From: Serpentinimonas sp.
Lineage (GTDB): Bacteria; Pseudomonadota; Gammaproteobacteria; Burkholderiales; Burkholderiaceae_C
Assembly: GCA_025458665.1 (NCBI GenBank)
Contig: JALOSG010000004.1
Location: 1 to 38,667 of the forward strand
Direction of reading: 5' to 3'
Length of the DNA: 38,667 bases
Positions 1 through 38,667 of this stretch are shown here, piece by piece; the first letter of the stretch is position 1; the number at the start of each line of letters is the position of its first letter. Under the pieces are notes generated by a model. The model was not told the origin of the DNA. It saw only the letters and a program-made list of their open reading frames with translations, and made no database searches. A program made the translations under genes and the position numbers.

Positions 1-2
1 GT

Positions 3-101
3 GAACTGAAGCGGGGCAGCTATGTGGCGTGGCGCAAGCGTGTGAGGGAGTTTTCCGAACGGCGCGGTGCCTACAAGCGCGGAGTTGCAAACGCTGCTTA
101 G
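3..101 (+). CDS. C-terminal tail of an unidentified gene (5' end outside window)
   Basis: An open frame enters from the left edge and stops at TAG (99-101). It encodes about 32 residues ending in a basic stretch (AWRKRVREFSERRGAYKRG). I do not recognise the family. The fragment is short enough that an open frame could be chance, but the amphipathic basic composition looks like a real protein end. It converges on the minus-strand tRNA-Ser. Only the sequence upstream of the window can identify it. Confidence 0.3.
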   Translation, partial: ELKRGSYVAWRKRVREFSERRGAYKRGVANAA

Positions 102-123
102 CCGCTGCCTTGGCCGCTACCCC

Positions 124-159
124 AGAAAAAAACCCCAAGTGCGCAGAGTACTTGGGGTT
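124..159 (-). terminator. Rho-independent terminator of tRNA-Ser
   Basis: On the minus strand, a perfect 10-bp stem (AACCCCAAGT with ACTTGGGGTT, 131-140 and 150-159) encloses a 9-nt loop and is followed by a T run (A run at 126-132 on the plus strand). It lies just downstream of the tRNA-Ser 3' end and fits a canonical intrinsic terminator. Confidence 0.9.
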
Positions 160-165
160 GCGTTC

Positions 166-255
<90 letters not shown>

Positions 256-267
256 GTGTAGCCCGCA

Positions 268-273
268 ATTGTA
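268..273 (-). promoter_or_regulatory. -10 box of the tRNA-Ser promoter
   Basis: TACAAT on the minus strand ends 12 nt upstream of the mature tRNA 5' end, which leaves room for a short 5' leader. It is embedded in GCTACAAT, the same octamer found ahead of the cobalamin riboswitch. No good -35 match is visible at 17 nt, and that region overlaps the stop codon of the DUF2237 gene. Confidence 0.5.
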
Positions 274-289
274 GCATCCGGGAAATGGG

Positions 290-673
290 TTATTGGGCGC
301 TGGTCTGGTCCTTGCCTTTCCAGGCGTGGGCCTTCAGGTCGTCCAGGCTCACCACTTCCAGCGCTTTTTCGTGGGTGCTCTCCAGCACCACGGGCGGCGC
401 CATGCCGGCATCCAGCGCCTCTTTCCAGCGCAGCGCGCACAGGCACCAGCGGTCTCCCGGGCGCAGGCCGGCAAAGCGCCACTCGGGGCGCGGGGTGCTC
501 AGGTCGTTACCGCGGCTGGCGGAAAACGCCAGGAAATCGGCCGTGACGCGGGCGCACACCACGTGCAGCCCGTTGTCCTGGGCGTCCGTGTTGCAGCAGC
601 CGTCGCGGAAGTAACCGGTCAGTGGGTCAAAGGAACAGGCTTGCAGTTCCCCGCCCAGTACGTTGTGCGCCAT
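290..673 (-). CDS. DUF2237 family protein
   Basis: This 127-residue protein matches the DUF2237 (COG3651) family along its full length. Family-typical blocks are NVLGGELQACSFDPLTGYFRDGCC near the N-terminus (residues 4-27), FLAFSASRGNDLSTPRPEW in the middle and GLRPGDRWCLCALRW after it. Several conserved cysteines (DGCCNT, CLCALRW) are kept, but the biochemical role of the family is not established. No signal peptide or membrane segment is visible, so it is probably cytosolic. The start lies 17 bp after the qmcA stop on the same strand, so it is likely the last protein gene of an nfeD-qmcA-DUF2237 operon. Confidence 0.9.
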   Translation of the reverse strand: MAHNVLGGELQACSFDPLTGYFRDGCCNTDAQDNGLHVVCARVTADFLAFSASRGNDLSTPRPEWRFAGLRPGDRWCLCALRWKEALDAGMAPPVVLESTHEKALEVVSLDDLKAHAWKGKDQTSAQ

Positions 674-690
674 GCTTCGTCTCTTCAGGT

Positions 691-1608
691 TCAGTTCGGG
701 CCTTTGCCCACCTGCACCATTTTCATGGCAGACGCAATCAGGCTGCTCACCTCGGTCATATTTCCCGGCACGATCAGGGTGGTGCTGGAGTCGGCAGCCA
801 CTTTGGCAAAGGCATCCACGGCGCGCTCCGCCACCTTCAGCTGCACAGCTTGCTCGCCACCCGGCTGCCGAATGGCGGCTGCAATGCGCTCAATGGCCTG
901 TGCAGTGGCGTCGGCCACGGTGAGGATGGCTGCGCCCTCGCCCTGGGCGTTGTTGATGGCGGCCTGCTTTTCGCCCTCGGAGCGTGCAATGAAGGCCTCC
1001 CGTTCGCCGGTGGCAATGTTGATCTGTTCCTGGCGGCGGCCTTCCGATGCGGCAATCAGGGCGCGCTTCTCGCGTTCGGCCGTGATCTGCGCCTGCATGG
1101 CGCGCAGGATTTCGTTGGGCGGTGTCAGGTCCTTGATCTCGTAGCGCAGCACCTTCACGCCCCAGTTCAGCGCCGCTTCGTCAATGGCCGAAACCACCTG
1201 CGCGTTGATCATGTCGCGCTCCTCGAAGGTCTTGTCCAGCTCCAGCTTGCCAATGACGCTGCGCAGCGAGGTTTGCGCCAGCTGCGTCACGGCCATGATG
1301 TAGTTGGAAGAACCGTAGCTGGCGCGCATGGGGTCGGTCACCTGGAAATACAGGATGCCGTCCACCTGCAACTGGGTGTTGTCCCGGGTGATGCACACCT
1401 GGCTGGGTACATCGAGCGGGATCTCTTTGAGGCTGTGCTTGTAGGCCACCTTGTCGATGAAGGGCACCAGAAAGTTCAGGCCAGGGGTGAGCGTGCCGGC
1501 GTACTTGCCCAGCCGCTCTTTCACCCACGCGTTCTGCTGCGGCACCACCATGATGGACTTGACGATGAAGATGCCTGCAATGACAAACAGGAGAATGGCT
1601 ATTTCCAT
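691..1608 (-). CDS. qmcA: SPFH/band 7 (stomatin-like) membrane protein, QmcA type
   Basis: At 305 residues it equals the length of E. coli QmcA. One N-terminal membrane segment (about residues 3-20, IAILLFVIAGIFIVKSIMVV) is followed by a band 7 domain (about 20-190, with VPQQNAWVKERLGKY and PGLNFLVPFIDKVAY). An Ala/Glu-rich helical region (about 190-260) carries the AEREKRALIAASEGRRQ type of sequence. The family forms large oligomers on the inner membrane and is thought to organise membrane microdomains. The start is supported by a CAGG at a suitable distance. The upstream neighbour on the same strand is NfeD, the usual genetic partner (compare qmcA-ybbJ in E. coli). An HflC/HflK assignment is less likely because only one band 7 gene is present. 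Confidence 0.9.
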   Translation of the reverse strand: MEIAILLFVIAGIFIVKSIMVVPQQNAWVKERLGKYAGTLTPGLNFLVPFIDKVAYKHSLKEIPLDVPSQVCITRDNTQLQVDGILYFQVTDPMRASYGSSNYIMAVTQLAQTSLRSVIGKLELDKTFEERDMINAQVVSAIDEAALNWGVKVLRYEIKDLTPPNEILRAMQAQITAEREKRALIAASEGRRQEQINIATGEREAFIARSEGEKQAAINNAQGEGAAILTVADATAQAIERIAAAIRQPGGEQAVQLKVAERAVDAFAKVAADSSTTLIVPGNMTEVSSLIASAMKMVQVGKGPN

Positions 1609-1668
1609 GGGGTTTACCTGGTTGGTGAAAAAAACGGGGATGCCAGCGAGAGCCGCAGGCGGCAGGTG

Positions 1669-2118
1669 TCAGGGCGGGGAGAGGGGTTCCACCATCAACT
1701 GGCTGCCCTGAACGGCCACGATGCGGTGCATGCCGGGACTGGGTGGTGCCCCCACTGCGGAAACTGGGTCTTTCAGAACCACCAGCCATTGCGCGCCGCG
1801 GTATTGCACGTGGGCCCTACCGCCCGGCTCCCACACGGGCACATGCACCGTTTGTCCTATGTCGAGGTTCATATCGCGGTTGGCCTCGGCCTTGGGCTCG
1901 GGGCGGTGTACCTTGCGCCACTTCTGCCACCCAATGACCGCTCCGCCCCCCACCACGGCGGCAGCCACAAACTGCAATGTCACCGGTGCGCCCAGGTGCG
2001 CCGCCACTGCGCCCGCCGCAAAGCCTATGGCCAGCATCAGCAGGAAAAAAGTGCCGGTCACCAGCTCTGCCGCTACCGCCATGCCCGCCACCAGCCACCA
2101 GAGGGTGGTATCTGCCAT
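1669..2118 (-). CDS. NfeD-like membrane protein (YbbJ type)
   Basis: The 149-residue product begins MADTTLWWLVAG. That start is preferred over the ORF-track start at 2148 because TAGGAG lies 6 nt upstream. Two or three hydrophobic segments fill residues 5-70. A soluble C-terminal OB-fold-like domain (about 85-149, with DIGQTVHVPVWEPGGRAHVQYRG) then matches the short NfeD class. NfeD proteins accompany stomatin/QmcA proteins and are thought to work with them in membrane quality control. The gene precedes qmcA by 60 bp on the same strand, which supports the pairing. The exact function is unproven for this class. Confidence 0.87.
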   Translation of the reverse strand: MADTTLWWLVAGMAVAAELVTGTFFLLMLAIGFAAGAVAAHLGAPVTLQFVAAAVVGGGAVIGWQKWRKVHRPEPKAEANRDMNLDIGQTVHVPVWEPGGRAHVQYRGAQWLVVLKDPVSAVGAPPSPGMHRIVAVQGSQLMVEPLSPP

Positions 2119-2311
2119 GTCTGCTCCTAGCCTGTACCAAAAAATCATGGGCCGAAAGGCGCCGCCTGGTGTGCGCCCAATGGCTGAGCTGCAAGTATGC
2201 CAGCCATGCCACCCCGGCGCCGAGAGACCCTGACCGTCACAGCCTTGCAGTCAGATGTCCTTACACTCGAAGGTACAGCGGCACCGTTGCCGTGATAGAC
2301 CCGGATAGACC

Positions 2312-4606
2312 ATGAAGTTCCGTTTCCCCATCGTCATCATCGATGAAGACTTCCGCTCCGAGAACACCTCGGGGCTTGGCATACGCGCGCTGGCCCAGGC
2401 CATAGAGACCGAAGGGTTTGAGATTCTGGGTGTCACCAGCTATGGCGACCTGAGCCAGTTTGCCCAGCAGCAAAGCCGCGCCAGTGCTTTCATCCTGTCC
2501 ATCGACGACGAGGAATTCACCGTAGGCCCCGACCTGGACCCGGCGGTGCTCAACCTGCGCAACTTCATTGCCGAGGTGCGCCGCAAGAACGCCGATGTAC
2601 CCATTTACATCTATGGCGAAACCAAGACCGCGCGCCACCTGCCCAACGACATCCTGCGCGAGCTGCACGGCTTCATCCACATGTTCGAGGACACGCCCGA
2701 ATTTGTGGCGCGCCACATCATCCGCGAAGCCAAAAGCTACCTGGAAGGCATACAGCCGCCGTTCTTCCGCGCGCTGCTGGACTATGCCGAAGACGGCTCT
2801 TACTCCTGGCACTGCCCGGGTCATTCGGGCGGCGTGGCCTTCCTGAAGACGCCGGTGGGGCAGATGTTCCACCAGTTCTTTGGCGAGAACATGCTGCGCG
2901 CCGACGTGTGCAATTCCGTGGAGGAACTGGGCCAGCTGCTGGACCACAACGGCGCCATTGGCGAGAGCGAGCGCAATGCGGCGCGCATCTTCAATGCCGA
3001 CCACTGCTTCTTCGTGACCAACGGCACCAGCACCAGCAACAAGATGGTGTGGCACCACACCGTGGCCCCGAACGATGTGGTGGTGGTGGACAGGAACTGC
3101 CACAAGTCCATCCTGCACAGCATCATCATGACGGGCGCCGTGCCGGTGTTCCTCAAGCCCACGCGCAACCACTACGGCATCATTGGCCCCATACAGCAAA
3201 GCGAGTTCGAGCCGGAAGCCATCAAGGCCAAGATCAGGGCCAACCCGCTGTTGCAGGGCGTGGATGCCGACGCCGTGAAGCCGCGCATCATGGCGCTTAC
3301 CCAGTCCACCTACGACGGTGTGCTGTACAACACCGAGACCATCAAGAAGCTGCTCGATGGCTATGTGGACAACCTGCACTTCGACGAAGCCTGGTTGCCC
3401 CATGCGGCCTTCCACCCCTTCTACGGCACCTTCCACGCCATGGGCCGTAAGCGTGACCGGCCCAAGCATTCGGTGGTGTATTCCACGCAGAGCATCCACA
3501 AGCTGCTGGCGGGTATCAGCCAGGCCAGCCATGTGCTGGTGCAGGATTCCCAGAGCACCCCGCTGGACCGCCACCTCTTCAACGAGGCCTACCTGATGCA
3601 CACCAGCACCAGCCCGCAGTACAGCATCATTGCCAGCTGCGATGTGGCCGCCGCCATGATGGAGCCTCCCGGCGGCACCGCGCTGGTGGAAGAAAGCATT
3701 GCCGAGGCGCTGGACTTCCGCCGTGCCATGCGCAAGGTGGAAGGTGAGTTTGGCGACAACGACTGGTGGTTCAAGGTCTGGGGCCCGGACCACCTCGCTG
3801 CCGAAGGCGTGGGCGAAGCGCGCGACTGGATTCTGGGCCGCACCGACGCGGAGGGCAACCTGCCGGCCAGTGGCGAGGAGTCCTGGCACGGCTTTGGCGA
3901 CATGGCGCCGGGCTTCAACATGCTCGACCCCATCAAGTCCACCATCGTCACGCCGGGCCTGAACATGCGCGGGGACTTTGCGCCTACCGGCATACCGGCC
4001 AGCATCGTGACCAAGTTTCTGGCCGAGCACGGCGTGGTGGTGGAGAAAACCGGCCTCTACAGTTTCTTCATCATGTTCACCATTGGCATCACCAAGGGCC
4101 GCTGGAACACCTTGCTCACGGCGTTGCAGCAGTTCAAGGACGACTACGACCGCAACCACCCCATGTGGCGCATCCTTCCGGAGTTCTGCCAGAAGCACCG
4201 GCGCTACGAAAAAATGGGCTTGCGCGATCTGTGCCAGTTCGTGCACGAGATGTACGCCAAGTACGACATTGCACGCCTGACCACCGAGATGTACCTGAGC
4301 GACCACACGCCCGCCATGAAGCCCAGCGATGCGTTTGCCCAGATTGCCCACCGCAACACCGAGCGGGTGCCGGTGGACGAGCTGGAGGGGCGCATCACCA
4401 CCGCGCTGATTACGCCGTACCCACCGGGTATTCCACTGCTGATTCCCGGCGAGGTGTTCAACCGCAAGGTGGTGGACTACCTGAAGTTTTCCAGGGAGTT
4501 CAACCGGCTGTGCCCGGGTTTCGAGACCGAGATCCACGGGCTGGTGGTGGAAGAGAATCTGGACGGACAGAAGCACTATTTCGCCGATTGCGTGGCCAAA
4601 GCTTGA
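2312..4606 (+). CDS. PLP-dependent arginine/lysine/ornithine decarboxylase
   Basis: This 764-residue protein is a group III (prokaryotic ornithine/lysine/arginine) decarboxylase, close in length to AdiA. An N-terminal wing domain (about 1-130, starting FPIVIIDEDF) precedes the PLP core. The core shows SWHCPGHSGGVAF, TNGTSTSNKMV, the cofactor aspartate region LHFDEAW and the Schiff-base lysine in STQSIHKLLAGISQAS (K397). The C-terminal domain includes TPYPPGIPLLIPGE. The reaction removes CO2 from a basic amino acid to give a polyamine or agmatine/cadaverine. Substrate choice cannot be read safely, though arginine or lysine is likely. No antiporter gene is adjacent, unlike classical acid-resistance loci, so a biosynthetic polyamine role is equally possible. 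The gene stands alone on the plus strand after a 193-bp gap. Confidence 0.92.
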   Translation: MKFRFPIVIIDEDFRSENTSGLGIRALAQAIETEGFEILGVTSYGDLSQFAQQQSRASAFILSIDDEEFTVGPDLDPAVLNLRNFIAEVRRKNADVPIYIYGETKTARHLPNDILRELHGFIHMFEDTPEFVARHIIREAKSYLEGIQPPFFRALLDYAEDGSYSWHCPGHSGGVAFLKTPVGQMFHQFFGENMLRADVCNSVEELGQLLDHNGAIGESERNAARIFNADHCFFVTNGTSTSNKMVWHHTVAPNDVVVVDRNCHKSILHSIIMTGAVPVFLKPTRNHYGIIGPIQQSEFEPEAIKAKIRANPLLQGVDADAVKPRIMALTQSTYDGVLYNTETIKKLLDGYVDNLHFDEAWLPHAAFHPFYGTFHAMGRKRDRPKHSVVYSTQSIHKLLAGISQASHVLVQDSQSTPLDRHLFNEAYLMHTSTSPQYSIIASCDVAAAMMEPPGGTALVEESIAEALDFRRAMRKVEGEFGDNDWWFKVWGPDHLAAEGVGEARDWILGRTDAEGNLPASGEESWHGFGDMAPGFNMLDPIKSTIVTPGLNMRGDFAPTGIPASIVTKFLAEHGVVVEKTGLYSFFIMFTIGITKGRWNTLLTALQQFKDDYDRNHPMWRILPEFCQKHRRYEKMGLRDLCQFVHEMYAKYDIARLTTEMYLSDHTPAMKPSDAFAQIAHRNTERVPVDELEGRITTALITPYPPGIPLLIPGEVFNRKVVDYLKFSREFNRLCPGFETEIHGLVVEENLDGQKHYFADCVAKA

Positions 4607-4672
4607 ACCAGATCAAACCCGGGGGAGTAGGTTGGCCACAGAATGGAGCTTCCTCTCTCAACCGGAGTAGCC

Positions 4673-4894
4673 ATGTTTCCCGAATACCGCGACCTCATCA
4701 CCCAGCTCAAGACCAGCGACCACCACTTCACGCGCCTATTCGACAAGCACAATGCCCTGGACCAGCGCATCAAGAACATGGAGTCGCACATTGAGCCCGG
4801 CACGCCGGAACAGATCGAGACCCTGAAAAAGGAAAAGCTCCTCCTGAAGGACGAGCTTTACCAGATTCTGCGCAAGGCCTCCGCAGCGGCTTGA
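4673..4894 (+). CDS. DUF465/YdcH family small protein
   Basis: This 73-residue protein reads MFPEYRDLITQLKTSDHHF and ends in a helical stretch LKKEKLLLKDELYQILRK. It matches the YdcH/DUF465 family, made of two antiparallel helices. The function is unknown. The start at 4673 is chosen over the track start at 4643 because CGGAG sits 5-9 nt upstream and the family begins at MFPEY. It follows the decarboxylase by 66 bp on the same strand and may be cotranscribed. Its stop codon lies in the loop of a perfect hairpin. Confidence 0.9.
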   Translation: MFPEYRDLITQLKTSDHHFTRLFDKHNALDQRIKNMESHIEPGTPEQIETLKKEKLLLKDELYQILRKASAAA

Positions 4895-4902
4895 CGCTGC
4901 GG
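4881..4902. other. Perfect hairpin over the stop codon of the DUF465 gene
   Basis: CCGCAGCG (4881-4888), loop GCTTGA, then CGCTGCGG (4895-4902) form a perfect 8-bp inverted repeat. The loop holds the TGA stop. No T tract follows, so it is not a canonical intrinsic terminator. Its position between convergent genes suggests 3'-end stabilisation or Rho-linked termination. Confidence 0.45.
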
Positions 4903-4928
4903 TTCCTGCGCAACGGCGGCCCGAAACC

Positions 4929-5726
4929 TCAGGCCGCCGGCTCCGCAATGCCGCCCACCACCTGGCTGAAACCACCGTCCACATAGGTGATTTCGGCGCT
5001 CACGCCAGCGGCCAGGTCACTCAGCAGGAAGGCGGCCACGTTGCCCACGTCGTCGATGGTGACGTTGCGGCGGATGGGTGAGTTCTCGGCCACTACGCTC
5101 AGGATCTTGCCAAAGCCCTTGATGCCGCTGGCCGCCAGCGTCTTGATGGGGCCAGCCGAAATGCCGTTGGCGCGCAGCCCCCGGTTCTGTGCCCCCAGAG
5201 ACTCCGCCAGGTAGCGCACGCTGGCTTCCAGCGAGGCCTTGGCCAGACCCATGGTGTTGTAGTTGGGCACAGTGCGTACCGCCCCCAGGTAGGTCAGGGT
5301 GAGCAGGGCGGCGTTGTCGTTGAGGTAGGGCAGGGACGCCTTGGCCATGGCCGGGAAGCTGTAGGCGCTGATGTCGTGGGCAATCTGGAAGCCCTCGCGG
5401 CTCAGGCCGTCTAGGAAATCACCCGCAATGGCTTCGCGCGGCGCATAGCCGATGGCGTGCACAAATCCGTCGAACTTGGGCCAGTGCGCCGACAGATCGC
5501 GGAACAAATTCTCTATCTGCGCGTCATCACCCACATCGCAATCGAACACCAGCTGGGAGTTGAAGGTGGCGGCAAATTCGGTGATCCGGTCCTTGAAGCG
5601 CTCGCCGACGTAGCTGAAGGCCAGTTCCGCGCCCTGCGCGTGGCACGCCTTGGCGATGCCGTAGGCAATGGAGCGGTTGGACAACACTCCGGTGATCAAC
5701 AATTTTTTGCCTGCAAGAAAACCCAT
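4929..5726 (-). CDS. fabI: Enoyl-[acyl-carrier-protein] reductase (NADH)
   Basis: FabI reduces trans-2-enoyl-ACP in the last step of each fatty-acid elongation cycle. The 265-residue protein has the FabI nucleotide site ([19 protein letters not shown], residues 8-26). It also has FDCDVGDD, the HAIGYAPRE block and the catalytic pair spaced Tyr-x6-Lys in YNTMGLAK. It ends with the substrate-lid region [15 protein letters not shown] and the motif YVDGG near the C-terminus. The start at 5726 is chosen because MGFLAGKK is the family N-terminus and CGGAGAG lies upstream; the track ORF begins 34 codons too early. It is divergent from yejA with only 37 bp between starts. Confidence 0.96.
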
Positions 5727-5763
5727 ACAACGCTCTCCGAATAAAAACCTGCAGAATTGTCGC

Positions 5764-7611
5764 ATGCTCAAACTTCGGCGTTTCAGACCCTTGGCGGTGG
5801 CTGCCAGCCTGTGCCTGGTGGCGCACACCGCCTGGGCAGCGCACGGTTATGCCCTATGGGGTGAGCTGAAGTACCCGCCGGATTTCACCCATTTCAGTTA
5901 CCTCAACCCCAACGCACCCAAAGGCGGCGAGCTGCGCCTGGTGAGCAACCTGCGCACCTCCACCTTCGACAAATACAACCCGTTCACGCTGCGTGGCAGT
6001 GCGCCGGCGTATTTGTCCGACCTGATGTTCGACTCGCTCCTCACCGGCGCGGCCGACGAAAACGGCGCGGCTTACGGCCTGCTGGCCGAGAGCGTGGAGT
6101 ACGCCCCCGATGGGCTGTCGGCCACGTTCCGGCTGCGCCGCGAGGCCCGCTTCCACAACGGCGACCCGGTGCTGGCCGCCGACGTGAAGCACAGCTACGA
6201 CACGCTCATGGGGCCGCACACGTCGCCGGCCTTCAAGACCGTGCTGGCCGATGTGGCCGGGCTCGATGTGCTGGACGACCACACGGTGCGTTACCGCTTT
6301 AAGAAGCCCAACCGCGAACTGCCCATCACCGTGGGTGGCCTGCCGGTGTTCAGCCGCGCCTGGGGCAACGAGATAGACCCCGCCACCAACGAGCGCAAGA
6401 CCTTCGACAAGGTGGTGATGGACATTCCCATAGGCAGCGGCCCCTACCGCATAGGGCCGGTGCGCTTTGGCCGCGACATCACCTATGTGCGCGACCCCGA
6501 TTACTGGGCCAGAGACCTGCCCGTGCGCCGCGGTGCCTACAACTTCGACCGCATCACCGTCAAAATCTACCGCGACAACACCGCGCGGCTGGAGGCGTTG
6601 AAAGCCGGCGAGTTCGACCTGATGCGCTTCTTTTCCGCCGGGGACTGGGCGCGCCGCGTCACCGGCCGCAGGTTCAACACCGGCGAGTTGGTGAAGGGCG
6701 AGTTCACCCACCGCCTGCCCACCGGCTTCCAGAGCTATGTGCTCAACACGCGCCGCCCGCCGCTGAACGACATCCGCGTGCGCGAGGCGCTGGGCCTGGC
6801 GGTGGACTACGAATGGATGAACCGGCAGATGTTCTACAACAGCTACCAGCGTGTGCGCGGTCTGTTCGGGAACACCGATTGCTCACCCGACGGTCCGCCC
6901 AGCGCCGACGAACTCAAGCTGCTGGAGCCGTGGCGCAAAGAAGTGCCACCCGCCGTGTTTGGCCCCATGTACACGCCGCCCCGCACCGACGGCGAGACCA
7001 CCCTGCGAGACAACCTGCGCCGTGCCCAGGCCCTGCTGCGCGAAGCCGGCTGGACGGTGCAGAACGGGCAGCTGCGCAACCAGCAAGGGGAGCCCTTCAC
7101 GCTGGAATACCTGGACAGCAACGAGGCCGGCGCCCGCGTGGTGACGCCGTGGGTGCGCAACCTCACCAAGCTGGGCATTGATCTGCGTTTCCGCCCGGTG
7201 GACTTTGCGCTCTACCAGCAGCGCCTGCGTACCTTCGATTACGACATCGTGTCCCTGGCCTTCCAGGGCACCCACAACCCGGGCGCCGAATACGCCGACC
7301 TGTTCGGCAGCGAAGCCGCCAAGACCGAGGACTCGGGCAACTTCGCCGGCGTGTCCAGCCCGGCGGTGGACGCCCTGATCGCGCAGATGAGCAACGCGGC
7401 CACCCGGCCAGAGTTTCTGGCCGCCTGCCGCTCCCTGGACCGCGTCATCACCCACAGCCACTACCTGATTCCGCAGTGGTCGGCCACCACACACCGGCTG
7501 GCCTACAACGCCTGGCGCCTGGAACGCACCGCCGAGATGCCCCCCTACGCCAGTGGCGAGGGCTGGGCCATAGAAGCCTGGTGGGCCAAGCCGGCTGCCA
7601 CCCGTCCCTGA
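5764..7611 (+). CDS. yejA: Extracellular solute-binding protein of a Yej-type peptide ABC importer
   Basis: This 615-residue periplasmic protein belongs to solute-binding family 5 and precedes yejB, yejE and yejF in the E. coli order. A signal peptide is clear (residues 1-25: basic MLKLRRFR, hydrophobic [15 protein letters not shown], cleavage after AWA). Family features follow: [39 protein letters not shown] and the C-terminal PQWSATTHR. YejA homologues deliver oligopeptides and microcin C to the permease. The track start at 5668 is rejected because it runs back through the fabI start and hides the signal peptide. The ribosome-binding site ahead of 5764 is poor. Confidence 0.9.
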
Positions 7612-7624
7612 CATACTGCGCACC

Positions 7625-8653
7625 ATGTGGGTCTACATACTCAAACGACTGCTGCTGATGGTGCCTACGCTGTTGGGCGTGCTGCTCATCACGTTTGTGG
7701 TGATCCAGTTTGTGCCCGGCGGCCCGGTGGAGCAGTACCTGGCCGAAGCGCGGGCGGGGCAGGGCACAGGCGCCGAGGGCGGCGGACTGGCCTACCGCGG
7801 CGCGCAGGGCGTGGACCCGCAGCGGCTGGAGCAGATCAAGGCCCTGTACGGCTTTGACAAGCCCGCCCATGAACGCTTTTTCCAGATGCTGGTGCAGTTC
7901 GCGCAGTTCGACCTGGGCACCAGCTTCTTCCAGAACAAGGCGGTGTCGGAGTTGGTGTGGGAGAAGCTGCCGGTATCCATCAGCCTGGGGCTCTGGACCT
8001 TCTTCATCAGCTATGCGGTGGCCGTACCGCTGGGCGTGGCCAAGGCGGTGCGCGCCGGCAGCCGTTTCGACCTCGTCACCACCCTGCTGGTGCTGGTGGG
8101 CTACGCCATACCGGGCTTTGTGCTGGGCGTGGCCCTGCTGGTGATTTTTGGCGGGCAGCTGCAGTGGTTCCCGCTGCGCGGGCTCACCTCGGCCAACTGG
8201 GAAGAACTGTCCTGGGGTGCCCGCATCATCGACTATCTGTGGCACATCACACTGCCGGTCACGGCCATGGTGCTGGGCAGTTTTGCGGTCACGGCCATGC
8301 TCACCAAGAACGCATTTCTGGAGGAAATCCGCAAACAGTACGTGCTCACGGCCCGCGCCAAGGGCTTGTCAGACCGGCAGGTGCTCTGGAAGCACGTGTT
8401 CCGCAATGCGCTCATACCCATCATCACGGGGTTCCCGGCGGCATTCATCGGCGCTTTCTTTGCCGGCTCGCTGCTCATAGAAACGCTGTTCTCGCTCGAC
8501 GGGCTGGGCCTGCTCAGCTACGAGAGCGTCATTCGGCGCGATTACCCGGTGGTGCTGGGCACCCTGTACCTGTTCACGCTGATTGGTCTGGTGACCAAAC
8601 TCATCAGCGATCTTTGCTACGTGTGGGTGGATCCGCGTGTCAAGTTCGACTGA
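7625..8653 (+). CDS. yejB: Peptide ABC transporter permease YejB
   Basis: This 342-residue inner-membrane permease starts MWVYILKRLLLMVPTLLGV, the typical DppB/OppB-family first helix. A periplasmic insert of about 90 residues comes next, then further membrane segments. The coupling loop that contacts the ATPase is near residues 240-265 (LTARAKGLSDRQVLWKHVFRNAL). It follows yejA by 13 bp and overlaps yejE by 17 bp, so translation is probably coupled. Together with YejE it should form the channel for peptide import. Confidence 0.93.
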   Translation: MWVYILKRLLLMVPTLLGVLLITFVVIQFVPGGPVEQYLAEARAGQGTGAEGGGLAYRGAQGVDPQRLEQIKALYGFDKPAHERFFQMLVQFAQFDLGTSFFQNKAVSELVWEKLPVSISLGLWTFFISYAVAVPLGVAKAVRAGSRFDLVTTLLVLVGYAIPGFVLGVALLVIFGGQLQWFPLRGLTSANWEELSWGARIIDYLWHITLPVTAMVLGSFAVTAMLTKNAFLEEIRKQYVLTARAKGLSDRQVLWKHVFRNALIPIITGFPAAFIGAFFAGSLLIETLFSLDGLGLLSYESVIRRDYPVVLGTLYLFTLIGLVTKLISDLCYVWVDPRVKFD

Positions 8654-9695
8654 GTCCACGGCGGTTCGGCCCTCGCTGAGCCCCTCCGCGCGGGCCTGGC
8701 AGCGCTTTCGCCGCAACCGGCTGGGCTTCGTGAGCCTGGTGCTGTTCGTGGTGCTGGTGGTGCTGAGCCTGTTTGCCGAGGTGCTGTCGAACGACAAGCC
8801 GCTGGTGGTGCGTTACGAAGGTACCTACTATTTCCCGCTGGTGCAGGACTACCCGGAAACCGTGTTCGGCGGGGATTTTGATGCGCCGACCGACTACCTC
8901 GACCCGTTCATCCGGGAGCGCATCACCGAGGGCAGCAACTTTGCCATCTACCCGCTCAACCCCTATGGGCCGCGCACGCTGAACTACTTTGCCAAGGAGC
9001 CCAACCCGTCCGGGCCGTCGCGCGACAACTGGCTGGGCACCGACGACCGCGGCCGAGACCTGCTGGCCCAGCTCATTTACGGCTTCCGCGTGAGTGTGCT
9101 GTTTGCGCTGGCCCTGACCGCTGTGGGCGTGGTGCTGGGGGTGGTCGCTGGCGCCATACAGGGCTTTTTTGGCGGCAAGACCGACCTGGCGTTCCAGCGC
9201 TTCATCGAGGTGTGGGGCTCCATGCCCGAGCTGTATTTGCTGATCATCTTCAGCGCGGTGTTTGCGCCCAGCATCACGCTGCTGCTGGTGCTGCTCAGTC
9301 TGTTTGGCTGGATGGGTTTGTCGGACTACGTGCGCGCCGAGTTTTTGCGCAACCGCCAGCTGGATTACGTGCGCGCCGCCCGCGCCATGGGCCTGAGCAA
9401 CAGCCAGATCATCTGGCGCCACATACTGCCCAACAGCCTCACGCCGGTGGTCACTTTCCTGCCCTTCCGCATGAGTGCGGCCATTCTGGCGCTCACCTCG
9501 CTGGACTTTCTGGGGCTGGGTGTGCCGCCTGGTACGCCGTCGCTGGGTGAACTGCTGTCCCAGGGCAAGAACAATATCGACGCGTGGTGGATTTCGCTGT
9601 CCACGTTCGCCGTGCTGGTGGTCACGCTGTTGCTGCTCACCTTCATGGGCGATGCCCTGCGCGACGCGCTGGACCCCCGAAAGGCCGACCGATGA
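8637..9695 (+). CDS. yejE: Peptide ABC transporter permease YejE
   Basis: This 352-residue permease of the DppC/OppC family uses a GTG start lying inside the yejB 3' end. It has an N-terminal membrane helix (RLGFVSLVLFVVLVVLSLFAEV) and a long periplasmic segment with GTDDRGRDLLAQLIYGFRVS. The coupling motif is VRAARAMGLSNSQIIWRHILPN. YejE normally pairs with YejB. The stop overlaps the yejF ATG (ATGA), another sign of a tightly coupled operon. No earlier start is plausible without deeper overlap. Confidence 0.93.
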   Translation: MSSSTESTAVRPSLSPSARAWQRFRRNRLGFVSLVLFVVLVVLSLFAEVLSNDKPLVVRYEGTYYFPLVQDYPETVFGGDFDAPTDYLDPFIRERITEGSNFAIYPLNPYGPRTLNYFAKEPNPSGPSRDNWLGTDDRGRDLLAQLIYGFRVSVLFALALTAVGVVLGVVAGAIQGFFGGKTDLAFQRFIEVWGSMPELYLLIIFSAVFAPSITLLLVLLSLFGWMGLSDYVRAEFLRNRQLDYVRAARAMGLSNSQIIWRHILPNSLTPVVTFLPFRMSAAILALTSLDFLGLGVPPGTPSLGELLSQGKNNIDAWWISLSTFAVLVVTLLLLTFMGDALRDALDPRKADR

Positions 9696-11341
9696 ACGCC
9701 CCCGCAGGCCAGAACGTGCAGCCTGGCACGCCGCTGCTGGAGGTGCAGAACCTGAGCGTAGGCTTTGGCGGCCAGCCGGTGGTGCAGGGCCTGAACCTGA
9801 CACTGCGTGCCGGGGAGAAGCTGGCGCTGGTGGGTGAATCGGGCTCCGGGAAAACCGTCTCGGCGTTGAGCCTGCTCAAGCTGGTGCCGCAGGCCGAGGT
9901 GACTGGCACCGCGCGCCTGAATGGCCGCGACCTGCTGCAACTGAGCGAGCGCGAACTGCGTGGCGTGCGCGGCGATGAGGTGGCCTGCATTTTCCAGGAG
10001 CCCATGACGGCGCTCAACCCGCTCTACACCATAGGCAACCAGATTGCCGAAGTGCTCACCTTCAAGAAGGGCCTGCCCCCGCGCGAGGCCCACCAGCGCG
10101 TGCTGGAACTGTTGGTAGCCACCGGCATACCCGAGCCGGAACGCCGCGCCAACGCCTTCCCGCACCAGCTCAGCGGCGGGCAGCGCCAGCGCGCCATGAT
10201 TGCCATGGCGTTGGCCAGCGAGCCCAAGCTTCTCATTGCCGACGAGCCCACCACCGCGCTGGACGCCAGCCTGCGCGTGCAGATGCTGGACTTGCTGGAT
10301 GCCCTGCAGGTGCGCCTGGGCATGGCCGTGCTCATCATCACCCACGACCTGCACCTGGTGAAGCGCTTTGCCCACCGCATTGCCGTCATGGAAAAGGGCT
10401 TGCTGGTGGAGCAGGGGCCTGTGGCCGATGTGTTTGCACGGCCACAACACCCCTACACCCAGAAGCTGCTGAACAGCCGGCCGCAGCGCCCAGCGGATCT
10501 TGACCGCGTGGCCGCCGAGGGCGCCGCGCCGATGAGCGCCCAGGCACTGAAAGTGGCTTACCCCGTGCCATTGCCTGGCTTGAAAGGCTGGTTCAGGAAA
10601 GGCCGGTTTGAAGCCGTACGCGGCATCGACTTTTCCGTACCAGCTGGCCGTACCCTGGGCGTGGTGGGTGAGTCGGGCTCGGGCAAATCGACCCTGGCGC
10701 TGGCCGCGCTGGGCCTGGTGCCACTGGAAGGTACGTTGCAGGTCATGGGCCAGAGCTGGGCCGCCGTGCAAGGCCAAAAGCATGCTCTGCGCGCCCTGCG
10801 CCAGCAAGTACAGGTGGTGTTCCAGGACCCGTTTTCCTCGTTGTCCCCGCGTTTTTCCATCGAGCAGATCGTGGGTGAGGGCTTGCGCATCCACCACCCG
10901 CAGGCCAGCGAGATGGAGCGGCGCGACCGCGTGCTGGCTGCCTTGAAGGAAGTGGGCTTGCTGGGCGGCCTGACTCAGGAGCAGCAACTGGCCTGGCTGC
11001 AGCGCTACCCGCACGAGTTTTCGGGTGGGCAGCGCCAACGCATTGCCATTGCGCGTGCGCTCATTGTGGAGCCGCGCATGCTGGTGCTCGATGAGCCCAC
11101 CAGCGCGCTGGACGTGACGGTGCAGAAGCAGGTGATTGAGCTGCTGCTGCAACTGCAGCGCCAGCGCGGCCTGAGCTACCTGCTCATTACCCACGACGTG
11201 GACGTGATCTGGGCCATGGCGCACGAAGTCATGGTGATGCGCGAGGGCAGGGTGGTGGAGGCGGGCACAACCGAACGTGTGTTGAAGCAGCCCGAGCATC
11301 CATACACGCAGGCCCTGGTGGGCAGCGCTGCAGCGCTTTGA
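9692..11341 (+). CDS. yejF: Peptide ABC transporter ATPase with two nucleotide-binding domains
   Basis: The 549-residue protein carries two complete ABC ATPase domains in one chain, as in E. coli YejF. Domain 1 has Walker A GESGSGKT (about residue 48), signature LSGGQRQRAM and Walker B LLIADEPTTALD. Domain 2 has GESGSGKST (about residue 326), FSGGQRQRIAIA and MLVLDEPTSALD. Each has an H-loop ITHD. The oligopeptide C-terminal motif HPYTQ occurs after both domains. The start at 9692 (ATGA with yejE) is chosen over 9584, which lies inside yejE. It powers YejB/YejE import. Confidence 0.95.
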   Translation: MNAPAGQNVQPGTPLLEVQNLSVGFGGQPVVQGLNLTLRAGEKLALVGESGSGKTVSALSLLKLVPQAEVTGTARLNGRDLLQLSERELRGVRGDEVACIFQEPMTALNPLYTIGNQIAEVLTFKKGLPPREAHQRVLELLVATGIPEPERRANAFPHQLSGGQRQRAMIAMALASEPKLLIADEPTTALDASLRVQMLDLLDALQVRLGMAVLIITHDLHLVKRFAHRIAVMEKGLLVEQGPVADVFARPQHPYTQKLLNSRPQRPADLDRVAAEGAAPMSAQALKVAYPVPLPGLKGWFRKGRFEAVRGIDFSVPAGRTLGVVGESGSGKSTLALAALGLVPLEGTLQVMGQSWAAVQGQKHALRALRQQVQVVFQDPFSSLSPRFSIEQIVGEGLRIHHPQASEMERRDRVLAALKEVGLLGGLTQEQQLAWLQRYPHEFSGGQRQRIAIARALIVEPRMLVLDEPTSALDVTVQKQVIELLLQLQRQRGLSYLLITHDVDVIWAMAHEVMVMREGRVVEAGTTERVLKQPEHPYTQALVGSAAAL

Positions 11342-11348
11342 CCCGGTC

Positions 11349-11370
11349 GGGGCGGGCTGCAAGCCCCGCC
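11349..11370. other. GC-rich hairpin after yejF
   Basis: GGCGGGCT, loop GCA and AGCCCCGCC form a strong stem with a single bulge, starting about 10 nt after the yejF stop. No T tract follows. It probably marks the mRNA end of the yej operon or stabilises it, but it is not a textbook terminator. Confidence 0.4.
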
Positions 11371-11434
11371 ACAGCGGCTTGCGGCATACTAGGCCCCGTA
11401 CCCTTTTGAGCAGGCTTGCTCTGTTGGTTTGAAC

Positions 11435-12241
11435 ATGCCCCCAGCTCCGCACTCGGCCAGCGCCCCTTCTGTATCTGTCCCCCGCCCGCCCGTGGGTGTG
11501 TCCTCGCCCATACGGTGGCTGCGGCTGGGCTGGGCCGACCTGGCCGCGCAGCCGCTGCCAGGACTTTTGCATGGGCTCGCGCTGGCGGGCTTTGGCTGGT
11601 TGCTGGTGCTGCTGGCGCGGGATCAGTTCTGGTGGCTCGCGGGGGCATTTTCGGGTTTTCTGATCGTCGCGCCCGTCATGGCCACGGGTTTGTACGAGAT
11701 CAGCCGCAGGCGCGAACTGGGCTTGTCCACGCCCCTGCGGCACATCTGGGCACTCTGGCGTTCCGGCGACCGGCGGCTGGTGGGTTTTGGCGTCTTGCTG
11801 GGCGCTGCAGGTACTGGCTGGGTGCTCACATCGGCCGGGCTGATCACGCTGTGGTCCGAGGTGCCTGTGCAGCGTCCCATGGACTTTGTGCGCCACGTGG
11901 TGCTGGCCGACTCGCCGGGTTTGTTCGAGGTCTGGGTGCTGCTGGGTGCACTGCTGGCTGCGCCCATGTTCGCCTCCACGGTGCTGACGCTGCCCATGCT
12001 GGTGGACACGCGCGCGCCGGTGTGGCACGCCGTGGGGGAAAGCTGGAGGGCTGTGGCGGTGCATCCTTTGCCCATGGCCCTGTGGGCGTTCCTGATCGCC
12101 TTGCTGGTCATGTTGAGCCTGGGCACCCTGCTGTTGGGCCTGGTCGTGCTGGCGCCCCTGCTGGGCCACGCCAGCTGGCACGCCTACCGCGATCTCGCGG
12201 GCGATGCGCGGCTCGGTAGCCGCTCGTCGCAATCCTTCTGA
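11435..12241 (+). CDS. DUF2189 family integral membrane protein
   Basis: This polytopic membrane protein (268 residues from the ATG) has about six hydrophobic segments. A conserved early block is IRWLRLGWADLAAQPLPGLLHG, which resembles the DUF2189 family, and the segment GFLIVAPVMATGLYEISRR is also family-like. The function of the family is unknown. A TTG two codons upstream (11429) is the alternative start; neither has a convincing ribosome-binding site. The gene is followed 9 bp later by the DUF2788 gene, so the two are probably cotranscribed. Confidence 0.82.
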   Translation: MPPAPHSASAPSVSVPRPPVGVSSPIRWLRLGWADLAAQPLPGLLHGLALAGFGWLLVLLARDQFWWLAGAFSGFLIVAPVMATGLYEISRRRELGLSTPLRHIWALWRSGDRRLVGFGVLLGAAGTGWVLTSAGLITLWSEVPVQRPMDFVRHVVLADSPGLFEVWVLLGALLAAPMFASTVLTLPMLVDTRAPVWHAVGESWRAVAVHPLPMALWAFLIALLVMLSLGTLLLGLVVLAPLLGHASWHAYRDLAGDARLGSRSSQSF

Positions 12242-12250
12242 GGAAGCGCT

Positions 12251-12472
12251 GTGCAAGGGTCGGTTTTTGGCTACACCGAGGCGCAGATCGCCCAGTTCGG
12301 CTTGACCTTTGGCGTAGGGGCCTTCATCCTCTACATGTTGTTCATCGTCCTGAATCTGGCCCGCGAATCGAAAGCGGGCAAGTTTGGCACCTTCATTCTT
12401 TTTCTGGTGCTTTCGTTCGGGATGCTGGGATTTCTGGCAAAAAACGCCATCAAGTGGATACTGAATATCTGA
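12251..12472 (+). CDS. DUF2788 family small membrane protein
   Basis: A 73-residue protein with a GTG start and GAGGAAG just upstream. It has two predicted membrane helices (about residues 17-35 and 46-63) separated by the short basic loop RESKAGKFG. The pattern matches DUF2788, short proteins known mainly from beta- and gammaproteobacteria. No function is known. It is packed between the DUF2189 gene (9 bp) and the GspE-like gene (13 bp), which suggests one transcript. Confidence 0.82.
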   Translation: MQGSVFGYTEAQIAQFGLTFGVGAFILYMLFIVLNLARESKAGKFGTFILFLVLSFGMLGFLAKNAIKWILNI

Positions 12473-12485
12473 GCGAGCCGACTGC

Positions 12486-14960
12486 ATGAGTGTGAACACA
12501 CCGACCCATTTCTCCCTGCCCAACTGGGACCACGATGACGAGTTTGTGGTGGGCGACAAAAAACTGAAATGTTCGGCCGAAGGATGGAATGGCAATTCCA
12601 TGTCGGGCTACCTGCTGGACTTCAATCCCGAGGCGCGAAGCATCAAATTGCTGCCTACCGGGGCAGACCGGGCTGTGGTGCTCAAGTTCACGCAGATCAA
12701 GCGCCTGAAGCTGGAGCATCTGGACGGCATAGACCGGGATTTCTCTCCCTCCATCCTGAGCGACGACACGGGGCCCGCCTCTGGCTCGGGGCACTTCTCC
12801 TTCGTCATACACCTGAAGGATGCCGCCATTTTTTCGGGTCTCGCGCACGCCCACAAGCGCAAGTCCTACGGGCTGTGGCTGTTCCCCAAGCGCGCGCTGG
12901 ACGACGATCCTTTCCGTGTCTTCATGCCCAAGTCGGCCATCACCCGGCTAGAGATCAAGAACACGGCGGGCCAGTCCGAACTCGACACCGACTTCAAGCC
13001 GCTGGACTTTGACGACACCGTGGCCGCGGAACTGGAGACGCTGGATCTGGCGGAAGCAGTGAATGCGCCATCTTCCATGGTGGAGAACCAGCAGCAATTG
13101 ATGGCGGCCCTGGAGAATCAGGCCAACCTCAAGCCGGTCCCGATTGGTGAGGCGCTGCGTGGGCTCGGCAAGATTTCCCATGAACAGCTGGCTCTGGCGC
13201 TGCAGCGGCAGAAAGAGGACAAGAAAGTCCCTCTGGGCCAGGTGCTGGTGGACATGAAGCTGGTATCTCCGGCCGACCTGCAGGTGGCGTTTGCCCGCAA
13301 GCTGGGCTACCCGTTCGTGGACCTGAAGAAGTTTCCGGTGGACGTGGGCGCGCTGCGCCATGTGTCTTTTGCCATGGCGAGCCGCCTCAAGGTGCTGCCG
13401 GTGCTAGAGATGGGGAACTCCGTGGTGGTGGCCATGCTGGACCCGCTGCAGTTCAAGGTGATTGAAGAACTGGAGTTCACCACCCAGCGCAAAGTCATTC
13501 CGGTAGTGACCACCAGCACCGATCTGCCGCTGACCATTGCCAAGCTCTACCGCGGTCTTGGTGCGACCGACGAGCCCGTGGATGGGCAGACTGCGCGCGA
13601 TGAGCCTGCCAGCACCGGCGCGGCCAACGGCAGTGGCATGGACGCCATGCTACTGGCGGCGGAGCTGGTGGGCGACCAGGCTGGGCGGCAGGACGAGGAG
13701 GTGCAGATCGAGCAGTCGGACAACACGCTGGTCCGTCTCATCAACTCCATGATCACCGAGGCCTACCACCAGGGCGCTTCCGACATCCACATCGAGCCCT
13801 ATCCAGGACGTGAGAAGCTGGTCATCCGCTTCCGGGTGGACGGTGAGATGCGCTCCTACCTGGAGTTGCCTTCGAGCTACCGGAATGCGCTGGTGGCGCG
13901 CATCAAGATCATGTGCGACCTGGATATTTCCGAGCGCCGCAAGCCGCAGGATGGAAAGATCAACTTCGCCAAGTTCGGGCCCCTGCGCATTGAACTGCGC
14001 GTGGCCACCATTCCCACCTCCAGCGGGCTGGAAGATGTGGTGCTGCGCATACTGTCTTCGTCCAAGAGCCTGCCGCTGGAGGCCTTGCACCTGAGCCAGC
14101 ACAACCTGGCACAGATTGCCTACATGGTGGAACGCCCGTACGGGCTGTTCCTGTGCGTGGGCCCCACGGGCTCGGGCAAGACCACCACCCTGCACTCGGC
14201 CCTGCAGCGGGTGAATACGCCCAACCGGAAAATCTGGACCGCCGAAGACCCCGTGGAAATCACCCAGCGCGGGCTGCGCCAGATCCAGGTCAACCCCAAG
14301 ATAGGCTGGACCTTTGCCACCGCGTTGCGTTCGCTGCTGCGTGCCGACCCCGACGTGATCATGGTGGGCGAGATTCGCGATGGTGAAACGGCGGAGATTG
14401 CCGTGGAGGCGTCGCTCACCGGCCACCTGGTGCTCTCCACGCTGCACACCAACTCGGCCGCGGAAACCATCACCCGCCTGATCGATCTGGGTGTGGACCC
14501 GTTCTCTTTTGCCGATTCCCTGCTGGGTGTTCTGGCCCAGCGCCTGGTGCGCAGTTTCTGCAAGGCGTGTGTGAAGGAATCCCCCATGACGCCCGACCGG
14601 CTGGACGAGCTGGTGGCCGACTACCAGGCGGCGCTGCCCCACGACCATCCCGAACGCGACCGCGACGCGCTGGTCAGCCGGTGGAAACAGCAGCTGGGTC
14701 GGCAGGGCAGGTTGTACGAATACAAGCCTGTGGGTTGCGAGCAGTGTGGCCAGACCGGCTACCGGGGCCGCGTGGCCATCCATGAACTGCTGTCCACATC
14801 GCCCGAGGTGCGGCGCAAGATACAGGCCCGCGGCCGCCCTGACGAGATACAGGCCCTGGCCATGATGGAGGGCCTGCGCACCCTGCGCCAGGACGGTATA
14901 GAAAAGGTCTTGCAAGGCCAGACCAGTCTGGCCGAAGTGCGCTCAGGCGCGAACGCCTGA
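12486..14960 (+). CDS. GspE/PilB-type secretion or pilus ATPase with an extended N-terminus
   Basis: At 824 residues this is far longer than PilB or GspE (about 490-570). Residues 1-190 form a region I cannot assign. Residues about 220-355 look like an MshEN (GspE N-terminal) domain with IGEALRGLGKISHEQLALALQRQ and PLGQVLVDMKLVSPADLQ; such domains can bind cyclic di-GMP. The ATPase core has Walker A GPTGSGKTTT (about residue 559), an Asp box, a Walker B region with RADPDVIMVGEIRD and the His box LSTLHTNSA. A zinc-type tetracysteine (CKAC and CEQC) is also present. It should power assembly of a type IV pilus or type II secretion filament. No other pilus or secretion gene is adjacent, so its machine is unknown. 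Confidence 0.88.
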   Translation: MSVNTPTHFSLPNWDHDDEFVVGDKKLKCSAEGWNGNSMSGYLLDFNPEARSIKLLPTGADRAVVLKFTQIKRLKLEHLDGIDRDFSPSILSDDTGPASGSGHFSFVIHLKDAAIFSGLAHAHKRKSYGLWLFPKRALDDDPFRVFMPKSAITRLEIKNTAGQSELDTDFKPLDFDDTVAAELETLDLAEAVNAPSSMVENQQQLMAALENQANLKPVPIGEALRGLGKISHEQLALALQRQKEDKKVPLGQVLVDMKLVSPADLQVAFARKLGYPFVDLKKFPVDVGALRHVSFAMASRLKVLPVLEMGNSVVVAMLDPLQFKVIEELEFTTQRKVIPVVTTSTDLPLTIAKLYRGLGATDEPVDGQTARDEPASTGAANGSGMDAMLLAAELVGDQAGRQDEEVQIEQSDNTLVRLINSMITEAYHQGASDIHIEPYPGREKLVIRFRVDGEMRSYLELPSSYRNALVARIKIMCDLDISERRKPQDGKINFAKFGPLRIELRVATIPTSSGLEDVVLRILSSSKSLPLEALHLSQHNLAQIAYMVERPYGLFLCVGPTGSGKTTTLHSALQRVNTPNRKIWTAEDPVEITQRGLRQIQVNPKIGWTFATALRSLLRADPDVIMVGEIRDGETAEIAVEASLTGHLVLSTLHTNSAAETITRLIDLGVDPFSFADSLLGVLAQRLVRSFCKACVKESPMTPDRLDELVADYQAALPHDHPERDRDALVSRWKQQLGRQGRLYEYKPVGCEQCGQTGYRGRVAIHELLSTSPEVRRKIQARGRPDEIQALAMMEGLRTLRQDGIEKVLQGQTSLAEVRSGANA

Positions 14961-14969
14961 GCCTGTTCT

Positions 14970-16229
<1,260 letters not shown>

Positions 16230-16284
16230 GGGCGGGTCTTCCTCGTGGTGTGTGGGGTTCAGGGTTGCGAAAAAATCGTCCGGC

Positions 16285-17373
16285 CTAGCGCGCACCGGCG
16301 CGCTGGGCAAAATGCCAGGCCAGTTCGGCCATGGGCTTGGCGCCCGCGCCCGACTGGCGCGCCTGCGCGCTCGATGCGGTGCCGTCTTCCACCCGCTTGG
16401 CTATGCCTTGCAGAATGGCAGCCAGGCGGAACATGTTGTAGGCCAGGTAAAAGTTCCAGTCGGCCATGAGCTGTTCGGGGGACACCCAGCCCACCTGCTG
16501 GCAGTACAGCGCGATGTATTCCTCTTCCGAAGGAATGCCGAGTTCGGCCAGGTCCAGGCCGGCAATGCCACGGAACATGCCCGGCGGAATGTGCCAGGAC
16601 ATGCAGTGGTAGCTGAAGTCGGCCAGCGGGTGGCCCAGTGTGGAGAGTTCCCAGTCGAGCACGGCCAGCACGCGCGGCTCGTTGGGGTGGAACATGAGGT
16701 TGTCCAGCCGGTAGTCCCCGTGCACCACCGAGACCAGCGCGCTGTCCTGCGCCATGGCGGGCATGTGGCCGGGCAGCCATTCGATGAGCCAGTCCATTTC
16801 GGGAATGGGCTGCGTGATGGAAGCCACGTACTGCTTGGACCAGCGGCCAATCTGGCGCTCGAAATAGTTGCCCGGGCGGCCGTAGTCCGACAGGCCTGCA
16901 GCGGCCACATCGACCTTGTGGAGCTCGGCCAGCACACGGTTCATTTCCAGGTAGTGCGCGCGCCGCTGCTCGGGCGCCATGCCGGGCAGGGATTGCTCCC
17001 ACAGCACGCGCCCTTGCACGTGTTCCATCACGTAGAAAGCGCGCCCCACCACCGACTCGTCCTCGCACAGCACATGCATGTGGGCCACGGGCACGGCGGT
17101 GTGTTCCAGGCCGCGCATGACGCGGAACTCCCGCTCGATGGCGTGCGCCGATGGCAGCAGCTTGGCCACCGGGCCCGGCTTGGCCCGCATGACGTACTGG
17201 CGCGCGGGCGTTTGCAGCCGGTAGGTGGGGTTGGACTGGCCGCCGGGAAACTTCTCTATGGTCAGCGGCCCGGCAAACCCTTCCAGGTTCGCGCCCAGCC
17301 AGCGCTCCAGCGCCGCCACATCGAGGCCGTGGCCGGCGGGCGCTTCGTTCGGGGTGCTTGTCTGCTCTGCCAT
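16285..17373 (-). CDS. APH-like phosphotransferase (ACAD10/11 kinase-domain type)
   Basis: This 362-residue protein has the aminoglycoside-phosphotransferase/choline-kinase fold. The glycine-rich start [12 protein letters not shown] precedes an ATP-lysine region (YVMRAKPGP). The catalytic block [15 protein letters not shown] and the metal-binding VLDWELS come later. Homologues beside acyl-CoA dehydrogenase genes are thought to phosphorylate hydroxyacyl groups, as proposed for ACAD10/11, and not antibiotics. The start at 17373 is chosen because MAEQTST precedes the conserved region; the track start at 17448 reads through the repeat-rich gap into the regulator gene. The stop is 55 bp from the dehydrogenase start. 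Confidence 0.9.
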
Positions 17374-17380
17374 CGTTATC

Positions 17381-17413
17381 TTTGTGCTGTCTTTGTACTG
17401 TCTTTGTTGTTCT
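17381..17413. repeat. 11-bp tandem repeats ahead of the APH-like gene
   Basis: TTTGTGCTGTC, TTTGTACTGTC and a partial TTTGTTGTTCT lie head to tail; the first two copies differ at one base. They fill most of the 55-bp gap between the Crp/Fnr-like gene and the APH-like gene, next to the ribosome-binding region. They may be a small slippage product or a binding site. Confidence 0.6.
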
Positions 17414-17428
17414 AGGTGTGGCTGGGGC

Positions 17429-18148
17429 TCAGTGTTCGGCTTCCGCAATGCGAAGCAACAAAGCCCGGTCGCGCACCACCAGGCCGCCCGGCTCTATGCG
17501 GATGGCGTCCTCGCGCTCCATGGTCTTGAGTTCCTGGTTCACCCGCTGGCGGGACGCGCCCAGCAACTGGGCCAGTTCCTCCTGGGCCAGCTGCAGGCCA
17601 ATACGGGTCTCGTTGCCATCCTGCAGGCAGGGCACGCCGTAGCTGCGCACCAGGTGCAACAACTGCTTGGCCAGCCGGGCGCGCAGGGGCAGGGTGTTCA
17701 AGTCTTCCACCAGCCCGAACAGCGTGCGTATGCGGCGCGCCTGCAGCCGCATGAGGGCTTCGTACAGCTCCACATGCACCGTGAGAATTTTCTGGAAGTC
17801 GCTGCGCATGACGCATAGCAGCGTGGTGGGTCCGTGGGCGTAGGCATCGTGCGTGCGCTGGTCGCCGTCGAACATGGCCACATCGCCAAACCACACGCCC
17901 GGCTCCACATAGGTCAGCGTGATCTGCTTGCCCGTGAGCGAGGTGGAACTCACGCGCACGGCACCCTTGGCCACTGCGGACCAGAAGCTGGGCGGGTCGC
18001 CACGGGCAACGATCAGATCGCCGTCCTTGTAGCGTTTCACATGCGCGCATCGGAGTATGTCGTGTCTCAGGGAAGGAGAGAGCGTGTTGAACCAACGCCC
18101 GGCGTTGATCGCTTCTCTTTCGTCCATTGTCAGAATTGGCTCATCCAT
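17429..18148 (-). CDS. Crp/Fnr family transcription regulator
   Basis: This 239-residue protein has an N-terminal cyclic-nucleotide-binding-like domain (about 25-140, with YKDGDLIVARGDPPSFW and GVWFGDVAMFDG). A dimerisation helix and a C-terminal winged helix follow (about 165-230, QEELAQLLGASRQRVNQELKTME). The cAMP-contact residues of true Crp are not evident and no iron-sulfur cysteine cluster like that of Fnr is seen, so the effector is unknown. It sits inside the acyl-CoA operon between the crotonase and kinase genes and probably controls this operon. The start at 18148 follows the family N-terminus; a weaker in-frame ATG lies at 18127. Confidence 0.88.
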   Translation of the reverse strand: MDEPILTMDEREAINAGRWFNTLSPSLRHDILRCAHVKRYKDGDLIVARGDPPSFWSAVAKGAVRVSSTSLTGKQITLTYVEPGVWFGDVAMFDGDQRTHDAYAHGPTTLLCVMRSDFQKILTVHVELYEALMRLQARRIRTLFGLVEDLNTLPLRARLAKQLLHLVRSYGVPCLQDGNETRIGLQLAQEELAQLLGASRQRVNQELKTMEREDAIRIEPGGLVVRDRALLLRIAEAEH

Positions 18149-18204
18149 GGCGTGTCTTTTGGGTGACTGGGGGCGGGGAGGGGAGTCGCGGCGGCGACGC
18201 GGCG

Positions 18205-18984
18205 TCAGCGGTACCGGGCTGGGCGTTTGTCCAGGAACGCCCGTATGCCCTCGGCGGCATTGGGGTGGTGCAGGTTGCGCACGAACTGGTCGCGTTCCTG
18301 GCGCAACTGGGCTGACAGGCTCTGGCTGGGGGCGTCGTTGGCCAGTTCTTTCAGGCTGGCCAGCACGTTGGGCGCGCGGGCGTTGAGTGATTCGGCCAGC
18401 TGCAGGGCACGGTCCAGCGCGGTGCCGGGGTCGGTCACTTCGTTCACCAGACCCAGCTGCTGCAGCCGTTCGGGGCCCATTCGCTCGCCCAGCATGAGCA
18501 GTTGCAGGGCGGTGGCGCGTGGCAGCTGGCGCACCAGCGCCCAGCTGGCGCCGCCGTCGCAGGACAGGCCTACGTTGGCGTAGGCCATGACGAACACGCT
18601 GTTGCGCGCGGCCACCACGAAGTCGCTGGCCAGCGCCAGCGAAAAGCCCGCCCCCGCGCAAGCGCCTTCCACAGCGGCCACCACCGGCTTGGGGAAGACG
18701 CGCAGGGCTTCTATCCAGCTGTGCAGGCCTTCTATGCTTTCGGCCTGCACCTCGGGCGGCTGCTGCCGGTTGGCCAGCAGGCGCTGCAACTGGCCGCCGG
18801 CACAGAAATGCGCGCCCTCGCCGGTGAGCACCACGCTGCGCACCTCGGGGTTGCTGTCGGCGGCGTTCAGGGCTTCCACGCCGGCGGCGTACATTTCGGG
18901 GCCTAAGGCATTGCGGTGCTCGGGGTTGCTCAGGGTGAGCACCATGGTAGCGCCCACACTGTGGCTTTTCAGGGCGGCAGGCAT
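18205..18984 (-). CDS. Enoyl-CoA hydratase/isomerase family protein (PaaG-like active site)
   Basis: This 259-residue crotonase-fold protein has the oxyanion-hole segments GEGAHFCAGGQLQRL and VEGACAGAGFSLALASDFVVA. The two glutamates of classical enoyl-CoA hydratase are not found at the expected places: VFVMAYANVGLSCDGGASW has Asn and Gln replacements, by my reading. An Asp in SCDGG matches the Asp position of PaaG-type isomerases. It may therefore isomerise or otherwise process an enoyl-CoA. It lies 3 bp after the 3-hydroxyacyl-CoA dehydrogenase gene. I keep the family-level name because the exact reaction is not readable. Confidence 0.88.
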   Translation of the reverse strand: MPAALKSHSVGATMVLTLSNPEHRNALGPEMYAAGVEALNAADSNPEVRSVVLTGEGAHFCAGGQLQRLLANRQQPPEVQAESIEGLHSWIEALRVFPKPVVAAVEGACAGAGFSLALASDFVVAARNSVFVMAYANVGLSCDGGASWALVRQLPRATALQLLMLGERMGPERLQQLGLVNEVTDPGTALDRALQLAESLNARAPNVLASLKELANDAPSQSLSAQLRQERDQFVRNLHHPNAAEGIRAFLDKRPARYR

Positions 18985-18987
18985 GGT

Positions 18988-20508
18988 TCAGTTCTCCGTG
19001 TGCAAAAGGCTCAGGCCCAGGGCGCCGCGGCGGCGCAGCCAGGGGGAGGGGCGGTAGCGGGTATCGCCATACACCGTTTGCAGGTTGAACAGGATTTCCA
19101 GCACGTTGGTGGGGCCCACCTTGTCGCCCATGGCCAGCGGCCCCAGCGGGTAGCCCAGCCCCAGCGTCACGGCGGTTTCCAGGTCCTGCGGGGAACAGAT
19201 GTTCTGCTGGCAGATGTCGGCGGCAATGTTCACGATGGTGGCCACCACACGCTGGGTCACGAAACCTCCGCTGTCGCGCACCACGCTCACGGCTTTGCCA
19301 TCGCGGGCCAACAGGGCGTGTGCCGCGCGGCGCATGTCGGGGCGGGTGGCGGGGTTGGTGGCCAGCACCCGGCGCTTCGTGGCGCTGTCGGGCAGCATCA
19401 TGTCCAGGCCCACGGTGCGGGTGGCATCGAGCCGCTCCACCGCCGCCACCGTGGTCACATCGTGGCCCAGGGGGGCCACCAGAATGAGCGCCTTCTCACT
19501 GGGCTGGGCGCCCGTTTCTATGTGGGCGCCCAGGTCCTTCAGCAGTTGGTAGATTTCGGCGCGGCGGGCGGCGCGGGCGGGTACCCATACCGGGGGCATT
19601 TCGGGCACTTCGGGAACCGCAGGTTCTGGCGGCACTTCGGCCTTGCCGTCGGTGTAGCGGTAAAAGCCTTCGCCGGTTTTGCGGCCCAGCACGCCACCCG
19701 CCAGCCGCTGCGCGGTGATGACGCTGGGGCGGTAGCGCGGCTCTTCGTAGTACTGGTGGTAGATGGACTCCATGACCGGGTGCGACACATCCAGTGCGGT
19801 CAGATCCATCAGTTCGAACGGCCCCAGCCGGAAGCCCATCTGGTCGCGCAGGATGCGGTCGATGGTGGCAAAGTCGGCCACGTTCTCGCTCACGATGCGC
19901 AGCGCCTCGGTGCCGTAGCCGCGCCCGGCGTGGTTCACGATGAAGCCCGGCGTGTCCTGCGCCTGTACCGGGGTGTGGCCCATCTGGCGGGCGTAGTCCA
20001 CCAGCCGGCCGCACAGGGCTGGGTCGGTTTTCAGGCCGGCAATCACTTCCACCACCTTCATGAGCGGCACCGGGTTGAAGAAGTGGAAGCCCGCCAGCCG
20101 CTCCGGGTGCTTCATGCCGTGCGCCATGGCGGTGACGGACAGCGAGGAGGTGTTGGTGGCAATCGCGGCATCTGGGCGCAACACAGCCTCCAGGTCGGCC
20201 AGCAGGGAGCGCTTCACCGCCAGGTTTTCCACAATGGCCTCGACCACCAGATCGCAGCCCGACAGGTCGGCCAGGGCCGAAGCGGGGCGCAGGCGGCCCG
20301 CCAGCACTGCCACCTGATCGGCCGGCAGTTTGCCCTTGGCGGCCAGCTTCTCCCATTGGTCCACCAGGCTGGCGCGGGCGGCTTCCACGGCAGCGGGCTG
20401 TGTGTCGTATAGCCACACGGTGCTACCCGCCTGCGCCGCAATCTGTGCAATGCCCCGGCCCATGGCCCCGGTGCCCACCACGGCCGTGTTTACAAAAGTC
20501 AACACCAT
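18988..20508 (-). CDS. 3-Hydroxyacyl-CoA dehydrogenase (PaaH/PaaC-like, long form)
   Basis: This 506-residue enzyme should oxidise 3-hydroxyacyl-CoA to 3-ketoacyl-CoA with NAD. The Rossmann motif VVGTGAMGRGIAQIAAQAG is at residues 10-28. The catalytic His motif GFHFFNPVPLMKVVEV is near 140-155. Two C-terminal 3HCDH domains follow, one with DTPGFIVNHAGRGYGTEAL and one with DSGGFVTQRVVATIVNIAAD. The duplicated C-terminal domain fits the PaaH/PaaC type of phenylacetate breakdown, but no other paa gene is present here. It is first in the minus-strand acyl-CoA operon, and the promoter should lie in the gap to the FimV-like gene (20509-20594). Confidence 0.9.
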   Translation of the reverse strand: MVLTFVNTAVVGTGAMGRGIAQIAAQAGSTVWLYDTQPAAVEAARASLVDQWEKLAAKGKLPADQVAVLAGRLRPASALADLSGCDLVVEAIVENLAVKRSLLADLEAVLRPDAAIATNTSSLSVTAMAHGMKHPERLAGFHFFNPVPLMKVVEVIAGLKTDPALCGRLVDYARQMGHTPVQAQDTPGFIVNHAGRGYGTEALRIVSENVADFATIDRILRDQMGFRLGPFELMDLTALDVSHPVMESIYHQYYEEPRYRPSVITAQRLAGGVLGRKTGEGFYRYTDGKAEVPPEPAVPEVPEMPPVWVPARAARRAEIYQLLKDLGAHIETGAQPSEKALILVAPLGHDVTTVAAVERLDATRTVGLDMMLPDSATKRRVLATNPATRPDMRRAAHALLARDGKAVSVVRDSGGFVTQRVVATIVNIAADICQQNICSPQDLETAVTLGLGYPLGPLAMGDKVGPTNVLEILFNLQTVYGDTRYRPSPWLRRRGALGLSLLHTEN

Positions 20509-20539
20509 GCGCTTCTCGTCAATGAAAAAGTTGTTAGAT

Positions 20540-20568
20540 ATGACAGAATGCCGTCAAACGAATAGTTA
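20540..20568 (+). promoter_or_regulatory. Possible promoter of the FimV-like gene
   Basis: ATGACA (-35-like), 17 nt, then TAGTTA (-10-like) end 26 nt before the ATG. This 86-bp gap also has to hold the divergent promoter of the 3-hydroxyacyl-CoA dehydrogenase operon. The match is moderate. Confidence 0.3.
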
Positions 20569-20594
20569 AGAATTCAAGACAGAGGGACGTCTCG

Positions 20595-22844
20595 ATGCTC
20601 AGGTTTGGCGTGGGTCTCGCTTTGTGGGCGATAGCGACACACAGCGCTGCATTGTCTCTGGGAGGCGTGCAGGGATCGGTCATTATCGGTCGCACACTCG
20701 ACATCGGCGTAGCCAGCAGTGTCGAGGCCTCTGACGTGGCTGCCGGTCTGTGCCTGCGCGCCGATGTGGACTATGGGGACGGGCGTCTGCCGGCCACTCT
20801 GGTGACCGTGGAGGTAGAGCGCCTGGGCGCTGCCAACGCGGGTCTGCTGCGGGTGCGCGCCAACCGGCAGGTGAACGAGCCCCTGGTGTCGGTGACTGTT
20901 TCGGTGGGCTGCACCCAGCAGTTCACCCGCAGCTACACGTTGCTGGCTGACGTGGAACCGCTGCCCAGCTCCGCAGCACCCATAGCGCCTGCTTCAACGG
21001 CCTCGCTGGCCCCAACCGCCCCGCCGGTTGCGGCGCCGCCCGCCACAGCGCCTGCGGCGCCGCCCGCCACAGCGCCTGCGGCGCCGCCCGCCACAGCGCC
21101 TGCGGCGCCGCCCGCCACAGCGCCTGCGGCGCCGCCTGCGTCCCGGCCCGCCGTTTCTTCCCCAGGCGTGGCGGCTGCACCGGCTCGGGTGGTCCCGGCT
21201 GCGCCCCCCCTTCTGATCGACCCGCCCGCGCCGCGCCCGGCCAATGTGGTGCCCCGGAGCAAGGTGAAGCCGGGAACCGTGCTGTCCAAGACGGCTGTGG
21301 CCGTCGTGCCTGTCACACCACCTGCCACGCCACCCGCCACACCACCCGCAGCCCCAGCCGCGCCTGCGCCGGCACCGGCTCCGGCCCCGGCCCCGGCTCC
21401 TGCCGCAGTCCCGCCAGCCCCTGCCCCAGGCCCCAGGCTGGAATTGACCCCTTTGGAACTGGGCGCCTTGCCCTCCACGGGTAGCGTCTTGCAAGGAGCT
21501 TCCGGTGAAGCCAACCCCGTAGCCGGGCCAGACGGTGCCGGCGGGTTGCCAGGGGGCCCTGGCGCCGAAGATTCAGGGGTGCCCACCGATGCCGCCCTGG
21601 CCGCCCAGCGCCTGGCCAGCCTGGAGTCCGAGCTTGCGCAGGTCCGCGCCGAGCAGGAGCGACTTCGGCTGGCTCTGGAATCGGTGAACACCGAACTGAC
21701 CCAGACGCGCGAGCAGACCACCAGTGTGGCGGTGGTGTACGGCCTGGTGGCGCTGTTGCTGCTGCTGTTGGGTGTACTGGTGTGGTTGTTGCGTTCGCGC
21801 AGCGCGGCGCTGGCTCCGGTCGGCCTGGGCGGTACCGGAGTAGGCACCGGTTTTGGGGCGACGCGCCTGCCATCGTCCATGGACAACCAGAGCCTGCCCG
21901 ACGCCACTCCCCCCACTGCAACAGGGGGTGCCGTGGCGGCGCTATCTCCCAGTGCGGCGGGTGCGGCCTCGGGGCCTACACCCTGGTGGGCCGACTCCAA
22001 CAGTGCGCCAGCGCAGGCATCGGGATTCAGCGCTGTGGAGCTCGACAGCCAGCCCTCCGATTCCGCACTGGGTTTTTCCCGCACCGAGATCGAGCCCAAC
22101 AGCCTGCCGCTGATGGCCCAGGACCTGGCTGATCTGGTCCGGCAGGTGGAGTTTTTCGAGGTAATCGGCCAGAGCAGTGAGGCGGTGGATGCGTTGCAGG
22201 CTTTTGTGAAAACGCACCCTGCGCAGTCCGAACTGCCCTACCTGCTGCTGATGCAGGTGGCGCAGAAACAGGATCCCCAACAGTTGCCCGACCTGCAACG
22301 GTTGTACATGCGCCACTTCGATCAGCCGGCTCCGCAGCCGGCAGACTGTGAGCCCGATGCGCCTGGCCTGCTGGAAGATCCGATCTGGATCACGCGTCTG
22401 CAGCAAGTTTGGCCCCATGCGGCTGCGGGAACGGCCCTGCAGGCCGCTCTGACTGCGCCGCCAGCCCAGAATCTGCTGCGCCGTCGCACGCTGCCAGCGC
22501 TGCTGGACGTGGTGACGCTGTACGAGGTTTGGTACGCGCTGCACGAGACCGATGAGACCGGCGAGTCCGGCGAGGCCGCAGAGTACCGCACTTCCCCGGT
22601 GGCGGTGCCTGCCTCGGCTCCGGTGCCGGAAACCGAGTTTCCCGACATCGACATCGATCTCACGGCATACACCACAAAAGCTCAGACAGAGCCTACGCCT
22701 TCGGCTCCCGCGGCGCCACCGGAGCCGGCCGCCAGCCAGCGCGACGGCAAGGATCTGCCCGCGCTGGACTTCGATGTGGGAGACTTCCCGGAGGTCCCCG
22801 ACCGCCGGATGAATGCGGGCAAAGACCCCGCTGCCAAAACCTGA
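20595..22844 (+). CDS. FimV-like inner-membrane protein
   Basis: This 749-residue protein has a signal peptide (1-20, MLRFGVGLALWAIATHSAA) followed by LSLGGVQGSVIIGRTLDIG, resembling the FimV/TspA N-terminal domain. Residues about 125-300 are proline/alanine-rich, including four identical APPATAPA units. A coiled coil (about 335-374) precedes one membrane helix (about 377-399, YGLVALLLLLLGVLVWLL). The cytoplasmic part has a TPR-like block (about 503-580, LADLVRQVEFFEVIGQ). The acidic C-terminus (FPDIDIDLTAY) resembles FimV. FimV-type proteins organise pilus, secretion or polar machinery. No LysM motif is obvious. The known FimV neighbours asd and truA are absent. Confidence 0.75.
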   Translation: MLRFGVGLALWAIATHSAALSLGGVQGSVIIGRTLDIGVASSVEASDVAAGLCLRADVDYGDGRLPATLVTVEVERLGAANAGLLRVRANRQVNEPLVSVTVSVGCTQQFTRSYTLLADVEPLPSSAAPIAPASTASLAPTAPPVAAPPATAPAAPPATAPAAPPATAPAAPPATAPAAPPASRPAVSSPGVAAAPARVVPAAPPLLIDPPAPRPANVVPRSKVKPGTVLSKTAVAVVPVTPPATPPATPPAAPAAPAPAPAPAPAPAPAAVPPAPAPGPRLELTPLELGALPSTGSVLQGASGEANPVAGPDGAGGLPGGPGAEDSGVPTDAALAAQRLASLESELAQVRAEQERLRLALESVNTELTQTREQTTSVAVVYGLVALLLLLLGVLVWLLRSRSAALAPVGLGGTGVGTGFGATRLPSSMDNQSLPDATPPTATGGAVAALSPSAAGAASGPTPWWADSNSAPAQASGFSAVELDSQPSDSALGFSRTEIEPNSLPLMAQDLADLVRQVEFFEVIGQSSEAVDALQAFVKTHPAQSELPYLLLMQVAQKQDPQQLPDLQRLYMRHFDQPAPQPADCEPDAPGLLEDPIWITRLQQVWPHAAAGTALQAALTAPPAQNLLRRRTLPALLDVVTLYEVWYALHETDETGESGEAAEYRTSPVAVPASAPVPETEFPDIDIDLTAYTTKAQTEPTPSAPAAPPEPAASQRDGKDLPALDFDVGDFPEVPDRRMNAGKDPAAKT
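21033..21140. repeat. Four identical 24-bp tandem repeats in the FimV-like gene
   Basis: The unit GCGCCGCCCGCCACAGCGCCTGCG occurs four times head to tail (21033-21128) without a mismatch, then a partial copy reaches 21140. It encodes repeated APPATAPA in the proline-rich linker. The unit is a multiple of three, so copy-number change would keep the frame. Confidence 0.95.
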
Positions 22845-22865
22845 GCCGCGGTTCCCGCAGGACCA

Positions 22866-23873
22866 TCACCGGCGCATCTGCAACGCGCCTGGGTTCACGA
22901 TGTTGGTGGGTGTGCCCTTGATGTAGCTGAGCACGTTGTCGAAGGCGGAGGAGAAGTAGCGTTCGTAGCTGTCCAGCTCCACGTAACCAATGTGGGGCGT
23001 GCAGACGCAGTTTTCCAGCCGAAGCAGCGCCTGCCCCTGCAGAATGGGTTCGGACTCGTACACATCGACCGCCGCCATGCCCGGACGGCCCCGGTTCAAG
23101 GCGGCCACCAGCGCATCGGGCTGTATCAGTTCGGCGCGCGAGGTGTTCACCAGCAGCGCGGTGGGTTTCATCCGCGCCAGATCCTCCGCACGCACACAGC
23201 CTTCCGTGGTTTCCGAGAGGCGCAGGTGCAGGCTCAGGACATCGGCAGCCTCGAACAGGGCTTCCTTGCTGGTGGCAATGTCGTAGCCATCGGCGGCGGC
23301 TTGCTGTCGCGCGGTCTCGCTGCCCCACACCACCACCCGCATACCGAACGCCCGTCCGTATCCCGCCACCAGGCGCCCGATACGACCGTAGCTCCATATG
23401 CCCAGTGTCTTGGCGTGCAACACCATGCCGATGCCGAAATTCGGCGGCATGGAGCCGGCCTTCAGACCGGACTGTTGCCAGGCACCGTGCTTCAGGCTGG
23501 CCACATACTGCGGGATGCGGCGCATGGCGGCCATGGTGAGTGCCCAGGTGAGCTCGGCGGGGGCAATGGGGGAGCCTGCGCCCTCGGCCACCGCGATACC
23601 GTGCTCGGTGCAGGCGCCCAGATCGATGTGCTTGCCCACCTTCCCGGTTTGCGAAATCAGCTTGAGCCGGGGCAACTTCTCGACCAGTTGCCGGGTCACT
23701 GGCGTCCGCTCACGGATCAACACGAGCACATCGGCGTCGCGCAGCCGGATGGCCAGCTGACCCACGCCCTTGACCGTGTTGGTGAATACTTTGGCGGGGT
23801 AGGGGTCCAGTTTGGCGGCGCAGGCCAGCTTGCGCACAGCATCCTGATAGTCGTCGAGAATCACGATGTTCAT
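22866..23873 (-). CDS. D-isomer-specific 2-hydroxyacid dehydrogenase
   Basis: This 335-residue NAD(P)-dependent oxidoreductase interconverts a 2-hydroxyacid and a 2-oxoacid. It has the catalytic-domain N-terminus (MNIVILDDYQDAVRKLA) and a nucleotide-binding loop LGIWSYGRIGRLVAGYG. The catalytic triad residues are visible as Arg in VNTSRAELI, Glu in VDVYESEP and His in CTPHIGY. The binding loop reads GIWSYGRIG in place of the common GxGxIG pattern, a variant seen in some members of the family. It is divergent from the MFS/ThDP gene pair with 68 bp between starts. The substrate is unknown. Confidence 0.9.
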   Translation of the reverse strand: MNIVILDDYQDAVRKLACAAKLDPYPAKVFTNTVKGVGQLAIRLRDADVLVLIRERTPVTRQLVEKLPRLKLISQTGKVGKHIDLGACTEHGIAVAEGAGSPIAPAELTWALTMAAMRRIPQYVASLKHGAWQQSGLKAGSMPPNFGIGMVLHAKTLGIWSYGRIGRLVAGYGRAFGMRVVVWGSETARQQAAADGYDIATSKEALFEAADVLSLHLRLSETTEGCVRAEDLARMKPTALLVNTSRAELIQPDALVAALNRGRPGMAAVDVYESEPILQGQALLRLENCVCTPHIGYVELDSYERYFSSAFDNVLSYIKGTPTNIVNPGALQMRR

Positions 23874-23941
23874 GGCGCCGTATTGTGCCCCTTGTTTACC
23901 GCCGGTCGGCTACCAACGGCGGCTCGCTTACCATTGCACAC

Positions 23942-25198
23942 ATGTCACCTCCGTCTTCAGACACCACGGTCACGCAGGAGACCATCCACCCCGTCCCGCT
24001 GCGCCAGGATGCCGCCGTGATGGGTCTGGTGGGTCTGGCGCACGCCACATCGCATTTCACCCACCTGCTGCTGCCGCCGCTGTTCCCGGTGTTCATGAGC
24101 GAGTTCGCGCTGTCCTATTCCGACGTGGGCTTGCTCATGACGGTGTTCTTCGTCATATCTGGCATAGGGCAGGCGAGCGCGGGTTTCCTGGTGGACCGCG
24201 TCGGCGCTCGGCCGGTGCTGTTTGGCTCCATCGTGTTGTTCATGGCTTCGGCTTTGGTGGCGTCGGCGGCCAATGGCTACGGCATGCTGGTGCTGGCTGC
24301 CGCCCTGGCCGGGCTGGGCAATGCGTCTTTCCATCCGGTGGATTTCTCCATCCTGAACCAGCGCGTGTCTGCTGCCCGGCTGGGCCATGCCTTCAGCGTG
24401 CACGGCCTCACGGGCAATCTGGGCTGGGCCATCACGCCGGTGTTCCTGGCTACGCTCACTGCGTTGTTCGACTGGCGCACCGCTTACCAGGCGGCGGCCC
24501 TGTTGTATGTGGTGGTGCTGGCGGTGCTGTTCTGGCAGCGCGACAAGCTGCGTACCGACGTGGTGGTGCGTTCCAGCACCGCGCCGCCCGGCGCCGATCT
24601 TGCGTTCCTCAAGTTGCCGGTGGTGTGGTGGTGTTTCACCTTCTTCCTGCTCTCCACCATGACCCTGGCCGTCATCCAGACCTACTCCACCTCCATACTG
24701 AAAGCCGTGCATGGGGTGAGTTTCGAGGCGGCCACCTTCACCCTTACGGCCTACATGCTCTGTGGTGCCGTGGGCATGGTGGTGGGTGGGTTCGTGGCGG
24801 GCCGCGCCCGCCATAGCGACCGCGTGGTGGGCTACTCCATGGGTGTGGGCGCCTTGTTGCTGCTGGTGTGCGCCACAGGTGCGCTCAACGGAACGCTCAC
24901 CATGGTGCTGATCGCGCTCACCGGTTTTGCCGTGGGCGTGGCAGGCCCCAGCCGCGACATGATGATCAAGCGCGCCACGCCCAAGGGCTCCACAGGGCGC
25001 GTGTACGGCACGGTGTATTCCGGGCTCGACGTGGGCTTTGCCATTTCACCGGTACTGTTCGGCGCCTTCATGGACCGCGGCTGGTACGGCACCACGCTGG
25101 CTGGCGCCGGGCTGGTGCTGCTGCTGGCGGTGTTTGCTGCCGTGAACGTGGGGCGCCGGGTGGGCCCCAATCCCTTGAAGGCGGCCGCACAGGCCTGA
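23942..25198 (+). CDS. MFS transporter (Fsr-like)
   Basis: This 418-residue major facilitator has about twelve membrane segments. The early block LAHATSHFTHLLLPPLFPVF resembles the fosmidomycin-resistance (Fsr) subgroup. The loop after TM2 contains GFLVDRVGARPVLFG, the family A motif. The start at 23942 (MSPPSS) is preferred; the track start 19 codons earlier overlaps the divergent promoter region. It is followed 30 bp later by the ThDP-dependent enzyme gene, so the pair is probably one transcript. The transported compound cannot be read; an organic acid fits the neighbours. Confidence 0.88.
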   Translation: MSPPSSDTTVTQETIHPVPLRQDAAVMGLVGLAHATSHFTHLLLPPLFPVFMSEFALSYSDVGLLMTVFFVISGIGQASAGFLVDRVGARPVLFGSIVLFMASALVASAANGYGMLVLAAALAGLGNASFHPVDFSILNQRVSAARLGHAFSVHGLTGNLGWAITPVFLATLTALFDWRTAYQAAALLYVVVLAVLFWQRDKLRTDVVVRSSTAPPGADLAFLKLPVVWWCFTFFLLSTMTLAVIQTYSTSILKAVHGVSFEAATFTLTAYMLCGAVGMVVGGFVAGRARHSDRVVGYSMGVGALLLLVCATGALNGTLTMVLIALTGFAVGVAGPSRDMMIKRATPKGSTGRVYGTVYSGLDVGFAISPVLFGAFMDRGWYGTTLAGAGLVLLLAVFAAVNVGRRVGPNPLKAAAQA

Positions 25199-25228
25199 CC
25201 TCTTTCCTTTGTCTTTCTGAGTATTCCC

Positions 25229-26938
25229 ATGGACCGTTTGGCTGGCCACCTGCTGGTGGAGTGTCTGGTGGCGCAAGGCGTCACGCATGCGTTTGGTGTG
25301 CCCGGAGAGAGTTACCTGGCCGTGCTCGATGGGCTGCACCGCCACGCCGACCGGGTGCGCTTCATCACCACCCGGCAGGAGGGTGGTGCGGCCTTCATGG
25401 CCGAGGCCCATGGCAAGCTGACTGGCCGCCCGGGTGTGTGCCTGGTGACGCGTGGGCCGGGTGCCACCAACGCCTCCATCGGCGTGCACACCGCCTTCCA
25501 GGATTCAACCCCCATGGTGCTGCTGGTGGGCGACGTGGCCAGCGACTGCCGCGACCGCGAGGCCTTCCAGGAGGTGGACTTTTTCCGCTTCTTTGGGCCC
25601 TTGGCCAAGCGTGTGGAGCGTATTGACGACGCGCGCCGCATTCCTGAATACATAGCCCGGGCGTTTGCCACGGCCATGAACGGACGCCCTGGCCCGGTGG
25701 TGCTGGTGTTGCCCGAAGACATGCTCACCCAGCCCGTGCCAGCCACCCTGCAGCCGTTGCCGCGCGTGGAGGCCGTGCAGGCCTGGAGCGACCCGGGTGC
25801 GCTGCGCACCCTGCGCCAAATGCTGCTGGAGGCCCAGCGCCCGCTGGTGCTGGCGGGCGGCGGTGGCTGGACGCCGCAGGCCGCGCAGGCGCTGCAGCGC
25901 TTTGCCGAGGCCTGGCAACTGCCCGTGGCCAACACCTTCCGTTTTCAGGACACCTTCTGTAACCGCCACCCTCTGTACGCGGGCGATGTGGGGCTGGGCA
26001 TCAACCCGGCGCTGGCGCAACGCGTGCGCCAGAGTGACCTGATCATTGCGCTGGGGCCGCGCCTGGGCGAATCCACCACCGGCAGCTACACGCTGCTGGA
26101 GGCACCACGCACCGCCCAGAAGCTGGTGCACATCCATGCCAGCGCGGAAGAACTCAACCGCGTGTACTTTGCCGATCTGGCCATTTGCGCCGGCATGTCG
26201 GCCGCCGCGCGCAGCCTGGAGGTGCTGAGCCCACCACCCACACTGCCCTGGACGGCCTGGACCGAAGGCTGCCACGCCGACTACCTCGCCAACACGGACC
26301 CCGCCAACGGCGGCGTGGTGCTGCCAGGGCCCATCGACATGCCGCAGGTCATGGCGGTGCTCCAGAAGCACCTGCCGGCCGATGCGGTGCTGACCAACGG
26401 CGCGGGCAACTTTGCCAGCTGGCTGCACCGCTTCTATGCCTACCCCGGCCTGGCCCACGGCCTTAAAACGCAACTGGCGCCCACCAACGGCGCCATGGGC
26501 TACGGCGTACCGGCGGGCGTGGCAGCGTCCATTGCCACAGGGCGCACGGTGTTCACCATAGCCGGCGATGGGGACTTCCTCATGAACGGGCAGGAACTGG
26601 CCACCGCCAGCCAGCACGGTGCGCGCAGCATTGTGCTGCTGCTCAACAACGGCATGTACGGCACCATCCGCATGCACCAGGAGCGCGAATATCCGGGCCA
26701 CGTGGCGGGCTCTGCGTTGGCCAACCCGGATTTCTGCGCGCTGGCCCAGGCCTATGGCTACCGGGCCGAGAAAGTGGAGCGCACGGAAGACTGGGAGCCT
26801 GCCTTGCTGCGTGCGCTGCAGGCGCCTGTAGGCACCTTGATCGAGATGCCCATCAGCCCCGAGGTGATCACCACGCGCGGCACGCTGAGCCAGATACGCC
26901 AGGCCGCCGAAGCGAGGCTGGCAGCGGCCAAGGGATGA
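25229..26938 (+). CDS. ThDP-dependent enzyme, acetolactate-synthase-like large subunit
   Basis: This 569-residue enzyme has the ThDP enzyme order: pyrimidine-binding domain (about 1-170), central domain, then pyrophosphate-binding domain (about 380-550). The catalytic glutamate is in TTRQEGGAAFMAEAHGKLTG (about residue 50). The ThDP-magnesium motif starts GDGDFLMNGQELATA and ends NNGMYG. It resembles acetolactate synthase and related decarboxylases and carboligases. No small regulatory subunit follows, so a role in branched-chain amino acid synthesis is doubtful. The location next to an MFS carrier and a divergent D-2-hydroxyacid dehydrogenase suggests 2-oxoacid metabolism. The exact reaction is not assignable. 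Confidence 0.88.
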   Translation: MDRLAGHLLVECLVAQGVTHAFGVPGESYLAVLDGLHRHADRVRFITTRQEGGAAFMAEAHGKLTGRPGVCLVTRGPGATNASIGVHTAFQDSTPMVLLVGDVASDCRDREAFQEVDFFRFFGPLAKRVERIDDARRIPEYIARAFATAMNGRPGPVVLVLPEDMLTQPVPATLQPLPRVEAVQAWSDPGALRTLRQMLLEAQRPLVLAGGGGWTPQAAQALQRFAEAWQLPVANTFRFQDTFCNRHPLYAGDVGLGINPALAQRVRQSDLIIALGPRLGESTTGSYTLLEAPRTAQKLVHIHASAEELNRVYFADLAICAGMSAAARSLEVLSPPPTLPWTAWTEGCHADYLANTDPANGGVVLPGPIDMPQVMAVLQKHLPADAVLTNGAGNFASWLHRFYAYPGLAHGLKTQLAPTNGAMGYGVPAGVAASIATGRTVFTIAGDGDFLMNGQELATASQHGARSIVLLLNNGMYGTIRMHQEREYPGHVAGSALANPDFCALAQAYGYRAEKVERTEDWEPALLRALQAPVGTLIEMPISPEVITTRGTLSQIRQAAEARLAAAKG

Positions 26939-27016
26939 GGGCTGAGGCCTGAGGCGTGCTGGCGCTCCTTGCTGGGTAACGCATAGCGGGCAACGAAGAG
27001 CGGGTGACGCAAGCAT

Positions 27017-27048
27017 GAAAAAAGCCGCTCCCTGGAGCGGCTTTCTTT
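27017..27048. terminator. Bidirectional intrinsic terminator
   Basis: AAAGCCGCTCC, two loop bases, then GGAGCGGCTTT form a nearly uninterrupted 11-bp stem (27021-27044). On the minus strand the stem leads into a run of six T residues, ending the SWIB gene transcript. On the plus strand it continues TTTCTTT and can also end the ThDP enzyme transcript. Confidence 0.88.
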
Positions 27049-27065
27049 GCGGACAAGCCCGCAGA

Positions 27066-27473
27066 TCAGGACAGGTGTGCGCTGATGAGCTTGGTCATCT
27101 CGAACATGGACACCTGAGGCTTCTTGAAGATTTCCTTCAGCTTGGCGTCTGCGTTGATCATGCGCTTGTTGGCAGCGTCCTGCAGCTTGTTCTTCTTGAT
27201 GTAGTCCCACACCTTCTTGGTGACTTCCGTTCGGGGCATGGGCGTGGCACCAATCACGGCGGCCAGCGTGGCGCTGGGCGTCATCGCCTTCATGAACGCG
27301 GCATTGGGGGTGCGCTTCTTGGCGGGGGCAGCGGCCTTTTTGGCCGGAGCGGCGGCTTTCTTGGCCGGAGCTGCAGCTTTCTTGGCGGGAGCAGCGGCTT
27401 TCTTCGCCGGAGCGGCGGCCTTCTTGGCCGGAGCGGCGGCCTTCTTGGCCGGGGCTTTCTTAGCAGTTGCCAT
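27066..27473 (-). CDS. SWIB/MDM2-domain protein with histone-H1-like N-terminal tail
   Basis: This 135-residue protein has an N-terminal basic tail made of lysine/alanine/proline repeats: six consecutive AAAPAKK heptads (residues 12-53) after MATAKKAPAKK. The C-terminal SWIB fold (about residues 58-135) contains PRTEVTKKVWDYIKKNKLQD and NADAKLKEIF. Bacterial SWIB proteins with such tails are known in Chlamydiae and betaproteobacteria. The tail is like bacterial histone H1-like proteins and should bind DNA or RNA non-specifically. The start is fixed by AAAGGA about 7 nt upstream. It likely acts as a nucleoid-associated protein; direct evidence for that role is lacking. Confidence 0.9.
   Translation of the reverse strand: MATAKKAPAKKAAAPAKKAAAPAKKAAAPAKKAAAPAKKAAAPAKKAAAPAKKRTPNAAFMKAMTPSATLAAVIGATPMPRTEVTKKVWDYIKKNKLQDAANKRMINADAKLKEIFKKPQVSMFEMTKLISAHLS
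27315..27440. repeat. Six 21-bp imperfect tandem repeats in the SWIB gene
   Basis: The units encode AAAPAKK and vary at silent positions (for example GGAGCGGCGGCC versus GGAGCTGCAGCT). The amino-acid unit is exact in all six. Silent divergence shows selection on the peptide and age of the array. Confidence 0.9.
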
Positions 27474-27648
27474 GTGAGAAATCCTTTTTTGGGAAGTTAA
27501 GTTCTACCCTGTCGCGACGCATTCGGCGCAGAGGCCATCGCATGCTAATGCCAAAGTGGGGGGAATCCAAGGCGGGAAGGCCGGCAGTCCTCATTTTTTT
27601 ACCCAATAGCGGGTTTTTCCGGGTCTGGGTGTGGCGCCAGTGCTCTCT

Positions 27649-27654
27649 TATGAT
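27649..27654 (+). promoter_or_regulatory. Possible -10 box upstream of the RraA-like gene
   Basis: TATGAT lies about 80 nt upstream of the RraA-like start codon. No good -35 match is visible at the usual spacing. The rest of the 261-bp gap (27474-27734) holds the SWIB gene leader and no ORF that I can support. Confidence 0.3.
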
Positions 27655-27734
27655 TTCCCGGTGGTCCACTTCGCCCTGCCCGCCACGGCATCCACTGGCC
27701 ATCGGGCCGACGTTTAGCTCCGCGCTTGCCCCCC

Positions 27735-28244
27735 ATGACAACCAAAGCCCAACCCCTGCTTGCCACTTGCGATATCTGTGATCTTCACCTGAAGCAGCCG
27801 CTGGAAGGCCTGCGCGTGCTACCTCCCGTGTTTCTCGATCTCGGTGGGCTGGGCAGCTTTGCTGGGCCTGTATCGACGGTGCAGTGCCATGAGGACAACT
27901 CGCTCGTCAAGGCAGCCGTGGAGTCACCGGGAGAGGGAAGGGTGCTGGTGGTGGACGGCGGTGCGTCCCTACGCCGTGCGCTGGTCGGGGGAAACCTCGC
28001 GGCCGCCGCGGTGCGCAACGGCTGGGCGGGCCTGGTGGTGGACGGTTGCGTGCGCGACGCCGCTGAACTGCGTGCGGCGGCCATTGGCATACGTGCACTG
28101 GCCCTCATGCCGCTGCCCACGGTGAAGCGCAACCACGGCCAGCGCGACGTCACCGTGCTGGTGCAGGGGGTTCCTGTGCAGCCTGGCGATTGGCTCTATG
28201 CCGATGCCGATGGCATGGTGCTGACGCGCGGGCCCGTGCTCTGA
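27735..28244 (+). CDS. RraA-like protein, probable 4-hydroxy-4-methyl-2-oxoglutarate-type aldolase
   Basis: This 169-residue protein has the RraA fold: DLGGLGSFAGPVSTVQCHEDNSL, then GRVLVVDGGASLRRALVGGN. It carries the G-x20-R-D-x2-E pattern of catalytically active aldolases (second Gly of VGGN to RDAAE, counted exactly 20 residues). E. coli RraA, the RNase E regulator, lacks this pattern. An aldolase acting on 4-hydroxy-4-methyl-2-oxoglutarate or oxaloacetate is therefore more likely than an RNase regulator. The ATG at 27735 is preferred to the TTG at 27726. No pathway partners are adjacent. Confidence 0.88.
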   Translation: MTTKAQPLLATCDICDLHLKQPLEGLRVLPPVFLDLGGLGSFAGPVSTVQCHEDNSLVKAAVESPGEGRVLVVDGGASLRRALVGGNLAAAAVRNGWAGLVVDGCVRDAAELRAAAIGIRALALMPLPTVKRNHGQRDVTVLVQGVPVQPGDWLYADADGMVLTRGPVL

Positions 28245-28248
28245 GCCA

Positions 28249-28279
28249 GCCCTGCGCCCGCCTGCCAGGGCAGCGCAGG
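28249..28279. other. Hairpin between convergent genes
   Basis: CCTGCGC (28251-28257) pairs with GCGCAGG (28273-28279), and an inner GCCCTG/CAGGGC repeat gives an alternative stem. It sits between the RraA-like gene and the TauE/SafE gene. There is no T tract, so termination is only possible, not shown. Confidence 0.35.
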
Positions 28280-28297
28280 TCAGGTCAGGTCAGGTCA
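28276..28297. repeat. CAGGT x4 pentamer repeat at the end of the permease gene
   Basis: CAGGT is repeated four times (28276-28295) and runs into the stop codon of the minus-strand permease (TCA, 28295-28297). Pentamer length is not a multiple of three, so copy change next to the stop could only alter the 3' untranslated region. Confidence 0.85.
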
Positions 28298-29107
28298 CGC
28301 CGTGAGCCCGCGGTACAGCATGTAGGCCGCGAGCGCGTAAAGCACGAAGGCAAAGACGCGCTTCAACTGCTTGACGGGCATCGCGTGGGCAGCGCGCACG
28401 CCCAAGGGCGCCATCAGCACGCTCACCACGGCAATCACTGCCAGCGCTGGCAGGTACACATAGCCCAGGGAGCCAGGCGGAAGCCCATCGGTACCGGTGC
28501 CGGCAATCATGTAGCCCACCGCGTTGGCCAGCGCAATCGGAAAGCCCAGCGCTGCGCTGGTGGCCACCGCGTGGTGCATGGCCACGTTGCACCACGTGAG
28601 GAAGGGTACGCTCACAAAGCCGCCACCCGCGCCCACCAGGCCAGACAGGAAGCCGATGACTCCGCCCGCTGCGAGTTGCCCCCCAGTGCCGGGCAAGGTG
28701 CGGCTGGGCTTGGGTTTCTTGTCCAGCAGCATCTGCGTGGCGGAAAAGCTCACAAAGGCCGCGAAGAACAAAGCCAGCCAAGAACCCTTCAGCAGCGCAA
28801 AAACGCCCAGGCTGGCCACGGCCGAGCCCAGCACGATACCGGGCGCCAGGCGCTTGACCACATCCCAGCGCACGGCGCCGCGCTTGTGGTGGGCGCGCAC
28901 GCTGGAGACCGAAGTGAAGATGATGGTGGCCATGGAGGTGGCAATCGCCATCTTCACCGCGAGGTCGGGGCTGACGCCCCGCGCACTCATGATGATGGTG
29001 ATGAAGGGCACCATGATCATGCCGCCGCCGATACCCAGCAGCCCCGCCAGAAAACCAGTGAAGAGGCCCAGAACGGCGAGTTCAAGAATCAGCAGGGGTT
29101 CGAGCAT
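28295..29107 (-). CDS. TauE/SafE (TSUP) family permease
   Basis: This 270-residue integral membrane protein contains the two related glycine-rich halves of the family: GFLAGLLGIGGGMIMVPF near residue 20 and GFLSGLVGAGGGFVSVPFL near residue 155. About eight hydrophobic segments are seen. Members export sulfite, sulfoacetate or other sulfur-containing organic anions. The start at 29107 (MLEPLLILEL) is chosen because the track start at 29143 adds a poor N-terminus. No sulfur gene is next to it, so the substrate is unknown. Confidence 0.9.
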   Translation of the reverse strand: MLEPLLILELAVLGLFTGFLAGLLGIGGGMIMVPFITIIMSARGVSPDLAVKMAIATSMATIIFTSVSSVRAHHKRGAVRWDVVKRLAPGIVLGSAVASLGVFALLKGSWLALFFAAFVSFSATQMLLDKKPKPSRTLPGTGGQLAAGGVIGFLSGLVGAGGGFVSVPFLTWCNVAMHHAVATSAALGFPIALANAVGYMIAGTGTDGLPPGSLGYVYLPALAVIAVVSVLMAPLGVRAAHAMPVKQLKRVFAFVLYALAAYMLYRGLTA

Positions 29108-29219
29108 GGCGCAGCATATTGAGGGCGGTGGGGCAGGGCCCATACGCCCGTGGTGATCAGGACGGAGAGGAAGTCGGTACGCAGAGGGGGCTAATCCCCG
29201 AGGGGCGCCGGAATAAGGT

Positions 29220-29391
29220 GTCTGCCGCCAGACCGGACCGGCATCCTGAACGGAGGGGTTCAGGTGGGCGAGGGCAGCACAGCTTCGGGTTCGTCTGACG
29301 CGAGACGCTCACACCCACTGTGCAATGTACCAAGCCCGGGCTCAATGAGCATTGGTTCAAGGAAATATAAAGCCCGGCCGCAGCAGCAGAC
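29220..29391 (-). ncRNA. ssrS: 6S RNA
   Basis: On the minus strand the RNA starts GUCUGCUGC and ends GCGGCAGAC, forming a 9-bp closing stem, extended by GGCCGG with CCGGUC. Inside is the GGGCUU/GAGCCC stem. A downstream segment aligns with the E. coli 6S 3' half (CACCUUGAACC; here CCACCUGAACC), and CUUGGU matches GUUGGU. The length of about 172 nt is normal. It follows zapA, the classical position in proteobacteria. It should bind the housekeeping RNA polymerase as a promoter mimic in stationary phase. The ends are inferred from pairing and may be off by a few bases. Confidence 0.88.
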
Positions 29392-29397
29392 GGGACC

Positions 29398-29403
29398 ATT
29401 GTA
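29398..29403 (-). promoter_or_regulatory. -10 box of the 6S RNA promoter
   Basis: TACAAT on the minus strand is separated by 6 nt from the inferred 6S start (G at 29391). No consensus -35 is visible 17 nt upstream. The 6S RNA may therefore have its own promoter besides read-through from zapA. Confidence 0.5.
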
Positions 29404-29443
29404 AAACCAAAGCGTGCCCCGCGCAGCCCGAGGGGCTGGCGCT

Positions 29444-29827
29444 TCAGATCAGTTGCCCGTCGTTGGCCAGCGCGGCGTCAAGCCGAGACAGCAGGGACTT
29501 GAGCTGGGCCTCTTCGGCCTGCGGGAGGGTGGCGGACGGAGCGGCTGCGGCGGGCGCGGGCGCGGGTTCTGCCTCTGTCTGGCCAAAGGAGGACGCGCGG
29601 AACGACAGGGCGTCCTTTTGCAACAGTTCGAAAGCGATGTTGAGCGAAGCCAACACGGCAATGCGGTCCCGGGCCTTGACCTTGCCTGCGTCGCGGATGC
29701 GGCACATGGCGCTGTCCACCTTGGCCACAGCGTCCATGAGGGCACCCTCTCCATCTACCGGGCAGGCCAGCAGGTAGCTCTGTCCCATGATCTGGACTTC
29801 GATCTGTTTGATGCCGGGCTTGTTCAT
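29444..29827 (-). CDS. zapA: Cell division protein ZapA
   Basis: This 127-residue protein starts MNKPGIKQIEVQIMGQSYLLACP, the ZapA N-terminal domain that supports FtsZ filament bundling. A long helical C-terminal part follows (about 45-85, with DRIAVLASLNIAFELLQ). An alanine/proline-rich stretch (PAPAPAAAAPSA) extends the linker before a last helix, making it longer than the 109-residue E. coli protein. Its ATG overlaps the stop of the upstream zapB-like gene (29824-29827), so translation is probably coupled. It is followed by 6S RNA, a conserved order. Confidence 0.9.
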   Translation of the reverse strand: MNKPGIKQIEVQIMGQSYLLACPVDGEGALMDAVAKVDSAMCRIRDAGKVKARDRIAVLASLNIAFELLQKDALSFRASSFGQTEAEPAPAPAAAAPSATLPQAEEAQLKSLLSRLDAALANDGQLI

Positions 29828-30054
29828 GGTTCGGTCTCGCCGGTGTCGGCGGGCAGCTGGGAGATCAGCGCGTCCAGGCGCTGCCGCGCCGTCTGCAACT
29901 GCTGTCTGAGCTGGTCGCGCTCGGCGCTCAGGGACTGCACCTGCCCACCGAGCAGTTCGTTGGTGCGGTGCAATTCCTCGTGCCGCAGCAGCAAACGCTC
30001 CACGCGGTCGGTGATCTGGTCGATGTAGGTCTGGGCAGCCATGTGGAACCGCAT
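29824..30054 (-). CDS. ZapB-like coiled-coil protein (TIGR02449 type)
   Basis: This 76-residue protein is almost entirely one predicted coiled coil (TYIDQITDRVERLLLRHEEL and SAERDQLRQQLQTARQRLDAL). Such proteins sit upstream of zapA in many beta- and gammaproteobacteria and are thought to act in cell division, though the link to ZapB is by analogy. Either the ATG at 30054 or the one at 30042 (MAAQTYID) could be the start; neither has a strong ribosome-binding site. The stop overlaps the zapA start. The gene is divergent from the B12 operon. Confidence 0.82.
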   Translation of the reverse strand: MRFHMAAQTYIDQITDRVERLLLRHEELHRTNELLGGQVQSLSAERDQLRQQLQTARQRLDALISQLPADTGETEP

Positions 30055-30079
30055 TGTAGGCCGGCGCCGATGGCATGGC

Positions 30080-30085
30080 TACAAT
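30080..30085 (+). promoter_or_regulatory. -10 box of the cobalamin operon promoter
   Basis: TACAAT inside GGCTACAATG lies just upstream of the predicted riboswitch 5' end, so transcription should start near 30091. A TTGTAG at 30054 is spaced 20 nt away, too far for a good -35. Confidence 0.5.
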
Positions 30086-30089
30086 GCAC

Positions 30090-30350
30090 GCGTTGGTGCT
30101 CGCTGCGTGGTTCTTGCGCAGCAGTTCAACGGGAAGCTGGGGGATGTTCGCCTAGACAGGCGGCATCTAACCAGCGCTGCCCCCGCAACGGTAAGTGGAC
30201 GGGTTTTGCGTGTGCCCTGGCGCCCGCAGTACCCCGCTTTCATCTCACCGCCACTGGCGCCTGCACAGGTGCTGGGAAGGCGATGAAGGTAGATCCACCA
30301 GCCCGGATACCGGCCAACAAGGTGGTGGTGCGTCTGCATGTCTGTGCAGA
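30090..30350 (+). promoter_or_regulatory. Cobalamin (B12) riboswitch
   Basis: The core segments are present in order: ACGGGAAGCTGGGGGA, the highly conserved GCTGCCCCCGCAACGGTAA (30175-30193) and the B12 box AGCCCGGATACCGGCC (30300-30315). A hairpin TCTGCA-TGTCTG-TGCAGA follows at about 30332-30349. It lies in the 361-bp region between the zapB-like gene and btuB. No clear intrinsic terminator precedes the btuB start, so control is more likely translational or by another route. Binding of adenosylcobalamin should lower expression of btuB and probably the downstream cob genes. The exact edges are approximate. Confidence 0.93.
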
Positions 30351-30416
30351 GGTGCCTCCGTAACGTCCATGCACTGTCGGGGAAGGCGGTGAGGACAGCT
30401 TTGCCAGGTGTTTTTT

Positions 30417-32376
30417 ATGAAATCCGTACTTCGGAGGTTGCCCCTTGGTGTGCAAGCCTCGCTGGGTGCTGCGCGCCCGAAACTGGTCTGGTCTTTTTCG
30501 CCATATCTCCGCTCTGCGCGGCCCCTGAGGTGGGCGGCTGCGTCGCTGTGCATGCTTGGGGCCAGCGGTGCTGCGTTGGCCCAAAGCTCAGCCCTGCAGC
30601 CGGGTATGCTCCCGCCCACCATGGTGACCGCCACGCGGTTTGCCGAGCCGCTGGCCACGCTGCCTCTGGGGGTGAGCATCATCACCGCAGAGGAAATCCG
30701 GGTCTCGGGTGCCACCACCGTGAACGAGGCAGTCATGCGGCTGCTGGGTGTGCCGGGTCGGCAGGACTTGTATGGCGGTGGCGATTACAACCTGGACCTG
30801 CGCGGATTCGGTTCTACCGCGGACTCCAACCAGGTCGTCGTGCTCGATGGGGTGCGGCTGAACGAGGCGGATCTTGGCGGAACCCGTCTGGCAGGCATCA
30901 ACATCGACACCGTGGAACGCATCGAGGTGCTCCGCGGAAACGGCGCCGTTCTGTATGGTGAGGGCGCCACTGGCGGCGTGATTGTCATCACGACCAAGGC
31001 CGGCAACGGCACAGAGCGGAGGAACACGGCTTCGCTCTACACCGCGTTGGGTAGCTACGACACACAGGAACTGCGGGCCAGCGCGACATTGGCCGCCGGC
31101 GGGTTCTCCGTCGATGTGGCGGCTCAGGACCGGCGCAGCGACAACCACCGCGACAACTTCAATTCCAGCACCGATGGCGTGGCCCGGCGCCTTGAGCTTT
31201 GCCGAGTATTTGCAGAACCCGCAGCAGACCAACCGACCCAACGACTTTGCTTCCATCCGCAACGAGCGCAGTGGGGCGTTTGCGGAGTGGCTGGTGGGCA
31301 ACTGGCAACTGGGTGTGGACGCCAGCTACCGAGAGAAGAGCCTGCGATCGTTTCAGGGTTCGCTGTTCGGCTATGACATTGACGCACAGACCCTGAGCCT
31401 CAAGGGGCGCCACACCCGCCAGGTGGGCACGGGAAGCAACGCGCTGGTGCTGGGGCACGACGCGAACCGCTGGGCACGGCTCCAGACCTCGGGGTCTACC
31501 GCGCGGCAAAAGACCGAGGCGTGGTATGGCAGGAACGACTACACCTGGGCTTCCGGGACGCGCCTGTCGGTAGGGGCGCGAACCGAGCGGCTGGACAAGG
31601 CGGCCACGTCGGGCGCCAGCGTGTTGAACGACCGCCTGACAGCCTGGGATTTCGGCGTGGCCCAGCCACTGGGGACCGGACAGCAGGTCTGGGTGCGCGT
31701 GGGGTCGAGCTTTCGCCTGGCCAACGTGGATGAGTTCAGCTTTGTGACACCGGGGGTCTCGTTGCTGCCTCAGGAGTCCCGCGACGTGGAGGCCGGATGG
31801 CGCTTGGGGCTTGCTCCCTACCGCGTGGAATTGCGGGCTTACCGGAGTCGCCTGACGAATGAAATTGGCTACGATCCTGCTGCGGTGGGTCCGGCATCGG
31901 CCTTTGGCTTCGATGGCGCCAACGTGAACTTCGATCCCACCACACGCAGCGGTCTGGAAGCAGACGCGCAATGGGAAGTTGGCCCGGAGCTCAGCGTGGG
32001 TGTTCGCGCTGGATGGCGCAAATCGGTGTTTCGCTCGGGCCCGTATGCGGGTCGGGATGTGCCACTGGCACCGCGCCGTACGTTGGCCTTGCGCGCGGAC
32101 TGGGCGCCCGCTGCCGGCCACCGCGTCAGTGGAGGGGTGAACTGGGTCAGTTCGCAGGCCCCCACCTTCACCAACCAGTGCCGGATCCCGTCCTACACCA
32201 CGGTGGATGCCCGTTACAGCGTACAGGTGCGCAAAGCAGAGTTGTCGCTGGGAGTGGCCAACCTGTTTGACCGCAACTACTTCACGCAGGCGTTTGGCTG
32301 TGCCGGGAGCAACGCAACTTCGCTGTACCCCGAACCGGGCCGCACCTTCACCGCTGCGGTGCGCGTACAGTTCTGA
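30417..32376 (+). pseudogene. btuB: Vitamin B12 TonB-dependent receptor, frame broken near 31185
   Basis: The gene is read in two frames. The first part (to about 31190) has a signal-like N-terminus, a TonB-box-like segment (PPTMVTATRF) and the plug domain with VVVLDGVRLNEADLGG and VERIEVLRGNGAVLYGEGATGGVI. The second part (frame +1, about 31183-32376) has the barrel ending FTAAVRVQF. At 31181-31191 (GGCCCGGCGCC) the frame changes and the plug-to-barrel join is abnormal. Sequence typical of this class between DGVA and PGALSFAEYLQNP appears to be missing. The net change equals a loss of 3n+2 bases or a gain of one. It may be a true mutation or an assembly error. Start codon taken as ATG 30417; a GTG at 30408 is the alternative. 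Confidence 0.85.
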
Positions 32377-32384
32377 CCACCACC

Positions 32385-33206
32385 ATGACCCTGCCCGGCC
32401 CGCAGCGCATCGTCTGCCTCACCGAAGAAACCACAGAGTGGCTTTACCTGCTGGGGCAGGAAAGCCGCATCGTGGGCATTTCGGGTTACACGGTGCGCCC
32501 GCGCCGGGCGCGGCAGGAGAAGCCGAAGGTCAGTGCGTTTCTCAGTGCCAAGGTCGACAAGATTCTGGCGCTGGAACCCGACTGCGTGTTCGGCTTCTCC
32601 GATTTGCAGGCCGATATTGCAGCCCAGCTGATCCGGGCGGGTGTGCAGGTCACGGTGTTCAACCAGCGCAGCATCGACGAGATTTTTTCCATGCTCTACC
32701 AGGTGGCCGCCATGGTGGGTTGTGCCGACGCCGGGCTGGCGCACATGGCGCAGTGGCGCGCCCGCATGGACACTATTCGCGCCAGCGTGGCCGAGCGCGT
32801 GGCGGCAGGACAGCGCAGGCCGCGGGTGTACTTTGAGGAATGGGACGAACCGCGCATCAGCGCCATACGCTGGGTGTCCGAACTGGTGCAGTTGGCCGGA
32901 GGGCAGGACATTTTCCCGGAGCTGGCGCGCGAGCCTATGGGGAAGCAGCGCATCCTGCCCAACGACGACTTGCTGCTGCAGCGCAACCCCGACATCGTGA
33001 TCGGCTCCTGGTGCGGCAAGAAATTCCGCGCAGAAAACGTGGCGGCCCGACCCGGCTGGGAGGCGGTGAATGCGGTGCGAGACGCGCAGTTGTTCGAGGT
33101 GAAATCGGCCGACATTCTTCAGCCCGGACCCGCTGCACTGACCGATGGGTTGGAGCAGCTGCACGCCATTGTGGCGCGCTGGATGGACCAGTATGGCGCC
33201 GCTTGA
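32385..33206 (+). CDS. BtuF-like cobalamin-binding protein without signal peptide
   Basis: This 273-residue protein has the helical-backbone metal/cobalamin substrate-binding fold: RIVCLTEETTEWLYLLGQ, then ILALEPDCVFGFSDLQADIAAQLIRAG, and later NPDIVIGSWCGKKF. The N-terminus (MTLPGPQRIVCL) starts directly on the fold with no signal peptide or lipobox, so it should stay in the cytoplasm unless the true start is upstream. It lies 8 bp after the btuB stop and overlaps cobU by 14 bp. It may bind corrinoid after import or be a former periplasmic protein. This is separate from the btuF gene at 33804. Confidence 0.85.
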   Translation: MTLPGPQRIVCLTEETTEWLYLLGQESRIVGISGYTVRPRRARQEKPKVSAFLSAKVDKILALEPDCVFGFSDLQADIAAQLIRAGVQVTVFNQRSIDEIFSMLYQVAAMVGCADAGLAHMAQWRARMDTIRASVAERVAAGQRRPRVYFEEWDEPRISAIRWVSELVQLAGGQDIFPELAREPMGKQRILPNDDLLLQRNPDIVIGSWCGKKFRAENVAARPGWEAVNAVRDAQLFEVKSADILQPGPAALTDGLEQLHAIVARWMDQYGAA

Positions 33207-33807
33207 TGCCCCGTCTGGCGCGTTGCGCGTGGCACAGAGCGAGCTGTTGCTGGGTGGCCAGCGCAGTGGCAAATCGCGCAGGGCTGAAATGCTGGCGCGC
33301 GCATGGCTGGATGGCGCCAGTGGCCGCTCGGTGGTGTTCGTGGCCACCGCCACCGCCGGAGACGAGGACATGCGCCAGCGCATTGCACGCCACCGGCAAG
33401 ACCGAGCGCGGTATCTGCCCGAAGCGCTCACGGTGGAAGCTGCGCAGGATATGCCTGCAGCTTTGTTGCAGCATGCTGCGCCACACACGCTGCTGGTGGT
33501 GGATTGCCTGACGTTGTGGCTCACGCACCACCTCATGCCGGCGGAGGGTGCCGGCACTTGGGGCGCCGATGTGCTTTCAGCCCGTGCCCAGGACCTCGCG
33601 GCGCACCTGCTGAATGCGCTGCCAAAGCTGTCTGGCCCGGTAGTGCTGGTGAGCAATGAAACCGGCCTGGGTGTGGTGCCGCTGGGCCGCGAGGTACGGA
33701 TCTGGGTGGACGAACTGGGCCGCCTGAACCAGGCCGTGGCCGCACAGGTGGAGCGCGTCACGCTCATGGTGGCGGGCTGCCCGCTGGTGGTGAAGGGGCA
33801 GGCATGA
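33193..33807 (+). CDS. cobU: Adenosylcobinamide kinase/adenosylcobinamide-phosphate guanylyltransferase
   Basis: The 204-residue enzyme (also called CobP) phosphorylates adenosylcobinamide and then transfers GMP to give adenosylcobinamide-GDP. The P-loop is LLGGQRSGKSRRAE (about residues 20-33). The family blocks LLVVDCLTLWLTHHL and VSNETGLGVVPLGREVRIWVDELGRLNQ are intact. The start at 33193 (MAPLDAPSG) is preferred over the track start at 33145. It overlaps the gene before it by 14 bp and the btuF ATG (ATGA) at its end. This is the salvage and late-synthesis step shared with cobS. Confidence 0.94.
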   Translation: MAPLDAPSGALRVAQSELLLGGQRSGKSRRAEMLARAWLDGASGRSVVFVATATAGDEDMRQRIARHRQDRARYLPEALTVEAAQDMPAALLQHAAPHTLLVVDCLTLWLTHHLMPAEGAGTWGADVLSARAQDLAAHLLNALPKLSGPVVLVSNETGLGVVPLGREVRIWVDELGRLNQAVAAQVERVTLMVAGCPLVVKGQA

Positions 33808-34772
33808 AGTTTCCCGGCAACAAGCGCCTGCGCGCCAGTCTGGCTTCCCGGCTGCCTGCCTGCGTTGCGGTGGCCCTGCTGTGGGCCGTTCCGCTCGCCG
33901 TCCAGGCCAACCCGGCAGCACTGGCTGCACCGGCTGCAGGCTCCGGCCCCGCGCTTGTTCGCATCACCGACGACCTCGGCCGGGTCCATCAGTTCGACCA
34001 GCGCCCGCAGCGCATCGTCAGCCTGTTGCCCTCGCTCACGGAAACCGTGTGTGCGCTGAACGCCTGCCAGCAGCTGGTGGGCGTGGACGATTACTCCAAT
34101 TGGCCTGCCGAGGTGCAGCGTCTGCCCCGGCTGGGTGGCGGCATCGATGCCAACCCGGAGCGGGTGCTGGCCCTGCAGCCCGACGTGGTGCTGGTGGCCA
34201 GTTCCTCGCGGGCCTTGCCGCGCTTGCAGGCCCTGGGCCTGAAGGTGCTGGCGCTGGAGCCCAAGACCCAGGCCGACGCCCAGCGCGTGTTCCTGCAGGT
34301 GGCCGCTTTGCTGTCCGTTCCACAGGCCGATGCTGCTGCCCGCTGGCAGGCCATGGACGCCGAGGTGTCCGCCATCACCGGTGCGTGGCGGGCGACCCGT
34401 GCACCGAGTGCCCCGCCGGTCAAGGTGTATTTCGAAGTGAACAGCGCGCCCTACGCGGCCGCGCCGTCCTCTTTCATTGGCCAGATGCTGGCGCGCTTCG
34501 GGGTGCAGAACATCGTGCCCGAGGGTCTGGGGCCGTTCCCGCGCATCAACCCCGAACTGGTGGTGCGTGCTCAGCCCGACGTGATCATGGTGAGCGATCG
34601 CAACCCCCAGGGCATGGCGCAGCGCCCGGGCTGGCACAGCGTTCCCGCCGTGCGGCTGCAGCGCGTTTGCCTGTTCAGCCCGGAGCAGGGCGATGTGCTG
34701 GTGCGCCCCGGTCCGCGCATGGCCGAGGCGGCCCAACTGCTGTCCGACTGCCTGAAGGCGCAGGTGCCATGA
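33804..34772 (+). CDS. btuF: Periplasmic vitamin B12-binding protein BtuF
   Basis: This 322-residue protein has an N-terminal signal peptide (about 1-35, with CVAVALLWAVPLAVQA). The class III binding-protein fold then shows RIVSLLPSLTETVCALNA, VDDYSNWPAEVQRLPRLGG and the glutamate-bearing KVYFEVNSAPYAAA. It should pass cobalamin from the receptor to BtuCD. The start overlaps the cobU stop and the stop overlaps the btuC start, so this stretch is translated as a unit. It is longer than E. coli BtuF (266 residues), mainly at the N-terminus. Confidence 0.93.
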   Translation: MKFPGNKRLRASLASRLPACVAVALLWAVPLAVQANPAALAAPAAGSGPALVRITDDLGRVHQFDQRPQRIVSLLPSLTETVCALNACQQLVGVDDYSNWPAEVQRLPRLGGGIDANPERVLALQPDVVLVASSSRALPRLQALGLKVLALEPKTQADAQRVFLQVAALLSVPQADAAARWQAMDAEVSAITGAWRATRAPSAPPVKVYFEVNSAPYAAAPSSFIGQMLARFGVQNIVPEGLGPFPRINPELVVRAQPDVIMVSDRNPQGMAQRPGWHSVPAVRLQRVCLFSPEQGDVLVRPGPRMAEAAQLLSDCLKAQVP

Positions 34773-35800
34773 CCCTATCCCGTTCCGAGCCGCATCCTGA
34801 GGCTGGCCCCAGCAGGCGCCAGCGTTCACCTGCCGCTCTGGCACTGTGCCTGTTGCTGGCGGCGTTGGCGCTGGGCGTGCTGGCGCTGGGCGTGGGCAGC
34901 ACGGGCTTCGAGCCAATATGGCGCATGTGGCAAGACCCGCTGTCGGCGCAGATCGTCCACGACATTCGCGCACCCCGTACCCTGGGCGCCTTTGCCGCTG
35001 GCGCTTTGCTGGGTCTGGCAGGGGCGGTGGCGCAGGGGCTGTTCCGCAATCCGCTGGCCGATCCTTTTTTGCTGGGCAGCGCCTCGGGCGCTTCGGTGGG
35101 CGTGGCGGCGGCGCTGGCGGGCTGGGGTCTGTCGCCGCTGGCGGCAGGCTGGGCCTTGCGTCTGGGGCTTACTGGCGCTGCTTTTGTGGGGGCGGTGCTG
35201 GCGGTGTTGCTTACCCTGGTGCTGGCGCGCGGCGTGCAGCAGACCCTGCGCCTGCTGCTTGCCGGCGTGGTGGTGGGCGTGGTGCTCGGGGCGGTGACAT
35301 CGCTGATCACCCTGAGTGCGCCCGACACGCTGCAGGCCATGCAGGCCTTCATGCTGGGTTCCACCGCTTTCGTAGGCTGGCCGGCCGTGTGGCTCATGGT
35401 GCTGGTGTGGTGCGGGTGTACCGCGGTGGCCTGGGCGCTGGCGCGCCTGCTCGATGGCCTGGTGCTGGGCGAGGACAGTGCCGCCAGCCTGGGCCTGCCG
35501 GTGGCGCCGCTGCGGGCCGCGCTGGTGGCCGTGATGGCACTGGCCACTGGCGCCGCTGTAGCGCAGACGGGCTTGATTGCATTCGTCGGGCTGGCCGCGC
35601 CGCATCTGGTGCGCTCGCTGGTGGCTGCCGGACATGGCTGGCTGGTGCTGCTTTCGGGCCTCATGGGCGGGTTATTGCTGCTGGTGGCCGATGCGCTGGC
35701 CCGCGCCGTGGTGTCGCCGGAAGAGTGGCCCGTGGGCGTGCTCACGGCGCTGCTGGGCGGCGGCTATCTGTTGTGGCTCATGCACCGGCGGGCAGCGTGA
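34769..35800 (+). CDS. btuC: Vitamin B12 ABC transporter permease BtuC
   Basis: This 343-residue FecCD-family permease has about ten membrane segments. Family-typical blocks are RAPRTLGAFAAGALLGLAGA, GLFRNPLADPFLLGSASGAS and QTGLIAFVGLAAPHLVR. The start at 34769 is fixed by the overlap with the btuF stop; the longer track ORF from 33881 runs through btuF in another frame. The stop overlaps the btuD start (TGATG). It should form the corrinoid channel with BtuD. Confidence 0.95.
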   Translation: MTLSRSEPHPEAGPSRRQRSPAALALCLLLAALALGVLALGVGSTGFEPIWRMWQDPLSAQIVHDIRAPRTLGAFAAGALLGLAGAVAQGLFRNPLADPFLLGSASGASVGVAAALAGWGLSPLAAGWALRLGLTGAAFVGAVLAVLLTLVLARGVQQTLRLLLAGVVVGVVLGAVTSLITLSAPDTLQAMQAFMLGSTAFVGWPAVWLMVLVWCGCTAVAWALARLLDGLVLGEDSAASLGLPVAPLRAALVAVMALATGAAVAQTGLIAFVGLAAPHLVRSLVAAGHGWLVLLSGLMGGLLLLVADALARAVVSPEEWPVGVLTALLGGGYLLWLMHRRAA

Positions 35801-36600
35801 TGCTGGAGGCACGCAATCTCTCGGTGTCCCTGGGTACAGGGCGTTTGCGGCGGCAGGTGCTTTGCGGCCTGAACGTCGAAGTATCCGCAGGGCGCTGGAC
35901 CTGTGTGCTTGGCCCCAACGGGTCGGGCAAATCTACCTTGCTCAAAACACTGGCGGGTGTGTGGCATGCGGGGGGCGTTGGGGCTGGCGCCCAGGTGCAA
36001 GGCGACGTGTTGCTGCGGGGTGCTCCGTTGTCCCGCCTGCCGGCGCGCCAGCGCGCACAGACCGTGGCCTGGCTGGCGCAGGGCGAGCCGGAGGCCACCG
36101 CCAACGACCTGTCGGCCTACGACGTGGCCATGCTGGGCCGCCTGCCACACCGGGGTTGGCTGGCCGCCCCGGGGCCGCAAGACCACGCTGCGGTGGAGCA
36201 GGCGCTGCGCCGTACCCACGCCTGGGACTGGCGCCACAGGCCGCTGGGCGCCTTGTCGGGCGGCGAGCGCCAGCGAGTGCTGCTGGCCCGCTTGCTGGCG
36301 GTGCAGGCCAGCGTGCTGCTCATGGACGAACCCATTGCCAACCTGGACCCCCCGCACCAGGCCGACTGGCTGCGGCTGGTGCGCGATTTGGTGAAGCAAG
36401 GCCACACGGTGGTGAGCGTGCTGCACGATGTGAGTCTGGCTCTGCTGGCCGATGATCTGGTATTGCTGCGCCAGGGAGTGGTACACCATGCGGGCCCCAG
36501 CCACAGCGAAGCCGCCCGCGCAGCCATTGAATCCGTGTTCGACCACCGCCTTCGCCTCGTGCGCACGGAGGAGGGCGGCTGGGTGGCGGCCCCCTGCTGA
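35800..36600 (+). CDS. btuD: Vitamin B12 ABC transporter ATPase BtuD
   Basis: This 266-residue ABC ATPase has Walker A LGPNGSGKSTLLK (about residues 37-49), Q-loop VAWLAQGE, signature LSGGERQRVLLARL, Walker B VLLMDEPIANLD and H-loop VLHDVSLA. It shares its first bases with the btuC stop (TGATG). It should energise BtuC import of corrinoid. A general iron-siderophore role is possible for the family, but the gene context points to B12. Confidence 0.94.
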   Translation: MLEARNLSVSLGTGRLRRQVLCGLNVEVSAGRWTCVLGPNGSGKSTLLKTLAGVWHAGGVGAGAQVQGDVLLRGAPLSRLPARQRAQTVAWLAQGEPEATANDLSAYDVAMLGRLPHRGWLAAPGPQDHAAVEQALRRTHAWDWRHRPLGALSGGERQRVLLARLLAVQASVLLMDEPIANLDPPHQADWLRLVRDLVKQGHTVVSVLHDVSLALLADDLVLLRQGVVHHAGPSHSEAARAAIESVFDHRLRLVRTEEGGWVAAPC

Positions 36601-36670
36601 ACCACGTTGGAACTGCCACCGCTGCACCCCAGCTATCTGATCCACTCTGCTTATTCCTACCAGCCATTCC

Positions 36671-37843
36671 ATGAACCCCACCGAATTCCAGCCCACCGCC
36701 TTCTCTGCCGTGCCAGTCGGCTTCAAACTCCCCACCCTCATCGACCTGACCGACCCCGACCTGTCCCAGCGCCTGCAGGCACGGCTGGACAACAAAACCA
36801 AGCCCGTGGGGTCCCTGGGTCGGCTGGAGGCGCTGGCTGTGCGCTTGGGCCTCATTCTGGGCACCTTGCGCCCGGAACTGCACCACCCGCAAATGGTGGT
36901 GTTTGCCGCCGATCACGGCCTCGCTGCCCACGGCGTTTCGGCCTACCCCAGCGATGTCACCTGGCAGATGGTGAGCAACTTTCTGGCGGGCGGTGCCGCC
37001 GTGAGCGTGCTCGCGCGCCAGCATGGCCTGGCGCTCACTGTGGTGGATTGCGGCGTGCGCCACGACTTCCCCGCCCACCCGCAGCTGCAGGCACGCAAGG
37101 TGGCACCGGGTACGCAGGACATGCTGCAGGCCATGGCCATGACACCGCGCCAGTGCGCACAGGCCCTGCAGCACGGCATGGACCTGGTGCGCGAGTTGCC
37201 CGGCAACGTGCTGTTACTGGGTGAGATGGGCATAGGCAACACCTCTGCAGCTTCCTTGTTGCTGGCCCAGCTCACAGGCAGGGATCTGGCCGACTGCACC
37301 GGCGCAGGCACAGGCCTGACCGAGGCCGGCTTGCAAGCCAAGCTGCAGGTGCTGCGCGGGGTGCAGCAGCGCCACCAGAAGGATCTGGATGCCGCGCGCG
37401 CCAGTGGGCTCCTGAAGCCCGAGGCGTGGGGCGGTACCGGTGCGGGCGTGGTAGCGCGCCACGAGGCGGCCGCGCTGTTCACGCTGGCCTCGCTGGGTGG
37501 GCTGGAGGTGGCCACCATGGTGGGCGCTGTCCTGCAGGCCGCGTTCGAGCGCAAGGTGATTCTGGTGGATGGATTCATCGCTTCGGCGGCCGTCATGGCG
37601 GCGGCGGCGCTGCGCCCGCAGGTGCTGCAGCGCTGCGTGTTTGCGCACCGCTCCAGCGAGCATGCGCACGGCCTGTTGCTGGAACACCTCAAGGCCGAAC
37701 CGCTGCTCGATTGGGGCTTGCGCCTGGGTGAGGGCTCTGGGGCGGCGCTGGCGTGGCCGCTGGTGGCATCGGCCAGCCGCATCCTCATCGAGATGGCCAG
37801 TTTCGAGGACGCGGGCGTATCCCGCCAGGCCAGCGGAGCCTAG
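36671..37843 (+). CDS. cobT: Nicotinate-nucleotide--dimethylbenzimidazole phosphoribosyltransferase
   Basis: This 390-residue enzyme activates 5,6-dimethylbenzimidazole to its riboside phosphate, the lower ligand of B12. Family motifs are DNKTKPVGSLGRLE, VVFAADHGLAAHGVSAYP, GEMGIGNTSAA and the catalytic glutamate region LRLGEGSGAALAW. It is longer than the Salmonella enzyme (356) by an N-terminal extension. A 70-bp gap separates it from btuD, the largest break inside the operon, but no terminator is visible there. Confidence 0.95.
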   Translation: MNPTEFQPTAFSAVPVGFKLPTLIDLTDPDLSQRLQARLDNKTKPVGSLGRLEALAVRLGLILGTLRPELHHPQMVVFAADHGLAAHGVSAYPSDVTWQMVSNFLAGGAAVSVLARQHGLALTVVDCGVRHDFPAHPQLQARKVAPGTQDMLQAMAMTPRQCAQALQHGMDLVRELPGNVLLLGEMGIGNTSAASLLLAQLTGRDLADCTGAGTGLTEAGLQAKLQVLRGVQQRHQKDLDAARASGLLKPEAWGGTGAGVVARHEAAALFTLASLGGLEVATMVGAVLQAAFERKVILVDGFIASAAVMAAAALRPQVLQRCVFAHRSSEHAHGLLLEHLKAEPLLDWGLRLGEGSGAALAWPLVASASRILIEMASFEDAGVSRQASGA

Positions 37844-37845
37844 CC

Positions 37846-38667
37846 GTGCAGCCCGTGAAGCACTTCCTGCTGGCGGTGCAGTTTTTCACCCGCGTACCGG
37901 TCACAGGCCGCCTGGCCGCCTGGGTGGGTTACAGCCCGGCCATGTTGCAGGCCAGCGCGGCCTATTTCCCGGCGGTGGGCTGGCTGGTGGGCGGCGCCAC
38001 CGCGCTGCTTCTGTACGGGCTGCTGCTGGCGTTGCCCCCTGTGGCCGTGGCGCCCGCCAGCGCATGGGTGGCGGCGGTGTTGTCCACCGCGTTCGGGCTG
38101 TTGCTCACCGGAGCGTTCCACGAGGACGGTCTGGCCGATCTGGCCGATGGCCTGGGCGGCAGCCTTAACCGCGACCGCGCTCTGGAGATCATGAAAGACT
38201 CGCGCATAGGCACGTTTGGCGCTGCCGCGCTGGGCATGGCGTTGCTGGCCAAGGTGGCCTTGCTGGCGGTGCTGGCGCAGGTGCAGCCCCTGCTGGCCGT
38301 GCTGGGTTTGTTCGGCGCGCATGTGGTCTCTCGCACCATGCCGCTGCTGGTCATTGCCCTGCTGCGGCATGTGGAGCAGCCAGGCTCGCGTTCCAAGCCG
38401 CTGGCCGACCGCATCACGGTTCCGGCGCTGGCCCTGGGCCTGCTGCAGTGCGCGTTCACGCTGGTGCTGCTGGCGTGGCTGGGGCCGCAGTGGGCAGGGC
38501 CTGTGGCCGGCTGGCCATGGTGGGGCGCCGGCACGCTGCTGGCCCTGCTGGGCGCAGCGGCGGTGGCTTGGCGCCTCAAAGTGCGCTTGCAAGGCTTCAC
38601 CGGGGACGGGCTGGGCGCCACCCAGCAAGTGGCCGAGGTGGCATTCCTGCTGGGACTGGCGTTGTGC
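37846..38667 (+). CDS. cobS: Adenosylcobinamide-GDP ribazoletransferase (3' end outside window)
   Basis: This membrane enzyme (also called CobV) joins adenosylcobinamide-GDP to alpha-ribazole to form adenosylcobalamin. It uses a GTG start 2 bp after the cobT stop. Visible motifs are VKHFLLAVQFFTRVPV, the acidic FHEDGLADLADGLGG and LEIMKDSRIGTFGA, followed by hydrophobic segments. 274 codons are present without a stop, so the gene continues beyond the window. It closes the set needed for cobinamide salvage. Confidence 0.95.
   Translation, partial: MQPVKHFLLAVQFFTRVPVTGRLAAWVGYSPAMLQASAAYFPAVGWLVGGATALLLYGLLLALPPVAVAPASAWVAAVLSTAFGLLLTGAFHEDGLADLADGLGGSLNRDRALEIMKDSRIGTFGAAALGMALLAKVALLAVLAQVQPLLAVLGLFGAHVVSRTMPLLVIALLRHVEQPGSRSKPLADRITVPALALGLLQCAFTLVLLAWLGPQWAGPVAGWPWWGAGTLLALLGAAAVAWRLKVRLQGFTGDGLGATQQVAEVAFLLGLALC

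Follow-up and report, generated by a model that had tools for sequence, protein, structure and literature searches.

BtuB, the TonB-dependent vitamin B12 receptor (TIGR01779, PRK10641), and the receptor gene studied here share a plug and a barrel, a cobalamin riboswitch leader, and BtuFCD-type and cobinamide-salvage genes downstream. They differ in that, by sequence, the receptor family described here resembles solved YncD/PqqU-type receptors more closely than it resembles Escherichia coli BtuB. The gene lies in a stretch of 38,667 nucleotides ("the window") that makes up one whole contig of a Serpentinimonas draft genome (G000; 290 contigs, 80.8% complete).

Local assembly errors are known from metagenome assemblies; some of them are overlaps duplicated where scaffolds were joined (Chen et al. 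2020, PMC7111523). The errors described by Chen et al. have the same signatures as the faults reported below, namely, unsupported joins inside contigs and duplicated overlaps, both of which lead to wrong protein-coding genes. In contrast to G000, where the pieces abut without an N, the overlap duplications in that study carry Ns. Those errors were also detected by read mapping, whereas the G000 breaks are known from the assembled sequence alone.

What looks convincingly like a broken nutrient receptor may, in a draft genome, be an artefact. We describe one such receptor and show that an artefact of this kind is recognisable without reads, by similar breaks in unrelated essential genes together with exact tandem duplications of a length not divisible by three.

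The receptor gene is divided between two reading frames

The original prediction placed the plug and the barrel of this gene in different frames. We found the same, with the plug ending at 31178 and the barrel starting at 31183. The locus contains the following features:

30080 to 30332, plus strand: cobalamin riboswitch aptamer, the operon leader (RF00174; Rfam 65.5 bits versus a gathering threshold of 31.5)
30417 to 31178, plus strand: receptor first half, with signal peptide, TonB-box region, plug domain, and barrel strands 1 to 3 (254 codons, in frame)
31179 to 31182, plus strand: junction GTGG, 4 nt in place of the homologues' 27 codons (net 77 nt absent)
31179 to 31376, plus strand: nonsense continuation of the plug frame (VARRLELCRVF...), with its stop at 31374 to 31376
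31183 to 32376, plus strand: receptor second half, 397 codons plus stop, covering the barrel (PGALSF through the C-terminal F)
32385 to 33206, plus strand: periplasmic-binding-protein-type ABC gene, intact (Pfam Peripla_BP_2, 4.7e-46)
33193 to 33807, plus strand: CobU/CobP (cobinamide kinase/guanylyltransferase), intact (Pfam CobU, 4.9e-45)
33804 to 34772, plus strand: BtuF-like binding protein, intact (Pfam Peripla_BP_2, 3.4e-25)
34769 to 35800, plus strand: BtuC-like permease, intact (Pfam FecCD, 4.6e-73)
35797 to 36600, plus strand: BtuD-like ATPase, intact (Pfam ABC_tran, 1e-25)
36671 to 37843, plus strand: CobT (DBI phosphoribosyltransferase), intact (Pfam DBI_PRT, 1.3e-117)
37753 to 38667, plus strand: CobS (cobalamin-5-phosphate synthase), running past the window end (Pfam CobS, 4.2e-48)

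The plug frame runs from the ATG at 30417 to GAT GGC (Asp-Gly) at 31173 to 31178 and reads ...RRSDNHRDNFNSSTDG. The first half was assigned from its sequence, its Pfam Plug match, and its homologues; the strand numbers come from the predicted model of the intact homologue L028. Beyond this point the tail region is receptor-like in the other frame only, from 31183. There, the barrel frame begins with CCC GGC GCC at 31183 to 31191 (Pro-Gly at 31183 to 31188), reads PGALSFAEYLQNPQQT..., and stops at 32374 to 32376. Outer-membrane barrels end in F, and the C-terminal F of the second half fits this. The sequence across the junction is ...GATGGCGTGGCCCGGCGCC....

A Viterbi scan based on codon usage, and blind to homology, also detected the frame change and placed it at 31196/31197, some 15 nt away from the junction. 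The first half is 60 to 80% identical to 22 homologues, and the second half is 45 to 61% identical to 23 loci. A chimera of two genes was rejected: one and the same homologous gene, in an identical operon position, gives the best alignment to both halves.

Between them, the two halves carry the TonB-dependent receptor fold: Pfam Plug (1.2e-21) and the TonB_dep_Rec barrel (TonB_dep_Rec_b-barrel, 1.5e-23) match above their cut-offs, on two separate frames. Neither the halves nor L028 reached the curated BtuB cut-offs (TIGR01779, PRK10641); L028 scored 129 bits on TIGR01779, versus a cut-off of 599.7. The B12 role of the receptor is predicted from the riboswitch and the operon context, both of which are present at this locus: the gene follows a cobalamin riboswitch leader and heads a B12 transport and salvage operon. 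This agrees with the gene identity predicted from the sequence, a TonB-dependent receptor of a B12 uptake and salvage operon led by a cobalamin riboswitch.

The same riboswitch lies directly upstream of the receptor gene in 16 of the 16 relatives scanned. In six relatives (L026, L028, L035, L036, L037, and L038), a 6S RNA lies about 0.6 to 1 kb upstream of the riboswitch on the opposite strand; the window gave no 6S RNA match at threshold.

The downstream operon genes had been described as intact, and indeed all are open and match Pfam families. The open frame of CobS begins within cobT; its true start is probably near 37843, where the coding-frame model changes frame. We found no further decay (one-base indels or stops) in either receptor half or in the downstream genes; in a very recent pseudogene, such decay could likewise be absent.

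The junction lacks a segment that homologues keep

We aligned the two halves to full-length homologues, as the original prediction had proposed. Named genomes supplied 23 loci, and a search of 301 genomes belonging to the same family added further relatives; because an organism may be represented in both searches, the rows are not all independent. The spacing from the DG motif to the PG motif is 27 residues in 49 homologue rows and 28 in the other 2 (51 rows, many genera), which agrees with the 20 to 30 residues that had been expected. Here 81 nt would be expected, but the window contains 4, and 77 nt (3 × 25 + 2) are therefore lost on balance, or 80 nt given a 28-residue ancestor. A one-base error, which had already been judged less likely than a deletion of 3n + 2, is thereby excluded. 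Judged from the alignment, the missing segment is far beyond chance. None of the 51 rows is split or shortened at the junction site or lacks the segment without a frame change, and the frame is intact there in every full-length homologue examined.

We located the segment on an AlphaFold model of L028 (mean pLDDT, 74.6). It would correspond to L028 residues 241 to 267, that is, most of the predicted strand 236 to 248 and all of the predicted strand 252 to 266. In the model, these are barrel strands 4 and 5, and the barrel would thus lack a hairpin even after frame repair.

These findings bear on two rival explanations. According to the first, one protein is still made by programmed frameshifting, or the receptor is split into two polypeptides. 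In its favour, each half is a long open frame, and that of the barrel extends upstream without a stop to 30982. However, 25 to 26 residues of barrel strands 4 and 5 would still be lacking, no homologue is divided in this way, and the barrel half, lacking an upstream start that would supply a signal peptide, could not reach the outer membrane alone. We consider this explanation extremely improbable. According to the second, the lineage naturally has a shorter barrel without the hairpin, and a separate small frame error broke the gene. Only the window itself speaks for this. Against it, the 27 or 28 residues are kept in all the rows, and invariant Q-W and R-x-G positions of the homologue alignment lie inside the missing piece; we give this reading next to no weight.

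Similar breaks occur in unrelated genes of the same assembly

We scanned 810 kb of G000 for frame breaks with a codon model. The scan gave 216 same-strand frame abutments, in 20 of which the first frame had no stop close to its end. We read the flagged breaks and then checked them against curated families and solved structures. At least four further internal losses, about 43 to 91 nt long, break the frame of conserved G000 genes; all lengths except 89 nt are approximate because they come from profile or distant alignments:

L191:372 (contig C230): AMP nucleosidase, about 50 nt lost (1t8r residue 326, then a restart near 339 to 343)
L154:13728 (contig C63): acyl-CoA dehydrogenase, 89 nt lost (8pu5 residues 215 to 246)
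L175:351 (contig C227): allantoate-type amidohydrolase, about 43 nt lost (model 127 to 142)
L145:1522 (contig C54): sensor histidine kinase, about 91 nt lost (model 489 to 525)

A PilX-like pilin gene (L186:4117, C180) also has a seeming mid-gene frame change and is not counted among these four.

Four other conserved G000 genes are broken by exact tandem duplications of 14 to 52 nt:

L180:427 (contig C120): Der, frame-breaking exact tandem duplication of 14 nt
L129:12894 (contig C38): RsmG, frame-breaking exact tandem duplication of 38 nt
L189:15819 (contig C210): PilT/PilU gene, frame-breaking exact tandem duplication of 52 nt
L122:2795 (contig C31): ligase-associated exonuclease, frame-breaking exact tandem duplication of 31 nt

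Counting exact tandem duplications that are at least 10 nt long and of a length not divisible by 3, we found 14 in the 810 kb, several of them intergenic. Der is present as a single copy in the draft and is essential in well-studied bacteria; thus, its break is very unlikely to be a real mutation. None of the verified G000 breaks is a one- or two-base indel. About 8 other events in 771 kb amount to about 1 per 96 kb, or about 0.4 expected per window-sized stretch, and therefore a single broken gene in the window needs no special cause.

As a comparison, we scanned 400 kb of the well-assembled relative G138. It contained no tandem duplication of the counted type, and neither did 179 kb of other relatives. 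The codon model flagged four frame changes in the 400 kb of G138, all of which were ordinary gene ends when judged by eye. The model used for G138 was the one trained on G000; a G138-trained model was rejected for useless calls in the antisense frame. A search of the genus found no second genome.

One relative, Ramlibacter terrae H242 (CP053418.1, L043), also has a frame-broken btuB homologue. Unlike the window gene, it is broken at a different site and retains the 27-residue piece. The adjoining operon genes in that complete-genome record contain at least four further frame changes, which suggests that the record has many small sequencing errors.

Alternative receptors and the apparent need for B12

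We found no second copy of the window receptor gene in G000 and no second cobalamin riboswitch in this 80.8% complete draft. Four other TonB-dependent receptors are present, none of them close to the window gene. Of these, a 654-amino-acid receptor on contig C164 matches the plug of E. coli BtuB best (43% over 132 amino acids). We rejected it as a second B12 receptor because it adjoins a heme-type ABC ATPase and is more likely a heme receptor. A TonB-dependent receptor gene next to a heme-type ABC ATPase on C164 contains a run of 23 Ns (L049:1849-1871); no other short run of Ns occurs in the scanned 810 kb.

MetH is present in the draft, and the corrin-ring marker CbiC was not found in it. At 81% completeness, this hints that B12 import is needed. 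A real loss of the receptor would therefore matter, as no second such receptor or riboswitch was found. The original prediction that a real loss would leave import without its receptor is strengthened to this extent and holds on condition that the loss is real. Apart from MetH, which is normal, G000 encodes a short MetE-like protein (C264:3024-4013; 370-amino-acid frame; Meth_synt_2, 102 bits).

The break is very probably an assembly error

We think it very probable that the btuB break is a local assembly error and that the organism's gene is not lost. A segment constant in homologues is absent together with a frame change, and the fault recurs in unrelated genes of G000 and is absent from well-assembled G138. 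We favour this explanation because at least eight similar breaks affect conserved G000 genes, including the sole copy of Der, and none was found in the 400 kb of G138. For the same reason, the suggestion that the organism itself truly lost the sequence was not borne out. Natural gene decay produces many one-base indels and stops; since these were not found and the only Der copy is affected, decay is disfavoured.

According to the favoured model, the assembly would have joined two neighbouring stretches of one intact gene and skipped about 77 nt of true sequence, inserting no N. The losses and the duplications could be two faces of one fault, in which contig ends are abutted, so that gaps are closed without sequence or overlaps are kept as duplications. 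We infer that the organism's real gene is intact and would encode a normal 22-strand TonB-dependent receptor. This receptor would act with the BtuFCD-type transporter and the CobU, CobT, and CobS salvage enzymes under the cobalamin riboswitch.

Two observations count against an assembly error. There is no N in the window and just one real N run in the scanned 810 kb, and thus 31179 to 31182 bears no direct mark of scaffolding. The clean gene halves and downstream genes would also fit a very recent true deletion. Such a 77-bp deletion would have inactivated the receptor in the lineage, or in the strain dominant in the sample, before the operon decayed. The loss is internal and clean with both flanks otherwise intact, only one such receptor and one riboswitch were found, and the loss of outer-membrane receptors can be selected by phages or colicins. 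However, the breaks in unrelated conserved genes, Der among them, speak against a deletion, as does, more weakly in a genome only 81% complete, the apparent need for import. We regard a true deletion as unlikely. It is equally doubtful that a B12 importer has just lost its sole riboswitch-controlled receptor and kept the other uptake and salvage genes, as could happen under phage pressure or if cobamides had another way into the cell.

If the deletion were real, the organism would be a B12 importer without its only riboswitch-controlled receptor that retains the rest of the operon. With an assembly error as the preferred explanation, claims of B12 receptor loss, or of any gene loss, from the G000 assembly need a read check first.

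Two further observations were made in G000. The window contains an in-frame 24-bp tandem repeat at 21029 to 21136 (exact run of 84) within a 749-amino-acid frame (20595 to 22844). On contig C2, the minus strand carries a (bacterio)chlorophyll synthase gene of the BchG/ChlG type (L093:7488), from which the organism may be phototrophic.
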